A stretch of 64,000 nucleotides of DNA from Deltaproteobacteria bacterium (GTDB lineage Bacteria > Desulfobacterota > Desulfuromonadia > Geobacterales > DSM-12255): assembly GCA_021849045.1 (NCBI GenBank), contig JAJZTK010000003.1, forward strand, positions 1 to 64,000. The letters are read 5' to 3'. Positions within the stretch are counted from its first letter, which is position 1. Every line of letters begins with the position of its first letter. The position numbers and the translations under genes were made by a program. Of this stretch, positions 1 to 64,000 are shown piece by piece. A model generated the notes under the pieces. The model ran no database searches, was not told the DNA's origin, and saw nothing but the letters and a program-made list of their open reading frames with translations.

Positions 1-785
1 GCGTGGGTCTGGAGCCCAGGCCCGGATTCCTGCTGTTCAGCGGGATTCCGGAGAATTCGGTCATTCCGATCATCGAAGAGATCATCCGCACCTACCGTGC
101 ACACACACCTGCCGGCAAGCGGCTCAAGCACCTTATCGCCACGAACGGTGAAGAGGGATTCCGCGCCCTCCTGAAATCTCCCCGCACCGAACCCATCCAA
201 ACCGGAGCCAACGCCACACATTCCGGTACACCATCCCGGAATGAGGCATTGATCCGTATCGAGGTCGGCATCTTTGCGGGAGAATTGAATACAGCCACGC
301 TCCGGGGCGTAGCCGGTATTGCAACGGGCTTTGCGGATGGCGTACTGGCGGTGACCGCTGACCAGAATATCACGATGTATGTCAAGACCATCGAACAGGC
401 CACAACTACCTGTACGCAACTGACCGATCTGGGACTGAGCGGCACCACACCGGAAGAGAAGGTTGTGTTTCGCATCTGTCCGGGAAACCACGACTGTAGA
501 ATGGGACTTGCCCCAACACGCACGATAGCGAGAGAGCTGATCAGTCGCATGAACTCTTCCTCTTGCCACCGCTCCTGGGCAGTGGCAGGCTGCCATAACT
601 CCTGTTCCCAGCCACAGCTCGCCGATGTGGGCATCTATGCTTCGCGTATCGTAAAAGAAGCGGACGGCTCCCAAACGCCCCGTTTCACGGTGCTGACCCG
701 CAATGGCGACCTCCCATTTGCCGTGCCCACCCACCGGGATATCACCCTGGATGAGCTCCTCAACGCAGTGAACACGCTCGCCTGA
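1..785 (+). CDS. Nitrite/sulfite reductase-family protein, C-terminal part (5' truncated by window edge)
   Basis: CPGNHDC (CX5C) plus GCHNSC (CX3C) siroheme/4Fe-4S ligand pattern; ORF open to window start. Confidence 0.7.
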   Translation, partial: VGLEPRPGFLLFSGIPENSVIPIIEEIIRTYRAHTPAGKRLKHLIATNGEEGFRALLKSPRTEPIQTGANATHSGTPSRNEALIRIEVGIFAGELNTATLRGVAGIATGFADGVLAVTADQNITMYVKTIEQATTTCTQLTDLGLSGTTPEEKVVFRICPGNHDCRMGLAPTRTIARELISRMNSSSCHRSWAVAGCHNSCSQPQLADVGIYASRIVKEADGSQTPRFTVLTRNGDLPFAVPTHRDITLDELLNAVNTLA

Positions 786-856
786 GTCTTACCCGCCTTT
801 TCTCAATCTGTTACAAAAAACATGTTCATGCATCCGTGAGTCCTTCCGTTCAGGCA

Positions 857-892
857 TAAAAAAACCCCCTGTCCGTTTCCGAACAGGGGGTT
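857..892 (-). terminator. Intrinsic terminator of the large multiheme cytochrome gene
   Basis: aaccccctgt...acagggggtt stem followed on the minus strand by a T-run (A-run at 857-866 on +). Confidence 0.8.
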
Positions 893-941
893 GATCGTTG
901 TTACCGGGAGCCCTTTCGGACTCCCGGCAGTTGCGGCATTA

Positions 942-3900
942 TCAGAGCCTGGTGTGGCAACTGTCGCAGGTGACGGTGGTCGAGGTCCAGGAAACCGGCT
1001 TATTGGCATGGCATGCGACGTTGGAGCAGCTGCCGCCGCTGTACGAAGCCGTACCGAAGAGCGTGGTCTTGGCCAGGTCGTAGGAGCTGGTGTAGTTCTT
1101 GTAGCCCCTGTTGCGCGACCAACCTCCGGCCGTGGCAGCGGTGTAGCTGTCGAAGCTGCCGTTCCTCAGCTGGGCCTTGGTTGCGATATTGACCGCAGCA
1201 AACCTGACATCGATGCTCCCGTTGACATGGGCGGCCAGGTTGGCGATCTCGGCGTTACCCTTTAGCGGAGCGGTGGTGCCGTTGTGACAAGCAATACAGA
1301 TACTGTTCTTGTCGTTGTACGATACTGAAACGGTCGTGTTGTGGCAGATGTTGCAGTTGATGGTCGTGGCACGGTTACCGGCACCGTGGGCGGCGTTGAC
1401 CGTCTGGCCGCCGGACTTCGCCAGCTTGCCGCTGGTCCCGCTGAAGGTGTTGTCGTAGTGGATGCCGACAGCGTGGGCAGCGTGGGCGGCAGTGGTCGGC
1501 TGGTTGCCGTGGCAGTTGGCGCAACGGTCAGCATTGGTGAAGGAACCGGTCCAGGCCGGCGTCTTGCCGTTGGCGCCTATGACCAGCGCGGTCTTGCCGT
1601 CGCCGTGGCAGTAGACCTGATCACAGGTCTTATCCGCATTGTACACGGAGGTAGAGAGGTTCTTGCTCTTCAGGGTACCGGCACCAACGATCGGAGTCAG
1701 AACGACATCGACCGTACCGTTCATGTGGCTGCCGCTTTCAGCCACCGGGTGACAGTTGGCACAGCCGAAGCCGTATGGCGTGGTTGCTCCGCTGCCGGCA
1801 CCGGTAGAGCGGTTGGCGGTGAAGTTATCGAAACCGGTGATGCCGGACAGGGCAATCTGGCCCATGTGGCGGTTGTGGGCACCGGAGAGGGTCGGGTGGC
1901 AACCGGCGCAGTTGAGAGTGGCGCCCCACTGTAAGGCGACGTTGTTGGTCCCGGCATTGTGGCAGGAGATGTTGGAGCAGGTTGAAGCGCCCTGCGCCCA
2001 GGTGAAGCTCTTGCCCAGACCGGCAATGACGTTCGGCGTCTTGTTCAGGTGGTAGGAAGCGCCGGTGTAGTCCTTGAACTTGTTGGCCGTGGCCGGGTCA
2101 ACCGTCTTGGCGTGGCAGTAGGCGCAACCGGTGGTGCTGGTGATCCCCAGCCTGCTGACGTGGGTCTGGTGGTTGTTGGCCGTGCTGGTACCTGCCCCGC
2201 CGTTGGCGTAGTCAGGCATACCGAAACCGCTGGTGCCGTGGCAGCCGTTGCAGGAGAGGGCCGCGCCGGCCCAGGTCGGGTTCACGTAGACGAGAGCCCC
2301 CGGATTACCGTTGGAGTGACAGTAGATGTTGCTGCACTGCTTGGTGCCGGCGTTGTACTTGGCACTTCCGCCGCCCCTTGCGGAGGAGAAGTCGACGAAC
2401 TTGTTGACGTGCTTGGTCTTGTCGGCAATCGTCGTGTTGTTGCTCACGGTCTTGGCGTGGCAGTCAACGCAGTTGAAGCCGTTGCCGAGGCCCATGATAG
2501 CGTTCTGCGACGGGTTGAGGTGCTTGTCGTGCCTGGCGGAGAGGCCGGACGCCACGGTTGTCTGCTTGGTGTCGTGGCACTGGACGCAGGTTCCGCTGCT
2601 CGTCGTGGTGGACCAGGCAACCGCTGTCAGGCCATTGCCACCCTGGCCGTTGGAGTGGCAGTAGGTGGTGTTGCAGCTGCTGCCGCCGTTGGACCAGTTG
2701 AAGCCGTTGTCGCTCCCCTGGAGGGCACCGTAAACGTAGGCGTTACCCTTCATTGTCGCCGAGGTGAAGGCGTAGAAGACCTGGGCCGCACCGCTGGCGT
2801 TGGCCGGGCCGTTGGCGTGGAGCGATCCCTTGGCTGCGCTGTGGCAGCTGCCGCAGGTAAAGCGGTAGGCGCCGGAACTGCTCACGTTGCCCGAGTAGTT
2901 GGTATAGCTGGTCGCCAGAGTGGCCGACGCATAGTGGATGCCGTGGGCACCGGGCAGGGCGTTATTGGCCGAGTGGCACTTGTTGCAGGCCAGCGGACCG
3001 ACGGTACCCCAGGCGTCCGAGGCGGAACTGCCGTGGCAGTAAGTGGCCGAACAGGTGGAGCCGCTCCAGGTACCGGTTTTGCCGCCGAGCGTATTGAAGA
3101 CGACGTTCGGTCCGCCGTTCAGGTGGTAGGATGAGGCGGTGTAGTCCTTGAACTTGTTGGCCGTGGCCAGATCGGCCGTCTTGACGTGGCAGGTGGCGCA
3201 ACCGGTGGTGCTGGTGATCCCCAGCTTGGTAACGTGGGCCGGGTGGCTGTTGGCCGTGCTGGTACCTGCCCCGCCGTTGGCGTAGTCAGGCCCACCGAAG
3301 CCACTGGTGCCGTGGCAGCCGTTGCAGCCGTAAGTAGTGGCCGAGTTCCAGGCCGCCGGGTTCACGTAGACCAGGGCGCCCGGGTTACCGTTGGAGTGGC
3401 AGTAGATGTTGCTGCACTGCTTGGTGCCGGCGTTGTACTTGGCGCTGCCGCCAGCCCTGACACCGGAGTAGTCGACGAACTTATTGACGTGCTTGGTCTT
3501 GTCGGCAATCGTCGTGTTGTTGCTCACGGTCTTGGCGTGGCAGTCAACACAGTTGAAACCGTTACCGAGGCCGAGAGAGACGTTGTTGGTCGGGTTCAGG
3601 TGCTTGTCGTGTTTTCCGGAGAGCCCGGTCGCCGTGGCGCCGGTCTGCTTGGTGTCGTGGCACTGGACGCAGGTCCCGCTGCTCGCCGTGGTGGACCAGG
3701 CCACCGCTGTCAGGCCGTTGCCACCCTGGCCGTTGGAGTGGCAGTAGGTGGTGTTGCAGCTGCTGCCGCCATTCGTGTAGTTGAAGCCGCTGTCGTTGCC
3801 GGCGAGGGTGCCGTAGGCGTAGCTGCTCCCCTTCAGGGTCGCCGAGGTGAAACCGAAGAAGACCTGGGCCGCACCGTTGGCAGTGACCGGACCGTTGGCG

Positions 3901-6302
3901 TGGACCGCACCCTTGGCGGCGTTGTGGCAGGCGGAGCAGGTGAACCGGTAGGCGCCGGCATTACTCATGTTGCTGGAAGCGGACAGGTTGGTGTAGCTGG
4001 CCGGCAACGTGGCCGAAGCATAGTGGATGCCATGGGCGCCGGGGAGGGTGTTGTTACCCTTGTGGCAACTGCTGCAGTTGGTGCTTCCGGCAGTGCCCCA
4101 GGCCGGGGTTGTGTTCAGGCCGCCGTGACAGTAGGTGGCCGAGCAGGTGCTGCCGTTGTACGCACCGGAGTAGGTGGTGAAGGCATTTACCGGCGCAAAG
4201 CGGGCATCGCGCTTCTTGTTCAGGTGATCGCCGGTGGCGAGGATGGCGCTGGTGCCATTGACCGTGGTCTTGTGGCAGAACGCGCACTTGGTGGCATCGG
4301 AGGTGGGGAGGTGTTTCGGGTGGCTGTTGGTGGCCGAGGCAGGAGACGGCATACCGCTGGTGCTGCCGGTGCTGCCGTGGCAGCCGTTGCAGGCAAGGAC
4401 CGAACCGCTGGTCCAGGCCGGGATCGCGGTCACCGGAGCGTTTCCGCGACCGTCGCTGTGGCAGTAGAATGCGGAGCAGGAAACATGCGAGCCGGTGGCC
4501 ACCGTGGCCTTGCCGGACATGGCGCCGGTGTAGTTGATGAAGCCGTTGGCGTGGATGGCCCGGTTGGCAAGGGTGCGGTTATCGGTATTGCTGATGGTGG
4601 CGTTATGGCAATCCTTGCACCTGAAGCCGCCGCCGGTCGCTGCCTTGTTCAGGTGGTTGGTGTGGGCGCCGGAAAGGGCGGTGGCGGCGTTGACCTCGTT
4701 GCCGTGGCAACCCTGGCAGTTGCCGGCAACCGACGCGGCGTTACCCCAGACCGGGGCAGAAGCGGCACCGTTGTGACAGGTAGTGGCTGAACAGGAACCG
4801 TAGGCGAGACTCCCTGCAGGCTTGGCAGCGCCGTTGCTATATGTGCCGCCGGTGGCGAAGACGACATCGACGTTGCCGTCGGCATGCTTGGTCGTGGTGG
4901 AGCCGGCGCCGCTGTGGCAGTCGGAACACTGGAAGCTGTAGGCGATGATATGCTTGCGGTGCGAACCGGAGCTCATGACCTTGAAGCCGCTGGTCGTGGT
5001 CCCCCAGTGACAGCCATCGCAGGCAAAGGCGGCGCCGCCCCAGGTCGGAGCAGTCGCGTAGACCGGCGTACCGGTGCCGTTGCCGCTCTGCGACGAGCTG
5101 TGACAGTAGATGTTGCTGCACTGGCCGTAAGCGGCGCTGGGCGCAAGCTTCCCGGTACCGCCACTCGTGGCGAGAGTTCCGCCGGAGGGGGTGTAGCCGC
5201 GGTTGGCAGCGCCGGTAAGGGCGGTGAGATCCCACTTGACGTTGCCGTTGACGTGGGTGTTGTCGAGATGGGCACCGTGGCACTTGTCGCAGGTGAGCGA
5301 CAGATTCCCGGTTCCGGTCCCGGCATGACGGGTGTGGCCGCCAGCGGTGGGGGCAGTTGCTGCCGTGGTACCGTGGCAGGCGCCGCAGGCCTTCTGGGTC
5401 CCGTCAGTGACCGACCAGTTGGCAGTGCTCGCGGAACCGCCGGTAAGGGTCGAACCGTGGCAGTACAATGAACAGGTGGACGCCCCGGCAGACTGGTTGA
5501 TCGTGGTGCCGACGGAGTTCGTGTTCCAGGTGTAGCCGTTGGTCAGGTTGGCGTTCAACTGGCCGTTATAGGTACCGGTCGTGACCGGCGTAGCCCCGAA
5601 ACTCGCCCAGTTCGTGTTGTTGACGGCAAATCCCAGTTCGATCTTCTTGTAGGTCGGAGTATTGTGCAAGGCACCGTTATAGGCGTTGTGACAGGTTTCA
5701 CACTTCATGCTCAGGGCATTGTGTGCCGTGTGTGCGCCGGCCTTGGTAACCGGAAGGGCGCCGGTAGCGGGCGATGCCAGGCCACCGGGTCCCGGGGTGG
5801 CGCTGGCAGGCGGGTAGCCGTGGCAGGTGCCGCAGGATGGGGCGAACGCCGTATTGTGCGGGTGGCACAAGAGACAGTCGGTGTTGTTGGCCTGTTGGTG
5901 GTTCAGATCGGTCTGGCCGGTCGTATTGTACCGGTGGTACTTGGTCTGGGTATGGCAGACCTCGCAGATCCTCTGGGAGGTGAGGTGCCCGCCGGCATCA
6001 TTACCGAAACCGGTCACGTTGTTGAAAACGATCGGCTTCGGGGTGGTGGTGCTCACGCCGATGAAGGTCGCCATCGACTGATTCACCCGCTTGATGTTAT
6101 TGGTCGTCTTGTTGTGGCAGGTGGTACAGGTAAACTGACCGTACTTACCGCCGGTGACGCCCCAGCCACCGTTGCCGCTCCAGTACGCGGAGTTGGTGTT
6201 CAGGCTGTTGTGCGTAAGGGTGGCACCAAAGCCCCACCCTCCCCAGAGACAGACAACCAGAACCACCAGCCATCCCATAACTCTGCTTCTGCTCTTTCCC
6301 AT
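942..6302 (-). CDS. Giant secreted multiheme c-type cytochrome (44 heme-like motifs; CX4CH/CX2CH type)
   Basis: 31 CX2CH, 12 CX4CH and 1 CX3CH motifs counted in the translation; signal peptide MGKSRSRVMGWLVVLVVCLW; RBS aaaaaggag precedes ATG at 6302, so the ORF-track start at 6335 is probably too early. Confidence 0.92.
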   Translation of the reverse strand: MGKSRSRVMGWLVVLVVCLWGGWGFGATLTHNSLNTNSAYWSGNGGWGVTGGKYGQFTCTTCHNKTTNNIKRVNQSMATFIGVSTTTPKPIVFNNVTGFGNDAGGHLTSQRICEVCHTQTKYHRYNTTGQTDLNHQQANNTDCLLCHPHNTAFAPSCGTCHGYPPASATPGPGGLASPATGALPVTKAGAHTAHNALSMKCETCHNAYNGALHNTPTYKKIELGFAVNNTNWASFGATPVTTGTYNGQLNANLTNGYTWNTNSVGTTINQSAGASTCSLYCHGSTLTGGSASTANWSVTDGTQKACGACHGTTAATAPTAGGHTRHAGTGTGNLSLTCDKCHGAHLDNTHVNGNVKWDLTALTGAANRGYTPSGGTLATSGGTGKLAPSAAYGQCSNIYCHSSSQSGNGTGTPVYATAPTWGGAAFACDGCHWGTTTSGFKVMSSGSHRKHIIAYSFQCSDCHSGAGSTTTKHADGNVDVVFATGGTYSNGAAKPAGSLAYGSCSATTCHNGAASAPVWGNAASVAGNCQGCHGNEVNAATALSGAHTNHLNKAATGGGFRCKDCHNATISNTDNRTLANRAIHANGFINYTGAMSGKATVATGSHVSCSAFYCHSDGRGNAPVTAIPAWTSGSVLACNGCHGSTGSTSGMPSPASATNSHPKHLPTSDATKCAFCHKTTVNGTSAILATGDHLNKKRDARFAPVNAFTTYSGAYNGSTCSATYCHGGLNTTPAWGTAGSTNCSSCHKGNNTLPGAHGIHYASATLPASYTNLSASSNMSNAGAYRFTCSACHNAAKGAVHANGPVTANGAAQVFFGFTSATLKGSSYAYGTLAGNDSGFNYTNGGSSCNTTYCHSNGQGGNGLTAVAWSTTASSGTCVQCHDTKQTGATATGLSGKHDKHLNPTNNVSLGLGNGFNCVDCHAKTVSNNTTIADKTKHVNKFVDYSGVRAGGSAKYNAGTKQCSNIYCHSNGNPGALVYVNPAAWNSATTYGCNGCHGTSGFGGPDYANGGAGTSTANSHPAHVTKLGITSTTGCATCHVKTADLATANKFKDYTASSYHLNGGPNVVFNTLGGKTGTWSGSTCSATYCHGSSASDAWGTVGPLACNKCHSANNALPGAHGIHYASATLATSYTNYSGNVSSSGAYRFTCGSCHSAAKGSLHANGPANASGAAQVFYAFTSATMKGNAYVYGALQGSDNGFNWSNGGSSCNTTYCHSNGQGGNGLTAVAWSTTTSSGTCVQCHDTKQTTVASGLSARHDKHLNPSQNAIMGLGNGFNCVDCHAKTVSNNTTIADKTKHVNKFVDFSSARGGGSAKYNAGTKQCSNIYCHSNGNPGALVYVNPTWAGAALSCNGCHGTSGFGMPDYANGGAGTSTANNHQTHVSRLGITSTTGCAYCHAKTVDPATANKFKDYTGASYHLNKTPNVIAGLGKSFTWAQGASTCSNISCHNAGTNNVALQWGATLNCAGCHPTLSGAHNRHMGQIALSGITGFDNFTANRSTGAGSGATTPYGFGCANCHPVAESGSHMNGTVDVVLTPIVGAGTLKSKNLSTSVYNADKTCDQVYCHGDGKTALVIGANGKTPAWTGSFTNADRCANCHGNQPTTAAHAAHAVGIHYDNTFSGTSGKLAKSGGQTVNAAHGAGNRATTINCNICHNTTVSVSYNDKNSICIACHNGTTAPLKGNAEIANLAAHVNGSIDVRFAAVNIATKAQLRNGSFDSYTAATAGGWSRNRGYKNYTSSYDLAKTTLFGTASYSGGSCSNVACHANKPVSWTSTTVTCDSCHTRL
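2044..4197 (-). repeat. Internal tandem duplication in the cytochrome gene (two copies of about 1.08 kb)
   Basis: e.g. ttgacgtgcttggtcttgtcggcaatcgtcgtgttgttgctcacggtcttggcgtggcagtcaac occurs near 2404 and 3484 (offset 1080 nt); ggtggtagg..gtagtccttgaacttgttggccgtggcc occurs near 2049 and 3123. Confidence 0.85.
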
Positions 6303-6528
6303 GATAAGCTCCTTTTTCTCGGTAACCTGAAACACTTCTGTATACTTGTATTCATTAAAAAATGCGGACTAAAAAACGTTGTATGCCGGAATCCCTGCCT
6401 GATAATTCCGTGAAATAACCGTCCACCTCTACACTGCATCGCCGAACTGTCCACCTAACACATTACAATCGCTGAATGTTTCGCGGATACAGCCAGTTGC
6501 GTGAATACAAGAAGTAGCACGACACATG

Positions 6529-6567
6529 CCACCTTTTCTATAACGACAGAATGTCGGTGGTTTTTTT
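6529..6567 (+). terminator. Intrinsic-terminator-like hairpin in the divergent cytochrome/sucC intergenic region
   Basis: ccac..cgaca-gaa-tgtcg..gtgg followed by T7 on the + strand. Confidence 0.5.
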
Positions 6568-6702
6568 GAACGGGTTCTTGTGTTTACGGGTTAATCGTCT
6601 ATAACCTTTAATACTTATTAAAACTAATTTTCAAAACCCGCTTGCCCAGATTGTTTTTACTGATATTAAATTAGTTCATCCTGACTAAAAGGAGTGAAGA
6701 AC

Positions 6703-7860
6703 ATGAACATTCACGAGTACCAGGCAAAGGAGATCCTGGCCACGTACGGGATACCGATCCCGCGGGGCCGGGTGGCGCTCACCTCGGACCAGGTCGAACG
6801 GGCCGCCAAGATGATGGGGGGACGCTGCGTGGTCAAGGCCCAGATCTACGCCGGTGGCCGGGGCAAGGCCGGTGGCGTCAAACTGGTTCACCACCCGGAA
6901 CAGGCCCAGGAGCTGGGCAAAGAGCTGTTCGGCAAGCGTCTGGTCACGCCGCAGACCGGGCCGGAAGGGCTCAAAGTCCGCCGGATCCTCGTCGAGGAGG
7001 CGGTGGAGATCGCCCGGGAGTTCTATCTCTCCCTGACCCTGGACCGGGAGAGTTCCCGCTACTGCCTGATCGCTTCGGCCGAGGGTGGCATGGAGATCGA
7101 GGAGGTGGCCCAGAAGTCGCCGGAAAAGATCCACGTCCTGAACATCGACCCTTACATGGGGCTGCGCCCCTACCAGGCCCGCAAGATCGCCCTGGCGCTC
7201 GGGCTCACCGGCAGCCTCTGCGAGGACTGCGTCGAGTTGATCCTCAATCTGTACAAGGTGATGCTGGACAAGGACTGCGCCCTGGTGGAAGTGAACCCAC
7301 TGGTAGTCACCAAGGCCGGCTGGCTCATGGCCATGGACGCCAAGATCACCTTTGACGACAACGCCATCTACCGGCACCGCGAGTATCCGGACATGGTGGA
7401 CTACTCCCAGTTGGATACCCTGGAGATCAACGCCGGCAAGTACGACCTGGCCTACATCAAGCTCCATGGCAGCATCGGCTGCATGGTCAACGGTGCCGGC
7501 TTGGCCATGGCCACCCTGGATGTGCTCAAGGAGTACGGCGGCGAACCAGCCAATTTCCTGGACGTAGGGGGCGGGGCGACCCGGGAGAAGGTGGCCGAGG
7601 CGTTCAAGATCATCCTCCAGGACCCGGACGTCAAGGGGATCTTCGTCAACATCTTCGGCGGCATCATGCGCTGCGACGTCATCGCCCAGGGGATCATCGA
7701 GGCAGCCTCCGAGGTCCAGTGTGCCCTCCCGATCGTTGTCCGGATGGACGGCTCCCAGGTGGAAGAAGGAAAGCGGCTCCTGGCCGAATCGGGACTCAAC
7801 GTCCAGACCGGCGACACGCTGGGCGACGGGGCGGAGAAGATCGTCGGGATGCTGGGATAA
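6703..7860 (+). CDS. sucC: Succinate--CoA ligase (ADP-forming) subunit beta
   Basis: MNIHEYQAKEILATYGIPIPRG...GGRGKAGGVK...NIFGGIMRCD; RBS aaaggag before ATG. Confidence 0.95.
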   Translation: MNIHEYQAKEILATYGIPIPRGRVALTSDQVERAAKMMGGRCVVKAQIYAGGRGKAGGVKLVHHPEQAQELGKELFGKRLVTPQTGPEGLKVRRILVEEAVEIAREFYLSLTLDRESSRYCLIASAEGGMEIEEVAQKSPEKIHVLNIDPYMGLRPYQARKIALALGLTGSLCEDCVELILNLYKVMLDKDCALVEVNPLVVTKAGWLMAMDAKITFDDNAIYRHREYPDMVDYSQLDTLEINAGKYDLAYIKLHGSIGCMVNGAGLAMATLDVLKEYGGEPANFLDVGGGATREKVAEAFKIILQDPDVKGIFVNIFGGIMRCDVIAQGIIEAASEVQCALPIVVRMDGSQVEEGKRLLAESGLNVQTGDTLGDGAEKIVGMLG

Positions 7861-7875
7861 AACGGAGAAAAAGCC

Positions 7876-8766
7876 ATGTCCATATTGTTAAACAAAGAGT
7901 CGAAAATCCTCGTCCAGGGGATCACGGGCCGCAGCGGCCTGTTCCACACCCAGCAGTGCCGGGACTACGGCAGCAAGATCGTTGCCGGCGTCACCCCGGG
8001 CAAAGGGGGTATCCACATCGAAGGGATCCCGGTCTTCAATACCGTCGATGAGGCGGTCCGCTACACCGGCGCCAATGTCTCCATGATCTTCGTGCCCCCC
8101 CCGGGGGCTGCCGACGCCATCCTGGAATCGACCGCAGCCGGCATCGATCTGGCGGTCTGTATCACCGAAGGGATACCGGTGCGGGACATGGTCCCGGTGA
8201 AGCGGATGCTGGAGGAGAGCAAGACCAGGCTGGTCGGCCCGAATTGCCCGGGGGTCATCACCCCGGGCGAGTGCAAGGTCGGCATCATGCCGGGCTACAT
8301 CCACAAGCCGGGCAAGATCGGCGTCGTCTCCCGCAGCGGCACCCTCACCTACGAGGCGGTAAAGCAGCTCACCGACCTGGGACTCGGCCAGTCCACCTGC
8401 GTCGGCATCGGCGGCGACCCGATCATCGGCATGAAGTACATCGATGTGCTGAAGCTGTTCAACAGCGACCCGGAAACCGAAGCGGTGTTCATGATCGGCG
8501 AAATCGGCGGTGGTGCCGAGGAAGAGGCGGCTTACTGGATAAAGGAGCATATGAAGAAACCGGTGGCGGCGTTCATCGCCGGGGTCACCGCCCCTCCGGG
8601 CAAGCGTATGGGGCACGCCGGAGCGATCATCACCGGCGGCAAGGGAAAGGCCGAGGACAAGATCCGGACCCTGGAGGAGTGCGGCGTCGCCGTCGCCACC
8701 AGTCCGACCAGGATGGGGAGTGCCATGCAGGAGGCGCTGAAGGCAGGGCCGAAGAAAAAACGGTGA
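7876..8766 (+). CDS. sucD: Succinate--CoA ligase subunit alpha
   Basis: [32 protein letters not shown]...[20 protein letters not shown]. Confidence 0.96.
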
Positions 8767-8778
8767 CTGGTGACTGAA

Positions 8779-8817
8779 AAAAACGGCCGCCTGCGCTCGA
8801 TGCGCGGCGGCCGTTTC
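8779..8817. terminator. Bidirectional terminator between convergent sucD and GT2 gene
   Basis: aaacggccgcc ... ggcggccgttt stem with A/T flanks. Confidence 0.8.
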
Positions 8818-8837
8818 ACTCCTCACTCCTCACTGAT

Positions 8838-9626
8838 TCAAGGCTTAAGCAGCAGATACAACAGCCTCGTTCTCAGGGAGAGGAGCCGGTGGATGGCCAG
8901 CGCCCCCCTCCCCCGCCACCCCAGGGTGGCGCCATGCTCCCTGGCCGTCTCGAATGCCGCGGCCAGCTGTTCGCCGGTCCGCACACTCCCCTTGGCCGCG
9001 CCATGCACCCGGAAATCGGCCAGTTCGTCCGGGAGCACCGCCGGTTCGGCAACCGCGGCAAAGCGGAGCCAGAGGTCGTAGTCCATGTCCAGATCCTTCT
9101 TCGTGTCGAGCCCGCCGGCCCGTTCCCATATGGTGCGGTTCCAGAAGGTCGCCATCTGGGGAATAAAGTTTTCGGTCAGGAGCTTCAGCCGGGAAAACCG
9201 CGCCCCCCGCCAGTTCTTGTACCTGACGATCAGGCTGGTGATCGGCCGACCGCTCCCGTCGATCATCCCGGCCCGGCCGTAGAGCCAGGCCGGCTGCTCG
9301 TGGTCGAGATGCCCGGCAACCCTTGCCAGCGCTCCCGGCCGCAGCCGGTCGTCGGAATTGAGCCACCCCAGCACCCGTCCCCGCGCCCGCACCATCCCCC
9401 GGTTCACCGCATCGGACTGCCCCTCATCCGGCTCGAAGATCAGGCGGAGGCGTTCACCGTACTCCTCCCGCAGACGCACCAATAACTGCCGCGACCCATC
9501 CGTCGAGCCGGGGTCCAGCACCAGGAGTTCTACCTCAACGCCGGCCTGGTCGAGGACCGAGCGGACCGCCTCTTCCAGGAACAATGCCTGGTTGTACGAC
9601 GGCATTACGATAGATACGAGCGGCAT
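8838..9626 (-). CDS. Glycosyltransferase family 2
   Basis: MPLVSIVMPSYNQALFLEEAVRSVLDQ...GWLNSDD; start taken at internal Met. Confidence 0.88.
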   Translation of the reverse strand: MPLVSIVMPSYNQALFLEEAVRSVLDQAGVEVELLVLDPGSTDGSRQLLVRLREEYGERLRLIFEPDEGQSDAVNRGMVRARGRVLGWLNSDDRLRPGALARVAGHLDHEQPAWLYGRAGMIDGSGRPITSLIVRYKNWRGARFSRLKLLTENFIPQMATFWNRTIWERAGGLDTKKDLDMDYDLWLRFAAVAEPAVLPDELADFRVHGAAKGSVRTGEQLAAAFETAREHGATLGWRGRGALAIHRLLSLRTRLLYLLLKP

Positions 9627-10315
9627 AGAAGGTTCCAGGCGAGCGATACGCGCCGTTTGATCTGCAGCCATGGTCTGAACTCAATCTTGAAGTCGGTCAG
9701 GCTGGCGCCGTGCTTGCGGTACTGCATCGTCACTTCGGGAATGAACGCTGTGCTGCCGATCCGCTCGCAGAGCTGGCCGAGCCACATGTCGTGCATCGGT
9801 ATCCGGCGGGGAAACGGCAGCGCCCGCGCCAACAGATCGCGGGAAAAGGCGATGCAGCAGCCGAGATAGCGATTGTCGTACAGGTTTTTCCAGAACCCCG
9901 GGCCGGCCTTCAGCTTTTGCAGTACCGACGGATGGATCATTGCCTCGTTCTCGTCCACCACCTGGGCATCCAGCACCACCAGGTAGGGCCGCCGCGACTC
10001 CCGTGCAAACTGGTCCCGCACCACGGCCAGCTTGTTCTCCAGCCAGACGTCATCCTGGTCGGCCAGCACCAGGATGTCGCCACGAGCCTGCTGCAGGGCG
10101 AACTCGAAGTTGAAGATCGGGCTTTTGAAACGGTTCCCCGTGAAGAGGCGGATGCGCGGGTCACCGAAGGAGCGGATGATCGCCACGGTGTTGTCCGTCG
10201 AGGAATCGTCGGCGATCACCAGTTCGTCGCCGGCCGCCAGTTGGGGGAGGATCGTCTCAAGTTGGCGGCGGAGGAACCGCTCGCCGTTGCAGGTGGCCAT
10301 GCAGACGGAGATCAT
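9605..10315 (-). CDS. Glycosyltransferase family 2 (rhamnosyltransferase-like)
   Basis: MISVCMATCNGERFLRRQLETILPQL...VLADQDDVW. Confidence 0.9.
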   Translation of the reverse strand: MISVCMATCNGERFLRRQLETILPQLAAGDELVIADDSSTDNTVAIIRSFGDPRIRLFTGNRFKSPIFNFEFALQQARGDILVLADQDDVWLENKLAVVRDQFARESRRPYLVVLDAQVVDENEAMIHPSVLQKLKAGPGFWKNLYDNRYLGCCIAFSRDLLARALPFPRRIPMHDMWLGQLCERIGSTAFIPEVTMQYRKHGASLTDFKIEFRPWLQIKRRVSLAWNLLCRSYLS

Positions 10316-10451
10316 AAATCAGGGACCGGAGACCGGTAACGACATGAACCAGGGACCTGGCATCGAGAGCTGGAGGACCGTGAGATGTGAGAGATACAAC
10401 GTGAACCGTAAAAAGTGAATAATCATCTTATGGGTCTCGGTCGCCACCACT

Positions 10452-10805
10452 TCACCCGACACTATTGGCGGGCACTCCTTGGAACAGGATCGCCTGGAGT
10501 TTTGCCAACACCTCCTGGAGAGTCGTATCGCCGACCCTGGCAACCTTCCGGATCCCCCTGGTCTGCCAATCAAGGCATTTGACCTGATCTGCAAGAACCA
10601 CCCCGCGTACCTTCGAGGTACCACGGATTGCCACCTCAAATGGATACCCCTTGATCTGGCTTGTTATGGGGCAGCAGAGCATCATGCCAATCCTGTTGTA
10701 CAGGGAAGGGGAAAGCACAATTGCCGGTCTGTGCCCGGCCTGTTCATGCCCCGCCTGGGGATTGAGGTTGATCCAAACCAGGTCACCGCGTTCCGGGACA
10801 TACAT
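10452..10805 (-). CDS. mazF: Type II toxin, MazF/PemK family endoribonuclease
   Basis: YVPERGDLVWINLNPQAGHEQAGHRPAIVLSP; overlaps upstream antitoxin gene by 1 nt. Confidence 0.88.
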   Translation of the reverse strand: MYVPERGDLVWINLNPQAGHEQAGHRPAIVLSPSLYNRIGMMLCCPITSQIKGYPFEVAIRGTSKVRGVVLADQVKCLDWQTRGIRKVARVGDTTLQEVLAKLQAILFQGVPANSVG

Positions 10806-11050
10806 TAGAAAAGCTCCCTCCCAACAGGAACGTCTCTTTCCACCTCAGCATGCATGTTCTCTCCGGTAACCTGAGCCATCAGTTCTTCAAGGGAGAAGGC
10901 GGGCTCTTTGGCAACCGGTCTGATAATGATCTCATGATCCTTGACCGAAATCTCCACCGGGGTGTTTTCCTCGATGCCGCAATCACGCGCGATATTCCTG
11001 GGTATCCTGCACGCCAGACTGTTGCCCCACCTGAGCGCCTTGGCCAGCAT
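10805..11050 (-). CDS. mazE: Antitoxin, MazE/AbrB-fold
   Basis: KALRWGNSLACRIPRNIARDCGIEENTPVEI SpoVT/AbrB-like; adjacent to MazF. Confidence 0.85.
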   Translation of the reverse strand: MLAKALRWGNSLACRIPRNIARDCGIEENTPVEISVKDHEIIIRPVAKEPAFSLEELMAQVTGENMHAEVERDVPVGRELF

Positions 11051-11088
11051 CCGTCAACCTCCATAGGGTTTTTCTGTATGGTAACAAC

Positions 11089-11107
11089 GTAGAAACAATG
11101 TGTCTAC
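11089..11107. promoter_or_regulatory. Candidate MazEF operator (imperfect inverted repeat)
   Basis: gtagaaaca-a-tgtgtctac, 8/9 complementary, about 40 nt upstream of mazE start. Confidence 0.4.
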
Positions 11108-11157
11108 ACTTTTGTACGAAGTACGCGATGGGACAGGCCGCTCAATGCGTTCGTCTC

Positions 11158-11202
11158 GCCCCGAGCCCCGAGCCCTCAGCCCTCAGCCCTCAGCCCTCAG
11201 CC
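11158..11202. repeat. Heptanucleotide tandem repeat (gccccga)x2 (gccctca)x4
   Basis: direct reading of gccccgagccccgagccctcagccctcagccctcagccctcagcc. Confidence 0.9.
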
Positions 11203-12132
11203 GATGACGAGTCTTCCCACGTTCCTGGCGAACCCCGTGTAGAAAAAGCGGTACTTCAGCAGGTACCAGCGCCGCAGGAGGCCATTGAACGAGTCGAGCC
11301 GGGCGTAGACCGAAAGCATCTCCCGCTGGGCTGGCGTGAGGCGCTCTCCATAGCGCTCCAGGAAGGCGACGCCCTGGGCCAGCACCTGCCGGATAATCTC
11401 CCGTGCCGCCCGCCACTGGGTGAAACGGCGCAGCACGTCGCCCGCGGTGAATCCCTGGGCACCGATATCGTTCAGGCCGTGCTGCCGATAGAGAACGAGT
11501 GGGGTGTCGACGAACCCGACCTGCCCGAAAGCGGCGACAACGAGCGCAAGCCACCAATCGTGCATCATCGCCGCCGTCGGGATGGGCAGGGCCAGGTCGC
11601 GGGCGGCCCGGTTGAAGAGCATGGTGCAGCCGGTGGCGTAGTTCTGGACGAGGACCCGGTTCAGCTGGGTGGAATGGGCGGGATCAGTGTGCTGATAGCG
11701 CCAAAGCGACGGTTCAACCGACTGCAGCCGGGCATCAGTCACTGCGAGGTCGGTATGCACGAGGAGGGAAAGGTCGGCGCCGTGCTGCGCCGCCAGCTCG
11801 TTCATCGCCGCCATGGCCCGCTCGATCTTCTCAGGGAGCCAGACGTCGTCCTGGTCGCAGAACATCAGGTAATCGGCATCTGCACTAGTCATGAGAGCCG
11901 CGAAGTTGGCGCTGGCCCCGAGCCGGCGGCCGTAGCCGGGAAGGATGGTGATACGGTCGGGGTAGCGCGCCCGGTAGTCGGCTAGGATCAACGGGGTATC
12001 ATCGGTGGAGCCGTCGTCACGCGCTAGCAGTTGCCAGTCGGTGTGGGTCTGGGCCAGGAGGGAGTCGAGCTGTGCGGCCAAGTGTGGGGCGCCGTTGTAG
12101 GTGGCGAGGAGGATGGCGATAGTGCGGTTCAT
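11197..12132 (-). CDS. Glycosyltransferase family 2
   Basis: TIAILLATYNGAPHLAAQLDSLLAQTHTDWQLLARDDGSTDDT...FCDQDDVW. Confidence 0.9.
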   Translation of the reverse strand: MNRTIAILLATYNGAPHLAAQLDSLLAQTHTDWQLLARDDGSTDDTPLILADYRARYPDRITILPGYGRRLGASANFAALMTSADADYLMFCDQDDVWLPEKIERAMAAMNELAAQHGADLSLLVHTDLAVTDARLQSVEPSLWRYQHTDPAHSTQLNRVLVQNYATGCTMLFNRAARDLALPIPTAAMMHDWWLALVVAAFGQVGFVDTPLVLYRQHGLNDIGAQGFTAGDVLRRFTQWRAAREIIRQVLAQGVAFLERYGERLTPAQREMLSVYARLDSFNGLLRRWYLLKYRFFYTGFARNVGRLVIG

Positions 12133-13280
12133 TTTCGGCTATTCCCGGCTTTGGCCAGCGCAACGGTCTCTTTTGTCGCGTTGAGAAAATTTCTGCCGTT
12201 GCGGTGGTCCGGCTCCAGATGGCACCCCTCGGCCCACTCGTTCCAGGCGTTGATGAAGACAATACGCTCCCCTTCAGGGAAGGCAGTGGTCCGCTTTAGG
12301 GAATCCGCCAGCCACTGGCCGTAAAGGTTCGCGTCATCGTTCTGGATCACGGTAACATTTGTCCGTCGCCGGGAACTGTTGTCCCAGCTTGGAAACACGC
12401 AGGGGAAAACCCGTTCTTCGTGTTGAGGTTTTTGCCGGGAGAAGCTGACAATTTTTTCATAGCGGTACCGGTAAACCCCTCTCATTCCCGGGTTCACCAA
12501 CCGTCCCAACCAACGCAATACCTTTTCTGCCCATGAAAAATGTCCGGTGCGGTTTGCTTCGGCAACGTCCCGCGGATTCGGCTGAAAATCGACGAGGGCA
12601 TCAATCCCCAAAGCCTGTGCCTCTTGCCAAGAGAGATCAAACTGCATATTTTTTACCGCACAGAGGTAGATCCCAGGATATCCATACTCCCGGGCAGCAG
12701 CCTGCCACTCCCGGACAATTTCCTTGAGCCGCGGTATTTGCTCGGCACGGTAGATTAAGAAAAGAGGCCTTCCGTCAATCCGTATATAGCGTCTATCGGC
12801 AAAGGCCCGTTCCAGCCAGGCTAAGTGGGCCAAGTGGTCGTAGTTTGCGTAGTCCTGAGCGGCCAGCACCTCCCGGTCAAGGCCGTCCCAGGCCCGGGTC
12901 CAGTTTTCGTTGGCCCAGCAGAGACAGAAAGGAAAGTCAGGTGCGCCTGAGGTGAGCACTTCGTTAAACGGCCTCTCCAGCAGCATCTTGCCGTTGAACC
13001 AGTAGTGGTAGTAGCAGAAACCGGAGATCCCGTGTTCGCGGGCGAGATCGGCCTGGGCCTGGCGCGTCTCTTGGAGGCGCAGGTCGCAGAAGCCGAGATC
13101 GGCCGGAATCTGGGGCTGGTGGTGGCCAGAAAAACGGGGGGTGGACTTTGCCACGTTGGTCCACTCGGTGAACCCCTTCCCCCACCAAGCATCGTTTTCA
13201 GGGATCGGGTGGAACTGGGGGAGGTAGAAGACAATAAGCCTTGTCGATGACCCAGAGTATCGGTTCATGTATTCACGCAA
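12129..13280 (-). CDS. WbsX-like / GH99-like polysaccharide biosynthesis protein
   Basis: LIVFYLPQFHPIPENDAWWGKGFTEWTNVAKSTPRFSGHHQPQIPADLGFCDLR signature of the WbsX family. Confidence 0.88.
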   Translation of the reverse strand: MREYMNRYSGSSTRLIVFYLPQFHPIPENDAWWGKGFTEWTNVAKSTPRFSGHHQPQIPADLGFCDLRLQETRQAQADLAREHGISGFCYYHYWFNGKMLLERPFNEVLTSGAPDFPFCLCWANENWTRAWDGLDREVLAAQDYANYDHLAHLAWLERAFADRRYIRIDGRPLFLIYRAEQIPRLKEIVREWQAAAREYGYPGIYLCAVKNMQFDLSWQEAQALGIDALVDFQPNPRDVAEANRTGHFSWAEKVLRWLGRLVNPGMRGVYRYRYEKIVSFSRQKPQHEERVFPCVFPSWDNSSRRRTNVTVIQNDDANLYGQWLADSLKRTTAFPEGERIVFINAWNEWAEGCHLEPDHRNGRNFLNATKETVALAKAGNSRK

Positions 13281-13341
13281 TCATCCGTATGCTCTTCCAG
13301 GGAGTTTTCTGATAGCCGCCAATTAGCGGGCTGCTTCATTA

Positions 13342-14529
13342 TCAATTTCCTGTCAGTAATGCATGAATTTTTCTGAGCGGCGCCGTTACTTTCCAGCTCA
13401 GAGAATTGAGGATCAGTGCATTGTTCTTCTCCAACATTTCAACATTCTTGTTTAACACCTCAAGTCGGCTCGCCAGAAGGCTGCTGTTCTGTGTCATCTC
13501 AGAATGGCATCGCACCCTGATAATATTTTGGGGCATATTGTTCGCTTCAAATGGATCACCGAGTGCGTTCCGCTCCTCACGACTCATTCCCAGGAAAGCC
13601 TTGCGCTCTTCGTTGGTGATTGGCTCACCGTTGGCATACTTGGCAAAGGAGTACTGATAGTCACTGAACTCCGCCCACTCCTGGTTCTGCAACTTGTCGA
13701 AGTACCCGGCAAGAAGCCGGTACAGGGGACTGCCAACAGGTGCAGTCACCCGATCCTGATGGACGGAGACCTTGGTCAGGTCGTTACGGCTCAAGCCTGA
13801 AAAGCGGAAAAATTTCAATTCGCCACTGTCAGTAACCCACTGTTCGTCCAGACAATTCAGTTTCCGCTGGAAGACGTTCCAATAGGCCATATTATAGGCC
13901 GGGTCGCGAAGAATGCACACTCTGTCCGAAAATGACGGAAATGCCGCCGCCCAGAACTGGTCGACAAAATATTGGTGCGAGACATCAAAAATACACTTTT
14001 CGACCAACACGCTCTGCCACCAGTGGAGCAATTCGATCACTTCCCCGCTGTTGGCAATTCCCAAAAAGCCGAGATTGAACTGCCCTGCCCTGATGTACGA
14101 TGCCATTACAGGACTCTTGGCATCAGTCGGTACCGGTTTGCAGACATGCGGGGTGAGAACAACATCATTCTCCGTCACAAGACGTGTCAAGAAGGTCAAA
14201 TCACCGTAGACCTCAATGTCCGGGTCAAAATATACGATAGCCTCGTACCCTTCCTTCAACAACGTCTCCAGGAAGAACGGTTTGAGCGCCGTATTGTACT
14301 CGGTAATGTCGTAGTAAAAGGCCATCTGCAGCCAGTCTACACAACTTACATCAGCAGGTGAATACACCGGTCGCCCGATCTTCGCAACTATCTCCCGGCA
14401 GCATTCCGGCCGTTCGCAGAGCAGAATCCGCAGGTCAGCATCCGGATAATGGGCATGAAGCGACTTCTCCAGAACCTGAACCCGTGACAGGTAGTTGGCA
14501 CTGGCAATGGTGCAAAAGGCAATTTTCAT
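13342..14529 (-). CDS. Putative glycosyltransferase (GT8-like) with SLSWKVTAPLR tail
   Basis: MKIAFCTIASANYLSRVQVLEKSL...AIVYFDPDIEVYGDL. Confidence 0.65.
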   Translation of the reverse strand: MKIAFCTIASANYLSRVQVLEKSLHAHYPDADLRILLCERPECCREIVAKIGRPVYSPADVSCVDWLQMAFYYDITEYNTALKPFFLETLLKEGYEAIVYFDPDIEVYGDLTFLTRLVTENDVVLTPHVCKPVPTDAKSPVMASYIRAGQFNLGFLGIANSGEVIELLHWWQSVLVEKCIFDVSHQYFVDQFWAAAFPSFSDRVCILRDPAYNMAYWNVFQRKLNCLDEQWVTDSGELKFFRFSGLSRNDLTKVSVHQDRVTAPVGSPLYRLLAGYFDKLQNQEWAEFSDYQYSFAKYANGEPITNEERKAFLGMSREERNALGDPFEANNMPQNIIRVRCHSEMTQNSSLLASRLEVLNKNVEMLEKNNALILNSLSWKVTAPLRKIHALLTGN

Positions 14530-14532
14530 GGG

Positions 14533-16095
14533 TCAGACCTTCCTCGGAATACTCCCTTGTTCGTAATTTGCGGCCAGCATCGACTGAATCTCGGACCAGA
14601 GCCGGTCCGGAAGAACAAAATTATCGCACGAAGACTTGTTCTGTGGGGCACAAACCTCCATATAGCAGCAGGGGCGGCAGCTCATACCGTTTTCCAGGTA
14701 CAGATAACGATCGGAAATACGCGCATCGGAATTGGCCGGCTTGGTGGGGCCAAACAGACAGATGGTCGGCAGCCCCTGGACATGGGCAGCATAGTGGCTC
14801 GGAAACGAGTCGCTCCCCACCAGAAGATGGTGGGAGGTCAGCAACGCTTTGAACTGCTCGAGCCCCTTGAAGGTGATGCTTTGGTACGCCCCGAAATCCC
14901 GGTCCTCGGTACCGAGAATGGTAATCTCAATACCTTTTGCCAGCAGGCAGCGGATCAACACTTTCTGATAGGTTTTCGGGTAGACCTTGAGCCCCCAGCC
15001 GGCGTCGAAGTGGAGTAGTACACGGTACGGCTTGAGCGGTATCGAAGGCCTGAACACCGGTGGGTCGGGCTTGGTTTTCGTTATGAGGTCAGAGTTGGTC
15101 AGAAAACTCTGCCCCAGGGCAAAGCCAAAGTGGTCGATGAGGTGGAATTCGGAGGCGTTATAGTTCCGCACCTGGCGGCAGTAATAATAGAAGCTGAACG
15201 GCGGCAATTCGTGGGCGAACCCCATGAAGCCCTGCTCGTCGGTTGCGATGTTCCCATCGCGGTAAGGAGGGGGAGGATCGATGGACTCCATGGCATACCT
15301 GGGAGACACGTCCTCCAGGATATTGGCGTACCGTCGGTTCACCACAATGCTGCCGATGTGACTGGCAGCCGTGTTGTTTGCGGCAAGGGCATAAAAGAGG
15401 ACATCACCGGCGTGGTGAGGCATGATCGAGGTGAACTTCACCGAATCACGCAGGTCGTGCAGTTGGGCCTCACCCTGCAGGGCTGCTCCTGGGAACGGTG
15501 CTTTCAATCTCTGCACCGAAAAGACTCTTTCGAGCAGTGAGACGGCAGTCCGCGCCGTCCATTGGTAGATGAACGTAAGGTCCTCATTCACAAAAAAACC
15601 ATTGCCGGTATCCGCTCGCACAGAGTCATCGATGATCGAAACCGCACCATCGGCAAAGAAGCAGAGGTTCAACAGACTCTGATCAAGCCAGCTGTTCACT
15701 GTCGACAGGAGTGAGAGGTAACGCTCCTCGCATCGGCCTATTCGAGCAGGCAGATAGTAGCCAATCGGGAAACCTCCCTTATCGGAAACAACTATCGGGG
15801 AATCGTCTGCACCCAGTTCTGCCAGATGGGCCAGAGTTTGTTCAACTGTGCCGGAGGTTACTGCTATGAACGGATTGAAGAGAAAGCAGCTGTCTGCACG
15901 CTCCCCATCGCCAAGGAGATAAAGCCTGCGGAACAGCTCCATGACGTAGCGTGCAGGTGTGCCAAATGCAGAATAAAAAATCCGGAACAAGGAAAGCTGA
16001 TCCGTGGAAATGGAAAAGTTATAGATGGCGAACCGGTTACACTCTGCGCCATCAAGGGCATACCGTTTTGCTTCGTGGATGATTCCAACCTTCAT
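14533..16095 (-). CDS. Large protein with C-terminal glycosyltransferase family 9 (heptosyltransferase-like) domain
   Basis: YRVLLHFDAGWGLKVYPKTYQKVLIRCLLAKG...LLVGSDSFPSHYAAHVQGLPTICLFGPTKP; start at internal Met 16095 overlapping the upstream stop. Confidence 0.72.
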   Translation of the reverse strand: MKVGIIHEAKRYALDGAECNRFAIYNFSISTDQLSLFRIFYSAFGTPARYVMELFRRLYLLGDGERADSCFLFNPFIAVTSGTVEQTLAHLAELGADDSPIVVSDKGGFPIGYYLPARIGRCEERYLSLLSTVNSWLDQSLLNLCFFADGAVSIIDDSVRADTGNGFFVNEDLTFIYQWTARTAVSLLERVFSVQRLKAPFPGAALQGEAQLHDLRDSVKFTSIMPHHAGDVLFYALAANNTAASHIGSIVVNRRYANILEDVSPRYAMESIDPPPPYRDGNIATDEQGFMGFAHELPPFSFYYYCRQVRNYNASEFHLIDHFGFALGQSFLTNSDLITKTKPDPPVFRPSIPLKPYRVLLHFDAGWGLKVYPKTYQKVLIRCLLAKGIEITILGTEDRDFGAYQSITFKGLEQFKALLTSHHLLVGSDSFPSHYAAHVQGLPTICLFGPTKPANSDARISDRYLYLENGMSCRPCCYMEVCAPQNKSSCDNFVLPDRLWSEIQSMLAANYEQGSIPRKV

Positions 16096-16967
16096 GACTT
16101 CTCCGCCAGCCTGGCAACTACCTGCAACTCCGAGTAGTCGGCATTGGACGGGTCGTACGACTGCATAGCCTTGCGCAGCCCCCTGAAACGAAGGAACGAA
16201 CTCACCGCAGCACACCCCTTTCGGTATATGGCGTAGCGATTGTAATGCGGTCGTCCCCAAGCTTGGTCAAGCATCCTGAAAAACGACACCTTATCAAGGT
16301 CGGTATAGAGGTTGGCGTCCCAACGCTCAGCATAGCGAACGTCATCAACGGTAAAACCGTGCCGTTTGAGGAGGCTGGTCAATCCGGCGGCAGTAAAGTG
16401 GAGCGTATGCAGCAAGGGCGGCTGCGCCCATACCCACTGCGTCCCCAGATCGCTGTACCCCCTGCCGCCCGCATTAGGTACAGCAATAATCAGTCCCCCA
16501 TCAGGTTGGAGAAGCTCCCTCATCTCCATAACTGTCCGGTCAGGGTCATTGGCATGCTCAAGAACATGGAGGGCAATGACCGTATCCCACTTCCCTTCTT
16601 TCTGGTCATCACGCCGACAAAAGGGGTCATAAGTTCGCGACACATACCCATGAGCCTTAAGAGCCTCAGACAGGTACCCTACCCCACCACCAAAATCAAG
16701 AACAGTATTGCCAAGATGCGGGCGATACTCTCTTATTCGCTCACGACAATCCCGCAGCTTAGCCGAGTAATGATCCTGATACCACCGATAGTCAAAACAT
16801 TCGTCATATACCTTAACAAGCACATCATCGCTCGGCATGGGATCCGTCGAGATTGAACAGCATGTTGAACAGGCTACCAGCTTATAGTTAACGCCCCAGA
16901 TCGACCATATCTGATCCGAATAAGGCTTTAGACTACCGTTGCGACAGACAATACACTCAGCCATCAT
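16092..16967 (-). CDS. Class I SAM-dependent methyltransferase with N-terminal Cys-rich segment
   Basis: C-x2-C / C-x2-C N-terminus; VLDFGGGVGYLSEALKAHG motif I; ALHVLEHANDP. Confidence 0.82.
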   Translation of the reverse strand: MMAECIVCRNGSLKPYSDQIWSIWGVNYKLVACSTCCSISTDPMPSDDVLVKVYDECFDYRWYQDHYSAKLRDCRERIREYRPHLGNTVLDFGGGVGYLSEALKAHGYVSRTYDPFCRRDDQKEGKWDTVIALHVLEHANDPDRTVMEMRELLQPDGGLIIAVPNAGGRGYSDLGTQWVWAQPPLLHTLHFTAAGLTSLLKRHGFTVDDVRYAERWDANLYTDLDKVSFFRMLDQAWGRPHYNRYAIYRKGCAAVSSFLRFRGLRKAMQSYDPSNADYSELQVVARLAEKS

Positions 16968-16978
16968 TCACTCCATAC

Positions 16979-18661
16979 CTATCGGTTTGTAATAAATTGA
17001 TGCAATCTTCTCAAGGGTGCAGTAATCCTCCAACTAAAGGAGCCATGGATCATTGCCAGCGCCTCACGCGCCTGGTTGAGGCTTCTGCTGTAGAGGTTCA
17101 CCATCCTCAAATACTCACCCACCCTGGCGTCAACATCACCCGCATAGTAATCCAGAATGCCGTCGCAGCGATAGGCGCACTTCAACAGCGTGGACTGCAG
17201 CAAAGAAACATTCCGGGAGAAATCCCGTGCAGCTACCTCGGCGCAGGCCTTAGCAAAATCGGCTTCGTCGAAGCCGTCGTCAAGGCAGCATGTGCAGCTC
17301 AGGTCCAGCCCCGCAGTCCATGCGGTATACCCATGCCCCACGACGATGAGTGACGGGACTCTCTGGCTGGAAGCCACGAGGGAAAGCAACCCGACACCAC
17401 CGACAAAGAAAAGGCTTCGGGCCAGTACTGCCGCAGCTCCGGCGATATCAACACGATGATCGCCGCCGGGAAGCCGTACCACCACGTCATGGCCTGCCGA
17501 GTCGCACACAACCACGCATACCCCTCTATCACTCAAAAGTCCCACAACATCAAATGCAGTATCCTCGATTAACTTGGCATCAACCGCCACATAATCCTTT
17601 CCATCGGGAAGCAGCATTGCCGCTGTTTTCTTTTCGTTCTCGCCCGGATAAAGGAGCGGCTGAAGTTCATCGAGATGTACTGCCGCCTGTTCTGCCAGTG
17701 AGAGAGGAACCGGGAGAGCAGAAGAGATGGCTGCAAAGTCGAAAGCCACCAATCGGTCATATTCGAGAGCATCAAAGGGGAGATCGGGAGTAAAACAGCG
17801 CGTAACCGCAGGGTTTCCCAGAAAAATTTCCGGCCGGTTTGTGACCAGATCGAACTGAACCAACGCTTGCTCCTCCTTCAACATTCGCAGCACCGGTGTA
17901 GTCTGTAGAAGTAGGGTTGGATCAGTAGACACGGCGCGTACCAGAATCTTCGAGGTAAATGATCGGTTCTGAAGATAGCCGGACCAACGTTTCAGGAAAG
18001 TTTTCTTATTGGTTTCCTTGGCCCGCTTGAGAAGGCCTTGATCGATGTTGAACGCTGTAGCATTATTCACGTGATCGTGCACACAGGGGACCAATTCGAT
18101 ATCGAATCCCATCTGGCGATAACGTAGAGACAGATCGGTGTCCTCATAATAGGCGAGTTCATACTCACGGGAAAACAGGCCATAACGTAAGGCCAGCATC
18201 CGAGGAATCATAAGACAAGAAGCCTCGACATACTCCAGTTTTTGAGGGTCAATACTCCCTGTACCATCATCCGTGAGGCACGTATGGTTGCCGGCAAATC
18301 CGACAAGCGCCAGTTTGAGGTTATCAAGAAAGCACTTCTTGAGTTTCTCCAACCATCCCTTTTCGTGAATGAAGATGTCGTTGTTCAGGACGACAAAAAA
18401 TTCGCCTCTGGCAAGACGCAGGGCCTGGTTGTGCGGATAACCGAATCCGGTGTTGTAAGGATAGGTAATGACCCGGCAATTGGGGTGATTACTTGCAAAC
18501 TCGGCCAAAAATTCTGCCGTGCCGTCGGTCGAAGCGTTGTCGCTGATTATTAGTTCATAATCAGAACCGGAATTGGCCTCGATCTGATCCAGACACTTCC
18601 TGGTAAGTTCAAGATTGTTCAGAACGGCGATGGATATGCTGTAGCGCATGCTTTGTCTCAT
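16979..18661 (-). CDS. Glycosyltransferase family 2 with C-terminal GT9-like region and SFSWRITAPLRR tail
   Basis: YSISIAVLNNLELTRKCLDQIEANSGSDYELIISDNASTDGT; C-terminal half weakly GT9-like. Confidence 0.8.
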   Translation of the reverse strand: MRQSMRYSISIAVLNNLELTRKCLDQIEANSGSDYELIISDNASTDGTAEFLAEFASNHPNCRVITYPYNTGFGYPHNQALRLARGEFFVVLNNDIFIHEKGWLEKLKKCFLDNLKLALVGFAGNHTCLTDDGTGSIDPQKLEYVEASCLMIPRMLALRYGLFSREYELAYYEDTDLSLRYRQMGFDIELVPCVHDHVNNATAFNIDQGLLKRAKETNKKTFLKRWSGYLQNRSFTSKILVRAVSTDPTLLLQTTPVLRMLKEEQALVQFDLVTNRPEIFLGNPAVTRCFTPDLPFDALEYDRLVAFDFAAISSALPVPLSLAEQAAVHLDELQPLLYPGENEKKTAAMLLPDGKDYVAVDAKLIEDTAFDVVGLLSDRGVCVVVCDSAGHDVVVRLPGGDHRVDIAGAAAVLARSLFFVGGVGLLSLVASSQRVPSLIVVGHGYTAWTAGLDLSCTCCLDDGFDEADFAKACAEVAARDFSRNVSLLQSTLLKCAYRCDGILDYYAGDVDARVGEYLRMVNLYSRSLNQAREALAMIHGSFSWRITAPLRRLHQFITNR

Positions 18662-18662
18662 A

Positions 18663-19496
18663 TCAATGTTTCAACCGGCGGTGAAACGCCCGGAGTGGGG
18701 AGGTCACTTTCCAACTGAGGGATGAACGGATGGCGGCTACTTCTCTTTCCTTTGCCACTAACAGTTTCTCAAAGATGGCAATAAGTTGGTCACGTGCAAT
18801 CCTCTGGCCCATATACTTAAGAACTACCAGAAAGCCGTCGGCATATGACTCGGCAGCCCGGGCGGTTGTTTTGGCATCGGGATGAACGACTGATGTTGAC
18901 AGATTTTTCAGGGTCATGGCAAACGAAAACTTCTGGGCAATACGAAACCACAGGTCAGTGTCCATCGCAAAATGCAGATTTTCGTCGAGAGGGCCACACT
19001 CCTGCCAAGCCCTCCGTGTGAAAAAACAGGACGGCTGCATGATGAACCTGTCCACGAGTGTCTGGCATAGAGTTTCGAGGGTCACGGGAAAAGGTTGATA
19101 CACTGTAACCTCTCCCGTTTCTTCATAAAGCATCCCCCCTGCACCGATAACCGCTCCGGCATTGGGATTGGCCTGAAAGGCCTCAACAACTGCCATTAAA
19201 GAGCCGGACTCATAATAGTCATCGGAGTTGAGCCAGCCGAAAATTTCCCCTGTAGCCCGCGCAAACCCCTTATTGATGGCGTGGCTTTGTCCACGGTCCG
19301 GTTCGTTTACCCAGTAGGTAAGGTGCTTTTCGTACCTCTTGATAATCTCTACTGAGTTGTCTTCGCTGCCGCCATCGATTATAAGGTATTCCAAGTTTGG
19401 ATAATTCTGATTGAGAACCGACGTAATAGTGCGTTCCAGGAATCTGCCTTGGTTGAAAGAAGGAGTTACAATTGTAATTTTTGGGATATTATTCAT
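18663..19496 (-). CDS. Glycosyltransferase family 2
   Basis: NIPKITIVTPSFNQGRFLERTITSVLNQNYPNLEYLIIDGGSEDNS; start at internal Met. Confidence 0.9.
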   Translation of the reverse strand: MNNIPKITIVTPSFNQGRFLERTITSVLNQNYPNLEYLIIDGGSEDNSVEIIKRYEKHLTYWVNEPDRGQSHAINKGFARATGEIFGWLNSDDYYESGSLMAVVEAFQANPNAGAVIGAGGMLYEETGEVTVYQPFPVTLETLCQTLVDRFIMQPSCFFTRRAWQECGPLDENLHFAMDTDLWFRIAQKFSFAMTLKNLSTSVVHPDAKTTARAAESYADGFLVVLKYMGQRIARDQLIAIFEKLLVAKEREVAAIRSSLSWKVTSPLRAFHRRLKH

Positions 19497-20476
19497 CTTT
19501 TTGAAGCCAAAAAATCTAGGATTTTCCTCAGAGGAAAAGTTATCTTCCAACTAGCTGATGACAATATTCTTTGATTGTCACTGAACACCTGCTGAAACAG
19601 CTCCTTTAGCTTTATTTTTTCATTATTCAATTCAATAAGTTCAGTATTTAGTCTGGCTATTTCACTTTCTGACGAAACGAGTCGTTCGTGTGTTACATGC
19701 AGATCGGCATGTAACTGAGCAATTGCTGCCCTGGATTCGAGTAGCTCTCTTATCAAGGTTACCAACTGTTCACGTGCTTCACCATGACCACCGCGCCGGT
19801 CAATAACCAATAATCCATCCGCATATGATTCGGCAGCACGGGCCGTTGTCTTGGCACAAGGGTGTACGAGTGTGGTCGATAGATTCTGGGAAATAGTTGC
19901 AAATCTGTATTTAGTTGCAATCGAAAGCCAGAGATCCGTGTCCATAGCAAGGTGCAAGGACTCATCAAGCGGCCCTGCCTGCGCCCATGCCATTTTTGTG
20001 AAAAAACAGGAAGGCTGCATGAAATACTGACCGAGAACAGACCGGCAAAGGCTCTCTATCGTCACGGGAAACGCTTCAATCAAAACAATATTCCCCGTCT
20101 CTTCATACACCATATCCCCGGCCCCGACCACCGCCCCGGCATCGGGATTGGCTGCAAAAGTTTCGCCTACAGTCTTGAGCGCTCCAGGATGGTACCAGTC
20201 ATCCGAATTCAACCACCCGAAGATCTCCCCGGTCGCCCGTTCGAACCCCTTGTTGATGCCATGGCTCTGCCCCCGGTCCGGCTCGCTCACCCAGTAGGCC
20301 AGATGCTGCTCGTACTTCCTGATGATCTCCACCGACTCGTCCGTACTGCCACCGTCGATGATGATGTACTCCAGGTTCGGGTACCCCTGCTCGATGACCG
20401 ACAGAATGGTCTTTTCCAGATACTTCCCCTGGTTGTAGGAGGGGGTGACGATGGAGATCTTGGGGAGGGCGGTCAT
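19493..20476 (-). CDS. Glycosyltransferase family 2 (tandem paralog of the downstream gene)
   Basis: ALPKISIVTPSYNQGKYLEKTILSVIEQGYPNLEYIIIDGGSTDES; shares AKTTARAAESYADG and MQPSCFFT blocks with 18663-19496. Confidence 0.92.
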   Translation of the reverse strand: MTALPKISIVTPSYNQGKYLEKTILSVIEQGYPNLEYIIIDGGSTDESVEIIRKYEQHLAYWVSEPDRGQSHGINKGFERATGEIFGWLNSDDWYHPGALKTVGETFAANPDAGAVVGAGDMVYEETGNIVLIEAFPVTIESLCRSVLGQYFMQPSCFFTKMAWAQAGPLDESLHLAMDTDLWLSIATKYRFATISQNLSTTLVHPCAKTTARAAESYADGLLVIDRRGGHGEAREQLVTLIRELLESRAAIAQLHADLHVTHERLVSSESEIARLNTELIELNNEKIKLKELFQQVFSDNQRILSSASWKITFPLRKILDFLASKR

Positions 20477-20928
20477 TTTCCGCTCCGCAAAGGGGAAACA
20501 TCAAATGGACTGCTTATCCGTAAGCTTTTTTCAATTACCAGTCCAGCCTGCATATCCTCCGAATACAAGTGAGAACATCCACGCTCTCGCGCCGCAGCAA
20601 CAATCAAACTGTCCCAAAAGGAAAAATTGTAAGCATCACGCAGAATATTTGCCTTTTCATACGTGGACCGCTGCAGAGGCACAACATCGGCAAGCTTCAT
20701 GATTCCATCAAACACCTTCGACCGTATATCTGCTTCAGCAACCTGATATTTCCTTAAGAGTAACCAATGAAATTCGTTCAGTACCTGGACTGAAACAACT
20801 ATACTTGACTTCCGTGACGTATCTTCCAGGAACTTTAGAGCGATCCGTCTTTTGTCAATATCGCTTTGGGATTCCAGGAACGCATAGATCCACACATTGC
20901 TATCGACAAATACTTCAGATCTCTGCAT
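20473..20928 (-). CDS. PIN-domain toxin (VapC-like)
   Basis: SEVFVDSNVWIYAFLE...NFSFWDSLIVAAARERGCSHLYSEDMQ acidic PIN motifs. Confidence 0.82.
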   Translation of the reverse strand: MQRSEVFVDSNVWIYAFLESQSDIDKRRIALKFLEDTSRKSSIVVSVQVLNEFHWLLLRKYQVAEADIRSKVFDGIMKLADVVPLQRSTYEKANILRDAYNFSFWDSLIVAAARERGCSHLYSEDMQAGLVIEKSLRISSPFDVSPLRSGK

Positions 20929-21121
20929 AGATATCCTCGCGAGCGACCTTGACATAACTGTCGACTTTCAACGGCTCGTAAAATGCCTGGGGCAACACTT
21001 CACCCCGCCTCCTTCTTGCCCGACGAGACTTTGCCTTGAGAAAATCAAAAAAGTCCAGCAACTCGCGTTGTGCTTCTGCAGTAAGTACTGAAACATCAAT
21101 AAATTGCTTTGCCGCTCGCAT
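20915..21121 (-). CDS. Putative antitoxin of PIN-domain toxin
   Basis: 68-aa ORF overlapping the toxin 5' end: VSVLTAEAQRELLDFFDFLKAKSRR. Confidence 0.6.
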   Translation of the reverse strand: MRAAKQFIDVSVLTAEAQRELLDFFDFLKAKSRRARRRRGEVLPQAFYEPLKVDSYVKVAREDIYAEI

Positions 21122-21261
21122 AATAACCTCCTCGGGACGAGTATCTTCTCCTAACAGGAAGTGCTAAATAACAGCTTACACCAGTCGGAACTTTGCAATC
21201 AATACGTGGTGCGATGTGCCGGAAGTATACGGTTACTTTCTGAAAATACCGGGCGCACGGT

Positions 21262-21345
21262 CGCCCTTTCGAATCCCTTGTTGATGGCGTGGCTCTGCCC
21301 CCGGTCCGTTCACTCACCCAGCAGGCCAGCTGTTTTGTACTTCCA
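21262..21345 (-). pseudogene. Remnant fragment of a GT2 gene (frameshifted)
   Basis: Minus strand ctggcctgctgggtgagtgaacggaccgggggcagagccacgccatcaacaagggattcgaaagggcgacc aligns to LAYWVSEPDRGQSHGINKGFERAT of gene 19493-20476 with a 1-nt deletion. Confidence 0.75.
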
Positions 21346-21393
21346 ATTGATGAACAAGACAGACTTTGCGTTGGCGCCTGCGTAAAACGGGCA

Positions 21394-21807
21394 TCACTCA
21401 AAAACCGCCACCCCGAGTGTCCGGAGCTCTTTTGCAAACCTCTCGTCAAACGTCACCACCTGGACACCTCGCATTGCCTTGCCTACAACCGCCACAACCG
21501 CATCGCCGAAGTCGGCAACCTGGTCCGGCCAGAGTTGAAAAAGCACCGTACAGTCAACGTCCCGGCAAATTTCCACTCCCGGCAGATGCATGAATTCCTG
21601 GGCGATGGCCCTGATAGTGCTTTTCGGTACCTTGTAGACCCGTTCCAGAACAAACACGAACTCGCTCAACACGTGCAGAGGGCAGATGATCCGGCATTTC
21701 ATGGCAGCGGCCGCTTCAAACAGTGGTGCAACAAACTCCTGCTGTGTAGTATTCCGGTCCGTCACAAATGAGATCAGCGCGTTGGTATCAACAAGATAAC
21801 GCTTCAC
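21394..21807 (-). CDS. vapC: PIN-domain toxin (VapC-like)
   Basis: MKRYLVDTNALISFVTDRN...DFGDAVVAVVGKAMRGVQVVTFDERF. Confidence 0.85.
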   Translation of the reverse strand: MKRYLVDTNALISFVTDRNTTQQEFVAPLFEAAAAMKCRIICPLHVLSEFVFVLERVYKVPKSTIRAIAQEFMHLPGVEICRDVDCTVLFQLWPDQVADFGDAVVAVVGKAMRGVQVVTFDERFAKELRTLGVAVFE

Positions 21808-22037
21808 CGATATTTCTCCATTCGGGCATCCCGTGCCTGTTCGATATCGGCTTCAACATCTCCGCCACCAACCGCAACAGCTCCGCGGTATTGCAGGAAA
21901 CCCTTGTGGACAGGATAAACAACCACCTTATCCCGCTCAACGACCCACTCCAGCGCATCATGGACAGCCAACCCCAGCACTTCACGTACCCCCTTCGGGA
22001 TCGTCGTCTGATACTTTGCAGTAATCGTAGAATTCAT
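21804..22037 (-). CDS. vapB: AbrB-family antitoxin (VapB-like)
   Basis: MNSTITAKYQTTIPKGVREVLGLAVHDALEWVVERDKVVVYPV. Confidence 0.85.
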   Translation of the reverse strand: MNSTITAKYQTTIPKGVREVLGLAVHDALEWVVERDKVVVYPVHKGFLQYRGAVAVGGGDVEADIEQARDARMEKYR

Positions 22038-22056
22038 CACAGCCTCCAGAAACACA

Positions 22057-22090
22057 AATTCCTTACATTATCAGACTAATGTAAGGAATT
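22057..22090. promoter_or_regulatory. Palindromic operator upstream of vapBC
   Basis: aattccttacatta-tcagac-taatgtaaggaatt: perfect 14-bp inverted repeat, 6-nt spacer. Confidence 0.75.
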
Positions 22091-22135
22091 ACGTTCGTCA
22101 ACCCCCTTGCCCCCCACTCACCAACTCTACCGCCC

Positions 22136-22948
22136 CTACAAGACGTCCGCGAAGTGCGGCCGTAACCTCCGGAACACCACCGCGCCTACCACGAAGATGC
22201 AGCCGGTGACGGCCCAGTAGTAGAGGGTCAGCATGGGGTGACTCTGCCAGAACCAGGTGTGATAGATGAAGCTTTCCCGGTACCCTTCCACCAGGTAATA
22301 GACCGGGTTCAGCTTCACCAGGTTGAGGTACTTCATCGGAAGCATCTTGGCGGACCAGAAGATGGGGGTGACCCAGAAGGCGAACTGGAGGGCCATGGAG
22401 ACGATCTGTCCCATGTCGCGGAAGAAAAGCACAACCGAGGAGGTGAGCCAGGAGAGCCCGAGCAGGAGGACAATCGCCGCGAACAGGTAGTACAGGATCT
22501 GCAGAACATGAAGGGTGAGGGGTAAAGAGTAGAGCAGAAACATCACGACAATGACGACGACAAAAAAGAGATGGAGGACGAGTGCGGAGAGGATCTTGAC
22601 GATGGGGAGCATACCGACACTGAAGTTCATCTTCTTCAGCAGAAAGGCGTTGTCCAGGACGGCGGTGGTGGCACTTGCCAGGCATTCGCTGAAGAAGAAC
22701 CAGGGAATGATGCCGCAGAGCATCCAGAGCACGAAGGGGGTATTGCCCGCTGGCTGGGACTTGAACCCCACCTGGAAGACGAACCAGAGGATGACGATGT
22801 ACACCGTGGGATGAACGAAGGCCCAGAGTATCCCCAGGTAGGAGCCGAGATACTTGGTCTTGAAGTCGCGCTTGGCCAACTCCAGAATCATCTGGCGACG
22901 GGAGAGGAGTTCAGTGATAAAGGCAGAAAATATACGGATGAATGGCAT
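22136..22948 (-). CDS. wzm: ABC-2 type polysaccharide/O-antigen export permease
   Basis: LAKRDFKTKYLGSYLGILWAFVHPTVYIVILWFVFQVGF...LNPVYYLVEGYRESF. Confidence 0.9.
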   Translation of the reverse strand: MPFIRIFSAFITELLSRRQMILELAKRDFKTKYLGSYLGILWAFVHPTVYIVILWFVFQVGFKSQPAGNTPFVLWMLCGIIPWFFFSECLASATTAVLDNAFLLKKMNFSVGMLPIVKILSALVLHLFFVVVIVVMFLLYSLPLTLHVLQILYYLFAAIVLLLGLSWLTSSVVLFFRDMGQIVSMALQFAFWVTPIFWSAKMLPMKYLNLVKLNPVYYLVEGYRESFIYHTWFWQSHPMLTLYYWAVTGCIFVVGAVVFRRLRPHFADVL

Positions 22949-23002
22949 TGTGTTGAATATAGCCCGCGCCTCTAGCGGGAGTCAAGGCAGATTCCCCTCA
23001 AT

Positions 23003-23782
23003 TCACCCCACCCCCCAGCGCCGGTGCACGAACTCTTCTCCCATCCGGAAGAGCAGACGGTCGGTTATCAGGCCGATGCCGACAATGATCAGCATTGCCG
23101 CAACCACCAGGGCCATGTCGTGCAGTTCACGCCCGGTCATCAGGGTGGAACCGATGCCACTGGTCACATAGAGGAGTTCGGCAGCCATGAGAGACCGCCA
23201 GGCAAAGGTCCAGCCGAGCTTGGCGCCGGTCACGACGGAAGGAAACGATGCGGGAAACAGCACATAACGGTAGAAGCGCCAGCCGGTTGCCCCGAGGATC
23301 GGGGCCGCACGCAGGTAGAGGGTCGGGATCGTCCTGACCCCGTCACGCACGGTTAGCGTAACGGCCATGAGCGACCCCATGATGATGACAAACTGCATGG
23401 CCGCCTCGGAAAGGCCGAACCAGAGCACTGCCAGAGGCAGCCAGCAGATGCTCGGTAACGCCTGCAGCCCGATGGCCAGGCTCCCCACCGTGTCATCCAG
23501 CAGCCGGATCCTGCCGAGGAGCAGGCCAAGTGGGATGCCGATCGCGAGCGAAATGCCATAGCCGATACCGAGCCGCACCAGGCTGGCCAGCACGGCAGCC
23601 GGGAGGGTCCCGTCGCCGAAGCCGCTGGCAAGGGCCAGCACAACTTCCCTTGGTGCCGGAAAGATGATCTCATTCCAGATGCCGGCCGAGGACAGCCCCT
23701 GCCAGATGCAGATCAGGAGGAGCAGAAAAGCGGTACGGACAGCACCCCTCCGAAACCTGTCCCGCCGTTGATCACCGGCCAT
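23003..23782 (-). CDS. Sulfonate/nitrate/taurine-type ABC transporter permease
   Basis: Membrane ORF with permease loop in operon with ATPase and SBP; IWNEIIFPAPREVVLALAS...RFYRYVLFPASFPSVVTGAKLGWTFAWRSLMAAE. Confidence 0.88.
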   Translation of the reverse strand: MAGDQRRDRFRRGAVRTAFLLLLICIWQGLSSAGIWNEIIFPAPREVVLALASGFGDGTLPAAVLASLVRLGIGYGISLAIGIPLGLLLGRIRLLDDTVGSLAIGLQALPSICWLPLAVLWFGLSEAAMQFVIIMGSLMAVTLTVRDGVRTIPTLYLRAAPILGATGWRFYRYVLFPASFPSVVTGAKLGWTFAWRSLMAAELLYVTSGIGSTLMTGRELHDMALVVAAMLIIVGIGLITDRLLFRMGEEFVHRRWGVG

Positions 23783-24557
23783 CGCCGCCTCCGTCCTCCG
23801 CCCCCCGGAGCACTTCGCGGCGCAGATCGTCGCGGATCTTTGATGCGATCGTCACCACCTCCAGGTCCTCCAGGTAGCGGTTACGGGGGAGGTCGATCGG
23901 GTACTCCCGCAGGATGCCGCCACCCTGTGCCGCCATCAGGATCACCCGCGTACCGAGCCGCACAGCCTCCCGCACGTTGTGGGTGACGAACACGATGGTC
24001 TTGCCGGTCGCCTGCCAGACCTCCTCCACCGCCTCGTGGAGCATGTCCCTGGTCTGGGCGTCCAGGGCGGCAAATGGCTCGTCCATGAGCAGGACATCGG
24101 GATCCATGGCCAAAGCCCGGGCCAGGGCCACCCGCTGCTTCATCCCGCCGGAGAGCTCGGTCACCCAGGCATTGGCGAACCGGGCCAGATGCACCGTCTC
24201 CAGCAGTTCCATCCCTTTCGCATGCTGGACAGCCGGTTCGACGCCCGCCATTCTGAGTCCGAAGACCACGTTCTGGAAGACGTTGAGCCAGGGATAGAGC
24301 GCCGGCTCCTGAAAGATCACGAACCGGGATGGGGACGGGCCACTGACCCGCACGTCGTTCACCAGCACCTCGCCGCCGGTCGGGGCCTCGAACCCGGCAA
24401 TGACATTCAACAGGGTCGTCTTGCCGCACCCCGACGGGCCGACGACGCAGAGAAACTCACCGCGGTTGATGGTGAGATCCACGTCGGTCAGCCCGTGGAC
24501 CGGGCCGGACTGGCCTTGATAGGTCTTGGCTACCCGTTTCAGTTCGACCAGAGCCAT
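23772..24557 (-). CDS. Sulfonate/nitrate/taurine-type ABC transporter ATP-binding protein
   Basis: Walker [18 protein letters not shown] signature, [11 protein letters not shown]. Confidence 0.92.
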
Positions 24558-24562
24558 GAAGG

Positions 24563-25582
24563 TTAATTCCCGCGGACCGCGGGAAGCGACCGCGCTTTCA
24601 GGAGTTCGTTGAGGAGGGTCACATCCACCACCCCCCGGAGCCCCACGCTAAGGTTGGTCCCACGGGGGAGGTAGCCAAGTTCGAGTGCCCAGCGGGCGGA
24701 AGTGGCAAGCGGTCCGGCCAGCGGGTCATGGGTAATCTGCACACGACCGAGCGCCTCGGTCAGGGTCTGAGGCGGGAGCGGCCTGCCTGCCAGCCGGGCA
24801 AGCTGCTCGTTCAGCTTCTTTCCGGCCTCTGCGGGATGCCCGTTGATCCAGGCCGTCACCTCCAGGTGGGCATCGAGAAAACGCCGGACCTGTTCCCGGT
24901 TCCGCTCGTAAAACGCCTTGCGCACCACGACCACGGCCGTCGGAAACCTGTTGTCGGGCCAGAGGGAGCGTTCGTCGAGAAAGATCCGCCCCCCTCCCTC
25001 CCTGATGAGCCTCGTCACCCAGGGTTCCGGGACCCAGGCGCCGGCAAGTTTCCCCTGCCGGAAGAGCATGAGGATGTCGGCATTTTTGATCGGCGCCACC
25101 TGGACGTCTTTTCCCGGCACCAGTCCGCTATTCTTCAGCCAGCGCCGCAACGCCACGTCCTGGGTGTTGCCGAGTTCGGGCGAGGCGATCCGTTTTCCCC
25201 TGAAATCCTGCGGCCGGCTCACGGAAGAGGTAGCCGGTACCACCAGGGCCGCGCCGCCGCTGGCTGCGCCGGCAATGACCCGCAGCGCCCTGCCTTTGGA
25301 ACGGAGAAACAGGTTGACCGCCGGGTTCGGCCCCACATAGGCGATGTCCAGCTGACCGGCAATCAGGGCCTCCATGGCGGTCGGCCCGGCGTTGAAGACC
25401 TTCCACTCCACTGGGCTCCCCAACCGTTGATCGAACGTGCCGTTGGCCCGCCCGACCAGGGCCTGGGCATGGGTGATGTTCGGGAAATGGCCAATCCGCA
25501 CCGGTTCGGCGGCAGATGCCATGCAAGTGACGATGAAAAACACCAGAATCAGCGGCACAGCCTTCAGCCATGATGCGAGCAT
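24563..25582 (-). CDS. Sulfonate/nitrate/taurine-type ABC transporter substrate-binding protein
   Basis: Signal peptide MLASWLKAVPLILVFFIVTCMASAAE then PVRIGHFPNITHAQALVG...GPTAMEALIAGQLDIAYVGPNPAVN; ORF-track N-terminal extension is non-coding repeat. Confidence 0.88.
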   Translation of the reverse strand: MLASWLKAVPLILVFFIVTCMASAAEPVRIGHFPNITHAQALVGRANGTFDQRLGSPVEWKVFNAGPTAMEALIAGQLDIAYVGPNPAVNLFLRSKGRALRVIAGAASGGAALVVPATSSVSRPQDFRGKRIASPELGNTQDVALRRWLKNSGLVPGKDVQVAPIKNADILMLFRQGKLAGAWVPEPWVTRLIREGGGRIFLDERSLWPDNRFPTAVVVVRKAFYERNREQVRRFLDAHLEVTAWINGHPAEAGKKLNEQLARLAGRPLPPQTLTEALGRVQITHDPLAGPLATSARWALELGYLPRGTNLSVGLRGVVDVTLLNELLKARSLPAVRGN

Positions 25583-25592
25583 CCACCGAACC

Positions 25593-25775
25593 CGTGAGGG
25601 TCGGGCGTCTCGTGGAGCGACTGTGCCCGAGCGCCAGTCGCTGTAGGCGAAATGAAGCAGAGCCGGCCCATCGTGTCTGAGCCCGTCAGGGCGAGTTGAT
25701 GGGCCGGCGCGGAATGAGCCGTACAGCGGCGGTACGAGTGGCACTCGGAGCGCAGCGGGACGCCCGACCCTCACG
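25593..25775. repeat. Nested inverted-repeat (cloverleaf-like) element
   Basis: 17-bp perfect terminal IR cgtgagggtcgggcgtc / gacgcccgaccctcacg enclosing hairpins agcgactg/cagtcgct (25616-25642) and gccggcccatc/gatgggccggc (25662-25708). Confidence 0.85.
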
Positions 25776-25793
25776 AGCGTACGCAGCAGCAGA

Positions 25794-27677
25794 TCACCCA
25801 TGAAGAACCCCCTCCAGCCGTTGCAGCAGCAGGGCAACACCCTGCTCCACCGAGTGCGTCTCCGTATCGATCGTCAGTTCCGGCTGTTCCGGCGGCTCGT
25901 AGGGCGCGGATATGCCGGTAAAGCCGGGCAGTTCACCGGTACGGGCCTTACGGTAGAGCCCCTTGGGGTCCCGGCGCTCGCACTCGGCAATGCTCGTGCT
26001 GAGAAAGGTCTCCACGAACCGCTCCGGGCCGATGATCTGTCGCGCCATCTCCCTATCCTCCCGGAACGGGGAGATGAACGAGGTGATCACGATGAGGCCC
26101 GCCTCGTTCATCAGCCGCGCCACCTCCGCAACCCGCCGAATGTTTTCCGCCCGGTCGCGCGGCGAAAAGCCGAGGTTGCGGTTGAGCCCGTGCCGCACAT
26201 TGTCGCCGTCCAGCACGAAGCAGGGGTGGCCCGCCTCGATCAGCTGCCGCTCCAGGGCAAAGGCCAGGGTCGACTTCCCGGCACCGCTGAGTCCCGTGAG
26301 CCAGAGGGTGATCGGGCGCTGCCTGAGCACTGACTCCCTGAGCGCCGGCGTCACCTGCCCTTCGTGCCAGACCACGGTGCGGAGGGGAGGAACGGACCGC
26401 TCCGTCTTCAGTTCCGCATCGTAATCGGTCCGGTCGACGATGGTGGCGGCCCCCAGGGTATCCCCGGTGGAGACGGACACTACGATGAAGGCGCCAAGCG
26501 CCCGGTTCTTCCGGTACTCGTCGGCAAAGAGCGGTCGATTGAGGGAGAAACGCGCCCGGCCGATATCGTTAAGAGACAGGCAGTCCATTTCCTCTCTCCG
26601 TAGGCTGTTGGGGTCGACCCGGTAATGGATCGCTTCGCAGCGCCCCTTCACCCAGGTAGTGGCCTGTTTGATCCAGTAGACCTCACCCGGCTGCAGCGGC
26701 TCGTCGCCGGTCCAGACCAGCATCGCCTCCAACTCCCGCCGCTCCGGCGGCACATTGCCGGGATGGACCAGGATATCCCCCCGGCCCACATCCAGATCAT
26801 CCTCCAGGGTCACGGTCACCGACTCTCCCGCTACCGCACGGGAGGCGGAGTTCATGCCGACGCCGACCGTTGCGATACGGGTGCGGAAGCCGGAGGGAAG
26901 GACCATCACCTCGTCGCCGGCGCGGAGCACCCCCGAGGCGACCCGGCCGCCGACTCCGCGGAAACTGCCGGAGAGATGGATCACCCGCTGGACCGGCAGG
27001 CGGAAGTCGATCAGGTTCCGGTCACCGGCTACGTACACCTCCTCCAGATGTGAGAGAAGCGGGGGACCGGCATACCAGGGCATGTTCCCCCCCTTGTGCA
27101 CCAGGTTCTCGCCGCTCACGGCACAGACCGGGATGAACTGAAGATTGGCCAGCCCCAGCCGGACGGCGAACTCCCGGTATTCTTCCTCGATCTCCCGGAA
27201 ACGCTCCTCGCCATAGCCAACCAGGTCCATCTTGTTGATCGCCACCACGAAACGGGGTATCCCCATGAGGGCACCGATGAAGGCATGGCGTTTGGACTGG
27301 GTGGAGACGCCGAGCTTCGCGTCGATGAGCAGCACGGCCAGATCGGCCTGGGAAGCGGCTGTGGCCATGTTCCGCGTGTACTGCTCGTGGCCCGGCGCAT
27401 CGGCGATGATGAAGCGGCGGCGGGCGGTGGCAAAATAGCGGTAGGCCACGTCAATGGTGATTCCCTGCTCGCGCTCGGCCCGCAGGCCGTCGGTCAGGAG
27501 CGAGAAATCGAGCTCAGCGTCCAGGTCGGCGCCGGGCCGCCGGAGGGAGGCCACGTGGTCGTCGTACAGGGCACCGGCGTCGTACAACAGCCGCCCGATC
27601 AGGGTCGACTTGCCGTCGTCCACGCTGCCGGCGGTGAGAAAGCGGAGGATACCCTGGTCATGAGTCTGCGCAGCCAT
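25794..27677 (-). CDS. cysNC: Bifunctional sulfate adenylyltransferase subunit 1 / adenylylsulfate kinase (CysN-CysC fusion, NodQ-like)
   Basis: RFLTAGSVDDGKSTLIGRLLYD GTPase N-terminus; LWLTGLSGAGKSTLAFALERQL...LDGDNVRHGLNRNLGFSPRDRAENIRRVAEVA APS kinase C-terminus. Confidence 0.95.
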   Translation of the reverse strand: MAAQTHDQGILRFLTAGSVDDGKSTLIGRLLYDAGALYDDHVASLRRPGADLDAELDFSLLTDGLRAEREQGITIDVAYRYFATARRRFIIADAPGHEQYTRNMATAASQADLAVLLIDAKLGVSTQSKRHAFIGALMGIPRFVVAINKMDLVGYGEERFREIEEEYREFAVRLGLANLQFIPVCAVSGENLVHKGGNMPWYAGPPLLSHLEEVYVAGDRNLIDFRLPVQRVIHLSGSFRGVGGRVASGVLRAGDEVMVLPSGFRTRIATVGVGMNSASRAVAGESVTVTLEDDLDVGRGDILVHPGNVPPERRELEAMLVWTGDEPLQPGEVYWIKQATTWVKGRCEAIHYRVDPNSLRREEMDCLSLNDIGRARFSLNRPLFADEYRKNRALGAFIVVSVSTGDTLGAATIVDRTDYDAELKTERSVPPLRTVVWHEGQVTPALRESVLRQRPITLWLTGLSGAGKSTLAFALERQLIEAGHPCFVLDGDNVRHGLNRNLGFSPRDRAENIRRVAEVARLMNEAGLIVITSFISPFREDREMARQIIGPERFVETFLSTSIAECERRDPKGLYRKARTGELPGFTGISAPYEPPEQPELTIDTETHSVEQGVALLLQRLEGVLHG

Positions 27678-28588
27678 CAGAAGTACCCCTCCCGCTTTTT
27701 CCTCTCCATGGAGCCGTCCCGGTCGTGGTCGATGACCCGGGTCGTCCGCTCGGACAGGCGCACCTCTTCCAGCTCCCCGATGATCTCCTCGACGGTGGCG
27801 GCCGTCGAAGCCACGGCCCCGGTGCAGGGGTAGCAGCCCAGGGTGCGGAACCGGCAGAGCCGCGTCTCCTTCCGTTCACCGGGGTTGAGCCGGGTACCTT
27901 CCCCTATCGGGATCAACTGCCCGGACCGCTCCACCACCTCCCTCTCGGCGGCGAAATAGAGGGGGACCACCTCGATCCGTTCACGGGCGATATAGCGCCA
28001 GACATCCAGCTCGGTCCAGTTGGAGAGGGGAAAGACCCGCATGCTCTCCCCGGTCTGCAGGCGGGTATTGTAAAGCTGCCAGAACTCGGGCCGCTGGCGC
28101 CGCGGGTCCCACTGGCCGTGGCTGTCGCGAAACGAAAAGACCCGTTCCTTGGCCCGTGAACGCTCCTCTTCCCGTCTGGCCCCCCCCATGACCATGTCGT
28201 ATCCACCATCCCGCAGGGCATCAAGCAGGGCCTGGGTCTTCAGGAGCCCGCAGCAGCGGACCGTCCCCATCTCCCACGGGTTGGTCCCTTCCGCCAATGC
28301 CTGGAGGTTTGTGTGGACCCGGAGATCGAAGCCGATCTCCCGCGCCATCCGGTCGCGAAAGGCGATCATTTCCGGGAACTTGAGGGAGGTGTCAACATGG
28401 AGGAGCGGAAAGGGGATCGGGGCGGGGTGAAAGGCCTTACGGGCCAGGTGGAGCATGACCGACGAGTCCTTGCCGATGGAGTACATCATCACCGGCCGCT
28501 CGGCCTCGGCAGCCACCTCGCGGATGATCTGGATCGCCTCGGCCTCCAGTTCGTCGAGGAGGGTCAACGTAAGTCGTTCGTTCAACAC
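27677..28588 (-). CDS. cysD: Sulfate adenylyltransferase subunit 2
   Basis: [43 protein letters not shown]; probable GTG start at 28588 preceded by gaaggga; ORF extension to 29026 is not CysD-like. Confidence 0.93.
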
Positions 28589-28754
28589 GGCTCCCTTCGT
28601 CGTGCAATTGGTGAAATACATACCGCTTGAATTGACGCCGAATCGTGCAGGTGGTCGAAGTTGGAAGGCCTGAAACCGTTCAAAAGGGTCCTCGTGCAAC
28701 ATCGGCAGCTGGTCGATTGCCAATGCATGGCAGTCATCTCCATGGTTGAACCGG

Positions 28755-29165
28755 TTATGGTTCCTTTCTGGCGATGTTTTTGAGCCGCGAAACATGTTTC
28801 CGATCAAAAGAGAAGAGTTCCGTGATCCCTTTGTGCTCCATGACGGCGGCGATGTACCCATCGATAAAGTCGATATTTGCAGAGGAGTAGAGCTCAACCG
28901 CACGGGCAACAAGTGCGCTGTTGAATACCTCCAGACCTGGTGTCGCGAGAATGCCGCGTACCAATGGAGCGATATCCGCGTTCCTGAGTGAATATCCGGA
29001 CTCCAGAACCCAAACAACTTCGGCAATAACCATCTCTGCGGTCACCAATCTGATCCTGCCATTGGCAGCCTCATCGAGCAACTTTTCAACTCTGTCGGCT
29101 TTCACCGGATCATCATTGGTCAAATAGCGAATGAACAGGTTGGTGTCGACAAAGCAGATGTTCAT
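28755..29165 (-). CDS. vapC: PIN-domain toxin (VapC-like)
   Basis: [33 protein letters not shown]...[32 protein letters not shown]. Confidence 0.88.
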
Positions 29166-29407
29166 GCCATTTCATCCTCTACCCGGCTGGCAACAGCTGC
29201 TTTGGCAGTTGCCCGTTCGGAGGCGGGATCTCCGGCGCCAGCACTCTTTACTACCCCACGCAGGTCTTTCAGGCTCCTGACCGGCATGAGTACGATCCGG
29301 TCACCATCGACAATAAAGTCAACCCGATCATTGGGGCGAATATGGAACTGTGAGCGGATGTCTACCGGAATAGTGACTTGCCCTTTGGTGGTAACGGTTG
29401 AAAGCAT
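29162..29407 (-). CDS. vapB: AbrB-family antitoxin (VapB-like)
   Basis: MLSTVTTKGQVTIPVDIRSQFHIRPNDRVDFIVDGDRIVLMPV. Confidence 0.88.
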   Translation of the reverse strand: MLSTVTTKGQVTIPVDIRSQFHIRPNDRVDFIVDGDRIVLMPVRSLKDLRGVVKSAGAGDPASERATAKAAVASRVEDEMA

Positions 29408-29437
29408 CAGGGTCTCCTGTACAACAACGCAGAAAAG

Positions 29438-29468
29438 TATTACCTGACAGTATATGTATTACCCGACC
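29438..29468. promoter_or_regulatory. Candidate vapBC operator: two direct repeats
   Basis: gtattacctgac (29438-29449) and gtattacccgac (29457-29468) upstream of vapB. Confidence 0.45.
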
Positions 29469-29554
29469 GTGTGTCAAACAACGCGTGGGAGCAACTCACG
29501 TTGCACGATTTACTGCTGGATTCGACTATCGTTCCGACTGCGGGTAAGTCGTTT

Positions 29555-29582
29555 GAGTCACAAATCCCGAGTCACGAGTCAC
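29555..29582. repeat. Heptanucleotide repeat gagtcac-aaatccc-gagtcac-gagtcac
   Basis: direct reading; exactly 4 x 7 nt. Confidence 0.85.
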
Positions 29583-29665
29583 CCCCCTTGCAACCGCATA
29601 TCCCCTATGAAACTGTTTCCGCAGCAAAGGGGCTCTGTTTTTTTCACCCACAGCAGGAGGTAGAC

Positions 29666-29851
29666 ATGGCATCTGTAAAAAGCCGGCTCGCCGAAATAAT
29701 CCAGGAACAACCTGAAGACGCGACGTACGATGAAATCCTAAAGGAACTTGCCTTTGACCGCATGGTAGAGCGTGGACTGGCGGACGCGCGCGGTGGGAAC
29801 GTCATTACCCATGAAGAGATGGCTCGCAGGATAAGGACATGGCAGAGATAA
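29666..29851 (+). CDS. ParD/RHH-or-similar antitoxin-like protein (61 aa)
   Basis: MASVKSRLAEIIQEQPEDATYDEILKELAFDRMVERGLADARGGNVITHEEMARRIRTWQR; RBS aggaggtagac. Confidence 0.7.
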   Translation: MASVKSRLAEIIQEQPEDATYDEILKELAFDRMVERGLADARGGNVITHEEMARRIRTWQR

Positions 29852-29898
29852 TCTGGACTGCGGAAGCAGAAACCTGGTTGCAGGACATTTACGGCTGA
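29839..29898 (+). pseudogene. Truncated ParE/RelE-type toxin
   Basis: MAEIIWTAEAETWLQDIYG* overlaps the antitoxin 3' end as in intact parDE, but stops after 19 codons. Confidence 0.65.
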
Positions 29899-29996
29899 GT
29901 GTTCCACGGCGCACTCGAACTCGAGCGATACCGGCCTTAGCCTCCTCATATTCACGGTCCACACGTCTCACGTCCAGCGTCTCCCCTCTCGCGGCC

Positions 29997-31100
29997 TCAT
30001 TCGCCCCGCCCCTCTTTTCCCGGTCTTTGATTCCGAGTCACCAGTAACCAGTCACCGATTCTACGCAACGGCGCGGTCAGGCGCCAGGAGAGGGAGGATT
30101 CGAGCTGATCGAGACGTTCCAGCCGCTTTTGCAGGGCGGTGATGGTGGCGTTGCGATCACTTTCAACTTCACCTTTTAGATCTTCAACCGAACATTTCAA
30201 CGTTTCGATTTCTCCAGCAGCAGCGCAACATTCTCTTCTTCTGTCAATCATATACCGCCGCATCGATTCAAACTGACGCATGCCGATAGTTACCCGACTG
30301 CCATTTGCTCCCTGACAATCAAAAACAACCTGACTGGCATTGCCAAGTATGTACTGTAGGACGACAAAACTAAAGATGGTGATTTCATTTGATCTCAACA
30401 CTTCCAACAAACCTGTTGCCAGTTCTGGATCGAGGTCGAATGACTCTGATAATTTTTGTAGTTCATTTACCAGATTCTCCCCGAATTGACGAAAATGATC
30501 AGGTGCCCATTTGGTTTCGTGCCAGACATGGTAGGCCAGCGGCGAGATTATTTCCTTGCACGGAATGCCCCGGATCAATGGGACCATCGGCGCCCAATAA
30601 TCCCACCATGGTGCACCAAGACAGAATTCCGACGGTGGATAACAGGCAAGAATAGACCGGTCGAAAAAGAAAAAATCAAAACCTACGAAAAATATCTCGC
30701 CGTCGCTCTCTTCTGGTGACGTGACATCAATCCGGGAGCCAAAGAGAAAAGACCCCTTTGACTCCTTGGTTATGAACTCTTTTAAATTTCCGTCAGTACA
30801 CAGCAGGATATCGGAGTTTATTATTCCGCAAATGTCAGCACCTGATTCAGCCAAAGCCCTGCACACGTCGTCAAAATAAACAAACGGTTTGCCGGTAAGC
30901 TGCTCCGCTGTTCTATCTGCTGATACAAAGGTAACAGAAGGGAAATACTGTTGAACTGCTTTGATTTCTGAAGAAGAATTGATAGAAATGACGTCAAACC
31001 CCAGAGCCTGCCAACTGGCAATGGCTGACTGCTGGTGTTCGATATTACGGGGAACGATGCTGGTGGCAACAACTAATCGGGTTGGCATATAGACACTCAC
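29997..31100 (-). CDS. Glycosyltransferase-like / hypothetical protein with SLSWRLTAPLRR tail
   Basis: LVVATSIVPRNIEHQQSAIASWQALGFDVISIN...GIINSDILL; position in GT cluster. Confidence 0.6.
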   Translation of the reverse strand: MSVYMPTRLVVATSIVPRNIEHQQSAIASWQALGFDVISINSSSEIKAVQQYFPSVTFVSADRTAEQLTGKPFVYFDDVCRALAESGADICGIINSDILLCTDGNLKEFITKESKGSFLFGSRIDVTSPEESDGEIFFVGFDFFFFDRSILACYPPSEFCLGAPWWDYWAPMVPLIRGIPCKEIISPLAYHVWHETKWAPDHFRQFGENLVNELQKLSESFDLDPELATGLLEVLRSNEITIFSFVVLQYILGNASQVVFDCQGANGSRVTIGMRQFESMRRYMIDRRRECCAAAGEIETLKCSVEDLKGEVESDRNATITALQKRLERLDQLESSLSWRLTAPLRRIGDWLLVTRNQRPGKEGRGE

Positions 31101-31103
31101 TCT

Positions 31104-32126
31104 TCACAGCTTTTTGAACAGATCCAACACCTTTCTCATCGGGGCAGTCATGCGCCAGGAGAGTGTTTGTGTCAATTTTTCTGCTAACATCAGTCTGTCA
31201 GACAATTCTTCAAGCTCAGTTCTTAACCTTGAAGTCACTATTTCCAATGAATCTTTTTCTCTCTGAAGGAAGGAATAGGTCTGATGAGATGAAAAATTCG
31301 GCCGCTGACCGGGAGGCAACAATTCATTGTAGAAATCTCTCATGGCTGCATAATCAATTTCAACAGGAGATGCAGCATTGCTGATCGTACCAGCCCCTTC
31401 GTTTGTTACCACAGATGCTTCTTCGCGGACAACGGCTTCAACCTCTTCCAGGTATCTATCCATTGAATTTACCGCTTTCTGGTTCCCATGGCTTCTGTAC
31501 CCGCCCAGTAAGGCATTTACAGTATATATCCGGGCATATCTCGAAAACCTGACCCACAGTTCAAAGTCTCCGGCATATCCCAAATCCGAACGGACATACC
31601 CACCTGCACGCTCCCAAAGCAAGCGGCGCCAGAAGGTACTCTCCTGCTGCATCCAAGGCACATCGTTTCTCATTTTCAGAAACTGCTCGCGGCTGTAAGT
31701 CATTAGTGAGGCACTGAGACCGATCAGCTGTCCGTCCTTGTCCCAACAGGTATGCCTGCCGGTGAGCCACTCTATTTCAGAATGACCGGCAAAAACATAC
31801 GCCGCCATGAACAAGGCGTTCGCATGGTATTTGTCATCCGAATTCAGCCATGCCATGATCTCGCCGGAGGTCTTGTTGAACCCTTCATTGATGGCCGCGT
31901 ACTGGCCGCTGTCGGGCTTGCTCTGCCAGTAGGTGAGGTATTTTTCGTACCTTTTGATGACCTCGACGGAGTTATCGGTACTGCCGCCGTCCATGATGAT
32001 GTATTCAAGGTTGGGGTAGTGCTGGGAAAGAATGGAGTCGATGCACTCTTCCAGATACTCTCCCTGGTTGTAGGAGGGGGTGACGATGGAAATTTTAGGA
32101 CAGATGTTCACACCAGGATCTCCCAA
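31104..32126 (-). CDS. Glycosyltransferase family 2 with TLSWRMTAPMRK tail
   Basis: CPKISIVTPSYNQGEYLEECIDSILSQHYPNLEYIIMDGGSTDNS. Confidence 0.92.
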   Translation of the reverse strand: MGDPGVNICPKISIVTPSYNQGEYLEECIDSILSQHYPNLEYIIMDGGSTDNSVEVIKRYEKYLTYWQSKPDSGQYAAINEGFNKTSGEIMAWLNSDDKYHANALFMAAYVFAGHSEIEWLTGRHTCWDKDGQLIGLSASLMTYSREQFLKMRNDVPWMQQESTFWRRLLWERAGGYVRSDLGYAGDFELWVRFSRYARIYTVNALLGGYRSHGNQKAVNSMDRYLEEVEAVVREEASVVTNEGAGTISNAASPVEIDYAAMRDFYNELLPPGQRPNFSSHQTYSFLQREKDSLEIVTSRLRTELEELSDRLMLAEKLTQTLSWRMTAPMRKVLDLFKKL

Positions 32127-33460
32127 TAACCACCCTTATCCGCACCTACTCTCCTGATGAAACCGGTCTTCTTGAGCTTCAAGAGATGGTATTTAACGCC
32201 ATCATCAGATATGGAAAGCAGTTCCGCCAACTCCCGCTGGCTGCGATGTGGATTTTCCCTAAGCAAATCCAGTATTTTCTGGGTAGTTTTCTGGGTAGTT
32301 TTCTGGGTAGTTTTCTGGGTAGAGGTATCAGCCCGGTACACCGTGACCATGAATCCATCACTGATTTCCTGGAACCTGGGTGTCGGCAGACCGTATGCGG
32401 CAAATCCCTCCACGATCCTCCTGATGCCGGAGCCGTATTTCTCGACCAGCCCAACCTCCTTGAACATGTCGGCAATCCGCCGATTGCGAATGGTCGAACG
32501 GTATTCCCCGGCAAGGAGCTTTTCCACGGTCAATCCTGTCGGCAGTTTGCCGGGATTGTAGATCTCGATCCGCTCGTCAAAGATCTTCACGATGGAGTCC
32601 GACGAACTGGCGTAGTCACGATGAATGATGGTATTGAGAACTATTTCGCGCACGGCATCCAGGGGATAATCCCACCGTTCGTCCCGCTGGGGCTTACCGG
32701 TGATGATGTAGGCCCGGTTGATATGTTTTCGGATGAAGGCCATAATGGCGTCGACTTCTGTGAAAAGGTCCGTTTTGAGACGTGCACCATCCTTGATAAT
32801 GGTCTCGGTCTGGAAACGGCCCAGTTCTATGGTGCTCAGGCTCGATTCCCCGGTCATGAAGAGCAGAAAGGCCGCGCGGGAAATTTTCCCTTCCCGGAGC
32901 AGTTCATATTTTTGCAGAACGGTAAGCGGATCGTCGGTAATCGGAATCGCCCTGACCTTGTTGGCCGTGTTGATAAAGTGCTGAACCTTTTCAAGGGAGA
33001 TATCCCTCTCGGTATGCTGGTCATCCGGATACGAGTCCCAGGAGGAGTTGCAGCTCTGCAGATGAAGATTGACGACTTCGGTCGTTGAAAGCTGATGATT
33101 GGCGTTCCGCACCCGCTTGAAATAGCGCCCCTTGCAGGCAACGGGTTTGATGGGATATTCAGGTACGTCCAGCACGACAACGGTCTTACCTTCTATCTCA
33201 TGCACCTCGACATCGGGAACGATTGAAGTGGACGTATTGAGCTTTACCTGATTGATCCAGTTCTGTACCGTCTCCTTGCCGATCTGAATTCCCCGGATTT
33301 CTCCGGCGTCGGACACGCCGACAAAGACCCTGCCCCCCTTGGTATTTGCAAAGGCAGCCAGGGCTTCGATCGTCTCCTTGTCGAAGCTGCTTTTGAACTC
33401 GATGAACTCCGATTCACCGGACCGGATCTCTGACAATATGTAGCTTAAAGTTTTTGTCAT
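32108..33460 (-). CDS. Divergent-AAA/AlbA_2 (Schlafen AAA_4) ATP-binding, winged-helix regulator-like protein
   Basis: GESEFIEFKSSFDKETIEALAAFANTKGGRVFVGVSDAGEIRGI; VREIVLNTIIHRDY; C-terminal HTH. Confidence 0.87.
   Translation of the reverse strand: MTKTLSYILSEIRSGESEFIEFKSSFDKETIEALAAFANTKGGRVFVGVSDAGEIRGIQIGKETVQNWINQVKLNTSTSIVPDVEVHEIEGKTVVVLDVPEYPIKPVACKGRYFKRVRNANHQLSTTEVVNLHLQSCNSSWDSYPDDQHTERDISLEKVQHFINTANKVRAIPITDDPLTVLQKYELLREGKISRAAFLLFMTGESSLSTIELGRFQTETIIKDGARLKTDLFTEVDAIMAFIRKHINRAYIITGKPQRDERWDYPLDAVREIVLNTIIHRDYASSSDSIVKIFDERIEIYNPGKLPTGLTVEKLLAGEYRSTIRNRRIADMFKEVGLVEKYGSGIRRIVEGFAAYGLPTPRFQEISDGFMVTVYRADTSTQKTTQKTTQKTTQKILDLLRENPHRSQRELAELLSISDDGVKYHLLKLKKTGFIRRVGADKGGYWEILV
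32274..32322. repeat. 12-nt in-frame tandem repeat (gggtagttttct) encoding (KTTQ)n
   Basis: three full plus partial copies; translation TQKTTQKTTQKTTQK. Confidence 0.92.
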
Positions 33461-33612
33461 CAGAATGCCCGGCTAGGATAATTCAAAATGCCGTCCTTGT
33501 TAACGAATTCGAGGTTGGGGTAGTTCTGGGAGAGGATGGAGTCGATGCACTCTTCCAAGAATTCTGCTTGATTGAAGGAAGGGGTGATTATGAAAATACG
33601 AGGAAGAATCAT
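33460..33612 (-). pseudogene. 5' remnant of a GT2 gene (about 50 codons)
   Basis: MILPRIFIITPSFNQAEFLEECIDSILSQNYPNLEFVNKDGILNYPSRAF*; N-terminus closely matches GT2 at 31104-32126. Confidence 0.8.
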
Positions 33613-34910
33613 TATCTTATAAAATTCAATACGCTTCTGAACACTGCTGTGAAGCGCCAAATTAAAGATCGCTTTATTGCCTCAAGTTCAGCATTTATCT
33701 GGGACTTTTCCGCGACTTCACTCTCTAGCTTTTGCCTTAGCTCGTCAATGCTTTCATCATAGGAATCAATACAATGTTGAAAAAATGTGCCGTCTCGCTT
33801 ATTTCTAAAATCGTTGATAGCTCTTTGATAGGTAGTAAGAAATTCCTTTGATGCTACATCCCATCCATGAAGACTTATATATTGACGTGAATTAACTTGA
33901 TTTATCTTCAGCAATTCAGGGTTATTCAACATCTCTGCTATCTTTGATGCCATCTGTTCAATATCAGTGGGATCGAAAATAAAACGAGCATCTCCGATAG
34001 TTTCGGGAAGTGAAGTAACATTTGAGCAGATTACCGGAACTTGACGGGCCATAGCCTCGTAAAGAGGAAAACTCCCAGCCTCGTAAAGAGTTGGGATAAC
34101 AGCAAGCGTAGCATTGGTGAGCAACAAAGGCATTTCCTCTTCTGGCAAATATCCGAGAAAATGGACACACTCTGTCATTTTAAGCTCTTGGATAAATCGC
34201 TCTATTTCAGGGAAAAAGTCAGGATACTGGTACCCAGTACATATTAATTCAATTTCGATGCGATGCTTTTCTCGAAGCAGCTTGAGCGCTTTTATCAGCC
34301 CTATATGATTTTTGTGCCGCCATGTACCTGCAGAATACAAGAGATAGCGATCGGGTAGGCGATACTTAATTTTCAGTCTCTCAAAACTACTTATGTCAAC
34401 TGTAGGAACCTCAATCATGCCAAACGGGCATACGTCAATCTTATCTGGTGAAATACCATAATATTTTACTATATCATCTTTAACATGCTGATAGCTTACA
34501 ATGACTCTTTCGCTGAATTCTGCAGACTTACGATAGAATTTTTCTCTAAAATCCAATTCCTCGGTACTAAAAAATTCTGGGTAGTGAAATTGTTGAAGAT
34601 CATGAAGATTATTCACCATTGGTACAGATAAAGTGAAGTTGATATGCCATTGGAGGGGAGTGTGAACTACCTCGACACCCTCTGCTTTCAACAACGCATT
34701 AAATTGTTTGGGAGAATCAAGAACAATCAGTCGAAAATTTTTATTAACCTGCAGATGTTCAAAAATACCAATGCCATGAGGGCTAATAATCGCAATAATT
34801 ATTGCACTAGTATGTTTGACCAATCCATTTACCAAACGGATGGCATAGTGGAAAACTCCGCCAGAACCATTGATAATATTCATCCAAGTTAAATCAAGAC
34901 CGATAATCAT
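33612..34910 (-). CDS. Glycosyltransferase family 4/1
   Basis: GGVFHYAIRLVNGL...YLLYSAGTWRHKNHIGLIKALKLL...PTLYEAGSFPLYEAMARQVPVICSNVTSLPE. Confidence 0.9.
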   Translation of the reverse strand: MIIGLDLTWMNIINGSGGVFHYAIRLVNGLVKHTSAIIIAIISPHGIGIFEHLQVNKNFRLIVLDSPKQFNALLKAEGVEVVHTPLQWHINFTLSVPMVNNLHDLQQFHYPEFFSTEELDFREKFYRKSAEFSERVIVSYQHVKDDIVKYYGISPDKIDVCPFGMIEVPTVDISSFERLKIKYRLPDRYLLYSAGTWRHKNHIGLIKALKLLREKHRIEIELICTGYQYPDFFPEIERFIQELKMTECVHFLGYLPEEEMPLLLTNATLAVIPTLYEAGSFPLYEAMARQVPVICSNVTSLPETIGDARFIFDPTDIEQMASKIAEMLNNPELLKINQVNSRQYISLHGWDVASKEFLTTYQRAINDFRNKRDGTFFQHCIDSYDESIDELRQKLESEVAEKSQINAELEAIKRSLIWRFTAVFRSVLNFIR

Positions 34911-35383
34911 ATAACTTTTCTTTTTATGAACAGTTTATGTCCAATAAGGTGCTGTTCATTATGATCATTGAACCGGAAGCCTTGACTCTCATAAAGCTTT
35001 CGTGCAACATGATTGCGCTTCGTAACCTTGAGCATTACCTGTGATGCTCCATTAAGCAAAGCCAGTGATTCCAGATAATTCATAATCATACGACCAAGTC
35101 CGAACCCCTGAAATTCGTTCAGCAGGCACAAACCTATTGCGGGAATATCGTACCCTTCATCCCACCCACGCAACATAAAATAACCAATAATTCTTTCGTT
35201 ATTAAGAACTATCGCCATATAAAAATCTTTCCCCGTATAGTTACATATTATATCTGCATTGTTTTCATCAAATGGATGGGGGGAAAAGTCATCAATATAT
35301 CTAGAGCAATTAATCTGTGAGAAAAAAACAACTAACATATCTCTATGCTTACAGGCGATATTTACAATCTCTAGAGTTTGCAT
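34907..35383 (-). CDS. GNAT-family N-acetyltransferase
   Basis: IGYFMLRGWDEGYDIPAIGLCLLNEFQGFGLGRMIMNYLESLALLNGASQVMLKVTKRNHVARKLYESQGF; internal Met start. Confidence 0.85.
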   Translation of the reverse strand: MQTLEIVNIACKHRDMLVVFFSQINCSRYIDDFSPHPFDENNADIICNYTGKDFYMAIVLNNERIIGYFMLRGWDEGYDIPAIGLCLLNEFQGFGLGRMIMNYLESLALLNGASQVMLKVTKRNHVARKLYESQGFRFNDHNEQHLIGHKLFIKRKVI

Positions 35384-36480
35384 ATATCTCTCAGTATGTT
35401 GGCAATGTAAACAATATACTCTTCGCAAAGCTCATAGTATGTCGGCAGGTTGATGCCCTTTTTTGCAACTGAAACTGCGACATCAAGATTGCTTCCACCA
35501 CCAGAGTAAACAGGCATAATATGCATCGGGTAAAAAAATGGTCGAGTCTCCACTCCATAATCATCCAGTTTTTTCATAACGGCATCGCGGCGTTGGCCAT
35601 ATTCATTCTCAATCAATATCGAATACATCCACCAGGAATGTTCAGCGTACTCCTTTATTATCGGTAAAGTTATACCAGGAATATCAGCAAGATGGAGTTT
35701 GTACATATCGGCAATTGTCCGGCGCTTAGCCAGAAACAAATCAACATTCTCCATTTGTGCCAGCCCGATTGCAGCTTGAATATTGGTCATGCGGTAGTTA
35801 TAACCAATCTGTGGAAACCAGTAACGGCGATTTTGATCCATTCCCTGGCCTTTGAAAATCTTTATCCGCGCGGCAAGTTCATCGTCATTTGTAACAACCA
35901 TTCCACCTTCGCCGGTGGTTATGGTTTTATTCCCATAAAAACTGAAGGTTGAGATATCAGCGATGCTGCCGCATAGTCTGCCTTTGTAGCTTGCCCCTAG
36001 AGCTTCTGCAGCATCTTCGATCACAAAGAGTTTATGCCTGCGGGCAAGATCCAGAATTGGATCCATATCGCAGGGATGGCCATAGAGCGGCACAGGTATG
36101 ATTGCTTTGGTTCTAGTGGTAATCAATGCCTCGATTTTTGCAGTATCAATGTTCCACGTGTCTGGCTCACAATCTGCTAATACAGGTTGTGCACCAGTAT
36201 AAGCTACTGTATTTGCCGTGGCCACATAGGTCAATGTCGGGACAATAACCTCGTCTCCATGGCCAACCCCTGAAGCAAGAAGGGCAAGGTGCAAAGCGGT
36301 TGTGCCGTTGCAGCAGGAAAGTGCGTGCTTAACTCCAAGATATTCTGCAAACTTCTGCTCAAATAGATGAATATATTTACCATTGGAGGAAATCCAATTT
36401 GAATCAAGGCAATCTATGACATATGTCTTCTCGTTGCCGACAAGAGCTGGCTGCGAGACAGGGATTATATTTGTTATCAT
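35371..36480 (-). CDS. DegT/DnrJ/EryC1/StrS-family PLP aminotransferase (sugar amination)
   Basis: IPVSQPALVGNEKTYVIDCLDSNWISSNGKYIHLFEQKFAEYLGVKHALSCCNGTTALHLAL...FSFYGNKTITTGEGGMVVTND. Confidence 0.95.
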   Translation of the reverse strand: MITNIIPVSQPALVGNEKTYVIDCLDSNWISSNGKYIHLFEQKFAEYLGVKHALSCCNGTTALHLALLASGVGHGDEVIVPTLTYVATANTVAYTGAQPVLADCEPDTWNIDTAKIEALITTRTKAIIPVPLYGHPCDMDPILDLARRHKLFVIEDAAEALGASYKGRLCGSIADISTFSFYGNKTITTGEGGMVVTNDDELAARIKIFKGQGMDQNRRYWFPQIGYNYRMTNIQAAIGLAQMENVDLFLAKRRTIADMYKLHLADIPGITLPIIKEYAEHSWWMYSILIENEYGQRRDAVMKKLDDYGVETRPFFYPMHIMPVYSGGGSNLDVAVSVAKKGINLPTYYELCEEYIVYIANILRDICKL

Positions 36481-37295
36481 TTTCTTGATGCCTTGATAAT
36501 TATGTGAGTGCCGGCCTTTACTGGTATGGGCATTTTCAAATAACGACGTATACGTAATCTGAAGGGTAGTCCAAATATAGAAAAATAGTTCCGCTCTAGT
36601 TTAATTATATACTTCTTTGAAATTGGGCTATCGCTTGTATGAAGCAAATCCATTCGCGCTACGAATCTACCAAATTCATCAGGTAAATATGGTAGGTAGC
36701 TTTGAACTTTTAGCCCTGCTTTATGAAGCAAAATCTCCCACTCCTCTAGCTTTAAGATATTAACATGATGATGTATTTTGTTATATTCTGCAATTGCTAC
36801 ATCGGTTGCAAGTGATATTTTTTTCAGCAACTCATCACTTTTCACAAAATCAAAAAACAAAGGTTGCGGAACTGTGAATACGAATTTACCGCCTGGTTTA
36901 AGCACCCTACAAACTTCACTCAGTACCTGTTTAATTTCATCCATATGTTCAACTGCACAATTTGATAACACAGTACCAAAGTAATTTGGTGGGAATGGAA
37001 GCAATGAAGCTTTAGCTAATTTTAGCTCAGTGTAATAGCCATCATTTCTTATTCTATTTATCGCATTAGGATCAATATCTATTCCATACAAATGATTTAA
37101 TGATAACGACCTACTAAACACTCCATCTCCACACCCTAGATCCAAAATAGGCTTTTCACAACCTTCTAAGAATATTGAAAATAATATTGACTCTACAGTT
37201 CTAATAAGATGAAAGTGAGGGATACCTGAAATATATTTGAATAATTCGATTGTATCACCGTTCAACACTTTGATATTAGCATTTATATTTATCAT
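36477..37295 (-). CDS. Class I SAM-dependent methyltransferase
   Basis: PILDLGCGDGVFSRSLSLNHLYGIDIDPNAI...CRVLKPGGKFVFTVPQPLF. Confidence 0.88.
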   Translation of the reverse strand: MININANIKVLNGDTIELFKYISGIPHFHLIRTVESILFSIFLEGCEKPILDLGCGDGVFSRSLSLNHLYGIDIDPNAINRIRNDGYYTELKLAKASLLPFPPNYFGTVLSNCAVEHMDEIKQVLSEVCRVLKPGGKFVFTVPQPLFFDFVKSDELLKKISLATDVAIAEYNKIHHHVNILKLEEWEILLHKAGLKVQSYLPYLPDEFGRFVARMDLLHTSDSPISKKYIIKLERNYFSIFGLPFRLRIRRYLKMPIPVKAGTHIIIKASRK

Positions 37296-37306
37296 ATTGT
37301 TAGAAG

Positions 37307-39382
37307 TTACCAGTTCATAGTGTTTTCGTATCCAAGCTTAATAAGCAATTCCCCTGCATTTTTTTTAAATGCTGATTTATTCTTATCAGAGAAATGGTTA
37401 ATCCAATCACCAGCTATTCCTTTTCTAACAAACGTGTTGTGCTTGTACGTATTTTCTATTGATTTCTTCATTTTATCCATAGTATTTAATTCAAATGCCT
37501 TAACTATTAAATCAGTATCCGCATCTAAGTCTAATGTTTTTAATAAGTTACTTGTTGTTCCGACCGGATCAGTCAGCAGATCTTCATATTTGCAAATAAT
37601 TATGTTTCTGTTCATCCAATTAGTTACATAATTATTCCACTCGTACGATATTTTTTCTACATAATCATCGAAATTGTCGTCAAATCGTTCCAAGATACCG
37701 TTGTTTACGCAAAAATCTTTTTCAAAAAAATACTTCGAAACGATAACATCTCTTCCGTCCCTAACAAGATGTACATACTTTGCTGGAAAATTATGTAATT
37801 GAGTATCAGGCCCCTCGTGACTTTTTATTACACATGATTGAGTCAAGCCCAAATCATTATAACCCAAATACCAAGGATGCTTCCTTACATCGAATGATCT
37901 ATAGTTTTCATCAACATAAATATCTCGCTTTGGAACTGCTAGAATGTCACCAAGAACACTAACGTACCATGATCCACCACACTTCGGGTATTCGACCACA
38001 AGGAGACGCATATTCCCTTTTGATTCGCTATTTACACATACATTTATGCTACCAGGCAAATCACAGATACCATGATGTCTATGTTGAACCTTTCCCCATA
38101 GTTTCTTGACGACAACAGTAAATGGGCCTAAAGGATAAGTGTGGCAAAGTCTTGATATTTTTTGAATCAACTGACCATATGTAACCGAACTGCGGCTTTC
38201 ATAACTATTCTTGCTCATTGTAGATAACCCCACATAATAAGTATAATCACCAGGCGCAATGTCTAGTTGTATTTCATGTGAAAACCTCAGCCTTGAACCC
38301 TTTGACACATACATGGGTACATGAGAATCGTACTCCAAAGTCGTTTTAGCATGCACTAGAATATTTTTTGCATTGGTAATTCCCAAGCCCCCAATTGGAA
38401 CAGAAATATTATCAAATAGCTCGAACTCATAATAAAAATATGCTTTTTCACCTTGTTCAAAAACAAGACATTTCTTCCTTTCACTATTTAAAAGTGCCAC
38501 ATTTAAGCACATTGCGATTCCTGTAGTTATCTGTTCAACATCATCCATTTTGACAAATGCATCTCTACTTGGCCAATAGCTAGTCCCCCTATTTACAAGG
38601 TTTCTGTCATCACTATTCGGTATAGCTTCTTGTACTACTTCATTTGGATTCTGGACCTCAAGCATGTATTGACGGGCCACGTTTTGGGAGTTACCCATTG
38701 CAGAAATTCTACCCGATTTAAGTAATATTGCTTTTTCACATAATTGCATAACATCAGACATCCCATGGGAAACAAAAAGGATCGTCATCTTTTTTAATTT
38801 AAATTCATCTATTTTAGAATAACATTTCTGCTGAAAGAAAATATCCCCCACGCTTAACGCTTCATCTACAATTAGAATCTCCGGCTCTACACTGATTGCT
38901 ACTGCAAACGCTAATCTAACAAACATACCACTGGAATAGGTTTTTACCGGTTGATGGACGAATTCTCCAATGTCGGCAAAGGAAAGGATTCCATCCAGAC
39001 GTTCTTCCATCTCCTCTCGCGAGTACCCCATCAGCATGCCGTTGAAGAAGATGTTCTCAATCCCGGAAAGCTCCGGATTGAAGCCAGCGCCAAGTTCCAA
39101 AAGTGCTGACACTTTGCCGTTTATAGTAACGCTGCCACTTGTGGGAGTAAGCACTCTGGTGAGGATCTTCAGAAGCGTTGATTTACCAGAACCATTCTTC
39201 CCGATAATACCGACCGATTCACCCTTTTTTATCTCGAAACTGATATCGCTAAGGGCATAAAAGTCGTGATGATACTGGCGGCGAAACGGATGAAGCGACT
39301 CCTTCAACCGGTCTATGGGGGAATTGTAGAGCTTGTAAACCTTGGAGAGGTTTTCGACTCTTATTGCGATTTCTTCAGACAT
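37307..39382 (-). CDS. wzt: Wzt-type ABC transporter ATPase with C-terminal Wzt_C-like domain fused to a sulfotransferase domain
   Basis: ABC: GIIGKNGSGKSTLLKILTRVLTPTSG, YSSGMFVRLAFAVAISVEPEILIVDEALSVGD; sulfotransferase: VVEYPKCGGSWYVSVLGDIL (5'-PSB-like), KYVHLVRDGRDVIVSKY (3'-PB-like), FVRKGIAGDWINHF. Confidence 0.9.
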   Translation of the reverse strand: MSEEIAIRVENLSKVYKLYNSPIDRLKESLHPFRRQYHHDFYALSDISFEIKKGESVGIIGKNGSGKSTLLKILTRVLTPTSGSVTINGKVSALLELGAGFNPELSGIENIFFNGMLMGYSREEMEERLDGILSFADIGEFVHQPVKTYSSGMFVRLAFAVAISVEPEILIVDEALSVGDIFFQQKCYSKIDEFKLKKMTILFVSHGMSDVMQLCEKAILLKSGRISAMGNSQNVARQYMLEVQNPNEVVQEAIPNSDDRNLVNRGTSYWPSRDAFVKMDDVEQITTGIAMCLNVALLNSERKKCLVFEQGEKAYFYYEFELFDNISVPIGGLGITNAKNILVHAKTTLEYDSHVPMYVSKGSRLRFSHEIQLDIAPGDYTYYVGLSTMSKNSYESRSSVTYGQLIQKISRLCHTYPLGPFTVVVKKLWGKVQHRHHGICDLPGSINVCVNSESKGNMRLLVVEYPKCGGSWYVSVLGDILAVPKRDIYVDENYRSFDVRKHPWYLGYNDLGLTQSCVIKSHEGPDTQLHNFPAKYVHLVRDGRDVIVSKYFFEKDFCVNNGILERFDDNFDDYVEKISYEWNNYVTNWMNRNIIICKYEDLLTDPVGTTSNLLKTLDLDADTDLIVKAFELNTMDKMKKSIENTYKHNTFVRKGIAGDWINHFSDKNKSAFKKNAGELLIKLGYENTMNW

Positions 39383-39561
39383 ACATTTTAAACTCTTTAT
39401 GAGTTTCCATAGTTACTTGCCTAACGAGACCTCATGGTTAATGATGTTTAACAGGACATCGCGAAGGGTTAAAGTAAACCTAATAAACTGGTATGAGGTG
39501 GCCGGACGTTTGTGAGACGAGTGGAGCCGGCTTCAAGCTGCCGACATCACTATGGGATTAA

Positions 39562-39592
39562 AAAGGCGGCTCACCCGAAGATGGCCGCCTTT
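39562..39592 (-). terminator. Intrinsic terminator downstream of 39617-40363
   Basis: aaaggcggc ... gccgccttt. Confidence 0.65.
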
Positions 39593-39616
39593 GAAACTTC
39601 TGATTAGACCGAGTGA

Positions 39617-40363
39617 TTAGAAAACCACCATCAATACACCGGTGCTTGTTCTGTAAAAGGCACCTGCAGTCAAGCCACCAGCAATTGCTGTAGCATTGTC
39701 GGCATAAACAGGGAGACCAACTACCTGAAGCTTGGATGTAGGAGTTGAAGTTCCAATGCCAACATTACCATCAGAATTAACCCTTAGGCGCTCAGCTCGT
39801 GCATTTCCTACAGGTGCTTGGCCTTGTTTATAACCAGTCAAAACAACAAATGACATTGGTGTTTTCCCCGGATATGTTGCATCTGTTACCAGCCCTGTAT
39901 TTGTGCCTGTAGTGGGTATTTTATCAACGATAAACCCAAACCCTGCCGCATTTAAATAATTAAAGCCATCATATGCTTGAGCATCTGCAAAACCTGCATA
40001 ATCACCAGATGCAACAATTGTTGGACCGATATCAGTCCCCCTTGATTTCCTAAAAAGCAGGTAAGCTGCTTGCGCGCCATCATTGTGTTGTGCAGACAAG
40101 AAACCACGTGTGGCATTTGTTCCCGAAGTCTCTACAACATGAAGAGACGCAGCAGGAGTACTTGTAAAAAGGCCAAGTCGTTTATTAATTGCATCCCAAA
40201 AGAGGCCACCGTTAACGATAACACCACCATTCTCATCTACAGAAAACACAGACGCGGTCCCCAATGCATTTTTAACCGCCAGTTTCTCCACTGCAAAAGC
40301 CTGCCCCGCCATCAGAGCCGATACTGCCAGAACTGCCGCTATCCCTCTAATCATCTTTCGCAT
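39617..40363 (-). CDS. Secreted hypothetical protein with tail-fibre-like GIGTSTPxxKLxV motif
   Basis: Signal peptide MRKMIRGIAAVLAVSALMAGQAFA; GNVGIGTSTPTSKLQVVG. Confidence 0.6.
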   Translation of the reverse strand: MRKMIRGIAAVLAVSALMAGQAFAVEKLAVKNALGTASVFSVDENGGVIVNGGLFWDAINKRLGLFTSTPAASLHVVETSGTNATRGFLSAQHNDGAQAAYLLFRKSRGTDIGPTIVASGDYAGFADAQAYDGFNYLNAAGFGFIVDKIPTTGTNTGLVTDATYPGKTPMSFVVLTGYKQGQAPVGNARAERLRVNSDGNVGIGTSTPTSKLQVVGLPVYADNATAIAGGLTAGAFYRTSTGVLMVVF

Positions 40364-40433
40364 TGTGTGCCTCCTTACCTTTTGAGTCTGTTAGTGTGAT
40401 TATGTCGAGTAACTATAAATTTCGTTCAATCGG

Positions 40434-42266
40434 TTACTGAATAACAATCATGTCGGCAACGATAGCGTTGCTCTGAATGGTCAGCGAACCAAGTCGCGTG
40501 TAGTTGCCGGCGGTCCTGTTCGCGAAGCCCATGTCGTCCCACCCGCCGCTCAGGGTCACCTGGGCCGTGCTGTAGTTGGCCACAATGTTGTCGACCAGAT
40601 AGAGCGTGTCGTAATTCTTCACCACCTTGATGGTCTGGCCGTTCGCCGCGGCCTGAAGGGCGGCGCCGATGGTCCCGATATAGGCACCGGTTTCGGCGAT
40701 GAAGACCTTGTCCTGCGGTGGCTTGTTCTGGAAGGTGATCTGGACGCTCGTGGCCGCATTCAGTGTAACGGTACAGCTGTTCACAAACGGAGAGACACCG
40801 GCGCAGGCCCCGCCCCAGGAGGCGATGGAACGACCGGGATACTGGGTGAAGTCGGCGTTAATAGTCACCTGGCTGGCGGTGGGATACTCGGCCGTCATGA
40901 TGCCGCTGGTGATGTCGATACCGGCAGGGGCCGTGTAGACCCGTCCGCCAAGGTTCATCAGCTCGACGGTGAGGGGCTGAACATTCTTGCTGGCGGCTGT
41001 AGCGAACTTGACCACCAGGGTCTGATTAGCGGTGATGTTGAAGACGTCGATGCTGGTCCCCGCCCCCTTGGCAACACCGTTCAGGGTGACGCTATCGACA
41101 ACGGAACCGACTGCCGGAGTGAAGTAGAAGGAACGACCATAGGCGGTCACCGGAATGGCGCCGACGCCGGGGGCTACGGTTCCGGTACCGGTGCCGGTGG
41201 CGTCGATACTGGCGGTCACCACATACGGATAGGCCGGGCTCATGAAGTTACCCATACTGGTCGGCTTGACGCCAACCGGCACCGAGTTGAGAACGCTGCC
41301 GGTTACCGCATCGAGCACCGATACGGTACCGGCCTGGTAGTTGACGATGTAGAGCTTGCTGCCGTCTGGCGTCACCGCAGATCCCCAGGGCTGAGAACCA
41401 ACCACGGGGGCCGGGGTGGTCAGAACCGTGTCGTTAGGGGTAGCCCCGGTATTAATGAATGTCACCTTGTCAAGGACGCTGCTCGGGGCATAGGCAAACT
41501 TGTTGGCTACCACCGGGTTGACAGCCACGCTGACCGGGGCCGATGAGACCGCAAGCTTGACCTTGAGCGCCTTTGCGACCGTGTCGATCACCGCTACGGT
41601 CCCGGAGTTAAAGTCGGCCGCATAGAGCTTGGCACCGTCCGGACTGAGCGCCAGCCCCATGGGGTAGTCGCCCGGATCGAGCGCAATCTCGCCGGCCTTG
41701 GTGTAGACGTCGGTGACGTCGTTGGCATTGACGACCGTAATCTTGCCGGTACCGGCATTCGCCACGTAGACCGTGTTGCCGGCGGCGTTGATCACTACCC
41801 CTTCGGGCACCGATACGGCCACCTTGCTGTCCAGCGTGACCTTGGCCACTTCGGCGGCGGCACCGGTATCGAACAGCTTGCTGACATCGATCACGGTCAG
41901 GGTATTATTGTTGTTGTCAGCCACGTAGAGCCGTGTTTCCGCGGCATTAACCGCCAATCCACCAGGCTTGAGAGAAGTGGTCAGCGTCTTCACAACCGTG
42001 TTGGTGGCAGTGTCGATGACGGCGATCTTCAGGGAATCCTGGCAGGTGACATAGGCATGGACACCATTCGGGCTCACGGCTACGGCATAGGGATAGCTCG
42101 GGGCCGGCAGCGGAATTGTGGCTGTCGCGACGGGTGGCACGGCACCAGTATCGATCACCGTTACGGAATTGCCCCCACTGTTTGCGATGTATGCAAACGG
42201 GGCGGCAGAGGCAATGCCCGCATACATCAGCAGACTAAACATGGCGACCAGTAACCTGAAATACAT
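40434..42266 (-). CDS. Secreted YVTN/NHL-type beta-propeller protein
   Basis: Repeated PxGLAVNAAETRLYVADNNNNTLTVIDV-like blades; signal peptide MYFRLLVAMFSLLMYAGIASA. Confidence 0.87.
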   Translation of the reverse strand: MYFRLLVAMFSLLMYAGIASAAPFAYIANSGGNSVTVIDTGAVPPVATATIPLPAPSYPYAVAVSPNGVHAYVTCQDSLKIAVIDTATNTVVKTLTTSLKPGGLAVNAAETRLYVADNNNNTLTVIDVSKLFDTGAAAEVAKVTLDSKVAVSVPEGVVINAAGNTVYVANAGTGKITVVNANDVTDVYTKAGEIALDPGDYPMGLALSPDGAKLYAADFNSGTVAVIDTVAKALKVKLAVSSAPVSVAVNPVVANKFAYAPSSVLDKVTFINTGATPNDTVLTTPAPVVGSQPWGSAVTPDGSKLYIVNYQAGTVSVLDAVTGSVLNSVPVGVKPTSMGNFMSPAYPYVVTASIDATGTGTGTVAPGVGAIPVTAYGRSFYFTPAVGSVVDSVTLNGVAKGAGTSIDVFNITANQTLVVKFATAASKNVQPLTVELMNLGGRVYTAPAGIDITSGIMTAEYPTASQVTINADFTQYPGRSIASWGGACAGVSPFVNSCTVTLNAATSVQITFQNKPPQDKVFIAETGAYIGTIGAALQAAANGQTIKVVKNYDTLYLVDNIVANYSTAQVTLSGGWDDMGFANRTAGNYTRLGSLTIQSNAIVADMIVIQ

Positions 42267-42461
42267 AGCGTCCTCCTCAGGCATAGCGAAAATACGCTCT
42301 AATCTTTTTAGTTTTTCAGCAAAAATTACGCCAAGCCAATTGACTGATCACCGCTCCGGAGAGACTGCTAATTTCCCTCGACATTTTGGCCGGCCCGGCA
42401 ACTGCATTGAAGCAAAATCTCTCCGAATGACCGCAGAACTACGTCATATAACGTGCCCGTT

Positions 42462-43445
42462 TCACAACCACGATTGTCCCAACGCCTTGACAACCCTGAG
42501 TTGCACCGCCCGTTCTCCGTTGTCGTCCCGCTCATACCGGGGACAGCAGAGGCCGGCAATCATCCCCGCCCCATAGCAAAGATGAAGTGCCGGCAGGGTC
42601 CAGAGCAGATGCAATCCGCTGCCGACGAGGCGAGCCGCGCATCCGGCCACGACCGCCTGACAGGAAACCAGCACCAGATAACCGACAAGCGGGCACCAGA
42701 CGGGCCACGACGGCATACTAAATAAAAGCGTTATAATGTATACCAGAAAGAATACTGGAAGGAAACTGGCAATTTTGCCCCGCCGGGTAATGCGGGTCTG
42801 TTCCCCCCGGCCCCGGCCATAGGTGTACAGCTGACGGAGATAGGCACCGGCCGTGGCTCGCTGGCTCCGCAGCACGACCAGATCGGGATCATGGAGCAGA
42901 GCATACCCCCCGGCCTTGAGCCGGTCCATCAGCTCGTTCTCTTCATTGGGGTAGAGCCGCTCGTCCAGGCCGCCGGAGTCGATGAAGACGTCCTTCCTGA
43001 AGGCAAGGTTGCAGAGGATCAGCTCGGAGTCATCGGTACGCCGCACCATACCGGTCCGGCGATAGCGATTGCGAACGCTCCCGCCGCCGAGCGGCGATGA
43101 AAGCGTCAGACCGAATGCCTGCTGCAGCGGGGAGTCTCCATCCGGCGTAAGCGAAGGACCGCCGACTGCGGCCGCGGCAGGATCGGTGAAATGACGTGCA
43201 AGCCTCTCCAGGTTGTCCGGCTCAATGAGCGAATCGTCATCGAGAAAGTAGAGGATGTCGCCCCGGGCAGCGGCTGCCGCCCGATTACGCTGACAGCTGG
43301 GACGCCTCCCTTCCGCGATAATGACCTCGTAGCGGTCGGCCGGATACGTGGCGGCGCGCAGAGGTACGAGTGCCCTGACCGTACCGCCTGGTTTGACCGG
43401 AATGATGATGGAGATGGTGTGATTGATGTGCATTTGCAGCGGCAT
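42462..43445 (-). CDS. Membrane-associated glycosyltransferase family 2
   Basis: TISIIIPVKPGGTVRALVPL...DILYFLDDDSLIEPDNLERL; C-terminal hydrophobic segments. Confidence 0.85.
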   Translation of the reverse strand: MPLQMHINHTISIIIPVKPGGTVRALVPLRAATYPADRYEVIIAEGRRPSCQRNRAAAAARGDILYFLDDDSLIEPDNLERLARHFTDPAAAAVGGPSLTPDGDSPLQQAFGLTLSSPLGGGSVRNRYRRTGMVRRTDDSELILCNLAFRKDVFIDSGGLDERLYPNEENELMDRLKAGGYALLHDPDLVVLRSQRATAGAYLRQLYTYGRGRGEQTRITRRGKIASFLPVFFLVYIITLLFSMPSWPVWCPLVGYLVLVSCQAVVAGCAARLVGSGLHLLWTLPALHLCYGAGMIAGLCCPRYERDDNGERAVQLRVVKALGQSWL

Positions 43446-43626
43446 TCCCCTGCTTATGTTGGTAGGAGGGGGTTAGGGACGCGATAGGAGCCGATGGTTA
43501 CATTATTTCTTTGCAGCATTTCGCTCCTGCGTTACGAGTGTGCCGTTTTCAGGGCAGCAGTCCGGCTGAAACAGAAAAACGGCCGGGATTACCCGACCGC
43601 CTCGGCTTCTCTGTTGTGCCCAGCCA

Positions 43627-45843
43627 TCAGAAAGTTTTTTTGAGCGCTGCCGCGAGCCGGTTTTCCACCCGCTTGTCGGACGAACGTTTTGCATAGGTGT
43701 AGTCGACCGTTGCGTCGAGCAGCTTCATGTTTGCGGCTAGACCGAGCCCGTATGCCTGGGTCAGATCTCCGTTCTGAAGGGTGTAGGTGGCACGCCCGTT
43801 CAACGAGATCCGGGCATACAGGTAGTAGGTGCCGGCCAGGGTCAGCGCCTTCCTCGGTATCGTGCCGTTATCCTGCAGATAGGCTACCTCCTCGTAGAGG
43901 TCGGCCACTTTCCTGCTTACGCCGCGGCTCCCCCAGATATAGTAGGTCAGCCGCTGCGCGGCATCAACAAACTTGTAGGTGGTCCCGGCGCTCTCCCGCT
44001 GATTCTGTTGCCCGCGAAAGGAGGCCTCCAAGGAGCGGTTGGGCTTGTAGACAACTTGCGAGTTGAGTTGGATATCCTTGTCCCCGTTATCCTGCATGGC
44101 CACGGTTCCGCCCAATCTGGCAGTATAGGTTGGCTGCGTGTAACTGACGCCTGCGGAGACAGAGTTGGACATGCTGTCATTGCCATTGGACTCGAACTGG
44201 AGATAGTTCGTGCCTGACAGGTCGGCGGTAAAGCGGGCAACCGGCGTCCAGGCAACGGCAGCCGTTGTGGACAGGCGCAGGAAATTCGAGGACGGGGTAG
44301 TCAGGTTGGTGACGGTACTAAGGGGGTTCTGGTTCTGGGCAACCGTGGAGCTCGTGAAGTTGTTGGTGGTGGCGGCAGCGTCGTTCTTCCCCTGGGTGAT
44401 AGTCTCCCGAAGGGAGAGTTTCCACTGGGATGACGGTTGATAATAGGCGTTCATAAGCAGGTCCTGGTTATAACTGTACTCTCCGTTCCCCCGGTTGTAT
44501 CGGGTGCGGAGCGCATAGCTGCCCGCCAGGTTCAGCGTTCTGGCAAAACGGGAGGTACTGACGGTCTCCAGGGTCAGGTCTCCGCCGACCTCACCCCCTC
44601 CTGCGGAATCCGATGTATTGATCAGAGAAAGGATAGATGTCAACGTGAAAGAACTGCGCTTGAACGTATTGAGCCGTGCGGACAGTCGGTCCTCACTCGA
44701 CCGGGACTCCTGCGATACCCCTCCGCCGGAGTGATGCTCGGTGGCCGACACGGAAAAGCTCCAGTCGGTGTCCGCCCCCAGAACACCATTGACGTAAAAC
44801 GGCAGCCGCACTATCTCTTCGGGCACCCCTCCTCCGACAATCTTGCGGTTATAGTTCGAAAAGAACTTGGCCTCCCACAACCGCCGCGTGGCCATGCCGA
44901 AAATGTTCAGGTCGAACTCTTCCTCGTTCTTGTCGGAAGCGCCGTATTTTACCTGCTCGAAACGTGCGTCTGCTGACAACTTGATCCAGTTGGTGAACTG
45001 TATCCACTTGCGACGCTGATACTGGTTTATTGTCCCGAACAGGATCTTGGTTCTGTCATAACTGTTATCAGGGCGGTAGTTATCGGTGAAACGGTTGCTC
45101 TGGTAATGCAGCCAGGTATCGCCAATGCCGCCGGCGGAAACGCTGAAGCGGTTGGAGCGCGAATCGAGTCTGGCCCCCCCTTGCGTATTACGGCTTATCA
45201 GGTCCCAATAATTGATGTAGATAGCAGGAACTCCGGTCAGGAGGTCTCCGAACGTGCCCTTGGTGCGCCCCTGCTTGTTGGCGATAACAAGGCGCACCCC
45301 GCTCTCGATATTGGTTCCGCTTTGATTGATGTCCGTCGGAAGATTCGGCGCAATAATCCGCCTGCCGTCGCTCAGCTCCGGTAAGGTGTCGTTTGTGAAA
45401 CTGTTGCTATTCATATCGCGGCTGTATGCTGTGAGTTCGAACGGGGAGGTGGGAGAGTTAAGGGTAAACTCGCCGTCAAAGAGGAGCCGGCCGCTACGCA
45501 CGGTCTGGTCTGTTCCACCGCCGGGATGGCTGACCGAGGCATCGATGGACGCCCATTCGTAGCCGACGGCAAGATTGTAGCTGCCGTGACTCTCGATGCG
45601 CGCCTTGCCGTTCATGCGGTACAGCAGGGAATACTTCTGGACAAAGGTACTGGCCTCCAGCACCTTGCGGCCGTTCTCCGCGGCATCGTAGCTGACATAG
45701 CCGAGCCCTGCACTGCCGGAAAGCCCCTGACGTGTCACAGGACCGTCGCCAACGCGGGCACTGACAGGCATTGCCAAGGCCATCGGCACGGTGAGCCCGC
45801 CAATCAATACCAGTGTCGCACGTTTGAGCATCTTCATTGCCAT
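43627..45843 (-). CDS. Outer-membrane beta-barrel protein (candidate porin of a porin-cytochrome complex)
   Basis: Signal peptide; alternating amphipathic strands throughout; C-terminal aromatic residue (..LKKTF); neighbours are multiheme cytochromes. Confidence 0.75.
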   Translation of the reverse strand: MAMKMLKRATLVLIGGLTVPMALAMPVSARVGDGPVTRQGLSGSAGLGYVSYDAAENGRKVLEASTFVQKYSLLYRMNGKARIESHGSYNLAVGYEWASIDASVSHPGGGTDQTVRSGRLLFDGEFTLNSPTSPFELTAYSRDMNSNSFTNDTLPELSDGRRIIAPNLPTDINQSGTNIESGVRLVIANKQGRTKGTFGDLLTGVPAIYINYWDLISRNTQGGARLDSRSNRFSVSAGGIGDTWLHYQSNRFTDNYRPDNSYDRTKILFGTINQYQRRKWIQFTNWIKLSADARFEQVKYGASDKNEEEFDLNIFGMATRRLWEAKFFSNYNRKIVGGGVPEEIVRLPFYVNGVLGADTDWSFSVSATEHHSGGGVSQESRSSEDRLSARLNTFKRSSFTLTSILSLINTSDSAGGGEVGGDLTLETVSTSRFARTLNLAGSYALRTRYNRGNGEYSYNQDLLMNAYYQPSSQWKLSLRETITQGKNDAAATTNNFTSSTVAQNQNPLSTVTNLTTPSSNFLRLSTTAAVAWTPVARFTADLSGTNYLQFESNGNDSMSNSVSAGVSYTQPTYTARLGGTVAMQDNGDKDIQLNSQVVYKPNRSLEASFRGQQNQRESAGTTYKFVDAAQRLTYYIWGSRGVSRKVADLYEEVAYLQDNGTIPRKALTLAGTYYLYARISLNGRATYTLQNGDLTQAYGLGLAANMKLLDATVDYTYAKRSSDKRVENRLAAALKKTF

Positions 45844-46186
45844 TCTCTCCACACCGTCAAGGCTCGCAGAAGAATAGTTCCGGCTACTTGCCACGTTACT
45901 GCCATCAACCGTGCAACGACCATACCCAACGATACCATCCGCAGCGACTTCATCTTTTCCCCATTGCTGGCAAGGGATTCCCGCTCACTAAAACGAGATA
46001 ATGAGTCCCTTCTTAGCCGCAATCCGTTCTTTTCACGGACCATTCCGGCAAAAGCCCGACCCCGGCGTCGCATGTTCAGGTGCAATGCGCCATCAATCAG
46101 GCTGCCGGATAAAACCGTACCGGGCAACCAGCCACGACAAGGCGGAGAGGGTGTAACACGATTTTCCGGCGGAAGCAAGAACTCTA

Positions 46187-46228
46187 ACAATAAAAAGGAG
46201 GGTGGTTGCCCACCCTCCTTTTTATTGT
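46187..46228. terminator. Strong terminator, 19-bp perfect stem
   Basis: acaataaaaaggagggtgg-ttgc-ccaccctcctttttattgt. Confidence 0.92.
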
Positions 46229-46244
46229 CTAGCAACTGCCCGGC

Positions 46245-46982
46245 TTACTTGTTGTGGCAGCCCAGGCAGAGCTTGGAGCCGCCGTTGGTGTCACGCAGGA
46301 ACGGGTTGTTGAAGTCGTCGTGAACCGAGTGGCAGCTGGAGCACTCAAAGCTCTGAGCCGCGGAACGGGCCGACTTGTAGAGCGGGAAGTTGGTGCCCTG
46401 GAGACCGTTGATCTGGTTTACGGTAACAGTGGCAAGGTCGCCACCGCCTTTTTTGAAATCAAAGTTAACCGGGTGGGTGGTCTTCAGCACGGAACCATCG
46501 GTGCCGCCTTTGAGCAGGTTGGCCTTGGCAGTACCGGGGAGACCGGTCGTAAAGGAGGTAATAGCATTTAATTCCGTTGCGTTAAGGGCGGTCGGGGTGT
46601 TGACCAGCATGGTGCCGCCCATGGAACTACCGTCATGACAGCTCATACAGAAGAGGGAGATACTGTCGCTGGTGAAGCCGGATTTGTTGGAAATGTTCTG
46701 CATGCCGAGACCGGAGTACAGCTGATAGGTAATGGTGAATTGGGATTGTTTGCGGTTCCAGATCGGGCCGCCGGCAGTGGAGGAGTTGTGCGGGGTGTGG
46801 CAGTAGATACAGATCTGGGTACCGGTTGTGCTATGCAGGTTGCCGGTACCGGTCTTGGACAGGTTGTGCTTGGAGTAGACAATCGACTTGCCCGGGGCGG
46901 TGTTCGGGTCGATGGCCAGGGCTGCGGTGCTGGCCATGGCGACGAGTGCTGCGGCTGCGATGAGTGCGAGTGCTTTCTTCAT
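46245..46982 (-). CDS. Periplasmic/secreted tetraheme c-type cytochrome
   Basis: CIYCH, CMSCH, CSSCH, CLGCH; signal peptide MKKALALIAAAALVAMASTAALA; RBS ggagagaag. Confidence 0.92.
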   Translation of the reverse strand: MKKALALIAAAALVAMASTAALAIDPNTAPGKSIVYSKHNLSKTGTGNLHSTTGTQICIYCHTPHNSSTAGGPIWNRKQSQFTITYQLYSGLGMQNISNKSGFTSDSISLFCMSCHDGSSMGGTMLVNTPTALNATELNAITSFTTGLPGTAKANLLKGGTDGSVLKTTHPVNFDFKKGGGDLATVTVNQINGLQGTNFPLYKSARSAAQSFECSSCHSVHDDFNNPFLRDTNGGSKLCLGCHNK

Positions 46983-47302
46983 CTTCTTCTCTCCTTTTTT
47001 GTTTTTGGCCTTGGTGGCCCACCTTATTAATGCTGGTTCAGATTTAGCAATCCATATGCCAATCGTCACCGCCTTAAACAACCCGCTATATCGCTATTGT
47101 CATAGCACAATTAATGCCAGCCAACCACAACCAGGTTATCTACCTATAATCACTACGGCCTCCGCGATGGAGCAACTGAGCCAGTGCGTAAATGTACGCA
47201 GTATGCTCACCTTCTACCGCCAAATCACCAGTCAAAATATTAACCAACACAAATCATATCGTGCAAAATAGCGTCTCCCCGGCCGTTTAATGACGGACCT
47301 GG

Positions 47303-48403
47303 CTACTTCAATTCGATGCCGGGTATCGGATTTTTCCTGATGAAGTCGTCGGACAGGTACTGGATGACCTGGAACCGCTTATTCATGGAATCCACCACAT
47401 AGATGACGTCATTGGCGTCAACCGTGATTCCCTGTGGGATGAGAAAGCCGTATGGCACGCTGCGTCCCGTTTCCAGCACGGACCCGCGGGCACCGACGGT
47501 GAGCAGATAGTCGCCGGTTGTGCTGAAGACCTCCACTTTGTTCCCTTTGCCGTCAGTCACATAGACATGGTCCTCGGAGTCGACAGCAACGGATTTGATC
47601 TGTTGAAACTCACCCGGGTTATCGCCGCGCACCCCGAACTTGCGCAGAAACTTGCCGTCGCCGTCAAAGACCTGAATACGGGCGTTGAACGCATCGGCAA
47701 TAACGATCTCCCCTTTGCCGTTGACGGTAATCGAGGAGGGGCGGTTGAACTGACCGTCCTGATCGCCGGCCTTGCCGAAACTGTCGATCAGCTTCCCCTC
47801 TGAGGTCAGGAAGTACACCGTATCCCCCCTGGTATCGACACAGAGAAGTCTCTTGCGCTGCCGGTCCCATGCAAGCGCGCCGCCGCTCTTCATGGTGTTG
47901 GCGTAAGCGATTTCGCGGACCGGCCGTTCGGCGCTGTCAAAAACGGCTATCATTTTCCGGTCCACATCCAGCACGTAGAGATTGCCGCTGTCGTCCAAGG
48001 CGATGTTGGTAGGCCGTACAAAAAGTCGTTGCCCTTTCTCTTCACCCAGCAAACGGACATTCTGTTTTTTAAGGTCGAAAATCACTACTCCCGGAAGGGA
48101 TGTGTCGGTGACGAATACCCGCCCATCCGGGGCAGCCTTGATGTCGAGCGGACTATCAAGGGCAATGCCGACCTCCTCGCCGACAACATTGGCAAGGAAA
48201 CTGCTCAGGCCGCCTTTTTTCTGAAAGGCGCTGTCATCCATATAGGCGTTCAGCCATTCAAAGCGGGGCCGCTCCGGGAGACGGGGGAAGAAGTACCTTC
48301 GTTTCTGCACCTCCTGGGTGGTGGTTGCGCACCCACCCAGCATGCCGGCCAGTACGAGTGCGACCGCACCATACAGCATCAACCTGAAAAGTATGTTTCT
48401 CAT
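47303..48403 (-). CDS. NHL-repeat lipoprotein
   Basis: Lipobox LGGC; repeated DSxGNLYVLDVDRKMIAVFD / GKGEIVIADAFNARIQVFDGDG / SEDHVYVTDGKGNKVEVFS. Confidence 0.88.
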   Translation of the reverse strand: MRNILFRLMLYGAVALVLAGMLGGCATTTQEVQKRRYFFPRLPERPRFEWLNAYMDDSAFQKKGGLSSFLANVVGEEVGIALDSPLDIKAAPDGRVFVTDTSLPGVVIFDLKKQNVRLLGEEKGQRLFVRPTNIALDDSGNLYVLDVDRKMIAVFDSAERPVREIAYANTMKSGGALAWDRQRKRLLCVDTRGDTVYFLTSEGKLIDSFGKAGDQDGQFNRPSSITVNGKGEIVIADAFNARIQVFDGDGKFLRKFGVRGDNPGEFQQIKSVAVDSEDHVYVTDGKGNKVEVFSTTGDYLLTVGARGSVLETGRSVPYGFLIPQGITVDANDVIYVVDSMNKRFQVIQYLSDDFIRKNPIPGIELK

Positions 48404-48465
48404 GGCATTCACTCCTTTTCGTATCTCGCGCTTCGATGCTAACGGCTTCATCGTACATTGGTCGG

Positions 48466-49464
48466 TTATTTGCGGTGGCAGAACTGACACAGCATCATCC
48501 GGTCGTCGGTATTGCTCTGGAAATAGTAGCGGACATCAGCTCCATGGGGGTTATGGCACGACGCACAGGAAAGCGTCTTCCCCTTCCGGTTCGGATTGAG
48601 GTCCTGGCGCTCACCCAACGGGTGTCCGCTAGCCCCCCCCAGCGACATGGTGTTGACGTGGGGCGTTCTGCCGATCTCTTCGTGACAGGAGAGACAGAGC
48701 TGGTTGATCGGTTGCCGAAGCTGGGCCGGGTTCGGGCTTCCATGGGGATCGTGGCAGACCTCGCAGTAGCCGGCTGCAACCGGGCCGTGCAGATATTTCC
48801 ATTTTTTGAGTTTAGCCGCCATATCCATGTGGCATTCTCCGCACAGGAGCGCATCCCGCTTGGTGGCTGCGTAACGGGGTTGTCCCTGCAGCGAGTGGCA
48901 ATACACGCAGGAAAAGGAGCCTACAGGGCCGTGAACCTGTTTCTGGTCCATCATGCGGCGATGGCAGGTGAAGCAGGGATTGTTCCGATCCGGGCCGGCA
49001 GTTGCCTGGGCAGCTGTCGGCCGCATGTTGTGGCACGGCGTACAGAGGGTGTCCTGCTCGGACAGGTGGAGAATGCTGTGCGCATATTCGGTCGGAATCG
49101 GCAAGGGAACGTCTTTTGGCGTATAGAAAATCTCTGCAGTAGCGGTTTCGAGCAGGCGGTCGCCGGCCAACAGGTCAATCCGCAGCGTATTCTTTCCTTT
49201 GTCCCACAGCGGCTGAAGGATCAGGAAATCCCGGAAAAGCCTCTGGTACTCCGAGCTGCCTACGTTCAGAGGCTCGCTGGTAATGCCGTTCACCGTCACT
49301 TTGACATGGGTAGCATCCAGGGTATTGAACTTGATGATCAGGTGATCGGCCCGGTCCACCCACCCTTTGTCCCTGGGATAGATGAGGGAGACCGCCGAGC
49401 GGGCTACTCCGGCCTGCAGCATCAACAATACGGCACATGTCAGTATGCGAACTATCCGCCCCAT
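48466..49464 (-). CDS. Octaheme c-type cytochrome with N-terminal non-heme domain
   Basis: Eight CXXCH motifs: CTPCH CFTCH CVYCH CGECH CEVCH CLSCH CASCH CQFCH. Confidence 0.92.
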   Translation of the reverse strand: MGRIVRILTCAVLLMLQAGVARSAVSLIYPRDKGWVDRADHLIIKFNTLDATHVKVTVNGITSEPLNVGSSEYQRLFRDFLILQPLWDKGKNTLRIDLLAGDRLLETATAEIFYTPKDVPLPIPTEYAHSILHLSEQDTLCTPCHNMRPTAAQATAGPDRNNPCFTCHRRMMDQKQVHGPVGSFSCVYCHSLQGQPRYAATKRDALLCGECHMDMAAKLKKWKYLHGPVAAGYCEVCHDPHGSPNPAQLRQPINQLCLSCHEEIGRTPHVNTMSLGGASGHPLGERQDLNPNRKGKTLSCASCHNPHGADVRYYFQSNTDDRMMLCQFCHRK

Positions 49465-49494
49465 GGATTCCTTCTGTTACCCCAGATTCGATAG

Positions 49495-50526
49495 CTATTC
49501 GTTCATAACCGGCGAAAGACGGTCGTACGCTCTGGTCTTGTGGCAGCCAACAATACAGGTCCCGCCGGCCACCCCCCTGGTATAGGAAAGGGGAATTTCC
49601 CATCTGCCATACCCGGCAATCCGCCGCTTGAGGAGAGATGGCTGGGAGGAGGCATGGGGATCATGACAGACTTTGCACGAGCGACCATGGTCGGGCAGGT
49701 TTACATGCGCTGCATGGAGGTTCAGGTCGCCATTGCGAAAAGCGGTCCGGCTGAGGGTGCGCTCCTCCTGGGCCAGCAAGGGAGTATGACAGCCATAGCA
49801 AAGTGCATACTGGTCGTCTTTGTACGGGAGATAAAATTCCTCCGCGTAATGACGGGCCAGCAACCCCTTTTCGGCAGAAGCGTGCGGTGTGTGACACCCC
49901 ATGCAGTCACCTTCGGCAACCGGCTGGTGGACTGATTCGCCCTCGGCGATGGACTTCCTGTGGCAGTTGAAGCAGAGAGAAGCGCCCCGTTCCTTCAGCA
50001 GGCGACGGTTGGAAGAGTGGTGAGGTTCGTGACAGGCCAGACAGTCACCCGCGGCAACAGGGGCGTGGACGACCCTGCCGGTAACCGCGGTTTCATGACA
50101 GGTGACGCACAAGTCCGTTACCGGCGATTTGAGTAGCTTTTTGAAGCGGGAGCGGTGAACCTCATGGCAGGTTCCGCATGCGCCGGCAGCAACGGGATTA
50201 TGCACGCTCTTGCCGACAAGGAAGGTACTGTGGCAGGTTGTACAAAGTTTTGTTCCGCCTTCGGTCAGCCGCATCGAATCACTCATCTGAGGGTGCCGCC
50301 TGCCCGGCACCAGCGCATGACAACCCCGGCATTCACCAGCCGGCACAGACGGATGCACCGAAACTCCGGAGACCTTGTCAGGGTGACAACTCCTGCAGAC
50401 AAGCTCGTCAGCGGCCCCGGCTGATGGCGCCAGTACAAGAACCAGTGCAACCACTAAAAGCAGCTGTAACACAGAGACGCCAAGACACAAGGACAAACTG
50501 CATTTCCTGAGAGCTGGGCGGTGCAT
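49495..50526 (-). CDS. Multiheme c-type cytochrome, doubled-CXXCH type (10 CX2CH + 1 CX3CH)
   Basis: CRSCH...CRGCH...CTTCH...CGTCH...CVTCH...CLACH...CFNCH...CMGCH...CYGCH...CKVCH...CIVGCH; start codon uncertain (50526 or 50550). Confidence 0.9.
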   Translation of the reverse strand: MHRPALRKCSLSLCLGVSVLQLLLVVALVLVLAPSAGAADELVCRSCHPDKVSGVSVHPSVPAGECRGCHALVPGRRHPQMSDSMRLTEGGTKLCTTCHSTFLVGKSVHNPVAAGACGTCHEVHRSRFKKLLKSPVTDLCVTCHETAVTGRVVHAPVAAGDCLACHEPHHSSNRRLLKERGASLCFNCHRKSIAEGESVHQPVAEGDCMGCHTPHASAEKGLLARHYAEEFYLPYKDDQYALCYGCHTPLLAQEERTLSRTAFRNGDLNLHAAHVNLPDHGRSCKVCHDPHASSQPSLLKRRIAGYGRWEIPLSYTRGVAGGTCIVGCHKTRAYDRLSPVMNE

Positions 50527-50582
50527 CCAATCGGTTACCCCGCCCAGCATCTGATCTTCTTTGCGTTTCTGCGTCTCTGCGT
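50469..50582. repeat. Nested inverted-repeat element overlapping the cytochrome signal-peptide coding region
   Basis: Outer arms acacagagacgccaagacacaagg / ctttgcgtttctgcgtctctgcgt (18/24 complementary); inner perfect gctgggcgg / ccgcccagc (50513-50521 / 50540-50548). Confidence 0.75.
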
Positions 50583-50656
50583 CATTAATCTGCCGTTTAT
50601 TGTGCGACACCGCAAATGCACCACTCTCACGATCCGTTTCGCTCCGCCGCGCCCGG

Positions 50657-51511
50657 TTATCGGCCACCGCCATAGCTATGCAGACCGGAGAGGAACAGGT
50701 TGACGCCCAGGTAACAGAAGATCGTGGCGGCAAAGCCGATGATCGAGAGCCAGGCGGCGCGCTTGCCAACCCAACCGCGGGTGATTCGGGCATGAAGAAA
50801 CGCTGCGTAGATGAACCAGACGATCAGGGACCAGGTTTCCTTGGGGTCCCAGCTCCAGTACGTACCCCAGGCGTAATTGGCCCAGGCTGCTCCGGTGACT
50901 ATCCCCAGGGTGAGCAGCGGGAAGCCGATCATGATCGAACGGTAGTTCAGATCGTCAAGTATCCGTGTCGAGGGAAACATGGCGATAATACCACCGGCCG
51001 AAGGGTTCGCGGCCTCGGTCTCCTGCCCGGCCTTGATCAGGTACATCATGGAGATGCCGCAGGCCACGGCAAAGGCGGCATAGCCGAGGAAGCAGGTGAT
51101 GACATGATAGAGGAGCCAGTTGCTCTGCAACGCCGGCACCAGCGGCTCAATGCCGCTGTTGAGACCGAGTTGGGCCCAGGCCATGCCGAGCAGTGCAAAC
51201 GGCACGACAAACGCGCCCACCACCCGGTATTTGTACTTCGCCTCGATGACACCGTAGATCAGGATAATGGTCCAGGAAAAGAATACTACCGATTCGTACA
51301 GGTTGGAGAGCGGGGCATGACCGTGCCCCAGATCATAGGACTCTTTCCAGCGCAGCAGGATGGCAGCGGTCTGGATTAGCCAGCCGGCGTAGGCGACAAG
51401 GCTTCCCGCCAACCCCACCCCCTTGTTCTTCGTGGCGAGAAAGGCGAAAAAAACCAGCATGGAGACCATGTAACAAATGGTCGTAATGTTGAAAAGCAGG
51501 GAACTGGACAT
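50657..51511 (-). CDS. ccsB: Cytochrome c biogenesis protein CcsA/ResC family (CcsB)
   Basis: WGTYWSWDPKETWSLIVWFIYAAFLHAR tryptophan-rich heme-handling motif. Confidence 0.94.
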   Translation of the reverse strand: MSSSLLFNITTICYMVSMLVFFAFLATKNKGVGLAGSLVAYAGWLIQTAAILLRWKESYDLGHGHAPLSNLYESVVFFSWTIILIYGVIEAKYKYRVVGAFVVPFALLGMAWAQLGLNSGIEPLVPALQSNWLLYHVITCFLGYAAFAVACGISMMYLIKAGQETEAANPSAGGIIAMFPSTRILDDLNYRSIMIGFPLLTLGIVTGAAWANYAWGTYWSWDPKETWSLIVWFIYAAFLHARITRGWVGKRAAWLSIIGFAATIFCYLGVNLFLSGLHSYGGGR

Positions 51512-51549
51512 CCGTATTTCCTCCCGATGTTGAGGGTCTGAAGTGTGCG

Positions 51550-52908
51550 TTACAGCTGCTTGATTTTCTCGACAAGGGATTCGAATTTCCCCTGGAAGGC
51601 TGCCGGATTCTTGCTGGCGCTCCCCCCGAGGACCACGCGACCGCCGTCAATCCTCACCCAGTAGCGATCGTGCGACATGAAAAAGGCCATGCTGATGCCA
51701 ATAACCATGAGCGCACAGCCGAGCCAGACGACCCAAACACCCGGATCCTTGGCCACCTGCAGACCGGTGTAGAGTTTAACGTCACCCCCTTCATAGGCGA
51801 TGAGCTGACTTCCGCCCCGCTGCTGCTCGACCTCGGGATGGTCGCGGAACACGATAAACGTTTCCGGCTGCTTGCCCGGCAGGGTAACTTCAACCTTGGC
51901 TGCCGGTCCGGCATACTGGGGCATGAATTGGGTGACATTCTGGGTTGCCTCGACAACGACCAGGTGCCCTCCCCCCGGCAGGGGTATCCGCTCCCCGGTC
52001 CGCCCCATGATCTTCACCGCAGGCCCGCCGCTCCGCGGCTGCACGGACAGATGGTGGAGCGCCCCCTCCTCGGCCTGGCCGTAGCTGGACTGGTAGAAGG
52101 TGATCCCTTTGTAGGAGAGCGGGTCGTTCACGATAACCGGGATATTGACATAGCCCGGAACCGGCTTCCCGTTTTCCAGGATGGTCAGCACACTCTTGAA
52201 CTCCCTGGGTGCGCCGGTGTTGTAGTACGAGACGGTAAACTTCTCGCAACGGACCGCAAAGCCGAGCGGGATCGGTTTTTCGGTGCGGGTGTACACGGTA
52301 TCGGCGGCAACCCCTTCCGGGATCTGGACAAAGGCCTTGTAGCCGAAGAAGGAACCGATGAGCGCCCCGACGAAGATAAAGATGATGCTCAGGTGGGTAA
52401 CATAGACACCAAGGCGACAGTAGGGATTTTTCTGGGCAAAGAGATAGACCGCCCCATCCCGTTCGGTCACCACCGGTTGCGAGGCCTGGCCCCGCAAGGC
52501 AGCCTTCAGCTTTTCGGCGATCCCCTTTGCATCACCCGGCATCTTGAACTCATGGGTGTTGGCCAATGAGCGCTCAAAGTTATCGTCCATGATCAGCGTC
52601 GGCTCGGAAATGATCTTCCAGACCCGGGGCAGCCGCTTGATGGAGCAGGCGATCAGGTTGACGGTGAACAGGTAGAGGAGCAGGATATACCACCAGGAGT
52701 GGTACATGTCGAAGAAGCCGAGGGTTTGATAGACCCTCAGCTTGGTTTCGCTGATGGTCTGCAGGTACTCGGGAGGGATGTTTCCCTGCGGAATTATCGT
52801 ACCGATGATGGAGGTGATCGCCAGCGAGATGAGCAGGGAGATCGCCAGTTTCAGGGAACAGAAAAAGTCCCAGAGAGATTGAAGGAAGCCCTTCTTGCCG
52901 GTGGTCAA
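51550..52908 (-). CDS. resB: ResB-like cytochrome c biogenesis protein
   Basis: LWDFFCSLKLAISLLISLAITSIIGTIIPQGN...MYHSWWYILLLYLFTVNLIACSIKRLP. Confidence 0.94.
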   Translation of the reverse strand: MTTGKKGFLQSLWDFFCSLKLAISLLISLAITSIIGTIIPQGNIPPEYLQTISETKLRVYQTLGFFDMYHSWWYILLLYLFTVNLIACSIKRLPRVWKIISEPTLIMDDNFERSLANTHEFKMPGDAKGIAEKLKAALRGQASQPVVTERDGAVYLFAQKNPYCRLGVYVTHLSIIFIFVGALIGSFFGYKAFVQIPEGVAADTVYTRTEKPIPLGFAVRCEKFTVSYYNTGAPREFKSVLTILENGKPVPGYVNIPVIVNDPLSYKGITFYQSSYGQAEEGALHHLSVQPRSGGPAVKIMGRTGERIPLPGGGHLVVVEATQNVTQFMPQYAGPAAKVEVTLPGKQPETFIVFRDHPEVEQQRGGSQLIAYEGGDVKLYTGLQVAKDPGVWVVWLGCALMVIGISMAFFMSHDRYWVRIDGGRVVLGGSASKNPAAFQGKFESLVEKIKQL

Positions 52909-53010
52909 TGCCGTCTCCTTACCATAAAATTAATGAGGCTTCTGCCTCGACACAAGCAGCGATTATATAAGAAATCGATAAGAAAAAGAAATCAGATTTT
53001 TGTGGCACAA

Positions 53011-53040
53011 AAAAAGGGATAACTTTCGTTACCCCCTTTT
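53011..53040 (-). terminator. Terminator of triheme cytochrome gene
   Basis: aaaaagggataac-tttc-gttacccccttt hairpin with A-run on the + strand. Confidence 0.65.
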
Positions 53041-53064
53041 AGTACAACCGTTATGATCAGACGA

Positions 53065-53337
53065 CTACTTCTTGTGGCACTCGCCGCACTTGGTCGGCCC
53101 CTTCTTGCCTTCTTCATGGCAGCCTTTGCAGGTCTTGTGGGCAAAGTCCTTGCCGAACCCTTCGATCTTGCCTGGGCCCTTCTCGTGGCACTTCTTGCAG
53201 TCCTTGAGCAGTTCCTGGTGCTTTTTATGCGGGAAGGAAATATTGCCATTCTTGGCCGGAAGGCTGATGACGTCGGCAGCCATGGCGTTGACGGCGAAGG
53301 CGAGGGTCAGGGCGAGTGCGGTTACCATTTTCTTCAT
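53065..53337 (-). CDS. Periplasmic triheme cytochrome c7 (PpcA-like)
   Basis: Signal peptide; SFPHKKHQELLKDCKKCHEKGPGKIEGFGKDFAHKTCKGCHEEGKKGPTKCGECHKK, three CXXCH. Confidence 0.95.
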   Translation of the reverse strand: MKKMVTALALTLAFAVNAMAADVISLPAKNGNISFPHKKHQELLKDCKKCHEKGPGKIEGFGKDFAHKTCKGCHEEGKKGPTKCGECHKK

Positions 53338-53447
53338 AATTGTGTTACCTCCTTGCAGATGGATTGAATGATTAAAGCGTGCAAAATTTATACATGGGGG
53401 GATGCTTTGTCAAGAAAAAAACCTTAAAATCTCACTAAATCAAGGCA

Positions 53448-53969
53448 TTAAGATTCGTCATGGGCATTCTGCAGCCGAACCTGCAGTTCGCTGTCCCTGG
53501 CCTCCACCTCGGCAGCCATCCGCTGCCGGTATGCGTCCAGCTTCTGCAGCAGGGCGGGATCCGCAATGGAGAGCATCTGCACGGCAAGAATTCCGGCGTT
53601 CTTGGCGCCGGCCTTGCCGATGGTCATGGTCGCCACCGGAATGCCGCCCGGCATCTGCACCATGGCATAGAGGGCATCGACGCCGTTCAGCGCCCCGCCG
53701 CCGATCGGCACACCGATGATCGGCAGGACAGTTTCCGCCGCCACCACGCCGGCCAGGTGGGCGGCCATGCCGGCACCGGCAATGATCACCTTGACCCCCT
53801 GCCCAGCCGCCCCTGCAGCCAGGGCAGCCGTCTTGCGGGGCGAACGGTGGGCCGAGGAAACATGCATGGCGTAGCCGACACCGAATTCGGTCAGCACCTT
53901 GGCCGCCTCCTCCATGACCGGCAGATCCGAGTCGCTCCCCATCAGAATAAGTACTTGTGCATTGTTCAT
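53448..53969 (-). CDS. purE: 5-(carboxyamino)imidazole ribonucleotide mutase
   Basis: VLILMGSDSDLPVMEEAAKVLTEFGV...SAHRSP...GAGMAAHLAGVVAAETVLPIIGVP. Confidence 0.96.
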   Translation of the reverse strand: MNNAQVLILMGSDSDLPVMEEAAKVLTEFGVGYAMHVSSAHRSPRKTAALAAGAAGQGVKVIIAGAGMAAHLAGVVAAETVLPIIGVPIGGGALNGVDALYAMVQMPGGIPVATMTIGKAGAKNAGILAVQMLSIADPALLQKLDAYRQRMAAEVEARDSELQVRLQNAHDES

Positions 53970-53994
53970 CCAGATTACCTCGTGAATATATTCT

Positions 53995-54050
53995 GTAAGA
54001 CGTAAGACGCCGGATGTAAAACGTGAAAGTCCGTTACGTCTAACGTCTTG
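53995..54050. repeat. Degenerate heptanucleotide repeat between purE and purD
   Basis: gtaagac gtaagac gccggat gtaaaac gtgaaag tccgtta cgtctaa cgtcttg; ends inversely complementary. Confidence 0.7.
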
Positions 54051-54075
54051 GGAGCGGCCTTGCGGCTGGCGATGG

Positions 54076-55350
54076 TCACGGACGCCCCAGGGCCTTTTTA
54101 CCGATATCCCTGCGAAAGTGGACCCCGTCCCAGCTGATGGCCGCCACCCCCTGGTAGGCCCGATCGATTGCCCCCTGTACCGTGTCGCCCAGGGCAGTCA
54201 CCCCCAGCACCCGGCCGCCATTGGTGACGAAGTTCCCATCACGCTCCGCTGTTCCCGCATGGAAGACAAAGAGGTCGGAAATCTCCGCAGCCGCATCGAG
54301 CCCCTTGATCGTGTCCCCTTTCCGGTAGTCGCCGGGATATCCCGGCGCGGCCATGACCACGCAAACCGCCGCCTTGTCGTGCCACTCGATGGAGACACCG
54401 GAGAGATCGCCATCGGCAATCGCCAGCAGGACCGGAACAATGTCCGATTTCATCCGCATCAGGAGCGGCTGGCACTCGGGGTCGCCGAAGCGGGCATTGA
54501 ATTCAAGGGTCTTGACCGAGCCGCCGTCGATCATGAGGCCGGCATAGAGGACCCCCCGGTACGGCCGTCCCTCGGCCGCCATGCCGTCGATGGTGCGCCG
54601 CATCACCTCGGCCATGGCCTTCTCGTGAATGGCCGGCGTTACCACCGGCGCCGGTGAGTAGGCCCCCATGCCGCCGGTGTTGGGACCACGGTCCCCATCG
54701 AACACCGCCTTGTGGTCCTGGGCGCTGGCCAGAGGGATGATGTTCCTGCCGTCGGTGAAGGCGAGGAACGAGGCCTCCTCGCCCCGCAGGAACTCTTCGA
54801 TCACCACCCGCGAGCCCGCATCGCCAAAGGCATTGCCGGAAAGCATTTCCCGCACAGCGGCAACGGCCTCGTCCCTGGTCTGGGCCACCACCACCCCCTT
54901 GCCGGCAGCCAGGCCGTCGGCCTTGACCACGATGGGTGCTCCCAGCCTGTCGATGAAGGCAATGGCCGGCTCGACCTCGGTAAAGACCTCATACGCAGCG
55001 GTCGGGACATTGTATTTGTGCATGATTTCCTTGGCAAAGGCCTTGCTGGCCTCGATCCGGGCCGCGTTACGCCGGGCTCCGAAAACCTTCAGACCGTACT
55101 CCTCAAAGAGGTCGACCAGCCCCAGGGAAAGGGGGAGTTCGGGGCCAACCACGGTCAGACCGATCCCCTCCTGCCTGGCAAAGGAGAGCAGCCCCGGCAG
55201 GTCATCCACCGCAATGGGGACATTCTCGGCAATCCGCCCGATCCCCGGGTTGCCGGGGGCGCAAAAAACCTTGTCCACCAACGGAGACTGGGCGATCTTC
55301 CAGACCAGGGCGTGCTCACGCCCGCCGCTGCCTATTACGAGTACTTTCAT
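54076..55350 (-). CDS. purD: Phosphoribosylamine--glycine ligase
   Basis: [36 protein letters not shown]...[14 protein letters not shown]. Confidence 0.97.
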
Positions 55351-55381
55351 CGGTATCCCCTGTCTCCTGTTTTCTTAATCA

Positions 55382-56947
55382 TCAATGCCTGAAATGCCGC
55401 ATGCCGGTGAACACCATGGCCATCCCGTGCTCGTCGGCGGCGGCGATCACCTCGCTGTCCCGCATGCTGCCGCCCGGCTGGATGACGGCGGTGATGCCGG
55501 CGCCAGCCGCATTGTCGATGCCGTCGCGGAACGGGAAAAAGGCATCGGAGGCCATGACCGCCCCCTTGACCTCCAGGCCGGCGTGCTCCGCCTTGATGGC
55601 GGCGATACGGGCCGAGTTGACCCGGCTCATCTGGCCGGCACCGACGCCGACGGTGGTCCTCTCCTTGCCGTAGACGATGGCGTTGGACTTGACGAACTTG
55701 GCCACCCGCCAGGTAAACAGGAGGTCCTGCAGCTCCTTCTCGGTCGGCGCCCTCCTGGTCACTACCTTCAGCTCGCCGGTGAGGGAGAGGTCGGCTTCCT
55801 GCACCAAAAGTCCGCCGCAGACCCGCTTGAGGTCGATACGCGATGCCGGCCTGGCCGACCACATGCCACACTCCAGGAGCCGGACGTTCTTCTTGGCCGC
55901 CACCACCTCGATGGCCCCCGGCAGCACCTTAGGCGCAATGATGACCTCGACGAACTGCCGGTCGACGATCGCCTTGGCCGTTGCCTCGTCCAGGTCGCAG
56001 TTGAAGGCGATGATGCCGCCAAAGGCGGATTCGGTGTCGGTTGCATAGGCCCGTTCGTAGGCCTCCAGCACGGAGGCACCAAGGGCCACGCCACAAGGGT
56101 TGGCATGCTTGACGATGACACAGGCCGAACCTTCGCCGAACTGTTTCACGCACTCCAGGGCCGCATCGGTGTCGGCGATGTTGTTGTAGGAGAGCTCCTT
56201 TCCCTGCAGCTGGCGGGCCGTGGCCACCGACGCCTCGCCGGCCTGCCGCTCAACGTAGAAGGCGGCCGACTGGTGGGGGTTTTCACCGTAGCGCATCCCT
56301 TGCGCCTTTTGGTACTGCAGGGTCAGGGTGGCGGGATAGGGATCGACCCCTTCGCCCAAGCGGCTCCCCAGCCAGTTGGAGATGGCACCGTCATAGGCCG
56401 CGGTATGCTGGTAGACCTTCACTGCCAACTGAAAATTGGTAGCCTTGCTGACCGTGCCGCTGTTGTCCGCCATCTCGGTCAGGACCCGCCGGTAGTCGGC
56501 CGGGTCTACCACCACGGTCACATCGGCGTTGTTCTTGGCTGCCGAGCGGAGCATGGTCGGTCCGCCGATGTCGATGTTCTCGATGGCATCCTCCATGGAG
56601 CAGTCGGGCTTGGCCACGGTCGCCTCGAACGGGTAGAGGTTGACCACCACCATATCGATCGGCTCGATGCCGTGGGCCTGCATGGTGGCCACATGCTCCG
56701 GATTGCTCCGCATTCCCAGGAGACCGCCGTGGACCTTGGGGTGGAGGGTCTTGACCCGGCCGTCCAGCATCTCGGGGAACCCGGTGAACTCGGAGACGTC
56801 CTTGACGGTCAGCCCCGCCTCACGCAGGAGCTTGGCGGTACCGCCGGTGGAGAGGATCTCAACGCCGTAGCGGACCAGCTCCTTGGAAAACTCGATGATG
56901 CCCGTCTTGTCCGACACGCTGATCAGGGCTCGGGAGATCTTTGCCAT
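55382..56947 (-). CDS. purH: Bifunctional AICAR formyltransferase / IMP cyclohydrolase
   Basis: [38 protein letters not shown]...[11 protein letters not shown]; internal Met at 56947. Confidence 0.97.
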
Positions 56948-57048
56948 CGTTCTCATGCTCCTTTTATCTGGTAGATAGATTCTTGCGAAATGTGAACTGA
57001 TGAAATCAGGTCCACGAAATAGTTTTGGTTACAACGTCTGGCGTTTAT

Positions 57049-58419
57049 TCAAACTGGTTCGAGCCGGGGAAAGTCCATCTCGGCGAGAAAGCGCCGTTCA
57101 AATACCGGGGTCCCGGAAAGGGGGATGATTGTCAATGAAGCGGCAAGCTGTTCGACAACTGCATACGACGCAGAACGGAGGGTTTCCTCAACACCGGCAA
57201 GGGCACCCTCCGTCACGAACCGGGCCACTTGTACCATGTTTTCCGTGAAAATTCCAACGCTTTTTAGCCCAACCGGGTTGAGGGAAACACCGAACGAGCC
57301 GGTCAGAACCACCTCCGCGAGGTCGGAGGCCTCTATCCCCGCCCGGGCCAGCAAAACATCGATGCCGGCCCGTATGGCGGCCTTGGCGAGCTGCAGCTGA
57401 CGGATGTCTCCCTGGGAGAGGTAGACCAGCGATGCGGCGTCCCGATAGACGATAAAAGCGGGCTCCCCCCCCAGCTCCACGATACGGTTCGCCAGATTGG
57501 TCCGCACCTCGGCCGGCAACAGGAGCCGCCCCGTCAGATCCACCACCCCCTCGGCCAGGAGCAGCATCATGGTGTCCAGCACACCGGAGCCACAGAGTCC
57601 ACGGGGAACCACCTCGCCGATCGTCTCCCACTCCAGGCGGGAACCGGTCATGCGGACCGAACGGATCGCCCCGGCAAGGGCCGCCATGCCGCAGGCCAGG
57701 TTGCCTCCCTCAAAGGCCGGCCCGGCCGCAGCGGAGGTGGCGTAGAGCCGCCCGCCCGCGAGCAGGGCTATTTCGCCGTTGGTGCCCAGGTCTATGAACA
57801 GTGAGGGGCAAGGGGTAAGGGATGAGGGGCGAACACCGAGGCCGTGGAGGAAGGCCACCAGGTCGCCGCCGACAAAACCGCCCGGCGACGGAAAGACGTA
57901 CAGTTGGGCGTCCAGGCTCCAGCCGAGCGAGCGTGCAGAAACCCGATGGCTGGAGGTCATTCGTGGGCGGTAGGGGGGAAAGGCGAGGCTCTCCACCGGC
58001 AGATCCAGAAGGAGATGGGACATGGCAGGGTTGGCGGCAATCGCCACCTGCGACAGGGCCGTTGCCGGCATCCCGGTCCGGGAGAGCAGGGCCGTGACCA
58101 GCCGTTCCAGTTCGGCGTTGACCAGGCGGGAGAGGGTCCTCCGCTCGGCCTCCCCTCGGCAGGCGTACTCCAGACGGCTGACCACATCGGCGCCATAGGG
58201 GCGCTGGGGGTTGAGACTCCCCTCCCTGGCCAGGAGCGCACCGGAAACCGTATCGAGGAGGGAGGCGGCGATGGTGGTGGTGCCCAGGTCAACGGCAACG
58301 GCCAGAGAGCGGGATGCGTCAGGCAAGCTCAATGGCGGCCTCCCGCCTGGGCAGGACCTCCCCCACCACAGCGGCGAAGAGACCCTCGTCACGGGCAACG
58401 GCCAGGAAACGGTCGGCAT
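57049..58419 (-). CDS. ASKHA-domain protein, RACo/RamA-like corrinoid-activator family (no ferredoxin domain seen); start uncertain, probably within 58300-58345
   Basis: [48 protein letters not shown]...[14 protein letters not shown]...[16 protein letters not shown]. Confidence 0.8.
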
Positions 58420-59356
58420 CGGCCTGGTCCAGGGCGATCAGCAGCCCCCCCGAGGTCTGGGGGTCGTAGAGGGGGAGCAGACGGTCGGCCCGACCGTCGC
58501 CGGCAACGAACCTGGCGTAGTGATCCCGGTTGCGATAGCAGCCGGCCGGCACCATGCCGTCGGCCACCAGGGCCGGTAGTCCGGCCATCAGCGGCACCTG
58601 GTCGACCTCCAGCCGGATGGTCACCCCGCCGCCGGTCGCCATTTCCCGGGCATGACCAATGAGCCCGAAGCCGGTCACGTCGGTGGCAGCATGGGCCGCA
58701 CAGTCCACCATCAGCTCCGCGGCCCGGCGATTCAGGGTGGTCATCCAGCTGACCGCTTCCGCCACGGTCCCGACGTCAGCCATCTCCGCCTTGATCGCCG
58801 TGGTGACGATGCCGGTCCCAAGCGGTTTGGTGAGTATCAGCCGGTCACCCGGCAGCGGGGTGGAGTTGCGGACGATCCTGCCCGGGTCGATCAACCCGGT
58901 CACGGACAGGCCGTACTTGAGCTCGTCGTCCTCCACCGTATGCCCCCCCACCAGGCAGACCCCGGCCTCCCGGAGCATTTCGGCCCCGCCGGCCAGGATC
59001 TCCCGCAGGACCGTACCGGGCAGGGAGCAGGCCGGGAAAAAGACCAGGTTCATGGCCGTCACCGGCCTGCCGCCCATGGCATAGACATCGGAAACCGCAT
59101 TGGCCGCGGCGATCCGGCCAAAGGTGTGCGGGTCGTCCACGAGCGGCGTGATGACATCCACGGTCTCCACCAGGGCGCAGTTCTCCGTCAACCGGTAGAC
59201 CCCGGCGTCATCGGCCGTTTCCGGGCCGACCAGCAGATCGGGGTCGCCGAACGGGCCGATTCCCTGCAGAGCGTCTTCCAGGCCCGCCGGGCCCAGTTTT
59301 GCCGCTCAACCGGCCGCTTTCACCATGGCTGTGAGTTTTATTTTTGCGCTGGTCAT
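58319..59356 (-). CDS. selD: Selenide, water dikinase containing selenocysteine (in-frame TGA at codon 17)
   Basis: Reading through TGA gives [74 protein letters not shown] at 59306-59308. Confidence 0.92.
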
Positions 59357-59379
59357 TTGAAACCTCTGTGTCTTGTGTC

Positions 59380-60528
59380 TTACGGCTTATAGATTCTCGG
59401 CACCCTTTTACTGATGCCGCAGAAAATCTCGTAGGGGATGGTACCGGCCCAGGCACCCAGCTCCTCTGCCCTGACGACGTTACCGGCGCCGTCCTCCCCC
59501 ATGAGGACCACCTCGTCCCCCACGGCAACGCCGGGGATCTCCGTCACGTCCAGCATGATCCAGTCCATGCAGACCGTGCCGGCCACCCGCGCCCGCTGCC
59601 CCCGGACCAACGCCTCGCCCCGGTTGGTGAGGGCACGGGGGTAGCCGTCCGCGTACCCCACCGGTACGCTGGCGATCAGGGTCCGGCCCGGTGCCCGATA
59701 CCTTCGGGCGTAGCTGATGCAGGTTCCCTCGTCCACCCATTTGAGCAGGGCGATCCGACTCTTCAGGCTCATGACCGGCTTCAGGTCGAGTCGGCCGGCA
59801 AAGTCGGACGACGGCACGGAACCGTAGAGGGCAATCCCGGGCCTGACCAGGGTGCAGTCGGGAAGAGACCTGCTGAACAGGCCGGCGCTGTTGGCGATAT
59901 GGACGAAGGGGGGTGAAAACCCGGCCGCGCGGGCCGCATCCAGGGCTTGAAGGAACAGTCCGGCCTGCTGCTCGGTGTAGCGGTCGCCGTCCGCGTCCAG
60001 TTCATCGGCAGAGGCGAAGTGGGATACGATCCCTTCCAGCTCCAGGTTGGGCAGATGCCGCAGGGCGGCAAAGAACGGGGCCGTCTCGCCCGGCGATATG
60101 CCGAGCCGCCCCATCCCCGTATCCACCTTGACATGCACCCGCGCCTTCCGGTAGAGCCGGCGGGCAATCCCGTCCAGGGTCTCGGCCTGTTCCAGGGAAA
60201 AGAGGGTGGTGGAGAGGTTGAAGCCGACGCACTTCTTTTCCTGGCCCGGATAGATCCCCCCAAGCACCAGGATCGGCCGGTCGATGCCGCTTTTGCGCAG
60301 CTGAATCCCCTCGGCCAGGAAGGCGACGCCAAAGGCGGTCACCCCCAGGCGCTCAAGTTCCTGGGCGATATCCATGAAGCCGTGACCATAGGCGTCGGCC
60401 TTTACCACGGCCAGGATACCGCATCCTGCTGGCACCGCCTGCCGGACTTGGGCAAAGTTGCCGCGCAAGGCCGCCAGATCGATTTCGGCGTAGGTGGGCC
60501 GGCTGTCACTGAGAAAATCGTTGATCAT
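59380..60528 (-). CDS. alr: Alanine racemase
   Basis: [50 protein letters not shown]; internal Met start. Confidence 0.96.
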
Positions 60529-60668
60529 TGCTATATCCAAGAAGTGAGCGGATGGCGTTCGTACACGGACGATTTTTTCTACCACCACCGCCTTCCGCTG
60601 TAAAGGCAAATTCCCGAAAAGCCGTTGACTTTACTCTGCGATTCCAGTAGGGTACCCCCACAATCGAT

Positions 60669-60885
60669 GCCAGCTGGGGGAGTTCGCAAGAACTGAGATC
60701 TACTAATCCCAGGGGCGTCAATTTTTCGCAAGGTCAAGGCTGTCGAGGGATTGCGCGGAGGCGTACCTGCGGGTACGCCGCACAAGCAAACCCGACGACT
60801 TACGCAGAGATTGCGGAAAAGTGGCGCACCCCACGGTGGAAACCCTTTGAACCTGATCCGGTTAATCCCGGCGTAGGGAAGCGGC
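60669..60885 (+). promoter_or_regulatory. TPP (THI) riboswitch, apparently interrupted by a palindromic insert
   Basis: 5' half GGGGGAGTTCGCAAGAACTGAGA, 3' half ACCCTTTGAACCTGATCCGGTTAATCCCGGCGTAGGGAA, P1 pairing gccagct / agcggc; upstream of thiED. Confidence 0.85.
60711..60832. repeat. MITE-like imperfect palindrome inserted within the riboswitch
   Basis: aggggcgtcaatttttcgca ... tgcggaaaagtggcgcacccc with centre ggcgtacc-tgcg-ggtacgcc (60760-60779). Confidence 0.75.
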
Positions 60886-60917
60886 CAGAAAACCTCTACC
60901 GTTCGTCTATTTCTGGA

Positions 60918-60947
60918 AGCCGCGACCCGCAATCGCGGCTTTTTTTG
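60918..60947 (+). terminator. Rho-independent terminator, expression platform of the TPP riboswitch
   Basis: agccgcga-cccgcaa-tcgcggct followed by T7, just upstream of thiED ATG. Confidence 0.85.
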
Positions 60948-60956
60948 TGCTATCAA

Positions 60957-62396
60957 ATGAATACACCAGCAGACGCCATACGGGGACTTTACCTTATCAC
61001 CGACCACGGTGACAACCTGGTCGCACGGGTCGAAGCCGCAGTTCGCGGCGGTGCGCGGGTCGTGCAGTTCCGCTCCAAGAGCCACACCCCGGAGGAACGG
61101 CTCGTCCTCGGCAGCGCCCTGGCCCGCCTCTGCCGCGAGCAGGGGATTCCGTTCATCGTCAACGACGACCTGGAACTGGCCTGCCGGTTGGATGCGGACG
61201 GCGTGCACCTCGGCCAGGACGACGGCGACCCGCGGGCCGCCCGTGCACGGCTGGGTGCCGGCAGGATCATCGGGGTCTCCACCCACAATCGGGACGAGGC
61301 GCTGGCAGCCGAAGCGGCCGGCGCCGACTATATCGGCCTGGGAGCCATGTACCCCTCGGGCAGCAAGGATATCGAGCATCTGGCCGGACCGGCGGCCGTG
61401 GCCGTTGTGAAGGGGTGCGTCACCATCCCGGTGGTGGCCATCGGCGGTATCACCCGTGACAATGCCGCGCCAGTCATCGATGGAGGGGCCGACAGTGTGG
61501 CGGTGATCTCGGCCGTCCTGGGAAGCCCGGACCCGGCCCTGGCTGCCGCCGAACTGGCGCTTCTCTTCAACCGCCGGCAGCCGTTCCCCAAGGGGAGCGT
61601 GCTGACCGTGGCCGGGAGCGATTCCGGCGGCGGGGCCGGCATCCAGGCCGACCTGAAGACCATCACCCTGCTCGGCTCCTACGGCGCATCGGTCATCACC
61701 GCCCTTACCGCCCAGAACACCCGTGGGGTCACGGCCATCCACGGCGCACCGCCCGCCTTTGTGGCCGGGCAGTTGACAACGGTCCTCAGCGACATCCCGG
61801 TGGACGTGGTCAAGACCGGCATGCTCCTCTCCGCCGAGATCATCGCCACGGTTGCCGGACAACTGGCCGCCTTCCACAAACGGCTTGTGGTGGTCGACCC
61901 GGTGATGATTGCCAAAGGGGGGGCAAGTCTGATCGACACTGACGCCGTGACGGCCCTGAAGCGGGAACTGCTCCCCCTCACCTACCTCCTCACCCCCAAC
62001 ATCCCCGAGGCAGAGGCGCTGACCGGGCTGGCCATCAGGGATGAGACGGAAATGGAGGCGGCCGGCCGGGCGATTGGCGGCATGGGGGTCGCAAATGTCC
62101 TGATCAAGGGGGGCCACCTGGCCGGCACCGAGGCGACGGACCTCTTCTTCGACGGACAAGAGTTCAAACGCTTCACGTCCCCGCGCCTGGCCTCGACCAA
62201 CACCCACGGCACCGGCTGCACCCTGGCCTCGGCCATCGCCACCTTCCTGGCCCAGGGAGAGCCGCTCCCCATGGCAATCGCCAGGGCCAAGGAGTTCATC
62301 ACCGCGGCCATCCGCCTGGCACGCCCGCTGGGAAGCGGTCATGGACCGGTGAACCATTTCGCGGCAGCACGGGAAGCAAACCTCGGGAGATGCTAG
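60957..62396 (+). CDS. thiED: Bifunctional thiamine-phosphate synthase / HMP-P kinase (ThiE-ThiD fusion)
   Basis: GLYLITDHGDNLVARVEAAVRGGARVVQFRSK (ThiE) ; VLTVAGSDSGGGAGIQADLKTITLLGSYGASVITALTAQNTRGV (ThiD). Confidence 0.95.
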   Translation: MNTPADAIRGLYLITDHGDNLVARVEAAVRGGARVVQFRSKSHTPEERLVLGSALARLCREQGIPFIVNDDLELACRLDADGVHLGQDDGDPRAARARLGAGRIIGVSTHNRDEALAAEAAGADYIGLGAMYPSGSKDIEHLAGPAAVAVVKGCVTIPVVAIGGITRDNAAPVIDGGADSVAVISAVLGSPDPALAAAELALLFNRRQPFPKGSVLTVAGSDSGGGAGIQADLKTITLLGSYGASVITALTAQNTRGVTAIHGAPPAFVAGQLTTVLSDIPVDVVKTGMLLSAEIIATVAGQLAAFHKRLVVVDPVMIAKGGASLIDTDAVTALKRELLPLTYLLTPNIPEAEALTGLAIRDETEMEAAGRAIGGMGVANVLIKGGHLAGTEATDLFFDGQEFKRFTSPRLASTNTHGTGCTLASAIATFLAQGEPLPMAIARAKEFITAAIRLARPLGSGHGPVNHFAAAREANLGRC

Positions 62397-62471
62397 ACGC
62401 TGGATGTAAGATATAAAGGCTTTTAGACTTCACGTCTCGCGTTTCACTGATTCAAGACAAGGAGTATCAAC

Positions 62472-63779
62472 ATGGCAACCACGCAATTGGAATACGCCCG
62501 CAAGGGGATCATCACCGACAAGATGACGCAGGCCGCTCTTGCCGAGGGGGTTACCCCGGAGTTCATCCGCGACGGCATCGCCGGCGGCAGCATCATCATC
62601 TGCCACAACGTGAAGCATGCCAACGGCGTCCCCCTGGCAGTGGGGACCGGTCTGCGCACCAAGGTGAACGCCAACATCGGCACCTCGGCCGATGACCTTG
62701 ATATCGCCAAGGAGCTGGAAAAGGCCCGCGTTGCCGTGAAGCACGGCGCCGACGCCATCATGGACCTCTCCACCGGCGGCCCGGTGGACGAGATCCGCCG
62801 CGCCATCATCGCCGAGACCAACGCCTGCATCGGCAGCGTCCCGCTCTACCAGGCAGCCCTGGACGCGGTTCGGACCAAGAAAAAGGCCATCGTCGATATG
62901 ACCGTGGACGATATCTTTGCCGGCATCATCAAGCATGCCGAGGACGGGGTCGATTTCATCACCGTCCACTGCGGTGTGACCCGCAGCACGGTGGAGAGGA
63001 TGAAGAACGAGGGACGGCTGATGGATGTGGTCTCCCGCGGCGGCGCCTTCACCGTGGAGTGGATGGCGTACAACAACAAGGAAAATCCGCTGTTCGAGCA
63101 CTTTGACCGGCTGCTGGAGATCGTCAAGGAGTACGACATGACCCTGTCGCTCGGGGACGGTTTCCGGCCGGGGTGTCTGGCCGATGCCACGGACCGGGCA
63201 CAGATCCACGAGCTGATCCTGCTCGGCGAACTGACCCAGCGGGCCGTGGCAGCGGACGTGCAGGTGATGATCGAGGGGCCGGGGCATGTCCCCCTGCACC
63301 AGATCCAGGCCAACATCCTCCTCCAGAAGCGGCTCTGCCACGGCGCCCCGTTCTATGTGCTGGGACCTCTGGTCACCGACATCGCCCCCGGCTACGACCA
63401 TATCACCTGCGCCATCGGCGGGGCCATTGCAGCGGCTGCCGGCGCCGACTTCCTCTGCTACGTGACCCCCAGCGAGCACCTGAAGCTCCCGAGCGTGCAG
63501 GATGTGCGCGACGGGGTCATCGCGTCCCGCATCGCGGCCCATGCCGCCGATATTGCCAAGGGGGTAAAGGGTGCCATGGCCAAGGATATCGCCATGGCCA
63601 AATGCCGCAAGAAGTTGGACTGGGAAGGCCAGTTCGGCTTGGCACTCGACCCGGACAAGGCCCGCCAGCTGCGCGCCGAATCGGGCGTTGCCGACCATGG
63701 CGCCTGCACCATGTGCGGCGAGTTCTGCGCCTACAAGGTGATGGACGACGCCATGGAGCGCCAGCGGGCGAACAGCTGA
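62472..63779 (+). CDS. thiC: Phosphomethylpyrimidine synthase
   Basis: [46 protein letters not shown]...[12 protein letters not shown]. Confidence 0.97.
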
Positions 63780-63807
63780 GGCTCCGGCAGGGCGGATTAC
63801 CCCTTCG

Positions 63808-64000
63808 TCACCCGCCAGAGGCGATCGCCAGCCACCAGGCCGCTACAACGACGCCAGCGCCGGCCAGGGCCAGCAGCGCGTTGAGCAAAGGGCCGGGCCG
63901 GCCATACCTGCCGATCAGAAATCCCCCCCCCGGACCGAAACCTATCCCGAACAGAAACCCGAAAAAGTGGGCGCCCAGATCGGTCTGCGGCCCTTCCGTC
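63808..64000 (-). CDS. Rhomboid-family intramembrane protease, C-terminal fragment (5' end outside window)
   Basis: Minus-strand translation TEGPQTDLGAHFFGFLFGIGFGPGGGFLIGRYGRPGPLLNALLALAGAGVVVAAWWLAIASGG*; DxGAHxxGxxxG motif. Confidence 0.7.
   Translation of the reverse strand, partial: TEGPQTDLGAHFFGFLFGIGFGPGGGFLIGRYGRPGPLLNALLALAGAGVVVAAWWLAIASGG

What the first reader, a model, noticed from the sequence alone, without database searches (positions are those of the whole stretch)
60669..60885. TPP riboswitch interrupted by a MITE-like palindrome
Both canonical THI halves are present (GGGGGAG..CTGAGA and ACCCTTTGAACCTGATCCGGTTAATCCCGGCGTAGGGAA). The closing P1 helix (gccagct/agcggc) pairs across 205 nt, and an intrinsic terminator follows. 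Between CTGAGA and ACCC, where only a few nt are usual, lies a roughly 122-nt near-palindrome centred on ggcgtacc-tgcg-ggtacgcc. Its termini are mutually complementary, so the insert may fold into an extra long helix that leaves the aptamer usable.
Basis: partly seen in the sequence, partly recalled or inferred. Interest (0 to 1): 0.7.

Follow-up and report, generated by a model that had tools for sequence, protein, structure and literature searches.

The report
Vitamin-B1 riboswitch carrying a repeat element
A vitamin-B1-sensing RNA switch in a Geobacter-like bacterium carries, in a side stem that is allowed to vary, a long hairpin belonging to a repeat family scattered through these genomes; the sensing core looks intact, and close relatives differ by a clean swap of just that stem.

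Summary
A complete TPP aptamer (60669-60885), antiterminator and terminator precede thiE/D (60957) and thiC. The optional P3a stem is 143 nt, against 14-56 nt in about 65 related TPP riboswitches. The extra ~121 nt (60712-60832) is a copy of an order-wide repeat: 81 of 141 genomes, up to ~40 scored copies each. A 2009 Geobacter metallireducens paper describes a family with the same central palindrome. Same-position, same-orientation copies occur in the thiE/D riboswitch of six species in five genera. Three sister pairs differ by an exchange of the P3a stem: 17-18 nt versus 142-149 nt, with flanking DNA about 95% (two pairs) or 90% identical. All six interrupted riboswitches miss Rfam's RF00059 cut-off; the uninterrupted sister scores 73.7 bits. 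Best reading: a working transcription-terminating TPP riboswitch whose P3a has been replaced by an element-bearing version, tolerated because P3a does not touch TPP. Not shown: TPP response, mobility mechanism, and whether the swaps reflect recombination, repeated insertion or repeated loss.

The parts
60669..60675 (+). P1 5' strand of the TPP aptamer (GCCAGCT)
   Evidence: Pairs with 60880-60885 in the MFE fold, probability 0.78-0.91
60676..60698 (+). P2 5' strand, P3 hairpin and conserved CTGAGA
   Evidence: Direct reading; identical in the sister species
60699..60711 (+). Base of P3a, 5' side (TCTACTAATCCCA)
   Evidence: Pairs with 60835-60840 (GGTGGA) in the MFE fold; ends resemble those of G011, G014 and G017
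60712..60832 (+). Repeat element forming the outer part of P3a (GGGGCG ... CGCACCCC)
   Evidence: 11 other matches in the genome, order-wide family; 24 of 38 hairpin pairs show changes on both sides across 63 copies. Outer limits uncertain by a few nt
60760..60779 (+). Central palindrome GGCGTACC-TGCG-GGTACGCC
   Evidence: same centre as the GRCGTAGCGCTGCTACGCC family of PMC2700814
60833..60841 (+). Base of P3a, 3' side (ACGGTGGAA)
60842..60879 (+). P2 3' strand and P4/P5 (ACCC...CCTGATCCGG...CCGGCGTAGGGA)
   Evidence: identical in the sister species
60880..60885 (+). P1 3' strand (AGCGGC), shared with the antiterminator
60881..60923 (+). Predicted antiterminator: GCGGCCAGAAA with TTTCTGGAAGCCGC, -11.4 kcal/mol
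   Evidence: expression platform kept in the other five interrupted riboswitches
60915..60946 (+). Intrinsic terminator, stem GCCGCGACCCGCAATCGCGGC then T7
60957..62396 (+). thiE/D fusion (thiamine-phosphate synthase and HMP-P kinase)
   Evidence: TIGR00693 and TIGR00097 above cut-off
62472..63779 (+). thiC (phosphomethylpyrimidine synthase)
   Evidence: TIGR00190 above cut-off

Best explanation
This is a working, transcription-terminating TPP riboswitch of the thiE/D-thiC operon whose optional P3a stem has been replaced by a long element-bearing version. The RNA folds the repeat as one long hairpin stacked outward from the P2/P3/P3a junction, so the TPP-binding parts (P2, CTGAGA, P4/P5) and the P1 switch are unaffected. 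When TPP binds, P1 forms, its 3' strand AGCGGC cannot pair with the antiterminator, and the terminator stops transcription. Without TPP, AGCGGCCAGAAA pairs with TTTCTGGAAGCCGC and transcription continues. The element-bearing P3a most likely moves between Geobacterales as a module, by recombination at the nearly invariant aptamer flanks, rather than jumping anew into each riboswitch. Shown: anatomy, repeat membership, recurrence, sister-pair exchange. Inferred: TPP response (about 0.85), harmlessness of the hairpin, and route of exchange (about 0.45 for recombination).
For: Aptamer and terminator are intact and directly upstream of thiE/D and thiC. The window and Geobacter argillaceus are identical at 59/60 bases 5' and 90/90 bases 3' of P3a, so nothing else in the switch has decayed. 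P1, P4 and P5 pairing probabilities are close to the uninterrupted sister: P1 0.78-0.91 versus 0.92-0.99, P5 0.54-0.55 versus 0.50-0.51. Six species in five genera carry the element there, always in one orientation, with core motifs and antiterminator/terminator kept. The hairpin is kept by paired changes among riboswitch copies, e.g. GGGGCG/CGCACCC, GGAAATG/CATTTCC, GGAAACG/CGTTTCC. Exchange rather than plain descent: interrupted and uninterrupted forms alternate between sisters, the ThiE/D tree needs 6 changes (at least 4 forced) and rejects one clade (p 3e-5), and the modules are more alike than the neighbouring gene (window-G011 89% versus 75%, G014-G017 97% versus 86%). The ends of P3a outside the repeat are also alike in the window, G011, G014 and G017, as expected for one shared module.
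Against: No expression, binding or probing data. The P2 pairing probability is lower than in the sister (0.23 versus 0.52), and the unconstrained MFE of the full leader is a non-native fold 2.3 kcal/mol better than the P1-forming one. The element tree spreads riboswitch copies over several subfamilies (at least 4 changes forced), though one clade is not rejected (p 0.25). G063 and G066 modules are not clearly alike to the others at their ends. Family-wide conservation of the hairpin also explains high module identity.
Confidence: 0.6

Rival explanations
1. The element inserted independently several times into the P3a of the thiE/D riboswitch, because this hairpin is a preferred or tolerated target.
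For: Riboswitch copies fall into different subfamilies on the element tree; the element is abundant in these genomes; close sisters lack it.
Against: All six have one orientation and nearly the same place; P3a ends outside the repeat are alike in four of them; the ordinary P3a arms of the sisters are not found flanking the element; other copies sit mostly at gene ends.
Confidence: 0.22
2. One old insertion in an ancestor of these families, kept in six lineages and lost repeatedly elsewhere.
For: Shared position, orientation and partly shared P3a ends; G061 has a 56-nt P3a with possible remnant arms.
Against: Many precise losses would be needed, some within 5% divergence, each leaving an ordinary P3a, two of them similar (TGAGGC..GCCTCAA).
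Confidence: 0.2
3. A repeat insertion that broke the riboswitch; thiE/D is now unregulated or always off.
For: Rfam's model falls below its cut-off; the full-leader MFE is non-native.
Against: Core and switch unchanged from the sister; recurrence in six species with the core kept; the low score comes from the model's handling of a long insert.
Confidence: 0.1
4. The interruption is an assembly artefact.
For: The window's genome is in 271 contigs and repeats can mis-join assemblies.
Against: Five other assemblies, including a single-contig genome (G017, Geobacter sp. AOG1), have the same arrangement.
Confidence: 0.02

Closest known systems
TPP riboswitch (RF00059, THI element) with optional P3a stem, Barrick and Breaker 2007 (PMC2258182)
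   Different: P3a here is 143 nt and contains a genomic repeat; close relatives exchange it cleanly; it scores below Rfam's cut-off.
[quoted passage not shown]
   Same: Same central palindrome and dispersed, mostly intergenic copies.
   Different: The passages read do not mention placement inside a riboswitch; its alignment file could not be read here.
MITE-type bacterial repeats
   Same: Short, multicopy, complementary ends, no coding capacity seen.
   Different: No target duplication above chance, no autonomous partner found.
REP elements with RAYT (Y1) transposases
   Same: A GGAG tetranucleotide directly precedes the central hairpin, as in some REPs (own knowledge, not tested).
   Different: Not next to the Y1 genes examined, and G017 has 41 matches but no Y1 gene found.

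Membership tests
TPP riboswitch (RF00059) | Conserved core CTGAGA ... ACCCTTTGAACCTGATCCGG ... GTAGGGAA with P1, P2, P4, P5 | tested here: met
TPP riboswitch (RF00059) | Covariance-model score at or above the gathering score (a curator's threshold, not a structural feature) | tested here: not met
   41.4 and 39.3 bits against 54.3; the sister without the element scores 73.7. The shortfall follows from the long insert, so I do not count it as a missing defining feature
TPP riboswitch (RF00059) | Upstream of thiamine genes with a switching platform | tested here: met
TPP riboswitch (RF00059) | Binds TPP and controls expression | not testable with these tools
   Needs probing or a reporter
Geobacter short RNA element family (PMC2700814) | Central palindrome GRCGTAGCGCTGCTACGCC in dispersed intergenic copies | tested here: met
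   Most copies in this order have GGCGTAGCAGCGCTACGCC or its complement GGCGTAGCGCTGCTACGCC; the window copy has a variant of it
MITE | Multicopy, short, non-coding, inverted ends | tested here: met
MITE | Target-site duplication | tested here: inconclusive
   2 of 82 against 7.6 expected by shuffling; boundaries uncertain
MITE | Autonomous transposon with the same ends | not tested
   Only Y1 transposases were searched
REP/RAYT | Y1 transposase gene flanked by the repeat | tested here: not met
   No convincing copy of the element (one weak pattern match in L190) near the eight best Y1 loci, and no Y1 gene found in G017

The most novel reading that the evidence does not exclude
The element-bearing P3a is an exchangeable regulatory cassette that adds a function to the riboswitch (for example a processing site, slower co-transcriptional folding or a second input) and spreads between Geobacterales by homologous recombination at the conserved aptamer flanks.
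Probability: 0.1. Interest if true: 0.75.

Novelty: new variant of a known kind. Interest (0 to 1): 0.42.

Why it matters
It gives a concrete origin for long peripheral inserts in riboswitches: a genome repeat taken into a permissive stem. Natural sister pairs that differ almost only in that stem make a ready-made test of what P3a does. It also shows that annotation at Rfam's cut-off misses these riboswitches, so 'missing' TPP riboswitches in this order may be element-bearing ones.

Tried and rejected
An alternative contiguous 5' half: Infernal proposes one starting at 60736, but it lies within the repeat and has no CTGAGA, while the upstream half is kept letter for letter in the uninterrupted sister. 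REP/RAYT origin: the GGAG-hairpin layout suggested it; Y1 genes were searched and not linked. Target-site duplication: none above chance. Single-clade test of riboswitch copies on the element tree: unresolved, p 0.25. Papers on repeats inside riboswitch aptamers: nothing evident among the titles and abstracts listed. One literature look-up failed for a too-short term and was not repeated.

Full report
What is there. The leader of the thiE/D-thiC operon (60669-60946) holds a complete TPP aptamer followed by a predicted antiterminator and an intrinsic terminator. The downstream genes are thiE/D (60957-62396) and thiC (62472-63779) by NCBIfam. Between CTGAGA and ACCC lie 143 nt. In about 65 other TPP riboswitches of the same order that I extracted, this gap is 14-56 nt and holds the optional P3a stem. 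The insert is therefore in a place known to vary; Barrick and Breaker counted P3a in 552 TPP riboswitches and its absence in 355, and noted that riboswitches tolerate long stem-loop inserts at specific sites (PMC2258182).

What the insert is. The own genome has 11 further matches to it, and 81 of 141 genomes of the order have matches at E <= 1e-12; G014 and G017 have about 40 scored matches each. Among 63 copies, 95% of cells of the hairpin are paired and 24 of 38 pairs show changes on both sides, against a mean of 15 in shuffles (0 of 500 reach 24) and 12-18 when the partners are slid. The strand transcribed in the riboswitch folds more stably than its complement in 86 of 86 other copies, by 11 kcal/mol on average. 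Part of this covariation could come from palindrome correction at the DNA level, but the conserved asymmetric bulges speak against that as the whole cause (inference). The G. metallireducens genome paper describes 24 'predicted short RNA elements' with the same central palindrome, GRCGTAGCGCTGCTACGCC (PMC2700814). No Rfam family other than TPP matched this stretch at E <= 1.

Where else it sits in a riboswitch. Six species in five genera have it in P3a of the thiE/D riboswitch, in the same orientation: the window, G011 (MAG NC_groundwater_1996), G014 (MAG H2geo), G017 (Geobacter sp. AOG1), G063 (MAG NC_groundwater_76) and G066. The names were assigned by matching contig lengths and sequences between collections. 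Aptamers are 216-223 nt, against 88-92 nt in the uninterrupted orthologues measured, apart from G061's 130 nt. None of the six reaches Rfam's gathering score, whereas the G. argillaceus orthologue scores 73.7 bits. The whole window yields no Rfam match at the gathering score.

How it got there. Sister pairs are telling. Window and G. argillaceus: flanks 59/60 and 90/90 identical next to P3a, about 95% over longer stretches, P3a 143 versus 17 nt. G011 and G002: 59/60 and 89/90, about 93-96%, 142 versus 17 nt. AOG1 and Geomobilimonas luticola: about 90%, 149 versus 18 nt. In none do the arms of the ordinary P3a flank the element, so this looks like an exchange of the stem rather than an insertion into it. 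On a ThiE/D tree the interrupted state needs 6 changes (at least 4 forced by supported branches; one species was entered twice under two locus ids) and one clade is rejected, p 3e-5. The modules are more alike than the neighbouring gene: 89% versus 75% for window-G011, 97% versus 86% for G014-G017. An element tree of 93 copies neither supports nor rejects one origin. I favour exchange of a P3a module by recombination at the conserved flanks, ahead of repeated insertion and of old insertion with many losses; the data do not settle it.

Does it work. In the ensemble, P1, P4 and P5 of the window aptamer form about as often as in the uninterrupted sister; P2 less often. The full leader has two states within 2.3 kcal/mol, one of them with P1 and the terminator, as a switch needs. 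The core has been kept in all six species. I infer that the switch works and that the hairpin is tolerated; nothing here measures TPP response.

Mobility. No target duplication was seen (2 of 82 copies, 7.6 expected). Y1 transposase genes occur in several of these genomes but not beside the element, and none was found in G017. Other copies lie mostly right at the stop codon of a gene on the opposite strand: 46 of 54 with long flanks. The name 'MITE' is therefore a resemblance only.

Verdict. Real, recurrent and well supported as anatomy; a new variant of a known kind.

Noticed in passing
L002, L103-L130, L165-L181 (element copies): Copies of the element outside the riboswitch sit right at the stop codon of a gene on the opposite strand in 46 of 54 cases with long flanks; most also have a start codon of an opposite-strand gene leaving the other side. 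Cause unknown.
   Followed up: partly
window 58319-59371, minus strand: selD-like ORF with an in-frame TGA in AAG-U-AAK at residue 22 of the stretch read, probably a selenocysteine-containing selenophosphate synthetase; the mechanical ORF list starts it late.
   Followed up: partly
L137 (G061), about 1368-1497: A 56-nt P3a with GGAAAACGCC..GGCGTC arms resembling the ends of the element without its core: a deletion remnant or a pre-insertion form.
   Followed up: no
L007-L012 (own genome): A second subfamily with the same central palindrome; most copies have ends GGTTGCTCAAAAATAG...CTGTTTTTCAGCAACC.
   Followed up: no
L090 139-211 and G002:C2:982247-982346: A further copy of the element lies just upstream of the thiE/D leader in G011 and G002.
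   Followed up: no
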